A stretch of 64,000 nucleotides of DNA from NCBI RefSeq assembly GCF_003319095.1, contig NZ_QOHI01000003.1, positions 124,001 through 188,000 on the forward strand. The letters run 5' to 3'. The translations under genes were made by a program, and so were the position numbers. Below, piece after piece: positions 1 to 64,000 of this stretch; the first letter of the stretch is position 1, and each line of letters opens with the position of its first letter. Under the pieces are notes generated by a model that was not told where the DNA came from, searched no databases, and worked only from the letters and a program-made list of their open reading frames with translations. This DNA is from Blastococcus sp. TBT05-19 (GTDB taxonomy: Bacteria > Actinomycetota > Actinomycetes > Mycobacteriales > Geodermatophilaceae).

Positions 1-1
1 C

Positions 2-1066
2 AGCTCCGCGATGGGTGTCTACGGGATCGTGCTGGCCGGTTGGGCGTCGGGCTCGACGTACCCGCTGCTGGGCAGCCTGCGCAGCGCCGCGCAGATGGTC
101 AGCTACGAGATCGCCATGGGGCTGTCGATCGTCGCGGTGTTCCTCTACGCCGGGTCGATGTCCACCTCGGAGATCGTCGCCGCACAGGCCGACGGGAACC
201 GGCTGGACTTCTTCGGCCTCGAGTTCACCGGCCCGAGCTGGTTCGCCGTGCTGCTGCCGGTCTCCTTCGTCATCTACGTCATCGCCGTCGTCGGTGAGAC
301 CAACCGGGCGCCCTTCGACCTCCCCGAGGCCGAGAGCGAGCTGGTCGGCGGCTTCCACACCGAGTACTCGTCGCTGAAGTTCGCGCTGTTCTTCCTGGCC
401 GAGTACATCAACATGGTCACCGTCTCGGCCCTGGCCGCGACGCTGTTCCTCGGTGGCTGGCGGGCGCCCTGGCCGATCTCGATCTGGGACGGCGCCAACA
501 CCGGCTGGTGGCCGCTGCTCTGGTTCTTCCTCAAGGTCGTCGCCGCGCTGTTCGTCTTCATCTGGCTCCGCGGCACGCTGCCCCGGCTGCGCTACGACCA
601 GTTCATGCGCTTCGGGTGGAAGGTGCTGGTCCCGACCGCGCTGGTCTGGATCCTCGTCGTCGCCACCATGCGCACCGTCTCCCGCGAGGCCGACCTCTCC
701 ACCGGTCAGGTCGCGCTCTTCGTCGGCGTCCCCGCGGCGGTGCTCGTGCTCGCCGGCCTGCTGCTGGCCAGCCGGTCGGCCAACCGGGACACCCGGGTGA
801 TGGCCGAGCAGGCCTCCGCCGGCGCGGTGCACGCCACCGACCCCGAGCCGGAGGTGCTCCCGCCCGCCGGGGCCCGACGCCGGCCCGCCGGTGGCCCGAG
901 CCGTGCCGAGGGTGGCTTCCCCGTACCGCCGATGGACCTGAAGGTGCCGCCCTCGCCGCGCATCCGCCGGGAGAGCGCTGCGGCCGGGACGACGGACCCC
1001 GGCACGGCCGTCGTCGGCACCGGCCGCCGCGGTACCGCCACGATCGAGGAGGACGGCGATGTCTGA
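2..1066 (+). CDS. nuoH: NADH-quinone oxidoreductase subunit H (5' end cut off by window)
   Basis: Membrane subunit of respiratory complex I that helps form the quinone site and couples quinone reduction to proton pumping. The frame is open to the first base, and the codons before the internal ATG at 11 read SSA, continuing the conserved NuoH sequence [14 protein letters not shown]. The gene therefore starts outside the window, and the ATG at 11 is not the real start. The family loop [21 protein letters not shown] is present, followed by further membrane segments. A hydrophilic, Pro/Ala-rich tail of about 90 residues follows the last membrane segment, longer than in enterobacterial NuoH. The 3' end overlaps nuoI by 8 bases, so the genes are in one operon. 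Confidence 0.96.
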
Positions 1067-1622
1067 GATCGAGCGCGCACCGGCGAGGGAGGCGAAGCCC
1101 GCCCTCCGCGACGCCGTCACCCCGGCGCCGGCCCAGGGGTTCGGGGTCACCTTCGCCCAGATGTTCCGGACGGTGACCACCGAGCAGTACCCGTTCGAGC
1201 CCAAGGTGACCAAGCCGCGCTACCACGGCCGGCACGTGCTCAACCGGCACCCGGACGGGCTGGAGAAGTGCGTCGGCTGCGAGCTGTGCGCGTGGGCCTG
1301 CCCCGCGGACGCGATCTACGTGGAGGGCGGCGACAACACCGAGGACGCCCGCTTCTCCCCGGGTGAGCGGTACGGCGCGGTCTACCAGATCAACTACCTG
1401 CGCTGCATCTTCTGCGGGCTGTGCATCGAGGCCTGCCCGACCCGGTCGCTGACCATGAGCAACGACTTCGAGCTGGCCGACGACAACCGGCAGGACCTGA
1501 TCTACACCAAGGAACAGCTCATGGCCCCGCTGCTGCCCGGCATGGAGGCGCCCCCGCACGCCATGCGCCTGGGCGAGGACGAGAAGGACTACTACCTGCG
1601 CGCGCCGGAGGTCCGGCCGTGA
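1059..1622 (+). CDS. nuoI: NADH-quinone oxidoreductase subunit I (two 4Fe-4S clusters)
   Basis: Peripheral-arm ferredoxin-like subunit of complex I that carries electrons to the terminal cluster near the quinone site. Two CxxCxxCxxxC motifs are visible at Cys71/74/77/81 and Cys116/119/122/126, as expected for two 4Fe-4S clusters. The length of 187 residues is normal for actinobacteria. The ATG at 1059 lies inside the 3' end of nuoH. The stop overlaps the nuoJ start (GTGA), so translation is probably coupled along the operon. Confidence 0.97.
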
Positions 1623-2428
1623 ACCCCGACGTCGTGATCGGCACCGGCGAGGCCGTCGTCTTCTGGATCCTCGGCCCGGTGGCGCTGGCCGGGGCGCTCG
1701 GCATGGTGTTCAGCCGCAACGCGGTGCACTCCGCGCTCTGGCTGGTCAACACCATGCTGGCGCTCGGCGTCTTCTACGTCGTGCAGTCCGCGCCGTTCCT
1801 CGGTGCCGTGCAGATCATCGTCTACACCGGCGCGATCATGATCCTGTTCCTCTTCGTGCTCATGCTGGTCGGGCGCGACTCGTCGGACTCGGTCGTGGAG
1901 ACCCTGCGCGGGCAGCGCATCGCCGCCACGCTGCTCGGCATCGGCTTCGCCGGGCTGGTCGGCGCCGGGATCGCCCGGGCCACCCAGGACCTCCCGGTCG
2001 CCGGGCTCGGCGACGCCCAGGCCGAGGGCAACATCCCGGCGATCGCCGAGGTGCTCTTCACCCGGTACCTGCTGGCCTTCGAGGTGACCAGCGCGCTGCT
2101 GATCACCGCCGCCGTCGGCGCGATGGTGCTGGCCCACATCGAGCGGGAGCCCGGCAGCCGGCAGAGCCAGAAGGAGCTGTCCCGCGCGCGGTTCCTCACC
2201 GGCGACCGCCCGCAGACCTACCCGGGCCCGGGCGTCTACGCCCGCGCCAACTCCGTGGCCGCCCCCGCGCTCCTGCCCGACGGCCGGACGCTCGGGGAGA
2301 CGGTCGCCACCGGCGTCGAACCCCAGGAGGTCGAGCAGATGCCCCGTCCCACCGGCCGGGAGCAGCTGGGCAGCCCGGACGCCGCCCTCGGCACGCTCGG
2401 CCCGGCGGACGGCGGGGAGCAGCGGTGA
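1619..2428 (+). CDS. nuoJ: NADH-quinone oxidoreductase subunit J
   Basis: Membrane subunit of complex I. I place the start at the GTG at 1619, which forms a GTGA overlap with the nuoI stop and gives a protein of 269 residues beginning [16 protein letters not shown]. The frame is open further upstream, but that stretch is inside nuoI. Five hydrophobic segments occupy roughly residues 10-180. The conserved segment with [16 protein letters not shown] is present. A hydrophilic tail of about 90 residues follows, an actinobacterial feature. The stop overlaps nuoK by four bases. Confidence 0.95.
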
Positions 2429-2724
2429 CGATCAGCTACTACCTGGTCCTGGCCGCGATCCTCTTCACGATCGGCGCCGTCGGCGTGCTGGTCCGCCGCA
2501 ACGCGATCGTCGTGTTCATGTGCATCGAGCTGATGCTCAACTCGGTGAACCTGACGCTGGTCACCTTCGCCCGGTCCACCGGCACGATCGACGGCCAGAT
2601 CATGGCGTTCTTCGTCATGGTCGTCGCCGCGGCCGAGGTCGTCATCGGCCTGGCCATCATCATGTCGATCTACCGGACCCGACGGTCCGCCTCGGTCGAC
2701 GACGCCAACCTGCTGAAGTACTGA
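2425..2724 (+). CDS. nuoK: NADH-quinone oxidoreductase subunit K
   Basis: Small membrane subunit of complex I, 99 residues with three transmembrane helices. The conserved glutamates involved in proton translocation are in the motifs [11 protein letters not shown] and [11 protein letters not shown]. It starts with the GTG at 2425, overlapping the nuoJ stop, and is followed 16 bases later by nuoL. Confidence 0.97.
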
Positions 2725-2740
2725 CGGGGACGGACATCCA

Positions 2741-4636
2741 GTGCCTGCTGAAGGGTTGCTCGCCGCCTCCTGGCTGCTGATCGCGCTGCCGCTCGCCGGC
2801 GCCGCCGTCCTGCTGCTGGGCGGGCGCCGCACCGACCGCTGGGGTCACCTGCTGGGCACGGCGACGGTGGCGGCCGCCTTCGTGCTCGCCGTGGCCTGCA
2901 CGGTCCAGCTCGCGGGGACCGACGGGCGGTCGGTCGACGTCGAGCTGTTCACGTTCATCTCCGCCGGGGAGCTGGACGTGACGGCGGGGCTGCTCTACGA
3001 CCCGCTCTCGGCGGTCTTCGTCCTGCTGATCACCGGCGTCGGGTCGCTGATCCACGTCTACTCGATCGGTTACATGGCGCACGACCCCGCGCGCCGGCGG
3101 TTCTTCGCCTACCTGAACCTCTTCGTCGCCGCGATGCTGCTGCTGGTCCTCGGCAACAGCTACGTCGCGCTCTACGTGGGCTGGGAGGGCGTGGGCCTCG
3201 CGTCCTACCTGCTGATCGCCTTCTGGTACACCCGCCCGGCCGCGGCCACCGCGGCGAAGAAGGCGTTCATCATGAACCGCGTCGGCGACGTGGGCCTGGC
3301 CATCGCCGTCTTCATCATGTTCGCCCAGCTCGGGACCACGTCCTACGCGGGCGTGCACGCCGGGGTGGCCACCCTCGCCGGCGGCACGGTCACCGCGATC
3401 GGCCTGCTCCTGCTGCTCGGCGCGTGCGGCAAGTCGGGTCAGTTCCCGCTGCAGGCGTGGCTGCCCGACGCCATGGAGGGCCCGACCCCGGTGTCGGCGC
3501 TCATCCACGCCGCGACCATGGTCACCGCCGGCGTCTACCTGATCGCCCGGTCGGCGCCGGTCTACGACGAGACGCCGACGGCGCGCACCGTCGTCCTGGC
3601 CGTCGGTGCGGTGACGCTGCTCATCGGCGCGATCGCCGGCTGCGCCTACGACGACATCAAGAAGGTGCTGGCCTACTCGACGGTCAGCCAGATCGGCTAC
3701 ATGTTCCTGGCCGTCGGGCTCGGGCCCGCGGGCTACGTCGCCGGCCTCGCCCACCTGCTGGCGCACGGCTTCTTCAAGGCCGGGCTGTTCCTCGGCGCGG
3801 GGTCCGTCATGCACGCGATGGACGACCAGGTGGACATGCGCCGGTTCGGGGCGCTCTGGAAGAAGCTGCCGGTCACCTTCGTCACCTTCGGGCTGGGGTA
3901 CCTGGCCCTGATCGGCTTCCCGTTCCTGTCCGGTTACTTCACCAAGGACGCGATCATCGAGGCCGCCCTGGACCGGGGCGACACCTGGGGCTGGGTGCTC
4001 GGCGGGGTGGCGGTGCTCGGTGCCGGCCTGACCGCCTTCTACATGACCCGGCTGATGCTGATGACCTTCTTCGGCGAGGCCCGGTGGACCGACGGCGTCC
4101 ACCCGCACGAGTCGCCGTCGGTCATGACCGCCCCGATGGTCGTGCTGGCGGTCGGCTCGGTGTTCTCCGGCGCGCTGCTCGTCTCGGTCTTCCCGCTGTC
4201 GGGCTGGCTGGAGCCGGTGTTCGGCGAGCCGGCGGAGGCCGAGCACGTCGTCGCCCCCGCCGTCATCGGCCTGGTCGTCACCGTCGTGATGGCGCTCGGC
4301 GTCCTCGCCGCCTGGCTGTTCGTCGGCCGCCGCGAGGTACCGGTCACCGCGCCGGTGCGGGTCTCGCCGGTCACCCGCGCGGCCCGCAACGCGCTCTACG
4401 TCGACACGATCAACGAGTCGCTGTTCATGCGCCCGGGGCAGTGGCTGACCCGCGCGCTGGTCTGGTTCGACAACCGCGGTGTGGACGGCGCGGTCAACGG
4501 CCTGGCCGCGGGCCTCGGCGGCTCGTCGTCGCGACTGGGCCGCGCGCAGAACGGCTTCGTACGCACCTACGCGCTCGGCATGCTCGGCGGCGCCGTCATG
4601 GTCGCCGGCGCACTGCTGGCGGTGACCGCCGGATGA
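2741..4636 (+). CDS. nuoL: NADH-quinone oxidoreductase subunit L
   Basis: Antiporter-like proton-pumping subunit of complex I, 631 residues with many transmembrane segments. Family motifs include [13 protein letters not shown], the antiporter-like stretch [35 protein letters not shown] (shown in part; see the conserved Lys and His), and [11 protein letters not shown]. It starts at the GTG at 2741 and ends at 4636, inside the ATGA that opens the 17-codon frame between nuoL and nuoM. Confidence 0.97.
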
Positions 4637-4686
4637 GCGGCTCCCTGTTCCTCCCGATCCCCGAGACGGTGGTGCCCCGATCGTGA
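4633..4686 (+). CDS. 17-codon mini-ORF linking nuoL and nuoM (hypothetical)
   Basis: The open frame [17 protein letters not shown] begins with ATG at 4633, overlapping the nuoL stop as ATGA. It ends with TGA at 4684-4686, overlapping the nuoM GTG start as GTGA. It therefore fills the 46-base nuoL-nuoM spacer with two perfect four-base overlaps, the same junction type used elsewhere in this operon. It may serve only to carry ribosomes from nuoL to nuoM, or it may be chance. No family is recognised. It is too short for any function to be assigned. Confidence 0.35.
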
Positions 4687-6290
4687 GCGCGTCCCTCTAC
4701 CTGGTGGCGATGATCGCGCTGCCCGCCGTCGGCGCCGCCGTCGTCGCCGCGCTCCCGCGCGAGCGGTCCCTGCTCGCCAAGCAGGTGACCCTCGGGGTCA
4801 GCCTCGCCGTCCTGCTGCTGGCCGTCCTGGCCACGCTCGCCTTCGACCCCGGTGGCGAGCGGTTCCAGCTGACGTCGTCGATCTCCTGGATCCCCGACTT
4901 CGGCGCGGACTTCGCCCTCGGCGTCGACGGCATCGCCCTGGTGATGCTGCTGCTCATCGGCGTCCTGGTGCCGCTGGTCGTCGGGGCGTCCTGGCACGAG
5001 GCGGACGCCGGGCCGCGCCCGCCGCGGGTGTTCTTCGCCTGGCTGCTGCTGCTCGAGGCGATGATGGTCGGCGTCTTCGCCGCCACCGACGTGCTGCTGT
5101 TCTACGTCTTCTTCGAGGCGATGCTCGTCCCGATGTACTTCCTGATCGGCAGCTTCGGCGGGCCGCGCCGGCAGTACGCGGCGGTCAAGTTCTTCCTCTA
5201 CAGCCTGGTCGGCGGCCTGATCATGCTGGCCGCGGTCATCGGGCTCTACGTGGTGAGCACCAGCCAGCTGGGCGAGGGCACCTTCGCCTTCGACGCGCTG
5301 CGGCAGCTGGACATCGACCCCGACGTGCAGAAGCTGCTGTTCCTCGGCTTCTTCATCGCCTTCGCCATCAAGGCCCCGCTGGTGCCGCTGCACACCTGGC
5401 TGCCCGACTCCGGCGCCGAGGCCCCGATCGGCGGCGCGGTGCTGCTCGTCGGCGTCCTGGACAAGGTCGGCACGTTCGGCTTCCTGCGCTACTGCCTGCC
5501 GCTGTTCCCCGACGCCTCGCGGTTCTTCGCGCCGTTCGTCCTGGTGCTCGCCGTCGTCGGCATCCTCTACGCCGCGCTGCTGGCCATGGGGCAGAGCGAC
5601 ATGAAGCGGCTGGTCTCGTACACGTCGATCTCGCACTTCGGCTTCATCGCGCTGGGCATCTTCGCCTTCACCACCGAGGCCGGCACCGGCGCGGTGCTGT
5701 ACATGGTCAACCACGGCATCGCGACGGGCCTGCTGTTCATCGTCGTCGGCATGCTCATCGCCCGGGGCGGCTCGCGGGAGATCGGCGACTACGGCGGCGT
5801 CGCCAGGCACGCGCCGAAGCTGGCCGGGGCCTTCCTGGTCGCGGGCCTGGCCTCGCTGGCCCTGCCGGGCACCAACAGCTTCGTCAGCGAGTTCCTGGTG
5901 CTCATCGGCGCGTTCCCCGAGCGCCCGGTGTTCACGGTCCTCGCGACCGCCGGCATCATCCTGGCCGCGCTGTACATCCTGCTCATGTACCAGCGCACGA
6001 TGCACGGACCGGCCCGCGGCGTGCTCCTCGAGGCCGTCGACGACGCGCCCGCCGGCCCGCCGCCGACCGGGGGTGGGGGAGCCACCGCGGTCGCCGCCGC
6101 GCCCGCCCCCGCGCGCGGGGTGCTGCGGGTGCGTGACCTCGACCGTCGCGAGCTCGCCGTCGTCGCCCCGCTGATCGCGCTGATCATCGGGCTGGGCGTG
6201 TACCCGCAGCCGCTGCTGGACCTGATCGAGCCCGCCGTCAGCGCCACCATGAGCGACGTCGGCGCCGCCTCCGGAGGTACGGACCGATGA
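4683..6290 (+). CDS. nuoM: NADH-quinone oxidoreductase subunit M
   Basis: Second large antiporter-like proton-pumping subunit of complex I, 535 residues. Recognisable segments are YVFFEAMLVPMYFLIG, the lysine helix FFIAFAIKAPLVPLHTWLPD, and MKRLVSYTSISHFGFI. It starts with GTG at 4683. A hydrophilic loop rich in Pro, Ala and Gly near residues 455-480 precedes the last membrane segments. The stop overlaps the nuoN ATG. Confidence 0.97.
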   Translation: MSASLYLVAMIALPAVGAAVVAALPRERSLLAKQVTLGVSLAVLLLAVLATLAFDPGGERFQLTSSISWIPDFGADFALGVDGIALVMLLLIGVLVPLVVGASWHEADAGPRPPRVFFAWLLLLEAMMVGVFAATDVLLFYVFFEAMLVPMYFLIGSFGGPRRQYAAVKFFLYSLVGGLIMLAAVIGLYVVSTSQLGEGTFAFDALRQLDIDPDVQKLLFLGFFIAFAIKAPLVPLHTWLPDSGAEAPIGGAVLLVGVLDKVGTFGFLRYCLPLFPDASRFFAPFVLVLAVVGILYAALLAMGQSDMKRLVSYTSISHFGFIALGIFAFTTEAGTGAVLYMVNHGIATGLLFIVVGMLIARGGSREIGDYGGVARHAPKLAGAFLVAGLASLALPGTNSFVSEFLVLIGAFPERPVFTVLATAGIILAALYILLMYQRTMHGPARGVLLEAVDDAPAGPPPTGGGGATAVAAAPAPARGVLRVRDLDRRELAVVAPLIALIIGLGVYPQPLLDLIEPAVSATMSDVGAASGGTDR

Positions 6291-7834
6291 TCGACGTGCC
6301 CGACCTCGACATCGCGGCCCTCGCCCCGCTGCTGCTCGTCCTCGGGGCGGCCTGCATCGGGGTGCTGGTGGAGGCGTTCGCCCCGCGCCACGTCCGCCAC
6401 CCGGTGCAGGTGACCCTCGCCCTCGTCGGCACCGTGGGCGCGCTGGCGGCCACGCTGCTGCTGGCCCTCGGCGGCCACGAGGACGGGGTCACCGCCGGCG
6501 CCGCGCTCGCCGTCGACGGCGCGGCGCTGTTCCTCCAGGCGACGATCGCCGGGCTCGGCGCGCTGTCGATCCTGCTGTTCGCCGAGCGCTCGCTGGATCC
6601 GGCGAAGTCGGCGTTCGTCGCGAGCGCGGCGGTGCCGGCGGGCAGCTCGCGCGACCGGGAGCTGATGACCGCCGAGCGCGTGCAGACCGAGGTCTACCCG
6701 CTGGCCACGTTCGCCATCGGCGGCATGATGCTGTTCGTCGCGGCCAACGACCTGCTGGTCATGTTCGTCGCGCTCGAGGTGCTCAGCCTCCCGCTGTACC
6801 TGATCAGCGGCATGGCCCGACGTCGCCGGCTGCTGTCGCAGGAGGCGGCGGTCAAGTACTTCCTCCTGGGCGCCTTCGCCTCCGCCTTCTTCCTCTACGG
6901 CCTCGCCCTGGTCTACGGCGCCACCGGCAGCGTCCGGCTGAGCGACATCCGCGAGGCCGGCCTGGACGGCGGCGGCGACGTGCTGATGGTCCTCGGCCTG
7001 GGCCTGCTCATCGTCGGCCTGCTGTTCAAGGCCAGCGTCGCGCCGTTCCACACCTGGACGCCGGACGTCTACCAGGGCGCCCCGACGCCGGTCACCGCCT
7101 TCATGGCCGCCTGCACGAAGGTGGCCGCGTTCGGCGCCATCCTCCGGCTGCTCTACGTCGCCTTCGGCACCGCGGAGTGGACCTGGCGCCCGCTGATCTA
7201 CGCGGTGGCGATCGTGTCGATGATCGTCGGCGCCGTCCTGGGTCTCACCCAGACCGACCTCAAGCGGATGCTCGCCTACTCCTCGGTGGCGCACGCGGGC
7301 TTCCTGCTCACCGGCGTGCTGGGCCTCGGCGCGGGCGGCACGGGCTCGGGCCTGGCGGCCACGATGTTCTACCTGCTCGCCTACGGGCTGACCACGCTCG
7401 GCGCCTTCGCCGTCCTCACCCTCGTGCGGGACGGCGACGGCGAGGCCACCCACCTCTCGCAGTGGGCCGGCCTCGGCGCGCGGTCGCCGCTCACCGCCGC
7501 GGTGATGAGCCTGTTCCTGCTCGCGCTGGCCGGGATCCCGCTCACCGCGGGCTTCACCGGCAAGTTCGCGGTGTTCCGGGCGGCCATCGAGGAGGGCGCG
7601 TGGCCGCTGGCCGTGGTCGCGCTGGTGGCCAGCGCCGTGGCGGCCTTCTTCTACCTGCGGGTCATCGTGCTCATGTACTTCTCCGAGCCGGTGGCCGACG
7701 GTCCCACGGTCGGCGTTGCCGGGATCCCGACGACCCTGGTGCTGGCGATCACGGCGACGGCGACGCTGGCGCTGGGCATCCTGCCCGGGGCGGTGCTCGA
7801 CCTCGCCGAGCAGGCGGCTAGATTCGTCGGTTGA
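6287..7834 (+). CDS. nuoN: NADH-quinone oxidoreductase subunit N
   Basis: Third antiporter-like subunit of complex I and the last nuo gene of the operon, 515 residues. Motifs include VALEVLSLPLYLI, GLLFKASVAPFHTWTPDVYQ and LKRMLAYSSVAHAGFLL. A polar insertion near residues 105-130 (ending in a METAERVQTE-like stretch) is typical of actinobacterial NuoN. The start ATG at 6287 overlaps the nuoM stop. The polyprenyl synthase gene starts one base after the stop codon, suggesting cotranscription. Confidence 0.97.
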   Translation: MIDVPDLDIAALAPLLLVLGAACIGVLVEAFAPRHVRHPVQVTLALVGTVGALAATLLLALGGHEDGVTAGAALAVDGAALFLQATIAGLGALSILLFAERSLDPAKSAFVASAAVPAGSSRDRELMTAERVQTEVYPLATFAIGGMMLFVAANDLLVMFVALEVLSLPLYLISGMARRRRLLSQEAAVKYFLLGAFASAFFLYGLALVYGATGSVRLSDIREAGLDGGGDVLMVLGLGLLIVGLLFKASVAPFHTWTPDVYQGAPTPVTAFMAACTKVAAFGAILRLLYVAFGTAEWTWRPLIYAVAIVSMIVGAVLGLTQTDLKRMLAYSSVAHAGFLLTGVLGLGAGGTGSGLAATMFYLLAYGLTTLGAFAVLTLVRDGDGEATHLSQWAGLGARSPLTAAVMSLFLLALAGIPLTAGFTGKFAVFRAAIEEGAWPLAVVALVASAVAAFFYLRVIVLMYFSEPVADGPTVGVAGIPTTLVLAITATATLALGILPGAVLDLAEQAARFVG

Positions 7835-7835
7835 T

Positions 7836-8888
7836 ATGACCGGAGCCCGTGCCGCGACCGACGGCATCCACCCCGAGGTCTGGCACCGGATCTCCACGCC
7901 GGCGTCGACCATCGGCCCCTGGCTGCCCGAGGGCGAGCTCGGGGAAGCGCTCGCCGAGGGGCTCGCCCGCGTCGAGGCACGGCTCGGCGTCGCGGTGGGC
8001 AGCGAGCACCCGTTCGTGCGGGAGGCCGCCGGCCACCTCATGTCGGCCGGGGGCAAGCGGTTCCGCCCGATGCTGGCGCTGCTGGCCGCGCAGCTCGGCG
8101 ACGCCACGGCCCAGCAGGTCACCGAGGGCGCGGTGGTCTGCGAGCTGACCCACCTGGCCACGCTGTACCACGACGACGTCATGGACGAGGCCGCCGTGCG
8201 CCGCGGTGCTCCCAGCGCCAACAGCCGGTGGAGCAACAGCGTCGCGATCCTCACCGGCGACCTGCTCTTCGCCCGGGCGTCGGACATCCTGGCCGACCTC
8301 GGGCCGGATGCCGTCCGCATCCAGGCCCGCACCTTCGAGCGGCTGGTCACCGGGCAGATCCAGGAGACCGTCGGCGCCCAGCCCGGCGAGGACCCGGTCG
8401 CCCACTACCTGCAGGTGCTGGCCGACAAGACCGGCTCGCTGGTGGCGACCTCGGCCCGCTTCGGTGCCTCCTTCGCCGGCGTCGACCCCGCCCTCGTCGA
8501 GGCGCTCACCGCGTTCGGCGAGGAGGTGGGCGTCGCCTTCCAGCTGTCGGACGACCTGCTCGACATCGTCACCGACGGCGCCTCCGGCAAGCAGCCCGGG
8601 ACCGACCTGCGCGAGGGCATCGCGACCCTGCCGGTGCTGTTCGCCCTCGCCGGCGACGACCCGGCGGAGGCCCGGCTGCGCGAGCTGGTCGCCGCACCGG
8701 TCACCGACGACGCCGAGCACGCCGAGGCGCTGGAGCTGCTGCGGTCCTCCCGCTCGCTGGCCCGCGCCACCGACGTGCTGCGCGAGTACGCCGACCGGGC
8801 CCGTGCCCGGCTGGAGGCCGTGCCGGACGGCGACGTGCGCGACGCCCTCTCCGCGCTCTGCGAGTACGTGGTCACCCGCACCAGCTGA
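7836..8888 (+). CDS. All-trans polyprenyl diphosphate synthase (menaquinone side chain)
   Basis: Trans-isoprenyl diphosphate synthase that elongates an allylic diphosphate with isopentenyl diphosphate. The GGKRFRP motif is at residues 72-78, the first Asp-rich motif DDVMD at 113-117 and the second DDLLD at 239-243. The start ATG at 7836, one base after nuoN, gives 350 residues. The frame is open upstream only because it runs through nuoN. Joining it to the complex I operon suggests that it makes the side chain of menaquinone, the acceptor of complex I electrons. It resembles GrcC1/HepT-type enzymes. Chain length cannot be read from the sequence. Confidence 0.9.
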   Translation: MTGARAATDGIHPEVWHRISTPASTIGPWLPEGELGEALAEGLARVEARLGVAVGSEHPFVREAAGHLMSAGGKRFRPMLALLAAQLGDATAQQVTEGAVVCELTHLATLYHDDVMDEAAVRRGAPSANSRWSNSVAILTGDLLFARASDILADLGPDAVRIQARTFERLVTGQIQETVGAQPGEDPVAHYLQVLADKTGSLVATSARFGASFAGVDPALVEALTAFGEEVGVAFQLSDDLLDIVTDGASGKQPGTDLREGIATLPVLFALAGDDPAEARLRELVAAPVTDDAEHAEALELLRSSRSLARATDVLREYADRARARLEAVPDGDVRDALSALCEYVVTRTS

Positions 8889-8905
8889 ACGACGACACTG
8901 GGGCC

Positions 8906-10006
8906 GTGCGCAGGTTCCTGGTCCCGGTGACGGCCCTCCTCCTCGTCGGCTGCTCGTCCCCGGAGCCGGAGATCGACGACGCTCCACCGCCCTCGGCGCC
9001 CGGGCTGCAGGTCGAGGTGGTCACCGACGGGCTGGACCACCCGTGGGACGTCGTCCAGGCCCCGGACGGGACGCTGCTGGTCGACGAGCGCGCCGGCGGG
9101 TTCACCGCCGTCCTCCCCGACGGGGACGTGCGCGAGGTGACCGCCGACCTCGACGACCTGTTCGCCCTCGGCGAGACCGGGCTCATGGGCCTGGCGCTGG
9201 ACCCCGCCTTCGCGCAGACCCGACGGCTGTACAGCTGCCAGGGTGACACCGCGGGCGACATCCGGGTGGTCGCCTGGACGGTGGCCGAGGACTGGTCCGC
9301 CGCCGACCGCGCGGCCGACCCCGTGGTGGCCGGCCTGCCGCTCAACGAGCGCAGCGGACGGCACGGTGGCTGCCGGCTGGAGTTCGACCCCGACGGCGCA
9401 CTGCTGATCGGCACCGGTGACTCCGCCGACGGAGCCGTCGCCCAGGACCCGGCGTCCCTCGGCGGCAAGGTGCTCCGGGCCGACCCGGGGTCCGGCGAGG
9501 TGAGCACCTGGACCACCGGGCACCGCAACGTGCAGGGTCTGGCCGTGCGCCCCGGCTCGGGGCAGGTCTTCTCCGTCGAGCACGGCCCGGACCGCGACGA
9601 CGAGGTGAACCTGCTGCGCGACGGCGCCAACTACGGCTGGGACCCCGACGGCGAGGGCTCCTACGACGAGAGCGTGCCGATGACCGACCCGGCGGTCCCC
9701 GGCGCCGTCGAGGCGGTGTGGTCCTCCGGGCAGCCGACCCTGGCCACCAGCGGCGCCACCTTCGTGACCGGGTCGCAGTGGGGCGCACTCGAGGGTCTGC
9801 TGCTCGTGGCGCTGCTCAAGGACCAGGGGGTCCTCGCCCTGCGCCTGGACGACGCGGGCGCCGTGGTCGAGCAGTTCCGGCTGCCCGAGCTCGACGGCAC
9901 GCACGGCCGCATCCGCACGGTCCAGCAGGGCGGGGACGGCGCGCTCTACGCCGTCACCGACAACGGCGAGGACGACGTGCTGCTGCGGATCACGCCCGGA
10001 GGCTGA
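8906..10006 (+). CDS. PQQ-dependent sugar dehydrogenase-like lipoprotein
   Basis: Probable secreted, membrane-anchored six-bladed beta-propeller of the glucose/sorbosone dehydrogenase family. The start GTG at 8906 gives a short basic N-terminus, a hydrophobic run and the lipobox LLVGC with Cys16. Family motifs are ETGLMGLALDP, HGGCRLEFDPDGALLIGTGD, GHRNVQGLAVRP and SVEHGPDRDDEVNLLRDGANYGWD. The length is 366 residues. No PQQ biosynthesis genes are in the window, so the cofactor and substrate are inferred from the family only. The 3' end overlaps the convergent flavin-protein gene by 17 bases. Confidence 0.82.
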   Translation: MRRFLVPVTALLLVGCSSPEPEIDDAPPPSAPGLQVEVVTDGLDHPWDVVQAPDGTLLVDERAGGFTAVLPDGDVREVTADLDDLFALGETGLMGLALDPAFAQTRRLYSCQGDTAGDIRVVAWTVAEDWSAADRAADPVVAGLPLNERSGRHGGCRLEFDPDGALLIGTGDSADGAVAQDPASLGGKVLRADPGSGEVSTWTTGHRNVQGLAVRPGSGQVFSVEHGPDRDDEVNLLRDGANYGWDPDGEGSYDESVPMTDPAVPGAVEAVWSSGQPTLATSGATFVTGSQWGALEGLLLVALLKDQGVLALRLDDAGAVVEQFRLPELDGTHGRIRTVQQGGDGALYAVTDNGEDDVLLRITPGG

Positions 10007-10658
10007 GCTGCCGGTCCCGCACCCGCGCCGGCACCGCTTCCCCGGCGGGCAGCAGCGGGCACGGCTCGGGCTCGCCCGCGACCGTCCGGAGCGGCAGCAC
10101 CCCCGCCCACACCGGCAGCGCCAGGTCGGCCTCGTCGTCGCCGGGGGGACCGGTCCGGATCTTGACGCTGGCCTCGGTGAGGTCCAGCGCCAGCACGGCG
10201 GTCGCGGCCAGCTCCTTGCGGTCGGGGAGCCGGGTGGCCGACCAGGAGCCGGGCGCCAGCTGCTCGGTCAGGGCCTCCAGGCCGAGCAGCCGTTCGTCCT
10301 CGTCGGTGACGGCGCGGGCCGTGCCGTGGACGACGGCGCAGCGGTAGTTGACCGAGTGGTGGAAGGCGGAGCGGGCGTAGACGATCCCGTCCAGGTGGGT
10401 GACGGTGAAGGAGACCGGCACCCCGGAGGAGGCCCGTAGCGAGGCGGCGCCGGTGGATCCGTGCAGGTAGAGCGTCTCCCCGCGGCGGCCGTAGCCGGTG
10501 GGCAGCACGACCGGAGCGCCCTCGACGACCACCCCCAGGTGGCCGATCAGGCCGGCGTCCAGCACCGCGTAGAGGTCGGCGCGGTCGGTACGGGCGCGCC
10601 TGGCACCGCGGCGCACGGTGCTGCGGGGGGTGGGGGAGAGCGGGGTTCCGGCGTTCAC
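9990..10658 (-). CDS. Pyridoxamine 5'-phosphate oxidase-related FMN-binding protein
   Basis: Small split-barrel flavoprotein of the pyridoxamine 5'-phosphate oxidase-like (nitroimidazole resistance protein-like) superfamily, 222 residues. Family features are LIGHLGVVVEGAPVVLPTGY, the stretch LYLHGSTGAASLR, and SFTVTHLDGIVYARSAFHHSVNYR. The start is the GTG at 10658. The frame is open further upstream, but that runs antisense through the next gene. It is transcribed divergently from a MocR-type regulator 90 bases away, a common pairing that suggests control by that regulator. The substrate is unknown. Confidence 0.82.
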   Translation of the reverse strand: MNAGTPLSPTPRSTVRRGARRARTDRADLYAVLDAGLIGHLGVVVEGAPVVLPTGYGRRGETLYLHGSTGAASLRASSGVPVSFTVTHLDGIVYARSAFHHSVNYRCAVVHGTARAVTDEDERLLGLEALTEQLAPGSWSATRLPDRKELAATAVLALDLTEASVKIRTGPPGDDEADLALPVWAGVLPLRTVAGEPEPCPLLPAGEAVPARVRDRQLSLRA

Positions 10659-10748
10659 GGGATCGATGCTCGACGGTCGAGTGGCCTCGCGGAACGGCCA
10701 ATCCGCTACCTTTCCGGCAGGCCACCTCGTTCGAGTCCCGGAGGCACC

Positions 10749-12209
10749 GTGGTCGACGTCCCGCCCGTCCTGCTCGACCGCACCTCGCGCACGCCGCTGT
10801 CGGTGCAGCTCGCCGACGCGCTGCGGACCGCCACGGCCGACGGCACCCTGCGCCCCGGTGACCGGCTGCCCTCGACCCGCGAGCTCGCCGCCGCCCTGCG
10901 GGTCAGCCGCACCGTCACCTCCGCCGCCTACGACCAGCTGCTGGCCGAGGGCTGGGCGGGCGGGCGCCGGGGCGCGGGCACCTTCGTGCTGGACGCCCCG
11001 TCGGCGGCACCGGCCCCGACGGTGCGGGCGGTCCCCCCGGGCGCCGCAGCCGCGGAGCTGGTCGACCTCCGCGCCGGCTCCCCGTGCCTGGAGGTGCTCG
11101 ACCGGGCGGCCTGGCGGCGGGCCTGGCGGGCGGCGGGGGACGACCCCCCGGACCGGCGGCCCGAACCGGCCGGGGACCCCGGGTTCCGCTCGGCGGTGGC
11201 CGAGCACCTGCTGCGCCACCGCGGCCTGGCGGCGGCACCGGCCGACGTCCTGGCGACCACCGGCACGTCGGCGGCGGTCACCGAGGTCGTCCGCATCCTG
11301 CCGCCGGGCAGCCGGGTGGCCGTGGAGAACCCGGGCTACCAGCGGGTGGTGGGTGCGCTGCGCGATGCCGGGGCCGAGGTGGTGCCCGTCCCGGTGGACG
11401 CCGACGGGCTGGTCGTCGAGGCGGTGCCGGCGGACGTCGCCGCGGTCTACTGCACGCCGGCGCACCAGTACCCGCTGGGCCGGCGGATGTCCGCGGCCCG
11501 GCGGCTCGCGCTCGTGACGCGGGCGCGGACCGAGGGCTGGTGGGTCCTGGAGGACGACTACGACGGCGAGCTGCGCTACGACGTCGCACCGCTGCCGCTG
11601 CTGGGTGCGCTGGGCCCCGACGTCGTGGTCCACCTCGGGACGGCGAGCAAGATCCTCAGCCCGACGCTGGGGGTGGGCTGGCTGGTCGCACCGTCCCTGG
11701 TGCGCGACCTGCTGCTCGAGCGCCGCACCCGCACCGGTCTGCGGCCCCCGCGGGCCGGTCAGCGGGTGCTGGCCGCCCTGGCGGCCTCGGGGGACCTCGC
11801 CCGGCACCTGCGCCGGTTGCGGCGCGAGCTCGGCGCCCGGCGGGACGAGGCGCGCGCCGCGGTGGCCGCGGCCGGGCTGGTCGCCGAGGGCGACCCGGCC
11901 GGGGCGCACGTGCTCGTGCCCCTGGCCGGCCCGGACCAGGAGGTCGCGGTGATCGCGGCCGCGGCGGCGCGGGGCGTGGCGCTGGACGGCGTGGGCCGTC
12001 ACCTGGCCGCGGGTGCCGGGGACGGCGTCCGCTCGGGGCTGGTGCTCGGCTTCGCCGCCCCCGATCGCGCGGAGCTGCGCCGCGCCCTGGCCGTGCTCAC
12101 CCGGGTGCTCGCGGAGGCCGGGAACGACAGCGGGTCGGCCTCCCCGGAGGGAGACGGACCCGCGGTCGTGGCCCCGTCCGGAGGCTCGTCCCGAGCGTGC
12201 GAGGGATGA
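10749..12209 (+). CDS. MocR-type transcriptional regulator (GntR HTH fused to class I aminotransferase)
   Basis: The N-terminal winged helix (residues about 10-75, with DRLPSTRELAAALRVSRTVTSAAYDQL) is joined to a PLP-binding aminotransferase-like domain. EDDYDGELRY and the Schiff-base lysine K301 in GTASKILSP mark the PLP site. The length of 486 residues is normal. Known MocR proteins sense PLP or amino compounds. The divergent flavoprotein of the pyridoxamine-oxidase superfamily makes that gene a likely target. The GTG at 10749 was chosen because the conserved domain begins a few residues later. A TACCTT -10-like element lies at 10707-10712. Confidence 0.9.
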   Translation: MVDVPPVLLDRTSRTPLSVQLADALRTATADGTLRPGDRLPSTRELAAALRVSRTVTSAAYDQLLAEGWAGGRRGAGTFVLDAPSAAPAPTVRAVPPGAAAAELVDLRAGSPCLEVLDRAAWRRAWRAAGDDPPDRRPEPAGDPGFRSAVAEHLLRHRGLAAAPADVLATTGTSAAVTEVVRILPPGSRVAVENPGYQRVVGALRDAGAEVVPVPVDADGLVVEAVPADVAAVYCTPAHQYPLGRRMSAARRLALVTRARTEGWWVLEDDYDGELRYDVAPLPLLGALGPDVVVHLGTASKILSPTLGVGWLVAPSLVRDLLLERRTRTGLRPPRAGQRVLAALAASGDLARHLRRLRRELGARRDEARAAVAAAGLVAEGDPAGAHVLVPLAGPDQEVAVIAAAAARGVALDGVGRHLAAGAGDGVRSGLVLGFAAPDRAELRRALAVLTRVLAEAGNDSGSASPEGDGPAVVAPSGGSSRACEG

Positions 12210-12228
12210 GTGGGACGGGGTCCTTCTG

Positions 12229-13319
12229 TCAGGCGCTGACGGTCCAGGTGTCGCCGCCGGCGAGGAGGGCGTCCAGGTCGCCGGGGCCCTGCAGGCGGGC
12301 CTCGTCGAGCTGCTCGCTCATCATCGCCTCGTAGCTCGGCTTCTGGACCTTCCGGAAGACGCCCATGGGCGTGTACCGCAGGTCCTGCGAGGACAGTCGC
12401 GACAGCGCGAACGCGTAGGACGGGTCCTCGCGGGTGGCGTCGTGGACCACGATCTCGGAGGCGTCGACCTGGTTGGTCTCGGCGATCCGCAGTCCGCCGA
12501 AGTCCTCGCGCACGACGCACGAGGCGCCGTCCGGACCGAACACGAGCGGCTTGCCGTGCTCCAGCGGGATCGTCCACATCGGGCCGGTCGCCGGGTCCTT
12601 GAGCAGCTCGAACGCGCCGTCGTTGAAGATGTTGCAGTTCTGGTAGATCTCCACCAGCGACGTGCCCTTGTGCTCGGCCGCCTGCCGCAGCACGTCGGTG
12701 AGGCCCTTGCGGTCGGAGTCCATCGCCCGCCCGACGAAGGTGGCGTCGGCGCCGAGGGCCAGCGAGACCGGGTTGAACGGGTGGTCCAGCGAGCCCATCG
12801 GGGTGGACTTGGTGACCTTGCCGACCTCGGAGGTGGGCGAGTACTGGCCCTTGGTCAGCCCGTAGATCCGGTTGTTGAACAGCAGGATCGTCATGTCCAC
12901 GTTGCGGCGGAGCGCGTGGATCAGGTGGTTGCCACCGATGGAGAGCGCGTCGCCGTCACCGGTCACGACCCACACCGACAGGTCGGGGCGGGCGGCGGCC
13001 AGACCGGTCGCGATCGCCGGGGCGCGCCCGTGGATCGAGTGCATCCCGTAGGTGTTCATGTAGTACGGGAAGCGCGACGAGCACCCGATGCCCGAGACGA
13101 TGACCATGTCCTCGCGGGCGATGCCGAGGCTGGGCAGGAAGCTCTGGACGGCGTTGAGGATGACGTAGTCACCGCAGCCGGGGCACCAGCGCACCTCCTG
13201 GTCGGTCTTAAAGTCCTTGCCCTTGAGCTCGGTCACCTTCGGACCGTGCTGCTCGAGCGAGCGGGCGATCGCCGCGTCGATGGGGGTCGGTGCATCCGGC
13301 ATGCCGAGTTCGACGGTGG

Positions 13320-13323
<4 letters not shown>
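12229..13323 (-). CDS. korB: 2-oxoacid:ferredoxin oxidoreductase subunit beta (2-oxoglutarate type)
   Basis: Catalytic ThDP subunit of a CoA-acylating 2-oxoacid:ferredoxin oxidoreductase, most like the aerobic actinobacterial 2-oxoglutarate enzyme that bypasses the dehydrogenase complex in the TCA cycle. The ThDP motif is GDGDALSIGGNHLIHALRRN from residue 122. Cysteines 47, 50, 81 and 230 (WCPGCGD, GIGCSS, QNCNIFND) would bind a 4Fe-4S cluster. The start GTG at 13323 overlaps the korA stop by four bases. The length is 364 residues. The gene converges on the MocR gene. Confidence 0.92.
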
Positions 13324-15287
<1,964 letters not shown>

Positions 15288-15483
15288 CAGGGGGTCTACC
15301 TCCACCGGGCGAGGTTACGTGCGTGGTCCGCGCCGGGGATGTGCAACCGGACACGCTGGGCGGCGGGAAGGATCCCACCGCGTTCCCACCGGCCAACCAA
15401 GGCCGCCCTTATCTCATTCCGCTGGGTGACGGGACGCAGTCGGGGCGGGGAACGGGCCATCGGGCGACGGCGTTGGACCGGAC

Positions 15484-16359
15484 GTGCACCGCTGGACCAA
15501 CGGACTGAGGACCGCCCTGCTCCTCGGGCTCATGGGCGGTCTGATCCTGATGGCCGGTGCGCTCATCGGGGGCCGGAGCGGGTTGTTCGTCGCGCTGCTG
15601 GTCGCGCTGGGCGTGAACGGCTACGCCTGGTTCAACTCCGACACGCTGGCCCTGCGCTCGATGCGGGCCTTCCCCGTGACCGAGACCCAGGCGCCGCAGC
15701 TCTACGCGATCGTGCGCGAGCTGGCCACCTCGGCCCGGCAGCCGATGCCCCGGCTGTACGTGAGCCCGACTCCCCAGCCCAACGCCTTCGCGACCGGCCG
15801 CAACCCGCGCAGGGCCGCCGTCTGCGTCACCCAGGGCATCCTCGAGCTGCTCGACCGGCGGCAGCTGCGCGGTGTGCTGGCCCACGAGCTCTCGCACGTC
15901 TACAACCGCGACATCCTCATCAGCTCCGTGGCCGGCGCGATGGCCACCGTCGTCACGTACCTGGCGCACATGGCGATGTTCGCCTCGCTCTTCGGCGGCC
16001 GGTCCGAGGGCGACCGCGGCGGCGGCAACGCCCTCGGTGGCCTGCTGCTCGTGCTGCTGGGCCCGCTCGCGGCCGGCCTGGTGCGGATGGCGGTGAGCCG
16101 CAGCCGCGAGTACCAGGCCGATGCCTCCGGCGCCGAGCTCTCCCAGGACCCGCTGGCGCTGGCCGACGCGCTGCGGGTCATCGAGCGCGGCACCGCGGCC
16201 CGTCCGCTGCCGCAGGAGGAGCGCCTCGTGAGCCAGAGCCACCTGATGATCGCCAACCCGTTCCGCGGCCAGGGCCTCGCGTCGCTGTTCGCCACCCACC
16301 CGCCGATGCCCGAGCGGATCGCCCGCCTCGAGGAGATGGCCCGCGACCTGGGCCGCTGA
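15484..16359 (+). CDS. htpX: Zinc metalloprotease HtpX homologue
   Basis: Membrane-bound M48 metalloprotease involved in quality control of membrane proteins. The zinc motif HELSH is at residues 134-138, and the third ligand is probably the glutamate in [13 protein letters not shown]. Two hydrophobic segments lie in residues 8-45 and two more after the active site, with a Gly-rich polar loop between them. The length is 291 residues, normal for the family. It starts with GTG at 15484. The stop lies five bases before hairpin repeat 1. Confidence 0.93.
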
Positions 16360-16364
16360 CGCGC

Positions 16365-16423
16365 GGCGTGGCCCCTCACGCGCGCATTCCGGCGCCCGGA
16401 ATGCGCGCCCCCAGGGCCACGCC
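16365..16423. repeat. Hairpin repeat 1 flanking the DUF559 gene
   Basis: A two-part inverted repeat. The outer arms GGCGTGGCCC (16365-16374) and GGGCCACGCC (16414-16423) pair perfectly. The inner arms CGCGCATTCCGG (16381-16392) and CCGGAATGCGCG (16396-16407) pair around a three-base loop. The 51-base core (16369-16419) matches hairpin repeat 2 at 41 positions in the same orientation. The last 16 codons or so of the DUF559 gene run through it. It may also act as a bidirectional terminator between htpX and the DUF559 gene. Confidence 0.85.
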
Positions 16424-17341
16424 TCCACGCTGCCCGAGGACGGCGACGACGCGCGCCCGGCAGACGTGCGGCCGCTCGACCACGTCGGTCCAGCCGAAGC
16501 GCAGCACCACCCATCCGAGGGCAGCCAGAGCGGCGTCCCGGCGCAGGTCGCGCTCACGCGCCGCGAGGTCACCGTGGAAGGCGGCACCGTCGAACTCCAC
16601 CGCGACCTTGAGGTCCGGCCAGGCGGCGTCCAGGAACACCGGCCCGTCCGGCAGGTGCACCCGGTGCTGCAGCCGTGGTGCCGGGACCCCCGGGGCGGTG
16701 ACGACGTCGCGCAGGCCGCGGATCTCCAGCTCGCTCTGGCAGCCGGCGGCGACGAACCCCAGCAGCTCCAGCAACGCAGCGCGCCCAGGCAGCTGTGGGC
16801 ACGCGGCCAGCTCGGCCTCGACGGCGGCCGGATCGACCAGCCGGCCCCGAGCTGCTCGGAGGACGACCCCGCGGACGACGGAGTCGGCCCCCCGCACCGC
16901 CCGCACGTGGTGGGTGTCGCCCCACGTGTCCACGAGCGCGCGTTCGAGCGATGTGACCGGCAGGCCACGGACCCGCTGCGTGCGGACCGGGCGCGAGCTG
17001 CGGTGGACCCGGAGCCAGCGCGAGGTCCGGACCCGCCGCGAGCGCGGCACGGTGAGGTCCAGCCGTGTCACGCCCTCGGCCTGGAGACCGTGCACGTGCA
17101 GCGCGCTCCAGTGGCTGAGGAGCCCGCCGGTGTACCCGACGGCGGCGTGCGCGCGGACCGTCCAGTCGTCGGCCCGGTCCGCCGTCGTCACCCAGCCCGG
17201 GTGCAGGGCGACCAGCCGCCCGGCCGCCAGCCACCGCCGGACCGAGCTCGGGTGGACGACCGAGCCGAGATGGGCGGTCGGAGCGGTCCCGGTGGGGCCG
17301 AGCAGCGCGGCGAGGTCGTGCACGCGGTCACCGTGGACCAC
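16376..17341 (-). CDS. DUF559 / AbiEi-antitoxin-like protein with Vsr-like nuclease fold
   Basis: A 321-residue protein of the actinobacterial type that pairs an N-terminal AbiEi/winged-helix-like region (about 1-175) with a C-terminal DUF559 domain (about 200-305) related to very-short-patch-repair endonucleases. Candidate catalytic residues are D238 in VFLDAAWPDLK and E249/D251 in VAVEFDGAAFH, followed by the basic ARERDLRRD helix and GWVVLRFGW. No toxin partner is adjacent. Related hairpin repeats lie at both ends, and the C-terminal GARIPGAGMRA is encoded by repeat 1. This looks like an accessory gene inserted between core genes. The function is unknown. The start is the GTG at 17341. Confidence 0.78.
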   Translation of the reverse strand: MVHGDRVHDLAALLGPTGTAPTAHLGSVVHPSSVRRWLAAGRLVALHPGWVTTADRADDWTVRAHAAVGYTGGLLSHWSALHVHGLQAEGVTRLDLTVPRSRRVRTSRWLRVHRSSRPVRTQRVRGLPVTSLERALVDTWGDTHHVRAVRGADSVVRGVVLRAARGRLVDPAAVEAELAACPQLPGRAALLELLGFVAAGCQSELEIRGLRDVVTAPGVPAPRLQHRVHLPDGPVFLDAAWPDLKVAVEFDGAAFHGDLAARERDLRRDAALAALGWVVLRFGWTDVVERPHVCRARVVAVLGQRGGVALGARIPGAGMRA

Positions 17342-17394
17342 GGGTCACCGGTGCGGGGCGCGAGAGCCGCAGCTGTGGACAGCGGCGCGGTGCC

Positions 17395-17445
17395 TGGTCC
17401 CTCAGACGCGCATTCCGCCGGTCGGAATGCGCGCCCGGGGGACCA
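17395..17445. repeat. Hairpin repeat 2 flanking the DUF559 gene
   Basis: Outer arms TGGTCCC (17395-17401) and GGGACCA (17439-17445), and inner arms CGCGCATTCCG (17407-17417) and CGGAATGCGCG (17423-17433) around CCGGT. It is the same length as the core of repeat 1 and 41 of 51 bases are identical. A C-G pair in the outer stem of repeat 1 is a T-A pair here, so pairing has been kept. It lies six bases beyond the yajQ stop and upstream of the DUF559 start. Confidence 0.85.
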
Positions 17446-17451
17446 CGCGCG

Positions 17452-17943
17452 TCAGCGGTAGTTGTCGAACTGCAGCGCGACGTCGAGGTCGGCGCCCTTC
17501 AGCAGCTGCTGCACCGCCTGCAGGTCGTCGCGCTTCTTGCCGCTCACCCGCAGCTGGTCGCCCTGGATCTGCGCCTGGACGCCCTTGGGGCCCTCGTCGC
17601 GGATGAGCTTGGCGATCTTCTTCGCGACGTCGGACTCGATGCCCTGCTTGATCGTCGCGCCGATCTTGTAGCCCTTGCCCGAGGACTGCGGGTCACCGGC
17701 GTCGAGCACCTTCAGCGAGATGCCGCGCTTGATCAGCTTCTCCTTGAACACCTCGAGCGCGGCCGCGACCCGCTCCTCGGTGTCGGCCTGGAGGGTCACG
17801 CCCTCGTCGCCGGCCCAGGCGATCGTGGCGTTGGTGCCGCGGAAGTCGAAGCGCTGCGACAGCTCCTTGCCCGCCTGGTTCAGCGCGTTGTCGACCTCCT
17901 GGCGGTCCACCTTGCTCACGACGTCGAACGATGCGTCGGCCAT
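17452..17943 (-). CDS. YajQ family cyclic di-GMP/nucleotide-binding protein
   Basis: A 163-residue member of the YajQ family (UPF0234), small proteins with two RNP-like folds. In some bacteria they bind cyclic di-GMP or nucleotides and affect transcription. Family sequence is clear: [32 protein letters not shown] at the N-terminus (shown for identification, residues 5-36) and [19 protein letters not shown] near the C-terminus. The start ATG at 17943 has a GGAGAGGAAG-like ribosome site just upstream. The synteny with htpX resembles that in mycobacteria. Confidence 0.94.
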
Positions 17944-18020
17944 GTCTTCCTCTCCGTGGGGGGCGGTCCCGCCACCGGGACTCGTCGCGGGGACCCGTCA
18001 CCACCGGTCCTCGCGTCTTG

Positions 18021-18026
18021 TAGTCT
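18021..18026 (+). promoter_or_regulatory. Candidate -10 element for tRNA-Tyr
   Basis: TAGTCT fits the actinobacterial TAnnnT -10 and lies 31 bases upstream of the mature tRNA. No convincing -35 is visible at the usual distance. Confidence 0.4.
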
Positions 18027-18056
18027 CTCCCGCGTACCGAGCAGCACGCACCGCAC

Positions 18057-18138
18057 GGCGGGTTGCCCGAGTGGCCAATGGGAGCGGACTGTAAATCCGT
18101 CGGCTTAGCCTTCGAAGGTTCGAATCCTTCACCCGCCA
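18057..18138 (+). tRNA. tRNA-Tyr(GTA)
   Basis: An 82-base class II tRNA. The acceptor arms GGCGGGT (18057-18063) and ACCCGCC (18131-18137) pair fully, with A as discriminator. The anticodon loop reads CTGTAAA with anticodon GTA. A long variable arm follows, as expected for bacterial tRNA-Tyr, then a T arm with GGTTCGAATCC. CCA is not encoded. A strong terminator hairpin follows. Confidence 0.96.
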
Positions 18139-18148
18139 CGTTCGGTAC

Positions 18149-18180
18149 GACGGCCCCCGACCTGCAGGTCGGGGGCCGTC
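18149..18180 (+). terminator. Terminator hairpin after tRNA-Tyr
   Basis: A perfect 14-bp stem, GACGGCCCCCGACC paired with GGTCGGGGGCCGTC, closes a TGCA loop, followed by a short pyrimidine-rich stretch. It lies between tRNA-Tyr and the convergent TadG-like gene and may stop transcription from both sides. Confidence 0.75.
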
Positions 18181-18196
18181 GCCTTCTCCGGCTCGC

Positions 18197-18628
18197 TCAG
18201 GGCAGCGTGGGCGCCCGCGCGCTGGCGACGGCGGTGCGCTCCAGCAGCTCACCACCGAGGAAGAGCCAGTCGAACGCGATCCGCACGTAGCGGGTGCAGC
18301 GCACCGTCACCTCGGCGCCGTCGGTCTCGGCCGACCAGCCGTCCAGCTCCACCCCGCCGTCGGCCAGCTGGTCGGCGACCGCGGCCTGGGCCGCGGCCCG
18401 GGTCAGGGGCAGCTCGGTGCCGACCCCGCGGGCGTAGACCGCCGCCTCGTCGGCCTGGTTGGCCGCTGCCAGCGCGGCGCTGTCGCAGACCGCCTGCACC
18501 TCCTGCTGCTCGAGGAAGGCGTCGGAGGCGGCGATGGCACCGAAGGCCATCAGCGCGGCGACCACCCAGCAGACGAGGACGAAGGGGAGCGTCGACCCCC
18601 GCTCCGGGTCGTGGATGTCCGCGCGCAC
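18197..18628 (-). CDS. TadG-like secreted/pilus-assembly protein (hypothetical)
   Basis: A protein of about 143 residues with a short basic N-terminus (RADIHDPERGS), one hydrophobic helix (TLPFVLVCWVVAALMAFGAIA) and then the typical TadE/TadG-like continuation CDSAALAAANQADEAAVYARG. This organisation is found in Flp-pilus accessory proteins and in stand-alone secreted actinobacterial helicase/pilus-locus proteins. The GTG at 18628 puts the helix close to the N-terminus as in the family. A GTG at 18706 would add 26 residues without a clear ribosome site. No other tad genes are in the window. Confidence 0.65.
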   Translation of the reverse strand: MRADIHDPERGSTLPFVLVCWVVAALMAFGAIAASDAFLEQQEVQAVCDSAALAAANQADEAAVYARGVGTELPLTRAAAQAAVADQLADGGVELDGWSAETDGAEVTVRCTRYVRIAFDWLFLGGELLERTAVASARAPTLP

Positions 18629-18667
18629 GCGGAGGAGCCAAGCAGCCCGCAGGCGTCGTCCACCACC

Positions 18668-18741
18668 TGTGGACACGATCTGTGGACATTGTGGACGGAC
18701 GGTCACCCGGTCCCGTGACGCGCGGCCCGGTCCTGTGGACG
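18668..18741. promoter_or_regulatory. Cluster of four DnaA-box-like motifs
   Basis: TGTGGACA at 18668-18675 and 18681-18688, and TGTGGACG at 18690-18697 and 18734-18741, all in the same orientation. On the minus strand, with one further base, they read GTGTCCACA, ATGTCCACA and twice CCGTCCACA. The last agrees with the high-GC DnaA-box form (T/C)(T/C)GTCCACA. A single further copy lies at 17374-17381. Binding is inferred. The motif could also be a different regulator site. Confidence 0.4.
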
Positions 18742-18852
18742 GCGACGGCGGCGGCGGGCGTCGAGAGGCTGCTCGAGGTCACCCAAGGTGCGACCCGAGT
18801 GGCGGAAGGTCACGACATGACGTAGGCGCCCGGCGTGTCGCCGCGCACGTGC

Positions 18853-18881
18853 TTGTCGCAGTCGATCACGGGAAGCATTGT
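18853..18881 (+). promoter_or_regulatory. Weak promoter candidate upstream of the RGSKWT peptide
   Basis: TTGTCG (18853-18858) and CATTGT (18876-18881) are separated by 17 bases. The match to sigma-70-type consensus is partial. If used, it would give a leader of roughly 85 bases containing the hairpin at 18927. Confidence 0.3.
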
Positions 18882-18926
18882 CTTCGGCGCGGTCCGTATT
18901 CGACGACGCTCTGCCCCCGCGCGTGG

Positions 18927-18950
18927 ATGGCTGCCGCACCAGCCATTTTT
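18927..18950 (+). terminator. U-tract hairpin (attenuator candidate) just upstream of the peptide gene
   Basis: The arms ATGGCTG (18927-18933) and CAGCCAT (18940-18946) form a 7-bp stem with a CCGCAC loop, and the run of T reaches 18950. Classic U-tract terminators are scarce in such GC-rich DNA. This one sits 22 bases before the ATG at 18973, so it would regulate the peptide gene rather than end another gene. Confidence 0.55.
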
Positions 18951-18972
18951 GTCGTGCCCAGAGGGAGGCGCC

Positions 18973-19065
18973 ATGAGCATCACCATGCAGCGTGAGGGTC
19001 GTTCGGTCCGCGGTTCCAAGTGGACCCGGGGCAGCAAGTGGACCCGCGGGAGCAAGTGGACCTGA
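18973..19065 (+). CDS. 30-residue basic peptide with three RGSKWT repeats (undescribed)
   Basis: ATG at 18973 is preceded by a strong ribosome site (GAGGGAGG at 18961-18968). The peptide has a 12-residue head (MSITMQREGRSV), then the hexapeptide RGSKWT three times at residues 13-18, 19-24 and 25-30, and stops exactly at the end of the third repeat. It has eight basic residues and one acidic residue. The repeats use different Gly, Ser and Arg codons, so the repetition appears to be kept at protein level. A hairpin follows the stop, and the next gene is a cyclic-di-GMP phosphodiesterase-like protein. No family is recognised and no function is claimed. Confidence 0.6.
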   Translation: MSITMQREGRSVRGSKWTRGSKWTRGSKWT

Positions 19066-19106
19066 TGGAGGCCTGACAGCCAGCTGTCTCCCTCGAACGG
19101 GTAGTT

Positions 19107-19141
19107 GCGGGACGGTCGACTCTTCGGAGCGGCCGTCCCGC
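19107..19141 (+). terminator. Hairpin after the RGSKWT peptide gene
   Basis: GCGGGACGG (19107-19115) pairs with CCGTCCCGC (19133-19141), a 9-bp stem with a 17-base loop, 41 bases after the peptide stop. It would separate the peptide transcript from the GGDEF-EAL gene that starts at 19312. There is no U-tract. Confidence 0.5.
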
Positions 19142-19311
19142 CTCATGTTCCGGACCCGGTCTGCCGATGAGCCGCGAGGACGGCGCCCTCCCGACGCACG
19201 AGAGGGTCGCGATGACCTCCATCGCTGTTAGCCTTCGCCCGCCCGACGACACGGGGAGTCCAGTTGCAGGTAGCTGAGCAGCACGTTCGCGTGCCAGGGA
19301 GGGCCCGCGCG

Positions 19312-21807
19312 ATGCGCAGCCCTTGGCTGGTGGCGCTGCTCGGACTGACCTTCGGGGTGCCGGTCGGCGTCCTCGTCTTCCTCGGCGGGCCGCTGACGGT
19401 GGACGTCCCGGTCCTGGTGGCCGTCTTCTGCGCCGCCGTCGTCGCCGAGCGGCTGAACGTGCACGTCGAGTTCCGGCGCGAGAGCATCCACAGCTCCGCG
19501 AGCGAGCTGGCCTTCGTCCTCGCGCTGGTCGAGCTGGGCGGCGCGTGGACCGCCCTGACGCGCGCCGCGGCCGTGGCCCTCGTGCTGTCGGCCCAGCGCC
19601 TCCCCGCACCGAAGGTCGTCTTCAACGCAGCGGTCGCCGTGGTGGAGGCCGGCGTGGCCGTGTCGGTGCTGGCCGTCCTCCCGGTCGGCGACGTGACCGA
19701 CCCCAGCACCTGGATCTCCTGCCTGGTCGCCGTCTTCGTGGCCAACGTGGTGGGCGCCTGCTTCGTCGCCGCGGCGATCACGATCACGCAGGGCTACCCC
19801 GGTCGCGCCGTCTGGGCGGGTCTGTTCATCCCGGTCGTCGTCATCGGCCCCGTGGCGGTGCTGATCGGCCTGACGGCCCTGCTGCTGCTGCACGCCACCG
19901 TGTGGTCGTGGCTGCTCATCGTGCCGCTCGGTGGAGCCCTGGCGCTCCTCTACCGCCGGTTCGCAGCGGTCACCCGCGAAGGCGACTCGCTCGAGCAGGT
20001 CTACGAGTTCGCCCGCCGCGTCGAGGAGGTGCAGGCCGACGAGGCCGGCACCCGGCAGATCGTGCAGGCGGTGCGGGAGCTGCTGAACGCCGAGCGCGTC
20101 GCCCTGTGGTTGCCCCCGTACCTCGACGAGGAGCCGCGCCTCGTCGTGGTCTCGGAGGACGGCGCCTCCTGGTACGACGGTCCGGGCGACCCCGACGACC
20201 CGCTCCGGCGGCGTGCCGTGGCCTCGGCCGAGGGAGTTGTGCACGTGGCCGCGGCGCGCGCCGACGACGTGGAGCGGGCCGCGCTGGCCCGCCGCGGGGT
20301 GTCGGACCTCCTGGGTGCACCGGTCACGACGGCGGCCGGCGAGCCCGGCTACCTCGAGGTCTGCGACCGCCGCAGCGACCTGGTGACGTTCAGCAGCAGC
20401 GAGCGCGGCGCGCTGGACTCCATGCTCACCCACGTCAACGCCGCGATCCGCCAGCAGCAGCTGCTGACCCGGATCCGCTACGACGCCGACCACGACCGGC
20501 TGACCGGGCTGCCCAACCGCCAGCGGCTGGCCGCCGAGATCGACCAGCTGCTGTCGGCCGACCCGACCCGCGCGCGGGCCGGGCTGATCCTGGCCTCGCT
20601 CGGCACCTACGCCGACGTCACCGACACCCTCGGTCACGCCGCCAGCGACGAGCTCCTGCTCGTCACCGCCGGCCTGCTCCGCGAGCACGCCCCGCCGCGG
20701 GCCCTGCTGGCCCGCATGGAGCGCGAGCAGTTCGCGGTGCTCCTGCCCGGCCTCTCGCTCGCGGCGACCGAGCAGGCGGCCCGCCGGCTGCGCGAGGCCG
20801 CCGCGACGCGGGTCCGCGTCGCCGGGCTGGACCTGGAGGTCTCGCTCACCCTCGGCGTCGTCGCCGCGCCCGTGCACGGCACCGACGCCGGCATCCTCAT
20901 GCAGCGGGCCGACGTCGCCCTGCTCGCGGCCGAGGGCTCCGGCGGGGTGGCCAGCTACCACCCGGTCCTGGACCAGCAGAGCCTCCGCCGTCTCCAGCTC
21001 GGCACGGAGCTCGAGCAGGCCATGGCCGACCGCCAGATCGCCGTCGTCTTCCAGCCGGTGATCGACGCCCAGTCCAACGACATCGTGTCGGTGGAGACGC
21101 TCGTCCGGTGGGTCCACCCCCGGTACGGCAACGTCCCGCCGGAGGAGGTCATCGGGCTGGCCGAGCAGATCGGCCGGATCGGCGCGATCACCGACCACGT
21201 CCTCGACCTCGCGCTGGCCCGCTGCCGCAGGTGGCTCGACCAGGGCATCGCCCTGTCGGTCGCGGTCAACGTGTCGGCGCGCTCGCTGGCCGAGCCGGAC
21301 CTCGTCGAGCGGATCCGCGGCGCCCTGCTGCGGCACGACGTCCCGGGGGAGCTGCTCGTCCTCGAGTTGACCGAGAGCAGCGTCGTCGACGACGCCGTGC
21401 GGGAGAGCTCCGTGCTCGACGACCTGCACGACCTGGGGCTGCGGCTGTCCATGGACGACTTCGGCACCGGCTACTCGTCGCTGTCGCAGCTCCGGCAGCT
21501 GCCCATCGACGAGCTGAAGATCGACAAGTCCTTCGTCCTCACCATGGCCACCAGCCAGGGGGAGTCGTTCATCGCCCGCTCGATCATCGAGCTCGCGCAC
21601 AACCTCGGGCTCTCCGTGGTCGCGGAAGGCGTCGAGGACGAGATGACGCGCAACCAGCTGGCCACCATGGGCTGCGACAAGCTGCAGGGCTTCCTGATCA
21701 GCCGCCCGCTGCCCGAGGACCGCCTCGAGAAGTGGCTGCTGGCCCGGGCCGGCGTCCGTTCGGCGACCCCGGGAGCCCCGCACCGCCGGCTGTTCGTACG
21801 GACGTGA
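19312..21807 (+). CDS. Membrane GGDEF-EAL protein, probable cyclic di-GMP phosphodiesterase
   Basis: An 831-residue protein. Several transmembrane segments occupy residues 1-215, a GAF-like sensor about 230-375, GGDEF about 390-540 and EAL about 560-810. The cyclase signature is degenerate (EREQF at 470-474), so cyclase activity is unlikely. The EAL domain keeps its key residues: E595 in ETLVR, the TES glutamate, DDFGTGYSS from D715, K736 in KIDKSF and AEGVED. It therefore probably degrades cyclic di-GMP. The ATG at 19312 has AGGGAGG eight bases upstream, a better start than the TTG at 19264. Confidence 0.9.
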   Translation: MRSPWLVALLGLTFGVPVGVLVFLGGPLTVDVPVLVAVFCAAVVAERLNVHVEFRRESIHSSASELAFVLALVELGGAWTALTRAAAVALVLSAQRLPAPKVVFNAAVAVVEAGVAVSVLAVLPVGDVTDPSTWISCLVAVFVANVVGACFVAAAITITQGYPGRAVWAGLFIPVVVIGPVAVLIGLTALLLLHATVWSWLLIVPLGGALALLYRRFAAVTREGDSLEQVYEFARRVEEVQADEAGTRQIVQAVRELLNAERVALWLPPYLDEEPRLVVVSEDGASWYDGPGDPDDPLRRRAVASAEGVVHVAAARADDVERAALARRGVSDLLGAPVTTAAGEPGYLEVCDRRSDLVTFSSSERGALDSMLTHVNAAIRQQQLLTRIRYDADHDRLTGLPNRQRLAAEIDQLLSADPTRARAGLILASLGTYADVTDTLGHAASDELLLVTAGLLREHAPPRALLARMEREQFAVLLPGLSLAATEQAARRLREAAATRVRVAGLDLEVSLTLGVVAAPVHGTDAGILMQRADVALLAAEGSGGVASYHPVLDQQSLRRLQLGTELEQAMADRQIAVVFQPVIDAQSNDIVSVETLVRWVHPRYGNVPPEEVIGLAEQIGRIGAITDHVLDLALARCRRWLDQGIALSVAVNVSARSLAEPDLVERIRGALLRHDVPGELLVLELTESSVVDDAVRESSVLDDLHDLGLRLSMDDFGTGYSSLSQLRQLPIDELKIDKSFVLTMATSQGESFIARSIIELAHNLGLSVVAEGVEDEMTRNQLATMGCDKLQGFLISRPLPEDRLEKWLLARAGVRSATPGAPHRRLFVRT

Positions 21808-21810
21808 CGA

Positions 21811-21877
21811 AGGACCCCGCGTCCCCCCACCGCTCGCGAGCTCGCGCCGGGGCCCTGACGCGGGGCCGTTCCAGCAC
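21811..21877. repeat. 3'-end hairpin repeat, copy A
   Basis: It begins three bases after the GGDEF-EAL stop. It has the form AGGACCC, variable arm, CCCCCCACCGCTCGC, GCTCGCG, GGGCCCTG, complementary variable arm, GGGGCCG, then TTCCAGCAC. The arms CCCCGCGT (21815-21822) and ACGCGGGG (21858-21865) pair. It matches copy B over nearly its whole length except in the variable arms. It probably serves as a terminator. Confidence 0.7.
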
Positions 21878-21914
21878 CTCGCGGGGCCCCTGCGACGTGG
21901 TCCGAGGCGTCAGG

Positions 21915-21920
21915 TAGAGT
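21915..21920 (+). promoter_or_regulatory. Candidate -10 element for tRNA-Thr and tRNA-Met
   Basis: TAGAGT lies 22 bases upstream of tRNA-Thr. TGCGAC at 21891-21896 is a possible -35 with an 18-base spacer. Confidence 0.45.
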
Positions 21921-21942
21921 CTGCGATGGCTCTTCGGAGCAG

Positions 21943-22015
21943 GCCCCTTTAGCTCAGTCGGCAGAGCGTCTCCATGGTAAGGAGAAGGTCTACGGTTCGA
22001 TTCCGTAAAGGGGCT
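21943..22015 (+). tRNA. tRNA-Thr(GGT)
   Basis: A 73-base tRNA. The acceptor arms GCCCCTT (21943-21949) and AAGGGGC (22008-22014) pair, with T as discriminator. The anticodon loop is ATGGTAA with anticodon GGT, and the T arm TACGG/CCGTA encloses TTCGATT. CCA is not encoded. tRNA-Met follows 56 bases downstream, probably in the same transcript. Confidence 0.95.
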
Positions 22016-22071
22016 CTGGCAGTAAGCTGACCAGCGGGTCCTGTCGCGAGACCGGGCAGCTCGGTCATCCC

Positions 22072-22145
22072 GGCGGTGTAGCTCAGCCTGGTAGAGCAAG
22101 CGGCTCATAATCGCTGTGTCACCGGTTCAAGTCCGGTCACCGCTA
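22072..22145 (+). tRNA. tRNA-Met(CAT), elongator type
   Basis: Acceptor arms GGCGGTG (22072-22078) and CACCGCT (22138-22144), the first pair being G-T, with A as discriminator. The anticodon loop is CTCATAA with anticodon CAT. The T arm ACCGG/CCGGT encloses TTCAAGT. It lacks the three G-C pairs of the initiator anticodon stem, so it is the elongator. A CAT tRNA modified to read AUA (Ile) is less likely given this sequence and position. Confidence 0.92.
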
Positions 22146-22254
22146 CTCCCGACGGACCCCGCACCCCGGGGTCCGTCGTCACGCCGGCACCTGTCGGCGA
22201 ACGGCACGAGGTCCCTGCAGGGGCCGCACACACCTACAAGGCGAGGAGCGCCCC

Positions 22255-22419
22255 GTGGCAGCCACCGATGTCCGTCCGAAGATCACCCTGGCCTGCCAGG
22301 AGTGCAAGAGCCGCAACTACATCACCCGCAAGAACCGGCGGAACGACCCCGACCGGCTCGAGCTGAAGAAGTACTGCCCGCGCGACCGCAAGCACACCGT
22401 GCACCGCGAGACCCGCTGA
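22255..22419 (+). CDS. rpmG: 50S ribosomal protein L33
   Basis: A 54-residue L33 starting [17 protein letters not shown] with GTG at 22255, after a GCGAGGAGC ribosome site. The first zinc-ribbon pair C14/C17 is present. At the second knuckle only C41 remains, in YCPRDRKH, where most actinobacterial C+ forms have CPxC, so the fourth ligand is Asp44. It may bind zinc weakly or not at all. The position between tRNA-Met and hadAB is the conserved actinobacterial one. Confidence 0.95.
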
Positions 22420-22450
22420 CGGTCTCCGACAGCTGAGCGAGGGCGGGAGC

Positions 22451-22894
22451 ATGGCGCTGGACCGGGAACTGGTCGGGCGCAGCTACCCGCCCTCTGCCGT
22501 CTACGAGGTCGGTCGCGCGAAGATCGCCGAGTTCGCCACCGCGGTCGGCGCGCTGGACCCGGTCCACCTCGACGCCGACGCCGCCCGGGCGGCCGGCCAC
22601 CCGGACGTCATCGCACCGCCCACCTTCGCCATCGTCGTGAGCCTCGATGCGGCGTTCGTGGTGCTCTCCGACCCCGAGGTGGGTCTCGACTACAGCCGCG
22701 TGGTCCACGGCGAGCAGAAGTTCACCCATCACCGCCCCGTGCGCGCCGGTGACCGGCTGGTGGCGACGACGACCATCGACGCGGCGCGCACGGTGGCCGG
22801 CAACGACCTGCTGACCGCCCGGGTGGAGCTGGCCGGCGAGGACGGCGAGCCGGTCTGCACCGCGGTCTCGATGCTCGTGGCGAGGGGCGCATGA
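22451..22894 (+). CDS. hadA: HadA-like (3R)-hydroxyacyl dehydratase subunit
   Basis: A hot-dog-fold protein of 147 residues of the FAS1-like/MaoC-N type. In mycobacteria HadA pairs with HadB in the FAS-II dehydratase. Visible features are VGALDPVHLDADAARAAGHPDVIAPPTFAIVV and the shared hot-dog strands. It overlaps hadB by four bases, so the proteins are probably made as partners. The mycobacterial role in mycolic acid synthesis is not expected in a non-mycolate lineage, so the fatty acyl substrate here is open. Confidence 0.88.
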   Translation: MALDRELVGRSYPPSAVYEVGRAKIAEFATAVGALDPVHLDADAARAAGHPDVIAPPTFAIVVSLDAAFVVLSDPEVGLDYSRVVHGEQKFTHHRPVRAGDRLVATTTIDAARTVAGNDLLTARVELAGEDGEPVCTAVSMLVARGA

Positions 22895-23298
22895 CCGTCG
22901 AGGTGGGCACCGAGCTCCCGGAGCAGCTCTTCCGGGTCACCCGCGCGGACCTGGTCCGCTACGCCGGCGCCTCCGGCGACTTCAACCCGATCCACTGGAA
23001 CGAGCGGGTCGCCCTCCAGGTGGGCCTGCCCGGCGTCATCGCCCACGGCATGTTCACCATGGCGCTCGCCGGCCGCGCCGTCACCGCCTGGACCGGCGAC
23101 CCGGCCGCCCTGGTGGAGTACCAGGTCCGCTTCGGCCGACCGGTCGTCGTCCCCGACGACGACGAGGGCGCCGAGCTGACCGTCCGCGGCAAGGTCGCGG
23201 CCCTGCTGGACGACGGCCGCGCCCGGGTCGACCTCACCGTCACCAGCGGCGGCGAGAAGGTCCTCTCCCTGGCCCGCGCGGTGGTCCGCCTCCCGTGA
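22891..23298 (+). CDS. hadB: HadB-like MaoC-domain (R)-specific hydratase
   Basis: The catalytic partner of HadA, 135 residues. It carries the hydratase-2 signature YAGASGDFNPIHWNERVA with the catalytic Asp and His, and GVIAHGMFTMALAG. The start ATG at 22891 overlaps the hadA stop, and the stop overlaps the M1 peptidase start. There is no hadC. Confidence 0.9.
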   Translation: MTVEVGTELPEQLFRVTRADLVRYAGASGDFNPIHWNERVALQVGLPGVIAHGMFTMALAGRAVTAWTGDPAALVEYQVRFGRPVVVPDDDEGAELTVRGKVAALLDDGRARVDLTVTSGGEKVLSLARAVVRLP

Positions 23299-24716
23299 CC
23301 GGTCGCAGGTCCGGCGGCGCGCTCCTCGCCGTCCTCCTGCTGTCGGGCTGCACGTCCTTCGCCGACGGGGACCCGCCCCGCGTCGACGCGGCGCCGGCGA
23401 CCACCCAGGCGCCGGCCGACCCGACGGCGTGCCCGGCCGAGCGTGCCGGGCCCGACCCGGACCGCCCGGTGATCGACTACGACTTCCGGCTCGCCGACGA
23501 CCTGCGCACGGTGACCGGGAGCGAGACCGTCGTCTTCACCCCGGACCTGCCCACCGACGAGCTGGTGTTCCGCCTGGTGCCGAACGCGCCGGAGTCCGCG
23601 CCCGCCGGGAACGGGCTCGTCGTCGACGGCGTGCGCGGCGACGACGTGCGCGGCGGCGGGTACGAGGCGGCCGGGGGAGCGGGCCCGGGCGGGCTGTACG
23701 TCGTGCAGCTGGACGACGAGCTCGCCGCGGGGGAGTCGACGGAGGTCCGGCTGGACTTCACGCTCTCCATCGGCGAGGGCGGGTTCGAGCGCTTCGGGGT
23801 CGCCGAGGGCATCACCTGGTGGGGGAGCGGCGCCCCGCTGCTGGCCTGGGAGACGGGGGTCGGCTGGGCACGGGACCCCTTCGTCGGACTCACCGGGGAG
23901 ACGGCGAGCAGCGAGGCCGCCGACGTCACGCTCACCGTCTCCGCACCGGAGCAGCTCACCGTGCTGATGACCGGCGCGCGCGCCCGGCCGTCCGAGCCGC
24001 GGGACGGGCGCCGCACCTGGCGGGCCACGGAGCCGGTGGCCCGCGACGTCGCCGTCGCGGCCGGTCCGTTCGGGACGGCTGAGCAGGAGACGCCCGGAGG
24101 CGTGCTGGTCCGCGCCGGTGCCCTGGTGGACGGCGAGCTGGAGCCGGCGGAGCTGCTCGACCAGACCGTGGCGGCCATCGCCGAGCTCGAGGCGTTCCTG
24201 GGGCCGTTCCCGTACGAGACGCTCACCGTCGCGCTGCTGCCCGACTTCGGCGGCGGCATCGAGTACCCGGGCATGATCCTGGAGGCCACCCCGAGCCGCG
24301 ACGTCCTCGTCCACGAGGTCGCGCACATGTGGTTCTACGGGATGGTCGGCAACTCCCAGTTCCGCGATCCGTGGCTCGACGAGGCGTTCGCCACCTGGGC
24401 CGAGGCGGTGCCGGACCCGCCGCCGGCCCGCGCGGTGGAGTCCGCCGTGGACCGGGAGGGCGACGTCGGCGGCTCGATGGACCAGTTCGCCGGCGACCGC
24501 CCCTACGTCAGCGCGGTCTACGGCAAGGGCGGCGCCGCGCTGCTCGCCGCGCGGGAGGCCGCGGGGCCGCCCGCCTTCGACGAGGCGATCCGCTGCTACG
24601 TGGACGCCACCGCCTGGTCGATCGCCACCCCGGAGGACGTCGCCGCCGCGCTGGCCGACCTGCCCGCGGCCGTCGACGTCCTCGTCCGCGCCGGCGCGCT
24701 GGACGCCGACGGCTAG
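23295..24716 (+). CDS. M1 family zinc metallopeptidase, lipoprotein
   Basis: A 473-residue secreted aminopeptidase-like protein. The N-terminus MTGRRSGGALLAVLLLSGC ends in a lipobox with Cys19, so it is probably anchored outside the membrane. The zinc site is complete: HEVAH at 340-344 and E363, eighteen residues later. SAVYGKGGAALL resembles the region of the catalytic tyrosine. The N-terminal beta domain of M1 enzymes precedes it, but the C-terminal region is short. It overlaps hadB by four bases and converges on the aminotransferase gene. The substrate is unknown. Confidence 0.88.
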   Translation: MTGRRSGGALLAVLLLSGCTSFADGDPPRVDAAPATTQAPADPTACPAERAGPDPDRPVIDYDFRLADDLRTVTGSETVVFTPDLPTDELVFRLVPNAPESAPAGNGLVVDGVRGDDVRGGGYEAAGGAGPGGLYVVQLDDELAAGESTEVRLDFTLSIGEGGFERFGVAEGITWWGSGAPLLAWETGVGWARDPFVGLTGETASSEAADVTLTVSAPEQLTVLMTGARARPSEPRDGRRTWRATEPVARDVAVAAGPFGTAEQETPGGVLVRAGALVDGELEPAELLDQTVAAIAELEAFLGPFPYETLTVALLPDFGGGIEYPGMILEATPSRDVLVHEVAHMWFYGMVGNSQFRDPWLDEAFATWAEAVPDPPPARAVESAVDREGDVGGSMDQFAGDRPYVSAVYGKGGAALLAAREAAGPPAFDEAIRCYVDATAWSIATPEDVAAALADLPAAVDVLVRAGALDADG

Positions 24717-24722
24717 GACCCG

Positions 24723-25979
24723 CTACTCGGCGGAGCCGAGGAGGCGCTGCATCCGGGTGACGCCCTCGACGAGGTCGTCGTCGCCCAGCGCGTAGGACAT
24801 CCGGACGTAGCCGGGGGTGCCGAACGCCTCGCCGGGGACCACGGCCACCTCGGCCTGCTCCAGGATCAGCTCCGCCAGCTCGGCGCTGGTGGACGCCGTG
24901 CGCCCACCGATCGGCCGGCCCAGCAGGCCCTTCACCGACGGGTAGACGTAGAAGGCGCCCTGGGGCTCGGGGCAGGCGATGCCCGGGATCTCCCGCAGCA
25001 TCTGCACGATCGTCGTCCGGCGGCGGTCGAAGGCCTCCCGCATCGCGGCCACGGCCGAGAGGTCGCCGGTCAGCGCGGCCACGGCCGCCGCCTGGGAGAC
25101 GTTGGCGACGTTGGAGGTCGCGTGCGACTGGAGGTTGGTCGCGGCCTTGACCACGTCCAGGGGCCCGGCGATCCACCCCACCCGCCAGCCGGTCATCGCG
25201 TAGGTCTTCGCGACGCCGTTGACGACCACGCAGCGGTCGGCGAGCTCGGGCACCAGGACCGGCAGCGACGGCGCCGTCACGCCGCCGTAGGTCAGGTGCT
25301 CGTAGATCTCGTCGGTGAGCACCCAGAGGCCGGCGTCCAGCGCCCAGCGGCCGATCTCCTCGACCTGCTCGGCGGGGTAGACCGCACCCGTGGGGTTCGA
25401 CGGCGAGCAGAAGAGCAGCGCCTTGGTGCGCGGGGTCCGCGCGGCCTCCAGCTGCGCCGCCGAGACGAGGTAGCCGCTCTGCTCGTCGGCCACCACCGGC
25501 ACCGGCACGCCCCCGGCCAGCCGGATCGCCTCCGGGTAGGTCGTCCAGTAGGGCGCGGGCACGATCACCTCGTCGCCCGGGTCGAGCATCGTGGCGAACG
25601 CCTCGTAGACGGCCTGCTTGCCCCCGTTGGTGACCAGCACCTGCGCCGGGGTGAGCTGCAGCCCGGAGTCCCGCGCCGTCTTGGCGACGATCGCCTCCTT
25701 GAGCGCGGGCAGCCCGCCGGCGGGGGTGTAGCGGTGCATGGCCGGGGTGCGGGCCGCGGCGATGGCGGCCTCGACGACGTAGTCCGGCGTGGGGAAGTCC
25801 GGCTCCCCGGCACCGAACCCGATCACCGGCTTCCCGGCGGCCTTGAGCGCCTTCGCCTTGGCGTCGACGGCCAGCGTCGCGGACTCGGCGATCGAGCCGA
25901 TGCGACGGGAGATGCGGCGCGCGGCGGGCGGCAGCTCGGTCGAGGGGGCGGCGGACTCCTGTGCCGAGGCGGCGGTCAT
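24723..25979 (-). CDS. aspC: Aspartate aminotransferase (class I, PLP-dependent)
   Basis: A 418-residue fold-type I aminotransferase of the Ib (Thermus-like) aspartate subgroup. Residues include [19 protein letters not shown] at 194-198, DEIY at 223-226, the Schiff-base lysine K258 in [14 protein letters not shown], and a C-terminal arginine in GYVRMSYA. It converts aspartate and 2-oxoglutarate to oxaloacetate and glutamate, and may also accept other amino acids. The start ATG at 25979 gives a tail of about 25 residues before the conserved fold. Confidence 0.9.
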
Positions 25980-26197
25980 GGGACCATCGTGTCAAAGTCC
26001 CGCAGCCGTGGGGGCCGCCGCCCGCTGCCGATGCCGTCCGGTCCGCCGGGAGGGGTGGGACGTTGGCTGCGCGCCCGGGCGGTCCCGTACACTTCGAGTC
26101 CTGGGGCTGTTGACCCCGCCACCGGCGTGCCCCGGATCTCCTCGGAGGTCGGGACGCGGCTGCGGCGAGGCAGTCGTCCCGGGGCCCTTCCGGGCAC

Positions 26198-26270
<73 letters not shown>

Positions 26271-26383
26271 CCCGTGCCGCCGGTCCGCCGGCGACGAGCA
26301 CGTCCGCACGGCAGCACGACAACGGCACCACCGACCGAAGGCCCTCGCTGGAGCGGCCACCACGACGAGGCGAGCGAGGCGCA

Positions 26384-26911
26384 GTGAGCGACGAGAAGCC
26401 GGGCCGCGAGGACGACGCGCGCGCCGCCTCCGACGCCGAGCTCACCGACGAGCAGCTCGACCGCGAGGCCCCGGGCGTCGACGACGCCGAGGCGCTCGAG
26501 GCGGCCGAGGACGAGGTGGCGGGCGAGGCCGCGGCCGACGAGGACAAGGTCGTGGCCGACCGGCCGCGCGGTCGCCGCGGCCGGATCACCGCCGACGACG
26601 ACGAGGACGACGAGCCGGCCACGAGCGGCCGCCGCGCCGCGCGCAGCGCCTCGCGCCCCGCACGGGACGGCTCGGGCACCCGTTCGCGCGCGGCCGCCGA
26701 GCGCGCGCGGGCCGAGGAGCTCCGCCCGCGCCGCTCCCTCATGCGGTTCCTCCGCGAGGTCGTGGCCGAGCTGCGCAAGGTCATCTGGCCGGGCCGGCGG
26801 GAGCTGCTCACCTACACCACCGTCGTCATCGTGTTCGTGACGTTCATCGTCGCCCTGGTGGCCGGGCTGGACCTGCTCTTCGCACGGGGCGTGATCGCCG
26901 TCTTCGGCTGA
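26384..26911 (+). CDS. secE: Preprotein translocase subunit SecE with long acidic N-terminal extension
   Basis: Essential membrane subunit of the Sec translocon. The conserved part is at the C-terminus (about residues 115-175): [31 protein letters not shown], with one transmembrane helix. Before it lies an extension of about 110 residues rich in Asp, Glu, Ala and then Arg. The GTG at 26384 is the first good start after tRNA-Trp. nusG follows 44 bases later. Confidence 0.94.
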
Positions 26912-26955
26912 CCTCCGCCCCTGCCGCTCCGCCCCCTGACAAGGAAGAGACACCT

Positions 26956-27846
26956 GTGACCGACCCCCGCGAGCCCTTCGAGACCGACAGCGCGGTCGAA
27001 GGCACCGACCTGGACGACGCCCGCTTCGACGTGCGCGGTTCCGCCGACGTCGAGACCGGTACCGGCGAGACCGGCGCCGCCGAGGGCTCCAGCGACACCG
27101 CCGACCTGCAGACCGACACCGAGGTCGCCGACGTCGTCCCCGAGGTCGAGGACGGCGACACCGCGAGCCTGGCCAGCGACCCGCTGGTCGCCCCGGCCCC
27201 CGACTCCGACGTCGCGGTGGAGGAGGACGAGGACCCCGCGGAGGCCATGAAGAAGGCGCTGCGGATCGCCCCCGGCGACTGGTACGTCGTCCACTCGTAC
27301 GCGGGCTACGAGAACAAGGTGAAGACCAACCTCGAGGCGCGCATCCAGTCCCTCGACGTGGAGGACTACATCTACCAGATCGAGGTGCCCACCGAGGAGG
27401 TCACCGAGATCAAGAACGGCAAGCGCTCGCAGGTCAACCGCAAGGTCCTGCCGGGCTACCTGCTCGTCCGCATGGAGCTCAACGACGAGTCGTGGGGCGC
27501 CGTCCGCAACACCCCCGGCGTCACCGGCTTCGTCGGCGCGACCTCGAAGCCCTCGCCGCTGACGATCGACGAGGTCGTCAAGATCCTCGTGCCGGCCACC
27601 GCGCCGGAGGCGCCGCGGACCGCCGAGGCCGCCGCCTCCGGTGGTGGCGCCGCCGCGGCCGCGCCGGCCGCCGTCGTCGACTTCGAGGTCGGCGAGTCGG
27701 TCACCGTCATGGACGGCCCGTTCGCGACGCTGCCCGCCACCATCAACGAGATCAACGCCGAGCAGCAGAAGCTGCAGGTGCTGGTCTCCATCTTCGGCCG
27801 CGAGACGCCCGTCGAGCTGTCGTTCAACCAGGTCTCGAAGATCTGA
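26956..27846 (+). CDS. nusG: Transcription termination/antitermination protein NusG
   Basis: A 296-residue NusG. An acidic, low-complexity extension of about 100 residues is followed by the NGN domain ([21 protein letters not shown] onward, residues about 108-215) and the KOW domain ([24 protein letters not shown]). A Gly/Ala-rich linker joins the two domains. The start GTG at 26956 follows the ribosome site AAGGAAGAG. It binds RNA polymerase and affects elongation and Rho or ribosome coupling. Confidence 0.96.
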
Positions 27847-27896
27847 CGCCGCACGGCGTCCTCTCCGAGCTGATCCACCCGAGATAGAAGGAAGTC

Positions 27897-28325
27897 ATGC
27901 CCCCCAGGAAGCGGTTGACCGCGGTCATCAAGCTCCAGATCAAGGCCGGCGCGGCCACCCCCGCGCCGCCCGTGGGTCCGGCGCTCGGCCAGCACGGCGT
28001 CAACATCATGGAGTTCTGCAAGGCCTACAACGCGGCGACCGAGTCGCAGCGCGGCGACGTGGTCCCGGTCGAGATCTCGGTCTTCGAGGACCGGAGCTTC
28101 ACCTTCATCACCAAGACCCCGCCGGCCGCGCGCATGCTGCTCAAGGCCGCCGGTGTCGAGAAGGGCTCGGGCGAGCCGCACAAGACCAAGGTCGCCACGG
28201 TCACCCGTGACCAGGTCCGCGAGATCGCCACCACGAAGATGACCGACCTCAACGCCAACGACCTCGAGCAGGCCGAGAAGATCATCGCCGGCACCGCCCG
28301 GTCGATGGGCATCACGGTCGTCTGA
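27897..28325 (+). CDS. rplK: 50S ribosomal protein L11
   Basis: A 142-residue L11. The N-terminal domain with the proline-rich linker ([24 protein letters not shown]) and the C-terminal rRNA-binding domain are both present. It forms the GTPase-associated centre with 23S rRNA and is the target site of thiopeptides. It starts with ATG at 27897 after AGAAGGAAG. rplA follows. Confidence 0.97.
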
Positions 28326-28411
28326 ACCAGCTCCACCCAGCAGTAGTGGGAGGGCCACGCCAGGCCCGTTCACCACGTGACCGGGGCACCAGCCCCCGGA
28401 GAGGACTCACC

Positions 28412-29131
28412 ATGGCGAAGCACGGCAAGAAGTTCCGCGCCGCGGCCGACAAGGTCGACCGCGACACCCTGTACAGCCCGCTCCAGGCCGCCACGCTGGC
28501 CAAGGAGACGTCGACGACCTCCTACGACGCCACCGTCGAGGTCGCCATGCGCCTGGGCGTCGACCCGCGCAAGGCCGACCAGATGGTCCGCGGCACGGTC
28601 AACCTGCCCCACGGCACCGGCAAGACCGCCCGCGTCATCGTGTTCGCGACCGGTGACAAGGCCGCCGAGGCCGAGGCCGCCGGCGCCGACGTCGTGGGCT
28701 CCGACGACCTCATCGAGAAGATCCAGGGCGGCTTCCTGGACTTCGACGCCGCGATCGCGACGCCGGACCAGATGGCCAAGGTCGGCCGCATCGCCCGCAT
28801 CCTCGGCCCCCGCGGCCTGATGCCGAACCCGAAGACGGGCACCGTGACCCCCGACGTCACCAAGGCCGTCAACGACATCAAGGGCGGGAAGATCAACTTC
28901 CGCGTCGACAAGCAGGCGAACCTGCACCTGGTCATCGGCAAGACCTCGTTCGACCAGACCAAGCTGGTGGAGAACTACGCCGCCGCGCTCGACGAGGTGC
29001 TCCGGGCCAAGCCCGCCGCCGCCAAGGGCCGGTACGTCAAGAAGGTCACCATCTCCACGACCATGGGCCCGGGCATCCCGGTCGACCCGAACCGCACCCG
29101 CAACCTGACGGTGGACGAGCCCACCGTCTGA
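28412..29131 (+). CDS. rplA: 50S ribosomal protein L1
   Basis: A 239-residue L1 of the large-subunit stalk. The start ATG at 28412 follows GGAGAGGA. Family sequence is clear ([48 protein letters not shown]). The stop codon merges with the 3'-end hairpin repeat, copy B. Confidence 0.97.
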
Positions 29132-29199
29132 GGACCCCCTCGCCCCCCACCGCTCGCTGACGCTCGCGGCGGGACCCTGCGAGGGGTCCGTTCCAGCAC
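29131..29199. repeat. 3'-end hairpin repeat, copy B
   Basis: It begins at the last base of the rplA stop. The arms GGACCCC plus TCG (29132-29142, one C bulged) pair with CGAGGGGTCC (29180-29189). The interior CCCCCCACCGCTCGC, GCTCGCGGCGGGACCCTG and the tail CCGTTCCAGCAC match copy A, while the base of the variable arm differs from copy A and is still complementary. Confidence 0.7.
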
Positions 29200-29203
29200 G
29201 TCC

Positions 29204-29241
29204 CGAAGGCCCCGTCGCGCACCCGCGCGGCGGGGCCTTCG
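29204..29241 (+). terminator. Terminator hairpin between rplA and rplJ
   Basis: CGAAGGCCCCG (29204-29214) pairs with CGGGGCCTTCG (29231-29241), and CGCGC/GCGCG extends the stem inward. It would end the secE-nusG-rplKA transcript just before the rplJ promoter. Confidence 0.65.
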
Positions 29242-29251
29242 TCGTATCGCG

Positions 29252-29257
29252 TACTCT
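29252..29257 (+). promoter_or_regulatory. Candidate -10 element for rplJ-rplL
   Basis: TACTCT immediately follows the upstream terminator. A good -35 is not visible. It would give a leader of about 220 bases. Confidence 0.5.
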
Positions 29258-29482
29258 TGTCGGCGTTCCCCCCAAGACCGCTGGTCGTCGCACGTCCGCG
29301 TGCGATCGAAGGTCCCGGAGCTCCGGGCGACCCGCGCAGGTGGACGGTTCGATCGCCGGGCGTCATCGCGCGCCCGTCCTCGCCCCGTGCGCTCTGCGCC
29401 GGGGCGTTCCTCGTCTCCGGGGGCGTCGATCGCCCGCCGTCGTGCAGCGGCCAGAGGTCGCCCGACAGACGAGAGGAGGCCC
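29258..29482 (+). promoter_or_regulatory. rplJ 5' leader, probable L10 autoregulatory leader
   Basis: A gene-free leader of about 225 bases with several local inverted repeats and the segment AAGACCGCTGGT at 29274-29285. Such leaders upstream of rplJ bind the L10(L12)4 complex in many bacteria and repress translation. The assignment rests on position, length and this segment. I did not fold it. Confidence 0.55.
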
Positions 29483-30115
29483 ATGCCCACGCAGGCGAAG
29501 GCCGCGGTGATCGACGAGATCACCGATCGGTTCCAGAACTCGAGTGCGGCGGTGCTCACCGAGTACCGCGGGCTGACCGTGGCGCAGCTGACCCAGCTGC
29601 GTCGTTCCCTCGGTGCGGGCAGCAGCTACGCCGTCGTCAAGAACACCCTGACGAAGCGGGCAGCGGACTCGGTCGGTTTCTCCGACCTCGGCCCGCTGCT
29701 CAACGGACCGACCGCGATCGCCTTCATCGAGGGCGACCCGGTCGAGGCCGCCAAGGTCATCCGTGACTTCGCCCGGGCCAACCCGATGCTCGTCGTCAAG
29801 GGCGGCGTCGTGGACGGTCGCACGGTCGACGCCTCCGAGGTCACCCGCCTCGCCGACGTCGAGCCGCGCGAGGTCCTGCTGGCCAAGCTGGCCGGCGCGA
29901 TGAAGGGCAACCTGACGAAGGCCGCCGGGCTCTTCCAGGCCCCGCTGTCCCAGATGGCCCGCCTGGCCGAGGCGCTCAAGGAGAAGAAGCCCGCCGAGGC
30001 TGCCGCTCCCGAGGCCCCCGCCGCCGAGGCTCCGGCCGCGGACGACAGCGCTGCTGCTGACACCACCACCCCCGAGACCGACACCGCTGCCGCCGACGCG
30101 GCCAGCGACGACTGA
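29483..30115 (+). CDS. rplJ: 50S ribosomal protein L10
   Basis: A 210-residue L10 that anchors the L7/L12 dimers on the ribosomal stalk. The start ATG at 29483 follows the strong ribosome site GAGAGGAGG. The family core ([29 protein letters not shown]) is followed by a low-complexity Ala/Pro/Glu/Asp tail of about 40 residues. rplL follows 17 bases downstream. Confidence 0.97.
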
Positions 30116-30132
30116 CCCAGAAGGAGATCACC

Positions 30133-30525
30133 ATGGCGAAGCTTTCCAGCGCCGAGCTGCTCGACGCGTTCAAGGAGATGACCCTCCTCGAGCTGTCCGA
30201 CTTCGTGAAGCAGTTCGAGGAGACCTTCGAGGTCACCGCTGCTGCCCCCGTCGCCGTCGCGGCGGCCCCGGCCGCCGGTGGTGGCGGTGGCGACGCCGCC
30301 GCCGCCGTCGAGCAGGACGAGTTCGACGTCATCCTCGAGGCTGCCGGCGACAAGAAGATCCAGGTCATCAAGGAGGTGCGTGGCCTCACGTCCCTCGGCC
30401 TCAAGGAGGCCAAGGACCTGGTGGACAACGCGCCGAAGCCGATCCTGGAGAAGGTCGCGAAGGACGCTGCCGAGAAGGCCAAGGCCGCTCTCGAGGGCGC
30501 CGGCGCCACCGTCACCGTCAAGTAG
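30133..30525 (+). CDS. rplL: 50S ribosomal protein L7/L12
   Basis: A 130-residue stalk protein. The N-terminal dimerisation domain ([27 protein letters not shown]), an Ala/Gly-rich hinge and the C-terminal factor-binding domain ([39 protein letters not shown], in part) are all clear. The start ATG at 30133 follows AGAAGGAGA. Confidence 0.97.
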
Positions 30526-30563
30526 TCCCCCGGCGCTCCGGCGCCTGGCTGCACCACAGCTCC

Positions 30564-30599
30564 ACAGGGGCCGTCCTCCGCCAGGAGGGCGGCCCCTGT
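30564..30599 (+). terminator. Terminator after rplL
   Basis: A 16-bp stem: ACAGGGGCCGTCCTCC (30564-30579) pairs with GGAGGGCGGCCCCTGT (30584-30599) with one T-G pair around GCCA. It separates the ribosomal operon from the mce operon. Confidence 0.75.
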
Positions 30600-30819
30600 C
30601 GCGTCTCCGGGTGGTTTTCGACTGCAGGAAGAGATCGGGGTCACCGAAAGCGCGTGACACACGTAACCTTGCCCCCGCACGTTCGTTACTGACCGGTAGT
30701 GGTGCGGGCCACGACGACTTCCGGATGCGGAGACGTCGGGGTTGCCGCACACTGCCGGGGCCCGCCATCGCGGCGGGGCGGGGACCGGCAGCAGAGCCGG
30801 AGCGGGAGGCGAGGGACAC
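30600..30819 (+). promoter_or_regulatory. Upstream region of the mce operon, with a candidate operator
   Basis: This is where the mce operon promoter should lie. I see the inverted repeat GTAAC (30663-30667) and GTTAC (30685-30689), and a partly symmetric ACTGACCGGTAGT (30688-30700). These are possible repressor sites. No single promoter stands out. No gene is seen. Confidence 0.3.
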
Positions 30820-31968
30820 GTGGGCGTCGCAGTCGAGGTCGAGGGGCTGAGCAAGTCCTTCGGGAGCCAGAACATCTGGAGCGATGTCACGCTGACGCTG
30901 CCGCCGGGGGAGATCTCGGTGCTGCTCGGTCCGTCCGGTACCGGTAAGTCCGTCTTCCTGAAGTCGCTGGTCGGGCTGCTCAAGCCCGAGCGCGGGTCGA
31001 TCATCATCAACGACACCGACCTCGTGACGACCAGCGAGCACAAGCTCTACGAGATCCGGAAGCTGTTCGGCGTCCTCTTCCAGGACGGCGCCCTCTTCGG
31101 CTCGATGAGCCTGTACGACAACATCGCCTTCCCGCTGCGCGAGCACACCAAGAAGAGCGAGTCCGAGGTCAAGTCGATCGTCCTCGAGAAGATGGACATG
31201 GTCGGCCTGCAGGGCGCCGAGGGGAAGCTCCCCGGCGAGATCTCCGGCGGTATGCGCAAGCGCGCCGGCCTGGCGCGTGCGCTGGTGCTCGACCCCGAGA
31301 TCATCCTGTTCGACGAGCCGGACTCCGGTCTGGACCCGGTGCGCGTGGCCTACCTCAACCAGCTCATCGTCGACCTCAACGCGCAGATCGACGCCACCTT
31401 CCTCATCGTCACGCACGACATCGGCACCGCCCGCACCGTGCCGGACAACCTCGGCCTGCTGTTCCGCCGCAACCTGGTGATGTTCGGCCCGCGCGAGCAG
31501 CTGCTCACCTCGCAGGAGCCCGTCGTCCGCCAGTTCCTCAACGGTCGCCGCGAGGGTCCGATCGGCATGAGCGAGGAGAAGGACGTCGCCCAGGTCGAGG
31601 CCGAGATGAAGGCGCTCGAGGAGCGCGGCGGCGACTCGCACAACGGCGTCGGGCCCAAGGGCGCCTCCGGTGGGGACGCCGTGCCTCCGCAGCTGACGCC
31701 GACCGAGGGGCTTCCCGAGCGCAAGGCGGAGCGCCGCCGCCAGGAGCGCGTCGCGCGGATGCTGCACGAGTTCGACGAGGACACGCAGGCCGCGATCCGG
31801 AAGTCGCTGCCGGAGGAGCTGCTGGCGAAGGTCGAGTCCGGGGCCTACGAGTCGACCCGGTCCGGCGGGCGGCACTGGGCAGCCGAGCCCGACGCGCAGG
31901 GCACCGACGGTCAGCCCTCCCGGTCCACCGCGACGGCCGTGCTGCCTCGCCAGGGCGGTGAGGAGTGA
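30820..31968 (+). CDS. mceG: Mce transporter ATPase (Mkl/MceG family)
   Basis: Cytoplasmic ATPase that drives Mce lipid/steroid import. The Walker A (GPSGTGKS), the signature (ISGGMRKRAGLARAL) and Walker B (IILFDEPDSGLD) motifs and the H-loop histidine (IVTHD) are present. The GTG at 30820 gives 382 residues. About 130 residues after the ATPase fold form a charged C-terminal extension, as in mycobacterial Mkl. Its stop overlaps the first permease gene, so it is cotranscribed with its partners. Confidence 0.94.
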   Translation: MGVAVEVEGLSKSFGSQNIWSDVTLTLPPGEISVLLGPSGTGKSVFLKSLVGLLKPERGSIIINDTDLVTTSEHKLYEIRKLFGVLFQDGALFGSMSLYDNIAFPLREHTKKSESEVKSIVLEKMDMVGLQGAEGKLPGEISGGMRKRAGLARALVLDPEIILFDEPDSGLDPVRVAYLNQLIVDLNAQIDATFLIVTHDIGTARTVPDNLGLLFRRNLVMFGPREQLLTSQEPVVRQFLNGRREGPIGMSEEKDVAQVEAEMKALEERGGDSHNGVGPKGASGGDAVPPQLTPTEGLPERKAERRRQERVARMLHEFDEDTQAAIRKSLPEELLAKVESGAYESTRSGGRHWAAEPDAQGTDGQPSRSTATAVLPRQGGEE

Positions 31969-32780
31969 GCGCCACCGAGAAGCCCAAGGCGCCCGGGCTG
32001 CTCGACGGCAAGCTCTCGCCGACGCGCCCCCTGCGCGCCAGCGGCAACCTCTTCGCCTTCGCCCTGGACACGATGCGGGCACTCCCCAAGCGCCCGTTCC
32101 AGCTGCGCGAGTTCATCCAGCAGGCCTGGTTCGTCGCCAGCGTCACGATCATCCCGACCGCCCTCGTGGCGATCCCGTTCGGCGCCGTCATCGCGCTGCA
32201 GCTGGGGTCCCTGACCCGGCAGCTGGGCGCGCAGTCGTTCAGCGGTTCGGCGTCCGTGCTGGCGGTCGTGCGCGAGGCGAGCCCGATCGTGACCGCGCTG
32301 CTGATCGCCGGCGCCGGCGGATCGGCCATCTGCGCCGACCTGGGCTCCCGGAAGATCCGTGACGAGATCGACGCCATGGAGGTGCTGGGCATCAGCCCGA
32401 TCCAGCGCCTGGTGGTGCCGCGGGTGCTGGCGGCGATGCTCGTGGGCGTCCTGCTCAACGGCCTGGTCAGCGTCGTCGGCGTCGCGGGCGGCTACTTCTT
32501 CAACGTCGTGCTCCAGGGCGGTACCCCCGGCGCCTACCTCGCCTCGTTCAGCGCGCTGGCGCAGATCGAGGACTTCTGGGCCTCGGAGTTCAAAGCACTC
32601 GTGTTCGGGCTCATCGCCGGCATCGTCGCCTCGTACAAGGGGCTGAACGCAGGAGGTGGACCGAAGGGCGTCGGCGACGCGGTGAACCAGTCCGTCGTCA
32701 TCACGTTCCTCCTGCTGTTCGCGGTGAACCTCGTGATCACGGCGATCTACTTCCAGCTCGTCCCGCCGAAGGGGCAGTGA
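31965..32780 (+). CDS. yrbEA: Mce/MlaE family permease YrbE-A
   Basis: Integral membrane subunit of the Mce ABC transporter, 271 residues and MlaE-like. EASPIVTALLIAGAGGSAICADLGSRKIRDEIDAMEVLGI (in part) is the conserved cytoplasmic loop that contacts the ATPase. It starts with GTG at 31965, overlapping mceG, and is followed by YrbE-B, with which it forms a heterodimer. Confidence 0.94.
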   Translation: MSATEKPKAPGLLDGKLSPTRPLRASGNLFAFALDTMRALPKRPFQLREFIQQAWFVASVTIIPTALVAIPFGAVIALQLGSLTRQLGAQSFSGSASVLAVVREASPIVTALLIAGAGGSAICADLGSRKIRDEIDAMEVLGISPIQRLVVPRVLAAMLVGVLLNGLVSVVGVAGGYFFNVVLQGGTPGAYLASFSALAQIEDFWASEFKALVFGLIAGIVASYKGLNAGGGPKGVGDAVNQSVVITFLLLFAVNLVITAIYFQLVPPKGQ

Positions 32781-33649
32781 TGGCGCTCCTCTCTCCCGGC
32801 GACCGGATCAAGGTCGGCACCCGCAAGCTGGTCCGCAAGGTCTACAAGCAGCCCCTCGACACGTTCGAGGACCTCGGCGACCAGATGTCGTTCTACGCCC
32901 GCGCGCTGGCGTGGACCCCGCGGACGCTGCGCCGCTACAAGAAGGAGACGATGCGGCTGCTGGCCGAGGTCACCTTCGGCAGCGGGGCGCTCGCCGTCAT
33001 CGGCGGCACGGTCGGCGTCATCGCCGCGCTGGCCTTCTTCACCGGCTCGGCGGTCGGCCTGCAGGGCTACGCGGCGCTCGACCAGCTGGGCACCGCCGCC
33101 TTCACCGGCTTCCTCTCCGCGTACTTCAACACCCGCGAGATCGCCCCGCTGGTCGCCGGCGTGGCCCTCTCGGCCACCGTCGGCTGCGGCTTCACCGCGC
33201 AGATCGGCGCAATGCGGATCAACGAGGAGATCGACGCCCTCGAGGTCATGGGCGTGCCCTCGCTGCCGTTCCTCGTGACCACCCGGATCATCGCCGGCTT
33301 CGTCGCGGTGGTCCCGCTCTACGTCCTGGGCCTGCTGACCAGCTACTTCGCCACGAGGCTGATCGCGACCCAGGGGTACGGGCAGTCGACCGGCACCTAC
33401 GACCACTACTTCAACCTGTTCCTGCCACCGGAAGACGTGTTGTGGTCGTTCCTCAAGGTGCTCGTCTTCTCCGTGGTCATCATCCTGACCCACTGCTACT
33501 ACGGGTACCGGGCCAGCGGTGGCCCGGCGGGCGTCGGCCTGGCCGTCGGCCGCGCGGTCCGCTTCTCCATCGTGGCGATCAACATCATCGACCTGTTCCT
33601 GTCCCTGGCCATCTGGGGCTCGACGACGACCGTCAGGATCGCGGGGTGA
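32780..33649 (+). CDS. yrbEB: Mce/MlaE family permease YrbE-B
   Basis: Second permease subunit, about 289 residues. It carries EIAPLVAGVALSATVGCGFTAQIGAMRINEEIDALEVMGV (in part), the family coupling loop. I chose the ATG at 32780 because AAGGGG lies five bases upstream. A GTG at 32777 would overlap the previous stop by four bases. MceA starts seven bases after its stop. Confidence 0.93.
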   Translation: MALLSPGDRIKVGTRKLVRKVYKQPLDTFEDLGDQMSFYARALAWTPRTLRRYKKETMRLLAEVTFGSGALAVIGGTVGVIAALAFFTGSAVGLQGYAALDQLGTAAFTGFLSAYFNTREIAPLVAGVALSATVGCGFTAQIGAMRINEEIDALEVMGVPSLPFLVTTRIIAGFVAVVPLYVLGLLTSYFATRLIATQGYGQSTGTYDHYFNLFLPPEDVLWSFLKVLVFSVVIILTHCYYGYRASGGPAGVGLAVGRAVRFSIVAINIIDLFLSLAIWGSTTTVRIAG

Positions 33650-33656
33650 CCAGCTG

Positions 33657-35036
33657 ATGTCCTCGACCAAGGGGCGAGTGATCCGGCGCCGGCTGCAGGG
33701 CGTCGTGTTCTTCGTCGTGCTCGCCATGCTGCTGGGGCTCTCGGTGGCGACCTACCAGAAGGTCTTCACCGACGTCGCCGAGGTGACGCTGCTGGCCGAC
33801 ACCGCCGGCAACCAGCTGCAGGAAGCCTCCGACGTGAAGATCCGCGGGGTCATCGTGGGCGAGGTCCGCGATGTGTCGGCCAGCGCGGACGGGGCGGAGA
33901 TCGAGCTCGCGATCAACCCGGAGTACCTGGACCAGATCCCCGCCGACGTCAGCGCCCGGCTGCTGCCCAAGACGCTCTTCGGCGAGCGCTTCGTCTCCCT
34001 CGAGCTGCCGGAGCAGCCCAGCTCCGAGCGGCTGGCCGACGGCGACGTGATCGGCCAGGACCGCAGCTCGAACGCCATCGAGCTGCAGCGGGTCATCGAC
34101 GACACGCTCCCGCTGCTCCAGGCGGTGCAGCCGCAGGACCTCTCCTACACCCTCGGTGCGGTCGCCGAGGCGCTGCGCGGCCGTGGCGACGGGCTGGGCG
34201 CCAACCTCGCCGCCACCGGCGAGTACATCGGTGAGCTCAACACCGTGCTGCCGCAGATCCAGGCCGACATCTCCGGCCTCGCCGACTTCGCCGAGACCTA
34301 CGACGGCGCGGCCGACGACCTGCTCGCCGTCCTCGACAACCTGGCGGTCACGAACACCACGGTCGTCGACCAGGAGGAGCAGCTGCGCCGCACGTTCACC
34401 GTGGGCACCAGCTCCTCCAACGTGGCCGCCGGCTTCCTCGAGACCAACGAGCGGAACCTGATCTCGCTGGCCGAGACCTCCCGGCCGGTGCTCGGGCTGT
34501 TCGCGAAGTACTCCCCGATCTACCCGTGCCTGCTGGACGGCCTGACCCGCTCGGTGCCGCGGATCGGGGAGACCTTCGGGACCGACGGGGACCCGGCCCT
34601 GAACCTGAACATCCAGGTCATCCTGCCGCCGCGCAACGGCTACCAGCCGGGCGACCAGCCCATCTACGCCGACGCCGCGGCGCCGGACTGCCGGGGGCTG
34701 GACGACATCGACGGCGAGATCGCCCAGGCCGCGTCGGGGGAGTACTACTGCCCCTACCCGCCCAACGACGGCGTCGAGTCGCCCGAGAGCGCGGAGCGCC
34801 CGGAGCCGGCCTGCTACGAGGGTGGCGCCGACGACGGTGGCAACCCGGACAACGTGCCGCGCTCGGCACGGGCGGGTGACTCGCTGCCCGACGTGCTCGC
34901 CGGGTCCACCGCCGAGCTGGACTTCGTGCGGAGTCTGCTGGCCTACCAGACCGGGGCGGAGCCGGACGAGGTCTCCGACCTCTCGGCCTCGACGCTGGCG
35001 CCGTTCCTGCGGGGGAAGAACGTGATGATCCGATGA
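33657..35036 (+). CDS. mceA: Mce family protein A
   Basis: A 459-residue substrate-binding component of the Mce importer. The N-terminal membrane anchor lies at residues 12-32, followed by the MCE domain (about 40-120) and a long helical region. A C-terminal region with four cysteines (APDCRGL, YYCPYP, PACYEG, and YPCLLDG before it) and acidic, Gly-rich stretches follows. It is the first of six tandem mce genes. Confidence 0.92.
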   Translation: MSSTKGRVIRRRLQGVVFFVVLAMLLGLSVATYQKVFTDVAEVTLLADTAGNQLQEASDVKIRGVIVGEVRDVSASADGAEIELAINPEYLDQIPADVSARLLPKTLFGERFVSLELPEQPSSERLADGDVIGQDRSSNAIELQRVIDDTLPLLQAVQPQDLSYTLGAVAEALRGRGDGLGANLAATGEYIGELNTVLPQIQADISGLADFAETYDGAADDLLAVLDNLAVTNTTVVDQEEQLRRTFTVGTSSSNVAAGFLETNERNLISLAETSRPVLGLFAKYSPIYPCLLDGLTRSVPRIGETFGTDGDPALNLNIQVILPPRNGYQPGDQPIYADAAAPDCRGLDDIDGEIAQAASGEYYCPYPPNDGVESPESAERPEPACYEGGADDGGNPDNVPRSARAGDSLPDVLAGSTAELDFVRSLLAYQTGAEPDEVSDLSASTLAPFLRGKNVMIR

Positions 35037-36112
35037 CCGGTCAGCTGCGAGGCATGGCGGGGCCGCTGACCAAGCTGGTCGCGTTCGCGGTCGTGACGAT
35101 CCTGGCCGCCTACGTGCTGGTCTCCACCATCACGAACGCCGGCTTCGGCGAGCAGGTGGTCTACCGGGCGCAGTTCACCGACGTCGCCGGCCTCGTCGAG
35201 GGCGACGAGGTGCGCATCGCCGGCGTCCGGGTCGGTCAGGTGGTCGGGATCGGCGTGGCCGACCAGCCCGACCCCAACGCCCGGCCGGTCGCCGAGGTCG
35301 AGCTCGAGGTGTCCTCCGACATCCCGCTGCCCGCAGCGGTCGAGGCCACCATCCGGTTTCGCAACCTCGTCGGGCAGCGGTACATCTCGCTGACCGAGGG
35401 CGACGGCTCCTCCGGCGAGACGCTGGAGGAGGACGCGGTCATCCCGCTCGACCAGACGACCGAGGCGCTGGACCTGACCACCCTCTTCGGCGGGTTCCAG
35501 CCGCTGCTCCAGGCACTGTCGCCCCAGGACGTGAACCGGGTGTCCTTCGAGATCATCCAGGTCTTCCAGGGCGAGGGCGGGACCATGGAGAGCCTGCTCG
35601 CCCACGTCGCGTCGCTGACCGACTCCCTCGCGGACAAGGACGCGGTGATCGGGAGCGTCATCGACAACCTCACGACGGTCATGAGCACCGTCGCGGCCCG
35701 CGACCAGCAGCTGTCGGACCTGGTCGTCAGCCTGCAGCAGTTCGTCACCGGCCTGGCCGGTGACAGCGAGGCGATCTTCGACTCGCTGGCGACCATCGAC
35801 CAGCTCGCCGTCGAGACCAGCGGCTTCCTCGCCGACGTCCGGCCGCCGCTGGCCGCCGACATCCAGGCCCTCGAGGACCTGTCCCGCAACGTCGCCGACT
35901 CCGGCGACCTGGTCGAGGAGTTCCTGCAGCTGGCACCGACCAAGCTCGACCTGACGACCCGGACCGCGATCAACGGCAGCTGGTTCAACTTCTTCATGTG
36001 CCGGGCCGGGGGAACGGTGACCCTGCCGGCGCCGGTGACGCCGGCGAACCCGAACGGGACGGCGTTCTCCCAGGAGTTCGACTTCGACAGCCAGGCAGAG
36101 GGGTGCGGGTGA
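35033..36112 (+). CDS. mceB: Mce family protein B
   Basis: A 359-residue Mce protein. It has an N-terminal membrane anchor (about 10-32), the MCE domain with YRAQFTDVAGLVEGDEVRIAGVRVGQV, then a coiled, helical region. It overlaps mceA and mceC by four and one bases. The product would be one chain of the MCE hetero-hexamer. Confidence 0.93.
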   Translation: MTGQLRGMAGPLTKLVAFAVVTILAAYVLVSTITNAGFGEQVVYRAQFTDVAGLVEGDEVRIAGVRVGQVVGIGVADQPDPNARPVAEVELEVSSDIPLPAAVEATIRFRNLVGQRYISLTEGDGSSGETLEEDAVIPLDQTTEALDLTTLFGGFQPLLQALSPQDVNRVSFEIIQVFQGEGGTMESLLAHVASLTDSLADKDAVIGSVIDNLTTVMSTVAARDQQLSDLVVSLQQFVTGLAGDSEAIFDSLATIDQLAVETSGFLADVRPPLAADIQALEDLSRNVADSGDLVEEFLQLAPTKLDLTTRTAINGSWFNFFMCRAGGTVTLPAPVTPANPNGTAFSQEFDFDSQAEGCG

Positions 36113-37137
36113 TGGCGCGCCGTTCCAAGAACTTCCGCGACAAGAACCCGGTCGTCGTCGGGGGCGTCAGCCTGCTCGTGATGGCCGTGGTGATCCTCCT
36201 GGCGTTCAACGCGCAGTCCCTGCCGCTCATCGGCGGCGGCACCGTGTACCGGGCGCAGTTCTCCGAGGCGGCCGGCCTGAAGCCCGACGACCCGGTGCGG
36301 GTGGCCGGCGTGAAGGTCGGCAGCGTGGAGAGCCTGGCCCTCGAGGACGGGGCGGTGACGGTCGAGTTCCGCGTGAAGGACGCCTTCGTCGGCGACCGCT
36401 CGGAGGCCGCGATCAAGATCGAGACCGTGCTCGGTGCCAAGTACGTGGCCCTCGTGCCGCGCGGTTCCGGCGAGCTCGACCCGGACGAGGGGATCCCGCT
36501 GGAGCGGACCGCTTCTCCCTACGACGTCGTCGAGGCCTTCGCCGACCTGTCGACCACCGTGCAGGAGATCGACACCGCCCAGCTCGCCAGCTCCTTCGAG
36601 GTGCTGGCCGAGACCTTCGCGGACACGCCTGACGAGGTCCGCACCTCGCTGGAGGGACTGTCCCGGCTGTCGGACACGATCGCGTCCCGCGACGCGCAGC
36701 TGCGCGAGCTGCTGGGCGCCACGCGCAAGGTCACCCAGGTGCTGGCCGACCGCAACGGCGAGTTCACCCAGCTGATCCTCGACTCCAACACCCTGCTCGC
36801 CGAGGTGCAGGAGCGGCGGGAGCTGATCGACGCGATCCTCACCAGCACCCAGGAGCTCTCGCGCCAGCTGTCGGGGCTCGTGTCGGACAACCGCGAGACG
36901 CTCACGCCGGCGCTCCAGCAGCTGTCCCGCGTCACCGACATCCTGTCGCGCAACCGCGCGGCGCTCGCCCAGACGGTGAACGAGCTGGCGCCCTTCGTCC
37001 GGGTGTTCACCAACACGCTCGGCAACGGCCGCTGGTTCGACAGCTTCGTCAACGACCTGCTGCCGACGGTCATCGGCACCGCCGTCTGCACCGGGCTCGA
37101 GACCCCCGCGACCGGCTGCACCCCGGGAGGACAGTGA
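36112..37137 (+). CDS. mceC: Mce family protein C
   Basis: A 341-residue Mce protein. A basic head (MARRSKNFRDKNP) precedes one membrane helix (VVVGGVSLLVMAVVILLAF), then the MCE domain with YRAQFSEAAGLKPDDPVRVAGVKVGSVE. The ATG at 36112 is preferred to the in-frame GTG at 36109. Two C-terminal cysteines lie in VCTGLETPATGC. Confidence 0.92.
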   Translation: MARRSKNFRDKNPVVVGGVSLLVMAVVILLAFNAQSLPLIGGGTVYRAQFSEAAGLKPDDPVRVAGVKVGSVESLALEDGAVTVEFRVKDAFVGDRSEAAIKIETVLGAKYVALVPRGSGELDPDEGIPLERTASPYDVVEAFADLSTTVQEIDTAQLASSFEVLAETFADTPDEVRTSLEGLSRLSDTIASRDAQLRELLGATRKVTQVLADRNGEFTQLILDSNTLLAEVQERRELIDAILTSTQELSRQLSGLVSDNRETLTPALQQLSRVTDILSRNRAALAQTVNELAPFVRVFTNTLGNGRWFDSFVNDLLPTVIGTAVCTGLETPATGCTPGGQ

Positions 37138-38387
37138 TGAGCGGCACGCTGCAGCGCGCGGTCGCGGCGGGAGCCGCCCTGGTCCTGCTCGCGGCACTGG
37201 GCTGGACCATCCTCCGGCCCGCCGGCCAGTACCGGGTGACGGCGTTCTTCGAGGAGACCGTCGGCCTCTACCCCGGCTCGGAGGTCCGCGTCCTGGGCAT
37301 CTCCATCGGCACGATCGACGACGTCGTCCCGCTCGGTGACCAGGTGCGGGTCGACATGAGCATCGACGAGGACTACGACGTCCCGGCCGACGCCAACGCC
37401 GTCGTCCTCGCCCCCTCGCTGGTCTCCGACCGGTACGTGCAGTTCGCGCCGGTCTACGACGGCGGTCCGAAGCTGCAGGACGGCGACGACATCCCGCTGG
37501 ACCGCACCGCGATCCCGGTGGAGCTCGACGCGGTCTACGGAGCCCTCGACGAGCTGTCGGCCGCGCTCGGCCCCACCGGCGCGAACGAGAACGGCGCCCT
37601 CTCCGACCTCGTCGACGTCGGCGCGGCCAACCTGGAGGGCAACGGCGAGGCGCTGAACCGCACCCTCACCGGCTTCTCGCAGGCGGTGGAGACCCTGGCC
37701 GACAACCGGGAGGACCTGTTCGGTTCCCTGGAGAACCTGCAGACCTTCACCACGGCGCTGGCCTCCATCGACGCCCAGGTCGGTCTGTTCAACGACAACA
37801 TGGCGGCCGTGTCCGAGCTGCTGGCCTCCGAGCGGGAGGACCTCGCCGAGGCGGTCGTCCTCCTCAACGACGCCCTCGCCGACGTCGCCGGCTTCGTGCG
37901 GGACAACACGACCCTGCTGACCAGCAACGTCAACAAGCTGGCCGACGTCACCCTGGTGCTCGTGCAGCAGCGGAACGCGCTCGCCGAGGTGCTCGACGTG
38001 GCCCCGGCCGCGCTCAGCAACCTGGCGCGCGCCTACAACCCCGACTACGGGACCCTGGACACCCGCGACAACGGGGTGGGTTCGCTCAGCCCCGAGGTCG
38101 TCGTCTGCGGTGCGCTCTTCCAGCTGGGCCGCGTCGACCTCGAGGTCGACCTGCCGCTGCCCGTCGACCCCTCGGAGCCGCTGCGCGACGGCGTCCAGCA
38201 GATCTGCGCACGCCTGCTCTCGGGTGACGCGGACAACGCCAACGGGCCGGACGACCTGAACGGCAACGGCATCCCCGACCGGGACGAGATCTGGGAAGCC
38301 ATCTTCGGTGGCGGAGCCGGGGGCGGTGGCGGCGCGCCGCAGCTGCCCGTCGGGTTCGTCCCCGTCTCGACGGGAGCTGCGGAATGA
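37137..38387 (+). CDS. mceD: Mce family protein D
   Basis: A 416-residue Mce protein. N-terminal membrane helix at about 8-25, then the MCE domain (YRVTAFFEETVGLYPGSEVRVLGISIGTIDDV), a long helical region and a Gly-rich, acidic C-terminus. The ATG at 37137 has GGAGG six bases upstream. A GTG three bases earlier is the alternative. Confidence 0.92.
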   Translation: MSGTLQRAVAAGAALVLLAALGWTILRPAGQYRVTAFFEETVGLYPGSEVRVLGISIGTIDDVVPLGDQVRVDMSIDEDYDVPADANAVVLAPSLVSDRYVQFAPVYDGGPKLQDGDDIPLDRTAIPVELDAVYGALDELSAALGPTGANENGALSDLVDVGAANLEGNGEALNRTLTGFSQAVETLADNREDLFGSLENLQTFTTALASIDAQVGLFNDNMAAVSELLASEREDLAEAVVLLNDALADVAGFVRDNTTLLTSNVNKLADVTLVLVQQRNALAEVLDVAPAALSNLARAYNPDYGTLDTRDNGVGSLSPEVVVCGALFQLGRVDLEVDLPLPVDPSEPLRDGVQQICARLLSGDADNANGPDDLNGNGIPDRDEIWEAIFGGGAGGGGGAPQLPVGFVPVSTGAAE

Positions 38388-39652
38388 CCAGGGCGACGAC
38401 CAGGGCACGTCGGCTCACGGCGCTCGGTGCCGGGCTGCTGCTGCTGACCGGCTGCGGGTTCCGCGGCGCCTACTCGTTCAGCCTCCCCGGCGGGGCCGAC
38501 ATCGGCGAGGAGGCCTACCGGGTGCAGATCGAGTTCCTCGACGTGCTCGACCTCGTCCCGCAGTCCGGGGTCCGGGTCGCCGACGTCGCGGTGGGCAGGG
38601 TCGAGGAGATCGAGCTCGCCGACGACTGGACGGCGGTCGTCACGGTCGCGGTCAACGGCGACGTCGAGCTTCCGGCCAACGCCGTCGCGGCCATCCAGCA
38701 GTCCTCGCTGCTGGGTGAGAAGTACGTGGAGCTGGCCGCGCCCGGCGGGGACCTCGAGGCGCAGGGTCAGCTGGAGGACGGCGACCGGATCACGCTGGAC
38801 CGCACGAACCGCAACGTCGAGGTCGAGGAGCTGCTGGGGGCGCTGTCCCTGGTGCTCAACGGCGGCGGCCTGGCGCAGCTGCAGACGATCAACCGCGAGC
38901 TCGGCGACGCGCTCGAGGGCCGCGAGGCGGCGATCAAGGACACGCTGGGTCAGCTCGACACCTTCATCGGTGGGCTGGACGAGCAGAAGGCGGAGATCAA
39001 CCGGGCGCTGGACAACGCCAACGCCCTCGCCGCCACCCTCGCCGAGCGGACCGCGACGATCGAGACCGCGCTGGACACGATCGGCCCCGGCCTCGACGTG
39101 ATCAACCAGCAGCGCGACCTGCTGGTCTCGATGCTCGAGGGCCTGGCCCGGCTGGGCGACGTCGGCACCCGGGTCATCCAGCAGTCGGCCGAGAACACCG
39201 TCGCCGACCTGCAGCTGCTCCAGCCGATCCTCACGCAGCTGGCCGCGGCCGGTCCCGACCTGGCCGGGTCGCTGGAGCTCCTGCTGACCTACCCCTTCCC
39301 CGACAGCTCCCTCTCGGCGCTCAACTACCGGAAGGCGCAGTCCGGTGGCATGGCCCTGTTCACGAACATGACCGCCACGATCGACCTGGACCTGAGCACC
39401 ATCCTCTGCCGGTACGTGATCGACCAGGACGGCGCGCTGCGCCAGCTGCCCGTGACCGACGTCCTCGTCGGTGACCGGTGCGGCGTCGAGGGCGGCACCG
39501 GGGGCGGCGGCGGTGGAGGCGGCGGCGCCGCGGCTGCGTCGTCGTCGCCGGCACCGACCGGGCTCGAGGACGTCGCCGGCTCCGTGGTCGAGGCAGTGCC
39601 CGACGAGGCGGCCCGCGCCGGCCTCCCCCAGGTCCCGGAGGTGGGTCCGTGA
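38384..39652 (+). CDS. mceE: Mce family lipoprotein E
   Basis: A 422-residue Mce protein with a signal peptide and lipobox (LLLTGC, Cys24), so it is anchored by lipid, as is usual for MceE. The MCE domain follows (VQIEFLDVLDLVPQSGVRVADVAVGRVEEIEL). The C-terminus has a Gly-rich run and an Ala/Pro tail. It overlaps mceD and mceF by four bases each. Confidence 0.93.
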   Translation: MTRATTRARRLTALGAGLLLLTGCGFRGAYSFSLPGGADIGEEAYRVQIEFLDVLDLVPQSGVRVADVAVGRVEEIELADDWTAVVTVAVNGDVELPANAVAAIQQSSLLGEKYVELAAPGGDLEAQGQLEDGDRITLDRTNRNVEVEELLGALSLVLNGGGLAQLQTINRELGDALEGREAAIKDTLGQLDTFIGGLDEQKAEINRALDNANALAATLAERTATIETALDTIGPGLDVINQQRDLLVSMLEGLARLGDVGTRVIQQSAENTVADLQLLQPILTQLAAAGPDLAGSLELLLTYPFPDSSLSALNYRKAQSGGMALFTNMTATIDLDLSTILCRYVIDQDGALRQLPVTDVLVGDRCGVEGGTGGGGGGGGGAAAASSSPAPTGLEDVAGSVVEAVPDEAARAGLPQVPEVGP

Positions 39653-40923
39653 TCGGCCGCGTCACCAACATCAAGCTGATCGCCTTCGTCCTCGTGGCGA
39701 TCCTGGGGATGGCGTACCTGGGCTTCAAGTACGTCGGCCTGGACCGGCTCGTCCTCGGCACGGGGTACGAGGTGGCCGCCGACTTCCGCGACTCGGGCGG
39801 CATCTTCGTCAACGCCGAGGTCACCTACCGCGGCGTCGCCGTCGGCCGGGTGTCGGACATGCAGCTCGTGGACGACGGCGTCCGCGTGGAGATCACGATC
39901 GAGCCGGGAACCGATCCCATCCCGGCCGACACCGACGCCGTCGTCGCCACCCGCAGCGCGGTGGGCGAGCAGTACATCAACCTGCTCCCCAGCAGCGAGG
40001 GGGAGCCGTTCCTCGAGGACGGGTCCGTCATCCCGCAGGAGCGGACGCGGATCCCCGTGCCCGTGGAGCAGATGCTGCTCAGCATCGACGGGCTGGTCGG
40101 CTCGATCGATCCGGAGAACCTGCGGATCGTGGTGGACGAGCTCGGCAAGGCGTTCGCCGGCTCCGGTGACGACCTGGGGCGGCTGATCGACAACGGCGAC
40201 CTGCTCCTGGCGCGCGCCCAGCAGTCGCTGCCCGAGACGCTGCGGCTCATCACCGACGGCCAGACCGTCCTCGACACGCAGCGCGACAGCCGCTCGGCGA
40301 TCCGACAGTGGGCTGCGGACCTGCGGCTGTTCACCGACACGCTGGTCGAGCTGGACCCGGAGCTGCGCGGCCTCGTGGTCAACGCGCCGGACGCCGGCGA
40401 GGCGCTGCAGCGGCTGGTCGAGGACGCCGGTCCGGGCCTGGGCTCGCTGGTCCGCAACCTCGACATCCTCAACAAGGTGACGATCCCCCGGCTCGACGGC
40501 GTCCAGCAGATGCTGGTGACCTACCCCGACGCGGTGACCGGCGGGTTCACGGTCGTCCGCCGCGACGAGGACGGGGTGCTGCGCTCGCACTTCGGCCTGG
40601 TCCTCACCCAGTCGCCGCACTCCTGCGTCACCGGCTACGTACCGACGAGCCAGACGCCCAGCGCCGGGGCGGTGGGGGCGGTGGACACCGACGCGGTCAG
40701 CTGCCAGGTCTTCGACGGGGTCGATCCGCGTCCGGGTGACGACTACGACGAGAACGGGTCGAACATCCGCGGCGAGCAGAACATCGGCAGCGACGGCGGC
40801 CGCGGGGCGGCCCAGCCCGGGGGAGGGGCGCCGGGTGGCGGCGGGGCGGACCCGCTCGCACCGCTCACCGATCTGGTGAACGGTGTGCTCAACGCCACCC
40901 CGCTGGCCTCGGCGCTCGGCTGA
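39649..40923 (+). CDS. mceF: Mce family protein F
   Basis: A 424-residue Mce protein, the last of the six. It has an N-terminal membrane helix (IKLIAFVLVAILGMAYLGF) and the MCE domain with YEVAADFRDSGGIFVNAEVTYRGVAVGRV. The C-terminal region has CVTGY and SCQVF cysteines and a Gly/Pro-rich stretch. The start GTG at 39649 overlaps the mceE stop. The frame is open upstream inside mceE. Confidence 0.93.
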   Translation: MIGRVTNIKLIAFVLVAILGMAYLGFKYVGLDRLVLGTGYEVAADFRDSGGIFVNAEVTYRGVAVGRVSDMQLVDDGVRVEITIEPGTDPIPADTDAVVATRSAVGEQYINLLPSSEGEPFLEDGSVIPQERTRIPVPVEQMLLSIDGLVGSIDPENLRIVVDELGKAFAGSGDDLGRLIDNGDLLLARAQQSLPETLRLITDGQTVLDTQRDSRSAIRQWAADLRLFTDTLVELDPELRGLVVNAPDAGEALQRLVEDAGPGLGSLVRNLDILNKVTIPRLDGVQQMLVTYPDAVTGGFTVVRRDEDGVLRSHFGLVLTQSPHSCVTGYVPTSQTPSAGAVGAVDTDAVSCQVFDGVDPRPGDDYDENGSNIRGEQNIGSDGGRGAAQPGGGAPGGGGADPLAPLTDLVNGVLNATPLASALG

Positions 40924-40996
40924 GCATGGCATGCTCACCCGCCCGGACGGCCGCACGCCGTCCGGGACGACCACGACTGCAGGGAGGGCCCCGCGG

Positions 40997-41737
40997 GTGA
41001 TCAGCGACGCGCGCGCGCATCCGCCTGAGGCGGAGGACGCCACCGAGCCGGTCGACGGCGACACCGCGGCGGCCGACCACGACGGGGCCGGCGCCGAGGT
41101 CCCCGCCGGCGCCGAGGCCCCTGCCGGCGACGAGCCGGCGGCCGGGACGCCCTCGCGCCGCCGGGGCCGGGGGGCGCGCAAGGCCGCCCGGGACGACGCC
41201 GGCGCGACCGCTGACGGCGGGCCTGGAGACGAGGACGGCGGGGACCGGCGGGGGCCGCGGCTCGCGCTGCCGCTCGTGCCGGCGCTGGCCGTGCTCCTCG
41301 CCCTGCTGGCGGCCGCGGCCGCCTTCCTGTGGTTCACCCGGCCCGAACCGTCCGACATCCGCACCGGTGACTACACCGCCGCGCTGCAGGCGGCCCGCTC
41401 GGGGGTGGTCGACGTGACCTCCTTCGACCACCTGACGATCGACGACGACATCGAGCAGATCCGCCGGGTCACCGTCGGCGACCTCCGCGACGAGGCGGTC
41501 GAGCAGCTCGACGCCCGCCGGGAGGAGATCGCGGCGTCGGAGGCGGTCGTCAACACCGAGGTCGTCGACGCCGGTGTCGTCGCGGCCGACGGCGACAGCG
41601 CCACCGTCGCCCTGCTCATCCAGTCCACGCAGCAGTCCAACGCCAGCCCGCAGGCGCAGATCGTGAAGTACCGGATCCAGGTGGAGCTGCAGAAGGTGGA
41701 CGACCAGTGGCGGCTGTCCGGGATCACGGGGCGGTGA
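40997..41737 (+). CDS. Mce-associated membrane protein 1
   Basis: A protein of about 246 residues. An acidic/Ala-rich cytoplasmic head with a basic stretch (RRRGRGARKAARD) is followed by one membrane helix (LALPLVPALAVLLALLAAAAAFLWF) and an extracytoplasmic domain of the Mas/LucA-related type. Such genes follow mceF in many actinobacteria, and the proteins stabilise or link Mce complexes. The GTG at 40997 follows GGGAGGG. An ATG at 40931 would add 22 residues. Confidence 0.8.
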   Translation: MISDARAHPPEAEDATEPVDGDTAAADHDGAGAEVPAGAEAPAGDEPAAGTPSRRRGRGARKAARDDAGATADGGPGDEDGGDRRGPRLALPLVPALAVLLALLAAAAAFLWFTRPEPSDIRTGDYTAALQAARSGVVDVTSFDHLTIDDDIEQIRRVTVGDLRDEAVEQLDARREEIAASEAVVNTEVVDAGVVAADGDSATVALLIQSTQQSNASPQAQIVKYRIQVELQKVDDQWRLSGITGR

Positions 41738-41744
41738 GCCGGTC

Positions 41745-42548
41745 GTGAGCGAGCAGTCCGGGAACCGTCCCCGTCCCACCCCCCGACCGCGCCCCAGCGC
41801 CTCCGCGCGGCCGAGCCCGCGGCCCCGGGTCGCGGGCGGGCGCCGCGAGCGCGAGGAGCCGGTGACGGCGCCGGCCCCGTCGGACGGCGCCGCCCCCGTC
41901 GTCCTCGAGGAGCCCACCGCGGCCGCCGGGTCGACGGTCTCCGGTCGCCGGGCGACCGCGCGGCCGACCGGGGAGCGACCGGCCGGCGACGCCGCACCGG
42001 GGAAGGGCGCTCCCCGCCGCGTGACGGCGCTGGTCCTCGTCCTCGCCGTGCTCTGCGTCGCCGCCGCGACGGCCGTCGGGGTGCTGCTGTACCAGCGGCT
42101 GAACCCGGCCTACGTCGACGCCGGGCTGCTGACCTCGGCCCGCAGCAACGTCGAGGCGCTCTACGCCTACGACTACGAGGACTCCGAGGGCAGCGTGGAG
42201 CGCAAGCTCGCGGTGCTCACCGGGGACCTGCGCGAGCAGTACGAGGCCGACCTCGGGCAGGGCGGCATCATCGACACCTACGAGCAGGTGTCCGCGACCA
42301 CCCGGTACGAGGTGCTCGACGTGGGCGTGAAGTCGGTCAACGACGCCCAGGACGCCGCCACGCTGGTGGTGTTCGGCCAGTACGTCGTGCAGTCGGCGAA
42401 CAGCGGGCAGCAGGAGGCCCCGCAGGGGTCGGAGTGCAGCGTGACGCCCGAGGGTGCCCAGTCCTGCGTGCAGACGCTGCGGCTCGAGGTCGTCAAGGAC
42501 GACGGGGACTGGAAGATCAGCGAGGTCGTCCTCCTCACCACCAGCTGA
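41745..42548 (+). CDS. Mce-associated membrane protein 2
   Basis: A 267-residue protein of the same build as its neighbour. It has a Pro/Arg-rich head, one membrane helix near residues 87-110 (VTALVLVLAVLCVAAATAVGVLL) and an outside domain that starts AGLLTSARSNVEALYAYDYED and ends WKISEVVLLTTS. Two cysteines (SECSVTPEGAQSC) may form a disulfide. It closes the mce operon and is followed by a terminator. Confidence 0.8.
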   Translation: MSEQSGNRPRPTPRPRPSASARPSPRPRVAGGRREREEPVTAPAPSDGAAPVVLEEPTAAAGSTVSGRRATARPTGERPAGDAAPGKGAPRRVTALVLVLAVLCVAAATAVGVLLYQRLNPAYVDAGLLTSARSNVEALYAYDYEDSEGSVERKLAVLTGDLREQYEADLGQGGIIDTYEQVSATTRYEVLDVGVKSVNDAQDAATLVVFGQYVVQSANSGQQEAPQGSECSVTPEGAQSCVQTLRLEVVKDDGDWKISEVVLLTTS

Positions 42549-42551
42549 GCA

Positions 42552-42577
42552 CGGCCCCTCGCCCCCGCGAGGGGCCG
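42552..42577 (+). terminator. Terminator after the mce operon
   Basis: CGGCCCCTCGC pairs with GCGAGGGGCCG around CCCC, an 11-bp stem just after the last mce-associated gene. The stem resembles the outer arm of 3'-end repeat copy B. Confidence 0.65.
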
Positions 42578-42933
42578 CTCGGCGTGGCGACCGCACCTCG
42601 GTGCCTCCGCTGGCATAGTGGCCGGTGCGCACCCCGCCGGCCCGGAGTTCCGGGCCCGCGCATCCCGCGGATGTGGCACCGCTCGCACCGGTACCCCCGA
42701 CGTGGACATCGTGCAACAGCAGGGGTAGGGTCTCCTGTTGCGCTGCCCTCTGACTGCCTGCCCGCCGAGACGGGTCACCACGGGTGCCCGGGAATGCTCC
42801 GGGTCATGCCCACGCTGACCGTTCCTGCGGGCGATCGCGGCCGTCTCGGACAGCCTCGCCATTACCGACGACGACCCAGGACGACCCCGCAGCCCACCGC
42901 CCGCACGTCGTGAGGTCCTTGGAAGGACGCATC
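42578..42933 (+). other. Upstream region of rpoB
   Basis: No gene is seen. It holds the strong promoter at 42703-42731, a second -10-like CATAGT at 42614-42619, the inverted repeat GCAACAG (42713-42719) and CTGTTGC (42735-42741) overlapping the promoter, and a long leader of about 195 bases before rpoB. Confidence 0.6.
42703..42731 (+). promoter_or_regulatory. rpoBC promoter
   Basis: TGGACA (42703-42708) and TAGGGT (42726-42731) are separated by exactly 17 bases, close to the actinobacterial housekeeping consensus. The inverted repeat GCAACAG/CTGTTGC spans the spacer and the start region and could be an operator. Confidence 0.65.
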
Positions 42934-46440
<3,507 letters not shown>

Positions 46441-46532
46441 TCGGCCGCCGGCCGGCCTCGGGCACCGGGGCCGGCCGGCCACACATCTCTGACACAGAAG
46501 CGAAGAACTAGCCCCGGAAAGGGGTCACCACC

Positions 46533-50438
<3,906 letters not shown>

Positions 50439-50460
50439 GCGCCTAGCTGGGCAGTGACGA

Positions 50461-50494
50461 AAGGGCCCCCGAGTCTCCGGACTCGGGGGCCCTT
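50461..50494 (+). terminator. Terminator after rpoC
   Basis: A perfect 15-bp stem, AAGGGCCCCCGAGTC with GACTCGGGGGCCCTT, around TCCG and followed by CTGTCTGTC. It ends the rpoBC transcript and is symmetrical enough to work on both strands. Confidence 0.85.
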
Positions 50495-50558
50495 CTGTCT
50501 GTCGTCCTCCGGACGACACCGCGGCCACATGCCGTCCCCAGCGGCGCTGAGCCGCTGC

Positions 50559-50599
50559 GTGACGCCGAGCGGACCCCTCCGGGGCCCGCTCGGCGTCAC
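50559..50599 (-). terminator. Terminator of the LLM oxidoreductase gene
   Basis: GTGACGCCGAGCGG (50559-50572) pairs with CCGCTCGGCGTCAC (50586-50599), with CCCC/GGGG extending the stem. It lies nine bases beyond the stop of the minus-strand gene. Confidence 0.65.
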
Positions 50600-50607
50600 A
50601 AGGCCGA

Positions 50608-51648
50608 CTACTTCGCCAGTCGCGCCATGGTCTCCACCGTCTTCAGGCGGGCCTCGCGGCTGTCGTCGAGGGGCTGGAGCATGAGCGTGGTGACGCCGGC
50701 CTCGGCGAAGGCGGCGATCCGCTCGGCCACGTAGGACTCGGGCCCGATCAGGGAGGACGCCCGCACCAGCTCGAGCGGCACCGCGGCGGCCGCCTCGTCC
50801 TTCTTGCCGTCCAGGTACAGGTCCTGGATCGTCTTCGCCTCGGCCTCGTAGCCGTACCGGACGGCGAGGTCGTTGTAGAAGTTCTTGCCCCGGGCGCCCA
50901 TGCCGCCGATGTACAGCGCCAGGGCGGGGCGCACGAACTCCAGGAGCGGCTCGACGTCGTCGCCGATGGCGACCGGGACACCGGTGATCACCTGCAGGTC
51001 GCCCAGGGCGGGGTCGCGCTTGGCCTTGCCGGCGGCGAGCGAGTCGCCCCAGACGGAGGCGGCCTTCTCCGGGTGGAAGAAGATCGGCTCCCAGGCCTCG
51101 GCGATCTCGGCGGCGAGCTCGACGTTCTTGGGGCCCAGCGCCGCCAGCATCACCGGGATGCGCTCGCGGACCGGGGTGTTGATGAGCTTGAGCGGCTTGC
51201 CGAGGCCCGTGCCCTGGTCGGCAGGCAGGGGCACCGAGTACTTCTTGCCCTGGTGGTCCAGCCGCTCGCGGCGCCAGACCTGGCGGCAGATCTCCACGAT
51301 CTCGCGGGTGCGCTGCAGCGGGGCGTCGTAGGGGACGCCGTGCCAGCCCTCGATGACCTGCGGGCCCGAGGCGCCCAGCCCGAGGGTGAACCGTCCGCCG
51401 GAGACGAAGTCCAGGCCGGCCGCGGTCATCGCCGTCAGCGCCGGCGTGCGGCTGTAGATGGGGAAGATGGCGCTCAGCAGCTCGACCCGTTCGGTGACGG
51501 CGGCCAGGTAGCCCAGCTGGCTCACCGCGTCGAAGGTGTAGACCTCGGCCACGGCGGCGAGGTCGAGACCGGCCGCCTCGAGGTCGCGGATCTCCGCCGC
51601 CGTCTCCTGGAAGCCCCCGCTGTAGCTGGCCTGGATGCCGATGCGCAC
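50608..51648 (-). CDS. LLM-class F420-dependent oxidoreductase
   Basis: A 346-residue TIM-barrel enzyme of the luciferase-like monooxygenase family, of the F420-dependent actinobacterial type. Features are the N-terminal MRIGIQASYSGGF, YTFDAVSQLGYLAAVTERVELLSAIFPIYSRTPALTAMTAAGLD and SGGRFTLGLGASGPQVIEGWHG (both in part). The start GTG at 51648 has AGGAG five bases upstream. A GTG at 51654 would add two residues but overlap that site. The substrate is unknown. It is transcribed away from rpsL. Confidence 0.88.
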   Translation of the reverse strand: MRIGIQASYSGGFQETAAEIRDLEAAGLDLAAVAEVYTFDAVSQLGYLAAVTERVELLSAIFPIYSRTPALTAMTAAGLDFVSGGRFTLGLGASGPQVIEGWHGVPYDAPLQRTREIVEICRQVWRRERLDHQGKKYSVPLPADQGTGLGKPLKLINTPVRERIPVMLAALGPKNVELAAEIAEAWEPIFFHPEKAASVWGDSLAAGKAKRDPALGDLQVITGVPVAIGDDVEPLLEFVRPALALYIGGMGARGKNFYNDLAVRYGYEAEAKTIQDLYLDGKKDEAAAAVPLELVRASSLIGPESYVAERIAAFAEAGVTTLMLQPLDDSREARLKTVETMARLAK

Positions 51649-52171
51649 GTGCACTCCTCTGTGTCCCGGCGCCGTCGTCGACGCCGTCCGCACGCTATCG
51701 GGCGGGCGCACGGGGGAGCGGGGGAGCTGCCACGGAGGTGCTCCAGCCGGTACGGTCCGCGGGGCGGGGAGCGCCTCCCGGTCGACCTGTCGACGGGTGT
51801 GAGGCACCCGGCTTTGACCCGCTCAGACGGCACGGGTATCGTGGTCAGCCGTGCCCAGGGTGCCCTGGGCCTGCTCCCGTTCGCGGTGCGCCTGGGTGAC
51901 CAGAGGCCAAGCCTCCTGATCGCCGGGGACCATCCGCCGGGCCGCGTCCAGCGCGGTGGCCGGAGGGTGGCGGCGCCGAGTCGCGAGGGGCAACCGAGTT
52001 CGGTCCTTCATCGGACCGGTCCGGCGGAGGGCGACACACCCGACCGCGTGGACCGGAGATGGAACACGGCAGGATTCGGGAAGGTTCCCCCACGGGAGTC
52101 GGCACCCAGCACCACCGCAGAGCTCCACGTCAACAGCACGACCCAGCGCAGGTAGGAGATCAAGGCCACCC
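51649..52171. other. Divergent intergenic region between the LLM gene and rpsL
   Basis: 523 bases without a convincing gene. It contains the str operon promoter (51814-51842) and therefore a leader of about 320 bases before rpsL, whose function I cannot assign. Confidence 0.6.
51814..51842 (+). promoter_or_regulatory. str operon (rpsL) promoter
   Basis: TTGACC (51814-51819) and TATCGT (51837-51842) are separated by 17 bases, a near-consensus housekeeping promoter, and the best match in the window. Confidence 0.7.
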
Positions 52172-52546
52172 ATGCCCACGATCAACCAGCTGGTCCGCAA
52201 GGGCCGCGAGGACAAGGTCGAGAAGACCAAGACTCCGGCGCTGAAGGGTTCGCCCCAGCGTCGCGGAGTCTGCACGCGCGTCTACACGACGACCCCGAAG
52301 AAGCCGAACTCGGCGCTGCGCAAGGTCGCTCGCGTCCGCCTGACGAGTGGCATCGAGGTGACCGCCTACATCCCGGGCGTCGGCCACAACCTGCAGGAGC
52401 ACTCGATGGTGCTCGTGCGCGGTGGTCGTGTGAAGGACCTCCCGGGCGTCCGCTACAAGATCATCCGCGGCTCGCTGGACACCCAGGGTGTCCGCAACCG
52501 CAAGCAGGCCCGCAGCCGTTACGGCGCGAAGAAGGAGAAGAGCTAA
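52172..52546 (+). CDS. rpsL: 30S ribosomal protein S12
   Basis: A 124-residue S12 of the decoding centre. Lys43 (TPKKPNS) and Lys88 (GRVKDLPGV), the two main streptomycin-resistance positions, carry the sensitive lysine. The start ATG at 52172 follows GTAGGAGA. The stop shares one base with the rpsG start. Confidence 0.97.
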
Positions 52547-53016
52547 TGCCGCGCAAGGGCCCCGCCCCGAAGCGTCCGCTCGTCGCCGACCCGGTGTACC
52601 AGTCGCCGCTGGTGACCCAGCTGGTGAACAAGGTGCTCGTCGACGGCAAGCGCTCGGTCGCCGAGGCGATCGTGTACGGCGCCCTCGAGGGTGCCCGCGC
52701 CAAGAGCGACACCGACCCGGTCGTCACCCTGAAGCGCGCCCTGGACAACGTGAAGCCGGCCCTCGAGGTCCGCAGCCGCCGTGTCGGTGGCGCGACCTAC
52801 CAGGTCCCGGTCGAGGTCCGTCCCTCGCGGAGCACCACGCTCGGCCTGCGCTGGCTCATCCAGTACAGCCGCGCCCGTCGTGAGAAGACGATGACCGAGC
52901 GCCTGATGAACGAGCTGCTCGACGCGAGCAACGGTCTGGGTGCTGCTGTGAAGCGGCGCGAGGACACGCACAAGATGGCCGAGTCGAACAAGGCCTTCGC
53001 GCACTACCGCTGGTAA
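52546..53016 (+). CDS. rpsG: 30S ribosomal protein S7
   Basis: A 156-residue S7 that organises the 3' domain of 16S rRNA. Family sequence [31 protein letters not shown] is clear, and the length is standard. Its ATG overlaps the rpsL stop (TAATG), so the two are translationally coupled. Confidence 0.97.
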
Positions 53017-53094
53017 GCACCAGCGCCCGCCGCCCGCGGGACACCGGGCGATCCCCGGAACCCCGCTCGCGGACCCGAACGAAGAGGAGAAGCA

Positions 53095-55194
<2,100 letters not shown>

Positions 55195-55288
55195 CCCGGA
55201 ATGCGGGCCGGCCGGCCCGCGCTCCTGCGAGCACCACCCCACCCCAGAGCACGCACCACCTGCGTAACCACGAGGAGAGGAACCCCCA

Positions 55289-56482
55289 GTGGCCAAGGCC
55301 AAGTTCGAGCGGACCAAGCCGCACGTCAACATCGGCACCATCGGGCACATCGACCACGGGAAGACGACGCTGACCGCGGCGATCACCAAGGTCCTGCACG
55401 ACAAGTACCCGAACCTCAACGAGGCGTCCGCGTTCGACCAGATCGACAAGGCGCCCGAGGAGAAGGCCCGCGGCATCACGATCTCGATCGCGCACGTGGA
55501 GTACCAGACGGAGAACCGTCACTACGCGCACGTCGACTGCCCCGGGCACGCCGACTACATCAAGAACATGATCACCGGTGCCGCCCAGATGGACGGCGCG
55601 ATCCTGGTGGTCGCCGCCACCGACGGCCCGATGCCGCAGACCAAGGAGCACGTGCTCCTGGCCCGCCAGGTCGGTGTCCCCTACATCGTCGTCGCGCTGA
55701 ACAAGGCCGACATGGTCGACGACGAGGAGATCCTGGAGCTCGTCGAGCTCGAGGTCCGCGAGCTGCTCAGCGAGTACGAGTTCCCGGGCGACGACGTCCC
55801 CGTGGTCCGCGTCTCGGCGCTGAAGGCCCTCGAGGGCGACGCCGAGTGGGGCGACAAGCTCATGGAGCTGATGAACGCCGTCGACACCGCGATCCCGGAG
55901 CCGGAGCGCGAGATCGACAAGCCGTTCCTCATGCCCGTCGAGGACGTCTTCACCATCACCGGTCGCGGCACGGTCGTCACCGGCCGCGTCGAGCGTGGCA
56001 TCGTCAAGGTCTCCGAGGAGATCGAGATCGTCGGTATCCGCGAGGGTTCGACGAAGACCACCGTCACCGGCGTCGAGATGTTCCGCAAGCTGCTCGACCA
56101 GGGCCAGGCCGGTGACAACGTCGGTCTGCTCCTCCGCGGCATCAAGCGCGAGGACGTGGAGCGCGGCCAGGTCGTCGTGAAGCCCGGCTCGATCACCCCG
56201 CACACCAACTTCGAGGGTTCGGTCTACATCCTCTCGAAGGACGAGGGTGGCCGTCACACGCCGTTCTTCAACAACTACCGTCCCCAGTTCTACTTCCGGA
56301 CGACGGACGTCACCGGCGTGGTCACGCTGCCCGCGGGCACCGAGATGGTCATGCCCGGCGACAACACCGAGATGTCGGTGGAGCTGATCCAGCCCATCGC
56401 CATGGAGGAGGGCCTCCGGTTCGCCATCCGTGAGGGTGGCCGCACCGTCGGCGCCGGCCGGGTCGTCAAGATCAACAAGTAA
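55289..56482 (+). CDS. tuf: Elongation factor Tu
   Basis: A 397-residue aminoacyl-tRNA carrier GTPase. G1 (GHIDHGKTT), G2 (ARGITI), G3 (DCPGHADY) and G4 (NKADM, instead of the common NKCDM) are present. The start GTG at 55289 follows CGAGGAGAGG. A strong terminator follows the stop, so the str operon probably ends here. Confidence 0.97.
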
Positions 56483-56490
56483 CACCTGAC

Positions 56491-56520
56491 GGGCGGCGGC
56501 CGGGGATCCGGCCGCCGCCC
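56491..56520 (+). terminator. Terminator after tuf
   Basis: A 13-bp perfect stem, GGGCGGCGGCCGG with CCGGCCGCCGCCC around GGAT, just after tuf. It separates the str and S10 operons. The S10 promoter must lie in the next 80 bases or read through. I see no clear promoter there. Confidence 0.75.
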
Positions 56521-56599
56521 CTCACCCGGGTCCCAGGACCCGCGGGTCAGCAGACCCACTCGAACTTTCACAACCGATCGGCAGGAGCAGAAGACAGCG

Positions 56600-56905
56600 A
56601 TGGCGGGACAGAAGATCCGCATCCGGTTGAAGGCCTATGACCACGAGGCGATCGACGCCTCGGCGCGGCGCATCGTGGAGACGGTCACCAAGACCGGAGC
56701 GCGTGTGGTCGGCCCGGTGCCTCTGCCGACGGAGAAGAACGTGTACGCGGTGATTCGTTCGCCGCACAAGTACAAGGACTCGTTCGAGCACTTCGAGATG
56801 CGCACGCACAAGCGGCTCATCGACATCCTCGACCCGACGCCGAAGACGGTCGACGCGCTCATGCGCATCGACCTGCCGGCCTCGGTCGACGTCAACATCC
56901 AGTAA
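56600..56905 (+). CDS. rpsJ: 30S ribosomal protein S10
   Basis: A 101-residue S10, first gene of the S10 operon. It begins [25 protein letters not shown] and has the standard length. The start ATG at 56600 follows GGCAGGAGC. S10 also takes part in NusB-linked antitermination. Confidence 0.97.
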
Positions 56906-56920
56906 GGGCAGTCAGCAGAC

Positions 56921-57586
56921 ATGGCGAGCACATTTCGCGGTCTCCTCGGCGAGAAGCTGGGGATGACCCAGGTATTCGACGAGAACAACCGCCTCGTGCC
57001 GGTGACCGTCGTCAAGGCGGGCCCGTGTGTGGTGACCCAGGTGCGCACCCCCGAGGTCGACGGCTACTCGGCCGTCCAGCTCGGGTTCGGCGAGATCGAC
57101 CCGCGCAAGGTGAACCGCCCCGAGGGCGGGCACTTCACCAAGGCGGGCGTGACGCCGCGGCGCCACCTGGTGGAGCTGCGCACGAAGGACGCCGGCACCT
57201 ACACGGTCGGCCAGGAGCTGACCGCCGACGTGTTCGACGGCGTGGCCAAGGTCGACGTCATCGGCACCAGCAAGGGCAAGGGCACCGCCGGCGTCATGAA
57301 GCGTCACGGCTTCAGGGGCCTCGGCGCGTCGCACGGCACCCAGCGCAAGCACCGGTCGCCCGGCTCCATCGGTGGCGCGTCCACCCCGGGCCGCGTGTTC
57401 AAGGGCCTGAAGATGGCCGGCCGCATGGGCGCCGTGAAGACGACCACGCTGTCGCTGGTCGTGCACAAGGTGGACGTGGAGCGCGGGCTCATCCTGATCA
57501 AGGGTGCCGTTCCCGGTCCGAAGGGTGGCCTCCTCCTCGTCCGTTCCGCGGTCAAGGGTGGCCCCGTGGGGAGTGAGACGAAGTGA
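56921..57586 (+). CDS. rplC: 50S ribosomal protein L3
   Basis: A 221-residue L3, one of the first proteins to bind 23S rRNA. Family sequence includes [15 protein letters not shown] and [26 protein letters not shown]. It overlaps rplD by four bases. Confidence 0.97.
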
Positions 57587-58365
57587 CCACGTCCATCAAC
57601 AGCGAGCCGCGCACCGACCGCCAGGTCGACGTCCGCACCCCGGCGGGGGAGACCTCCGGCAGCGTCACGCTGCCCGGTGAGCTCTTCGACGCCAACGCGA
57701 ACGTCTCCCTGATGCACCAGGTCGTCGTGGCCCAGCTGGCCGCGGCCCGTCAGGGCACGCACGCGACCAAGACGCGTGGCCAGGTCAGCGGTGGTGGCGC
57801 CAAGCCGTACCGCCAGAAGGGCACCGGCCGCGCCCGCCAGGGCTCGACCCGCGCGCCGCAGTTCGCCGGCGGTGGCACCGTCCACGGCCCGCAGCCGCGC
57901 GACTACGCGCAGAAGACCCCGAAGAAGATGAAGGCCGCCGCCCTGCGCGGTGCCCTCTCGGACCGGGCCCGCGAGGGCCGGGTGCACGTGGTCTCCGCGT
58001 TCGTCGACGGGGACGCCCCCAAGACGAAGGCCGCGCTCGCCACGCTGAACGCCGTCACGCAGGCCAAGCGCGTGCTGATCGTGCTGGACCGCGAGGACGT
58101 CCTCAACTGGGTCAGCCTGCGCAACGTGCCGGAGGTGCACCTGATCGAGGCCGGTCAGCTGAACACCTACGACGTGCTGGTGGCCGACGAGGTCATCTTC
58201 ACCGAGGCCGCGCTCGCCGAGTACGTGGCCGGGCCGGCCAAGGGCAAGCGCTCCGCCGACGGCCTGCCGGACCTCTCCACCTCGGAGATCCCCGGTGGCG
58301 TGCCGTCCATCGCTCCCGCCGCAGGCGAGGGCACCGTCGAAGAGACCACCGAGGAGAAGGCATGA
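57583..58365 (+). CDS. rplD: 50S ribosomal protein L4
   Basis: A 260-residue L4 whose long loop ([29 protein letters not shown], in part) lines the peptide exit tunnel. It is about 40-60 residues longer than E. coli L4 because of an N-terminal lead and a C-terminal Pro/Ala/Glu-rich tail. The start GTG at 57583 overlaps rplC, and the stop overlaps rplW. Confidence 0.96.
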
Positions 58366-58664
58366 GCGTCCGCGACCCCCGGGACGTCCTGCTCGCCCCG
58401 GTCATCTCCGAGAAGAGCTACGGCCTGATCGACGGCAACCAGTACACGTTCATCGTGCGCCCGGATGCCAACAAGACGCAGATCAAGATCGCGGTCGAGC
58501 AGATCTTCAACGTGAAGGTCCTCGGCGTGAACACGATCAACCGCCAGGGCAAGCGCAAGCGCAGCCGGGGTGCACAGATGGGCAAGCGCAAGGACACCAA
58601 GCGCGCCATCGTGTCGCTGGCCGCGGGCGACCGCATCGAGATCTTCGGGGGCCCGGGCGCCTGA
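58362..58664 (+). CDS. rplW: 50S ribosomal protein L23
   Basis: A 100-residue L23 at the tunnel exit, a docking site for trigger factor and SRP. It has the family start [20 protein letters not shown] and the basic loop [20 protein letters not shown]. The start ATG at 58362 overlaps the rplD stop. Confidence 0.97.
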
Positions 58665-58707
58665 GGCGCCCGGACCGACGGACCAGAGATAGAGGACTGA
58701 GTCAGCA

Positions 58708-59541
58708 ATGGCTATCCGCAAGTACAAGCCGACGACGCCGGGCCGCCGCGGCTCCAGCGTCGCCGACTTCGCCGAGGTCACCCGCGACCATCCCGAGAAG
58801 TCGCTGGTCCGACCGCTGCACGGTCGCGGCGGGCGCAACGTGCACGGGAAGGTCACCGCTCGCCACCAGGGCGGTGGGCACAAGCGCGCCTACCGGCTGA
58901 TCGACTTCCGCCGGGCCGACAAGGACGGCGTGCCGGCCAAGGTCGCTCACATCGAGTACGACCCCAACCGCACGTCGCGCATCGCGCTGCTGCACTACGC
59001 CGACGGCGAGAAGCGCTACATCATCGCGCCGGCGAAGCTCAAGCAGGGCGACACGGTGGAGTGCGGCCCCGCCGCCGACATCAAGCCGGGCAACAACCTG
59101 CCGCTCCGGAACATCCCGGTCGGCACCGTGGTTCACGCCATCGAGCTCCGTCCCGGTGGCGGCGCGAAGATCGCCCGTTCCGCGGGTACCAGCGTCCAGC
59201 TGGTCGCCCGTGAGGGTCGCTTCGCGCAGCTCCGCATGCCGTCGGGCGAGATCCGCAACGTCGACGTGCGCTGCCGCGCCTCCGTCGGCGAGGTGGGCAA
59301 CGCCGAGCAGTCCAACATCAACTGGGGCAAGGCCGGCCGCATGCGGTGGAAGGGCAAGCGCCCGACCGTCCGCGGTGTCGCCATGAACCCGGTGGACCAC
59401 CCGCACGGTGGTGGTGAGGGCAAGACCTCCGGTGGTCGCCACCCGGTGAACCCGAACGGCAAGCCGGAGGGCCGGACGCGCAAGCGGAAGGCCAGTGACG
59501 CCCTGATCGTGCGCCGCCGGCGCGCCAACAAGAAGCGCTGA
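58708..59541 (+). CDS. rplB: 50S ribosomal protein L2
   Basis: A 277-residue L2 close to the peptidyl transferase centre. It has the family N-terminus [15 protein letters not shown] and the conserved C-terminal [17 protein letters not shown] with the essential His. Standard length. Confidence 0.97.
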
Positions 59542-59564
59542 GCGGGAAGAGGAGTCCGACAGAG

Positions 59565-59846
59565 ATGCCACGCAGCCTGAAGAAGGGCCCGTTCGTCGAC
59601 GACCACCTGCTCAAGAAGGTGGACGCTCAGAACGAAAAGGGCACCAAGAACGTGATCCGCACCTGGTCGCGTCGTTCGACGATCATCCCCGACATGCTGG
59701 GTCACACCCTCGCGGTGCACGACGGCCGCAAGCACGTCCCGGTCTTCGTGACCGAGGCGATGGTCGGGCACAAGCTCGGCGAGTTCGCACCCACGCGCAC
59801 CTTCCGTGGCCACGTCAAGGACGACCGCCGCTCGCGGCGGGGCTGA
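59565..59846 (+). CDS. rpsS: 30S ribosomal protein S19
   Basis: A 93-residue S19 of the small-subunit head. It begins [20 protein letters not shown] and ends with the basic [14 protein letters not shown]. The start ATG at 59565 lies 23 bases after rplB. Confidence 0.97.
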
Positions 59847-59866
59847 CCAGGTAGAGAGAGATTCAG

Positions 59867-60331
59867 ATGACTTCCCAGTTGGGACAGGAGGCGCCGGTCG
59901 CCCGGGCTACGGCCCGGTTCGTCCGCGTGACCCCCATGAAGGCCCGCCGGGTGGTGGACCTGATCCGCTACCTGCCCACCGACGAGGCCCTGGCCCTGCT
60001 GCGCTTCGCGCCGCAGTCGGCCAGCGAGCCGGTCGCCAAGGTCGTCGCGAGCGCGGTGGCCAACGCCGAGCACAACCTGCAGCTGGACCCGGCTGCACTC
60101 GTGGTCAGCGCCGCCTACGTCGACGAGGGCCCGACGCTCAAGCGGATCCGTCCGCGTGCGCAGGGCCGGGCGTTCCGCATCAACAAGCGGACCAGCCACA
60201 TCACCGTCGAGGTCAGCGAGGTCGCCACCAGCGACGTCCTCGCGCAGAAGTCGCGCAAGGCGCGCCGGGACACCGGCATGTCGGGCCCGGCCACGCAGCA
60301 GACGAACAACACGAGGGGAGGGACCCGCTAG
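59867..60331 (+). CDS. rplV: 50S ribosomal protein L22
   Basis: A 154-residue L22 with a hairpin extending into the exit tunnel. [18 protein letters not shown] and the tunnel loop near [20 protein letters not shown] are clear. A basic tail follows the core. The TAG stop shares a base with the rpsC GTG. Confidence 0.96.
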
Positions 60332-61260
60332 TGGGTCAGAAGGTCAACCCGCACGGGTTCCGACTCGGGATCACCACCGACTACAAGTCCCGGTGGTACG
60401 CGGACAAGCTGTACAAGGACTACGTCAAGGAAGACGTCGCGATCCGCAAGCTCATGTCCAAGGGCATGGAGCGGGCCGGCATCTCCAAGGTGGAGATCGA
60501 GCGCACCCGTGACCGGGTCCGCGTCGACATCCACACCGCCCGGCCGGGCATCGTCATCGGCCGTCGCGGCGCCGAGGCCGACCGCATCCGCGGCGAGCTC
60601 GAGAAGCTCACCGGCAAGCAGGTGCAGCTGAACATCCTCGAGGTCAAGAACCCCGAGTCGGACGCGCAGCTGGTCGCCCAGGGCGTCGCCGAGCAGCTCT
60701 CCAGCCGGGTCAGCTTCCGCCGTGCCATGCGCAAGGCGATGCAGTCGGCGCAGCGCAGCCCGCAGGTCAAGGGGATCCGGGTGCAGTGCTCCGGTCGCCT
60801 GGGCGGCACCGAGATGAGCCGTTCGGAGTTCTACCGCGAGGGCCGCGTGCCCCTGCACACGCTCCGCGCGAACATCGACTACGGCATCTACGAGGCCCGC
60901 ACGACCTTCGGTCGCATCGGCGTCAAGGTGTGGATCTACAAGGGCGACGTCAGCGGCTCGCGCGCCGAGCGGGAGGCCCTCGAGGCCCTCGCCCAGCGTC
61001 AGCAGCGCCGTGAGCGGGCCCAGCGTCCGCAGCGCCGCTCCGGGTCCTCGGGCACCACCGCCGGTGGCACCGAGGCCGGCCGCGCCGCCGCGGAGTCGAC
61101 GACCGGTCCGGTCGCCGACACCACCGAGGCCGTCGTGGCGCAGACCTCCGGCGAGGTCGCGCCCGAGCAGACCGTCGCCGAGGCCGCCGGACCCGAGGCC
61201 ACTGCTGCGGTCGAGACCGCTGCGGCCGAGACGACGGCCACCGAGAACACGGAGAGCTGA
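60331..61260 (+). CDS. rpsC: 30S ribosomal protein S3 with long C-terminal extension
   Basis: A 309-residue S3. It begins [22 protein letters not shown] from GTG at 60331. The KH domain (about 40-105, with [20 protein letters not shown]) and the C-terminal domain ([29 protein letters not shown], in part) are intact. After about residue 215 follows a low-complexity tail of some 90 residues, first basic and then Ala/Thr/Glu-rich, longer than in most bacteria. Confidence 0.96.
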
Positions 61261-61263
61261 GCC

Positions 61264-61680
61264 ATGCTCATCCCACGGCGCGTCAAGCACCGCAAGCAGC
61301 ACCACCCGAGCCGTTCCGGCCGGGCGAAGGGCGGCACCGAGATCAACTTCGGTGAGTTCGCGATCCAGGCCCTCGAGCCCGCCTACGTGACCAACCGCCA
61401 GATCGAGTCCGCTCGTATCGCCATGACGCGGCACATCAAGCGTGGCGGAAAGGTGTGGATCTCGATCTACCCCGACCGTCCGCTGACCAAGAAGCCCGCC
61501 GAGACCCGCATGGGTTCCGGTAAGGGTTCGCCCGAGTGGTGGGTGGCCAACGTCAAGCCCGGCCGCGTGCTGTTCGAGCTGTCCGGTGTCGCCGAGCCCG
61601 TGGCCCGCGAGGCCATGCGCCGCGCGATCCACAAGCTGCCGATGAAGTGCCGCTTCATCACGCGTGAAGGAGAAGTGTGA
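61264..61680 (+). CDS. rplP: 50S ribosomal protein L16
   Basis: A 138-residue L16 that helps position tRNA in the A site. It begins [17 protein letters not shown] and includes [28 protein letters not shown]. The start ATG at 61264 is three bases after rpsC, and the stop overlaps rpmC. Confidence 0.97.
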
Positions 61681-61913
61681 TGGCCGCCGGTCTGACCGCT
61701 CCCGAGCTGCGCGAGCTCTCTGTCGATGAGCTCGCCGCGCGGCTGCGCGAGTCGAAGGAAGAACTGTTCAACCTGCGGTTCCAGGTGGCCACCGGCCAGC
61801 TGGACAACAACCGGCGACTGCAGACCGTCCGCCGCGACATCGCCCGGATCTACACGATCATGCGCGAGCGCGAGCTGGGTCTCTCGGTCGCCCCGAACGA
61901 GGGTGTGGCATGA
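61680..61913 (+). CDS. rpmC: 50S ribosomal protein L29
   Basis: A 77-residue two-helix L29 ([31 protein letters not shown], in part). I chose the ATG at 61680, which shares a base with the rplP stop. A GTG at 61677 would add one residue. It overlaps rpsQ by four bases. Confidence 0.96.
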
Positions 61914-62200
61914 CCGAGACCCAGCAGTCGTCCGGCCCCGGCCTGGCCGGCCGTGGCTACCGCAAGGTCCGCGAGGGCCTGGTCGTCAGCGACAAGATGG
62001 AGAAGACCATCGTCGTCGAGGTCGAGGACCGCGTGAAGCACGGCCTGTACGGCAAGGTCATCCGCCGTACGAGCAAGCTCAAGGCACATGACGAGCAGGG
62101 CGTCGCCGGTATCGGCGACCGCGTGCAGATCATGGAGACCCGCCCGACGTCGGCCACCAAGCGGTGGCGGCTCGTGCAGGTCATCGAGAAGGCCAAGTAA
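61910..62200 (+). CDS. rpsQ: 30S ribosomal protein S17
   Basis: A 96-residue S17, an OB-fold protein that binds 16S rRNA early. It has the family sequence [36 protein letters not shown] after an actinobacterial N-terminal lead of about 20 residues. It is the last gene of the S10 operon here, since a terminator follows. Confidence 0.96.
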
Positions 62201-62203
62201 GTC

Positions 62204-62235
62204 CTGTACCGCGGCCCCCAGGGGCCGCGGTACAG
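62204..62235 (+). terminator. Terminator after rpsQ
   Basis: A 15-bp stem, CTGTACCGCGGCCCC with GGGGCCGCGGTACAG, four bases after the rpsQ stop. It separates the S10 and spc operons. Confidence 0.75.
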
Positions 62236-62253
62236 CCGTTCAGCAGCAACGAG

Positions 62254-62259
62254 TACGCT
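62254..62259 (+). promoter_or_regulatory. Candidate -10 element of the spc operon
   Basis: TACGCT is 18 bases after GTACAG (62230-62235), a poor -35 that lies in the terminator stem. A promoter here fits the terminator just upstream and the 211-base gap before rplN. Confidence 0.4.
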
Positions 62260-62411
62260 GGACGACTGGCGCGCCCCAGGGCGTGCCGCATCCCGGTACC
62301 CGTGCCTCGAACGCACCGGCGGCCCCGCCGCCGGTGCGTCCGCACGCAGGGTCCCGGACAGCCGGTTCACCGATCCGGCCCGGCTGTCACCACAAGTTTG
62401 GGGAGTAGGAC

Positions 62412-62780
62412 GTGATCCAGCAGGAGTCGCGACTGCGCGTCGCCGACAACACCGGTGCGAAGGAGATCCTCTGCATCCGGGTGCTCGGCGGCTCGGGGCG
62501 ACGCTACGCGGGCATCGGTGACGTCATCGTCGGCACCGTGAAGGACGCGCTGCCCGGCGCCGGCGTGAAGAAGGGCGACGTGGTCAAGGCCGTCGTCGTC
62601 CGCACGGTGAAGGAGCGCCGTCGTCCCGACGGTTCCTACATCCGCTTCGACGAGAACGCCGCGGTCATCATCCGCGACAGCGGCGACCCGCGCGGTACGC
62701 GCATCTTCGGCCCCGTGGGCCGTGAGCTCCGCGACAAGCGCTTCATGCGGATCATCTCGCTCGCCCCGGAGGTGCTGTGA
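62412..62780 (+). CDS. rplN: 50S ribosomal protein L14
   Basis: A 122-residue L14 at the subunit interface, standard length, starting [20 protein letters not shown] from GTG at 62412. First gene of the spc operon. The stop overlaps rplX. Confidence 0.97.
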
Positions 62781-63130
62781 TCATGGCTCAGGCAGCCAGC
62801 GGGAAGACCCCGTCGATGAAGGTCAAGAAGGGCGACACCGTCCTCGTGCTGTCCGGCAAGGACAAGGGTGCGAAGGGCCGCGTCATCGCCGCCTACCCCA
62901 AGGACCAGAAGGTGCTCGTCGAGGGCGTCGGCCGGGTCAAGAAGCACACCCGGATCAGCTCCAACCAGCGCGGTGCCCAGCAGGGCGGGATCGTCACGCA
63001 GGAGGCGCGCATCCACGTGAGCAACGTGATGGTCGTCGACTCCGAGGACAAGCCGACCCGGGTCGGCTACCGCAAGGACGAGGAAGGCCGCAGCATCCGG
63101 GTCTCGCGGCGCACCGGTAAGGACCTCTGA
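62777..63130 (+). CDS. rplX: 50S ribosomal protein L24
   Basis: A 117-residue L24 with the KOW motif ([23 protein letters not shown]). The GTG at 62777 overlaps the rplN stop. An ATG at 62783, ten bases after GGAGG, is an equally reasonable start and would remove two residues. Confidence 0.96.
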
Positions 63131-63135
63131 TCACC

Positions 63136-63735
63136 ATGACTTCTTCTCAGGGGACCGCCCCCACCCGCGAGCTGCCCCGCATGCTCGCCCACTACCGCGA
63201 GGCCATCGTCCCGGCGCTGCAGTCGGAGTTCAACTTCGACAACGTCATGCAGATCCCGCGGCTGACCAAGATCGTCGTCAACATGGGCGTCGGCGAGGCC
63301 ACCCGCGACGCCAAGCTGATGGACGGCGCCGTCCGCGACCTGACCGCCATCACCGGTCAGAAGCCGGCCGTCGTCCGGGCCCGCAAGTCCATCGCGCAGT
63401 TCAAGCTGCGCGAGGGCATGCCGATCGGCGCCAAGGTCACCCTGCGCGGCGACCGGATGTGGGAGTTCCTGGACCGGCTGCTGTCGCTGGCCCTGCCCCG
63501 CATCCGCGACTTCCGCGGGCTGAACCCGAAGCAGTTCGACGGGCACGGCAACTACACGTTCGGCCTGACCGAGCAGTCGATGTTCCGCGAGATCGACGTC
63601 GACAAGATCGACCGGCAGCGCGGTATGGACATCACGCTGGTCACCACCGCCACGACCGACGAGGAGGGTCGCGAGCTGCTCCGCCAGCTCGGGTTCCCCT
63701 TCGCCGGCCTGACCGTCGTGAACACGACCCGCTGA
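63136..63735 (+). CDS. rplE: 50S ribosomal protein L5
   Basis: A 199-residue L5 that binds 5S rRNA. Family sequence includes [16 protein letters not shown] and [25 protein letters not shown]. The start ATG at 63136 gives an N-terminal lead of about 12 residues. Confidence 0.97.
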
Positions 63736-63754
63736 GCCGGGGCAGGAGAGACAG

Positions 63755-63940
63755 ATGGCCAAGAAGGCTCTGATCAACAAGGCGGCCCGCAAGCCGAAGT
63801 TCGCGGTCCGCGGCTACACCCGCTGCCAGCGGTGCGGTCGCCCGCACGCTGTCTTCCGCAAGTTCGGCCTGTGCCGGATCTGCCTGCGGGAGATGGCGCA
63901 CGCCGGGGAGCTCCCCGGCGTCAAGAAGTCCAGCTGGTAG
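63755..63940 (+). CDS. rpsN: 30S ribosomal protein S14, zinc-binding type Z
   Basis: A 61-residue zinc-type S14. The four ligands are in [20 protein letters not shown] (two CxxC pairs). The start ATG at 63755 follows GCAGGAGAG. In this operon rpsH normally follows, beyond the window. Confidence 0.97.
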
Positions 63941-64000
63941 AAGGACCCGGCTGCACCCCGTGACACGCTCCGCGCGCCACGGGTCCCTGCAGCCGGGCCG
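63941..64000. repeat. 3'-end hairpin repeat, copy C, after rpsN
   Basis: It begins directly after the rpsN stop with AAGGACCC. The arms CCCGGCTGCA (63946-63955) and TGCAGCCGGG (63988-63997) pair over 10 bases, and CCCGTG/CACGGG extends inward. The plan AGGACCC, variable arm, CACGCTC-containing centre, GGGTCCCTGCA, variable arm, GGGCCG parallels copies A and B. It may act as a terminator or attenuator inside the spc operon. Confidence 0.6.

Follow-up and report, generated by a model that had tools for sequence, protein, structure and literature searches.

A short open reading frame in a 64,000-nucleotide stretch of DNA from Blastococcus sp. TBT05-19 (the window) is a real, conserved gene, a conclusion that is well supported, and the tandem-repeat peptide that it encodes is paired with a membrane GGDEF/EAL protein specified by the adjacent downstream gene. 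Our best reading is that the peptide regulates this membrane c-di-GMP phosphodiesterase, perhaps as a ligand; binding, export and effect are what we infer. The presence of similar pairs in other actinobacteria suggests a previously unrecognised peptide-and-sensor system. The interpretation offered in a preliminary description of this DNA was partly supported, as it was right about the presence of a real gene and silent on the GGDEF/EAL neighbour. The functions proposed there were those of a nucleic-acid-binding or membrane-active peptide or of a precursor to a modified peptide; the GGDEF/EAL neighbour, the tryptophan-motif peptides of other families and the tryptophan-repeat tails of S8 proteases point to a different function.

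A conserved tandem-repeat peptide gene

The features of the locus, with the basis on which each was assigned, were as follows.

18853..18881 (+): putative promoter, TTGTCG - 17 nt - CATTGT (by eye, 29-sequence alignment)
18888..18972 (+): conserved 5' region of the peptide gene (two alignments and a sequence model)
18961..18968 (+): ribosome-binding site GAGGGAGG (sequence; G-rich site kept in the 29-sequence alignment)
18973..19065 (+): peptide gene, MSITMQREGRSV followed by 3 x RGSKWT (translation, relatives and pN/pS)
19009..19062 (+): three hexapeptide units, 19009-19026, 19027-19044 and 19045-19062 (sequence and translation)
19107..19141 (+): strong GC hairpin, a probable terminator without a T-run (folding energy versus shuffles)
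19226..19234 (+): putative extended -10 (TGTTAGCCT) of the GGDEF/EAL gene (intergenic alignments)
19312..21807 (+): GGDEF/EAL partner gene, with GAF, degenerate GGDEF and intact EAL domains (Pfam and a 57-protein site check)

Translation of positions 18973 to 19065 of the forward strand gave MSITMQREGRSVRGSKWTRGSKWTRGSKWT and a stop codon (30 codons), and bore out the preliminary description of a 12-residue head and exactly three RGSKWT units, the last of which ends at the stop, behind a strong ribosome site (GAGGGAGG, 4 nt ahead of the ATG). The codons of the three units were CGC, CGG and CGC for arginine, GGT, GGC and GGG for glycine and TCC, AGC and AGC for serine; with codons that differ and units that are alike at the protein level, the earlier view that there had been no recent DNA duplication was upheld. 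This was the sole perfect 3x6 amino-acid tandem repeat in the six frames of the window, and none was present in 30 codon-shuffled windows. A chance origin of the repeat was ruled out by these shuffled windows together with the counts of unit evolution given below. A longer overlapping frame with a GTG start (18835-19065, 76 amino acids) could absorb the peptide gene, which, as had been anticipated, is easily missed or fused to a longer frame. The window peptide had no match in Pfam, NCBIfam or PADLOC and is to this extent undescribed, as claimed; solved structures yielded nothing relevant to the one repeat peptide tested, and an Rfam analysis of 17500-20500 placed a tRNA alone above its family threshold.

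Frames of this type recurred across the Geodermatophilaceae, so that the check for a conserved frame, free of frame-breaking changes, in relatives was passed. A DNA search with 18820-19150 detected matches in 29 of 60 genomes, including the source genome and every one of the other 22 from its genus, and all 29 oriented loci contained a Shine-Dalgarno (SD) sequence and a short frame in which tryptophan units are repeated (one additional locus duplicated another entry). Within the family, a sequence model built on the 5' region had matches in 101 of 112 genomes, or in 92 of 96 when only good genomes are considered; the four good genomes without a match were from two genera (g9 and g11). A scan of the genomes of 84,980 species for an exact pattern detected 62 loci; the records concerned are labelled Blastococcus, Geodermatophilus, Modestobacter or Klenkia, bar one unverified 'Bacillus sp.', although this restriction to the family was partly by design since the pattern had been drawn from Geodermatophilaceae. 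The exception ('Bacillus sp. AZ43', organism unverified; SPQJ01000015.1, locus L167) holds a Geodermatophilaceae locus and is probably mislabelled. The collected set consisted of 97 distinct coding sequences, whose frames were picked for having tryptophan and an SD sequence, and derived from 195 matches, many of them repeat copies of one locus; five of these matches (three distinct second copies) head no tryptophan peptide. Outside the family, the best match of the 5' model (G156) was rejected as it lay in coding sequence without a peptide; the other matches of that model were weaker. A search with a peptide profile gave two weak matches (G190 and G358).

The usual unit in the 97 coding sequences was R-x-x-[K/R]-W-[G/S/T/N/A], with arginine at the start of 261 of 264 units and with Ser, Gln or Met also found at position 4 in some species. 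Two or more regularly spaced units were present in 76 of the sequences; the spacing rule excluded the other 21, namely 20 with an extra tryptophan in the unit (mostly of the Modestobacter type R-x-W-[K/R]-W-x) and one single-tryptophan form. All units of a gene were identical in protein in 71 of the 76 genes, and the DNA of the units differed in 66 of these 71. Comparison of the units of one gene detected a pS of 0.398 and a pN of 0.0105 by simple count, with a pN/pS of 0.027 over the set. Between species, 21 different x-x pairs were observed, one of which came from a gene read out of register (L180) that was retained in the unit counts. The evolutionary pattern is unusual in that the units are fixed alike within a gene yet change jointly between species, and the simplest reading is that every unit of a gene must present the same residues. 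A repeat acting at the level of DNA or RNA was ruled out, as the copies differ synonymously and Lys and Arg swap between species. In some close species pairs, units at the same position were more alike than units within a gene. A comparison of 32 pairs, however, showed no overall difference (1.71 versus 1.62 differences per 18 nt), and hence both long-lived units and occasional homogenisation are likely.

Conservation at the locus was strongest upstream of the ATG in an alignment of relatives. The TTG of the putative promoter was invariant in the 29-sequence alignment, and the best-kept block of the 5' region, GACGACGCTCTGCCCCCGCGCG, was located at about 18902-18923. Sequence conservation, rather than fold, was the standout feature of this region: a leader hairpin had been claimed and was not borne out by folding energy, with 18889-18975 folding no better than shuffles (z 0.13). 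Predicted pairing of the SD sequence over 96 relatives was 0.74, versus 0.73 with shuffled upstream sequence, and an SD-sequestering structure was rejected because folding equalled that of shuffles in both comparisons. A hairpin that changes register between genera was visible by eye in the 5' region. The 3' hairpin of the preliminary description was confirmed at 19107-19141 (-30.8 kcal/mol; z -4.48 versus shuffles) and probably acts as a terminator. Across 21 loci, the best 28- to 48-nt fold past the stop ranged from -22.5 to -48.1 kcal/mol, these being raw energies with no shuffled control. A generic promoter and terminator scan of 18700-19330 returned nothing; its terminator rule requires a T-run, which is absent from the 3' hairpin. 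The sequence TG[T/C]TA... was kept across 27 loci in two intergenic alignments and, since this putative extended -10 follows the hairpin, the peptide gene and the GGDEF/EAL gene probably form separate transcripts. Second copies of the conserved 5' region were found in some Geodermatophilus-type genomes, at L106 (7803-7716, reverse strand), L117 (8173-8128, reverse strand; also L147) and L056/L150. In L106 and L056/L150, the second copy heads a small open reading frame (ORF) with a hydrophobic segment and not a tryptophan peptide; the 5' element can therefore serve a gene other than that of the peptide.

Pairing with a membrane GGDEF/EAL gene

Several hydrophobic segments were seen by eye at the N terminus of the partner protein. 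The Pfam EAL domain was matched with an E value of 1.5e-66, and the EAL catalytic residues were kept in 57 of 57 aligned proteins; by domain and catalytic residues the partner is thus a predicted EAL c-di-GMP phosphodiesterase. The GGDEF signature, intact in at least 31 of the 57 proteins and present in other degenerate forms among them, is lost in the window protein (MEREQF), which does not have the intact signature of a diguanylate cyclase. The N-terminal domain was by far the fastest-changing part of the protein, with a mean difference over 39 genes of 0.57 as compared to 0.22 for GAF-GGDEF and 0.12 for EAL, and a profile of this domain had no match among solved structures.

The GGDEF/EAL gene was the next clustered gene on the same strand in all 39 neighbourhoods (the window and 38 fetched loci). 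Of the 62 named loci, 7 were too short for the adjacency check and were left out; in all 55 that could be tested, the peptide gene preceded a membrane GGDEF/EAL gene. The peptide stop and the inferred first residue of the GGDEF/EAL protein were about 162-240 bp apart. A blind rule, which sought an upstream ORF preceded by an SD sequence and carrying a C-terminal tryptophan motif, selected 33 of 39 GGDEF/EAL genes and none of 243 further genes drawn from the same neighbourhoods, many of these controls being mutually orthologous; when the motif was allowed anywhere in the ORF, the values were 34 of 39 and 4 of 243. Synteny was general in the region, with YajQ and MaoC genes also kept, and the upstream side of the peptide gene often held an inserted gene without a Pfam family. 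Overall, the pairing of the peptide gene with a membrane GGDEF/EAL gene was strong and well supported. Co-variation of the peptide with the N-terminal domain was weakly positive (partial Mantel r 0.22, p 0.0005, n 39). With neighbour-gene controls the values were r 0.18 and p 0.03 (n 21), and the same subset without controls gave r 0.15 and p 0.06; tests of this type overstate significance, and the co-variation is only suggestive.

A YajQ-family gene (Pfam DUF520; window 17452-17943, reverse strand) is located ~1 kb upstream of the peptide gene, and 37 of 39 neighbourhoods kept such a gene within a few kilobases. Proteins of the YajQ family have been associated with c-di-GMP binding. Among the titles and abstract openings listed from an open-access library, none described the peptide or the pairing; this search also took in passages of PMC13118837, and subscription papers and preprints fell outside it.

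Tryptophan motifs beside related GGDEF/EAL genes

The GGDEF/EAL proteins of the Geodermatophilaceae and of other families formed one clade (FastTree local support of 1.00, midpoint root). Within this clade, an upstream tryptophan-motif peptide was recognised by eye before 30 of 35 sampled genes of other families, in a table that includes loose motifs (HKWY and VVWL) and an ORF truncated by the end of its contig (L215). The five genes without a convincing peptide came from f15 (four) and f11 (one). Four loci stood outside this table, L254 with a tryptophan motif and L249, L252 and L253 with none seen. The upstream ORFs contained DGGSWTFA repeats, DGNTWTFV repeats, ...PGALWGYTSGALWG, ...TEDLVWN at the stop or, behind a signal-like start, GVSWN repeats; many small upstream proteins combined a hydrophobic start with DLVWN, DFDWN or GDIVWQ (one with four GDIVWQ-like units). 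A looser form of the blind rule, applied to outside-family loci taken mainly from the top of match lists and not at random, was positive for f16 (17/17), f13 (5/5), f9 (2/2), f7 (1/1), f11 (1/1) and f15 (1/4) and negative for f5 (0/2), f12 (0/1) and g9 (0/1 testable). Relative to the by-eye table, this rule misses the f5, f12 and g9 examples and scores one f15 gene and one f11 gene as positive.

The tryptophan-motif peptides of other families mostly had a signal-like start (by eye; 7 examples scored), and a signal-like hydrophobic stretch was found in 0 of 97 Geodermatophilaceae peptides. The net charge of nine examples from elsewhere ranged from -3 to +2, as compared to +3 to +9 for the 97 Geodermatophilaceae peptides. 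A kinship between the peptide groups would rest on position and the tryptophan motif and not on alignment. Peptide genes of f16 (probably Micromonosporaceae) shared a different, conserved upstream motif, TGTGGCAC[C/G]ATC (L270, L271, L273-L275, L285, L287, L291-L297, L268 and L254). At L278 (G243, f10), a signal-like start followed by a run of GGSLN repeats without tryptophan was encoded upstream of the GGDEF/EAL gene.

An S8 protease with a tryptophan-repeat tail was encoded upstream of 5 of 7 testable genes in a second GGDEF/EAL clade and of 9 of 19 testable GGDEF/EAL genes outside the order, and Pfam Peptidase_S8 was confirmed in all 14 of these proteases. One locus, L320, belongs to f15 and is inside the order. 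Two more of the outside-order genes followed small peptides with RGTRWG or RGVSWS at the C terminus; the remaining 8 of the 19 had neither a tailed protease nor a tryptophan peptide. The tails were mostly of period 5 (GLRWN, GAGWR, GSQWS, GATWS and GSSWR), as compared to period 6 in the window peptide. In the source genome itself, an S8 protease with (SGVSW)15 was found directly before another GGDEF/EAL gene, and its 15 units had 5 distinct DNA spellings and no amino-acid changes.

L319 (G000:C7:948500-958500), 3617-5935 (-) and 1003-3819 (-): S8 protease / GGDEF/EAL gene pair of the source genome

In its RG-x-x-W-x spelling, the window peptide resembles the S8 tails and small peptides, and this resemblance, with position and motif, suggests that the window peptide may be a stand-alone form of the S8-protease tail. 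The tailed proteases had a partial resemblance to the model of the cyanobactin protease PatA, far below its cut-off. For a further GGDEF/EAL gene of the source genome (G000:C7:667119-669587), the search reported a single in-frame TGA within the matched segment, together with an open frame of 891 codons.

Possible functions of the peptide

We put at about even the chances that the tandem-repeat peptide works with the adjacent membrane GGDEF/EAL protein, the tryptophan unit being recognised and altering c-di-GMP breakdown. The unit, as a ligand or regulator, would be recognised by the fast-changing hydrophobic N-terminal domain, and recognition would alter the breakdown of c-di-GMP by the EAL domain; several identical units could provide several copies of one ligand or one multivalent ligand. 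Recognition would probably occur outside the membrane, because the peptide in most other families starts like a secreted or membrane-anchored protein. The main problem for a ligand is the 0 of 97 Geodermatophilaceae peptides with a signal-like stretch; a peptide of this kind might have some exit route or might act from inside. A wider proposal, which we hold only tentatively and consider somewhat improbable as a whole, is that of a widespread, undescribed actinobacterial system in which adjacent membrane GGDEF/EAL proteins are gated by tryptophan repeats; whether made alone or carried as the tail of a secreted S8 protease, the repeats would be species-specific ligands. If this were true, cells would pass information on kin, the state of the envelope or the activity of proteases into c-di-GMP. 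To our knowledge, the input signals of many actinobacterial membrane GGDEF/EAL proteins are unidentified. An adjacent short peptide with a readable unit would be a directly testable ligand for one large GGDEF/EAL group and might reveal a path by which peptides signal into c-di-GMP.

Alternatively, the tryptophan repeat could be an envelope- or membrane-binding element, acting as an anchor tail of the S8 proteases or as a small membrane-active peptide alone, and the GGDEF/EAL protein could share its regulon or process without sensing the peptide. Regularly spaced tryptophan with Arg or Lys would suit binding at a membrane interface, and the regular spacing observed here, the long tails of the S8 proteases and the basic nature of the Geodermatophilaceae peptides would all fit such a role. 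However, this explanation, which we regard as unlikely, accounts poorly for identity within a gene yet change between species (pN/pS 0.027) and for the recurring adjacency to related GGDEF/EAL genes (33/39 versus 0/243).

An intracellular peptide that binds RNA, DNA or a nucleotide, for instance by sequestering c-di-GMP through its repeated Arg, Lys and Trp, would be consistent with a basic and aromatic composition, with the lack of a signal-like stretch in all 97 family members and with linkage to an EAL protein, a degrader of c-di-GMP. Such a role is doubtful, as counterparts elsewhere have a net charge near zero or slightly on the acidic side and mostly begin with a hydrophobic segment, and the peptide is without a family match. 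It is similarly improbable that the peptide is a modified-peptide precursor with multiple cores, which enzymes encoded elsewhere would cut at Arg and perhaps cross-link between Lys and Trp. Identical cores are repeated and start with Arg in 261 of 264 units, genes for M48 and M1 peptidases occur in the surrounding region (neither is adjacent), and the tailed S8 proteases partly resemble the PatA model. Nevertheless, Pfam searches of eight neighbouring proteins (seven window neighbours and the gene often inserted upstream, with other neighbours inspected by eye) detected no modification enzyme or transporter, in agreement with the preliminary description, which had seen no such enzyme nearby; the maturation enzyme that marks a ribosomally synthesised and modified peptide was absent from these eight. 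Furthermore, a Lys-Trp cross-link could not be general because position 4 is variable, being Ser, Gln or Met in some species. Least probable is a leader peptide whose translation controls GGDEF/EAL transcription by attenuation, as the order of a short ORF with Trp codons, a hairpin and the GGDEF/EAL gene would allow, but the putative conserved extended -10 lies past the hairpin, counterparts elsewhere mostly have signal-like starts, and residues other than Trp, which has one codon, are under selection, with synonymous far exceeding non-synonymous changes at five informative positions rather than selection limited to the codons of one amino acid.

The preferred reading, in which the peptide regulates the adjacent phosphodiesterase, has partial parallels among known systems. 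As in ComX-ComP and AIP-AgrC, a small peptide gene lies beside a membrane sensor gene, the spelling of the ligand would be species specific and the membrane sensor domain changes fast; the conserved adjacency of such peptide-receptor pairs was found here in 39 of 39 neighbourhoods and all 55 testable loci. The output, however, would be a GGDEF/EAL c-di-GMP enzyme instead of a histidine kinase, there are several identical units per precursor with no modification or export gene found beside it, and the Geodermatophilaceae peptide has no signal sequence. YfiR-YfiN likewise has a small, often secreted-looking product encoded beside a membrane c-di-GMP enzyme, but the regulator there is a folded periplasmic protein of Gram-negative bacteria, whereas the actinobacterial candidate is a tandem-repeat peptide, and the activity conserved in its partner is that of a predicted EAL phosphodiesterase. 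Several identical short cores per precursor that differ between species are also found in yeast alpha-factor and the cyanobactins. S8 proteases (PatA and PatG) accompany the cyanobactins as S8 proteases accompany tryptophan repeats in related loci; in contrast to the cyanobactins, no cyanobactin-type modification enzyme was seen in the neighbourhood, and the proteases carry the repeats themselves.
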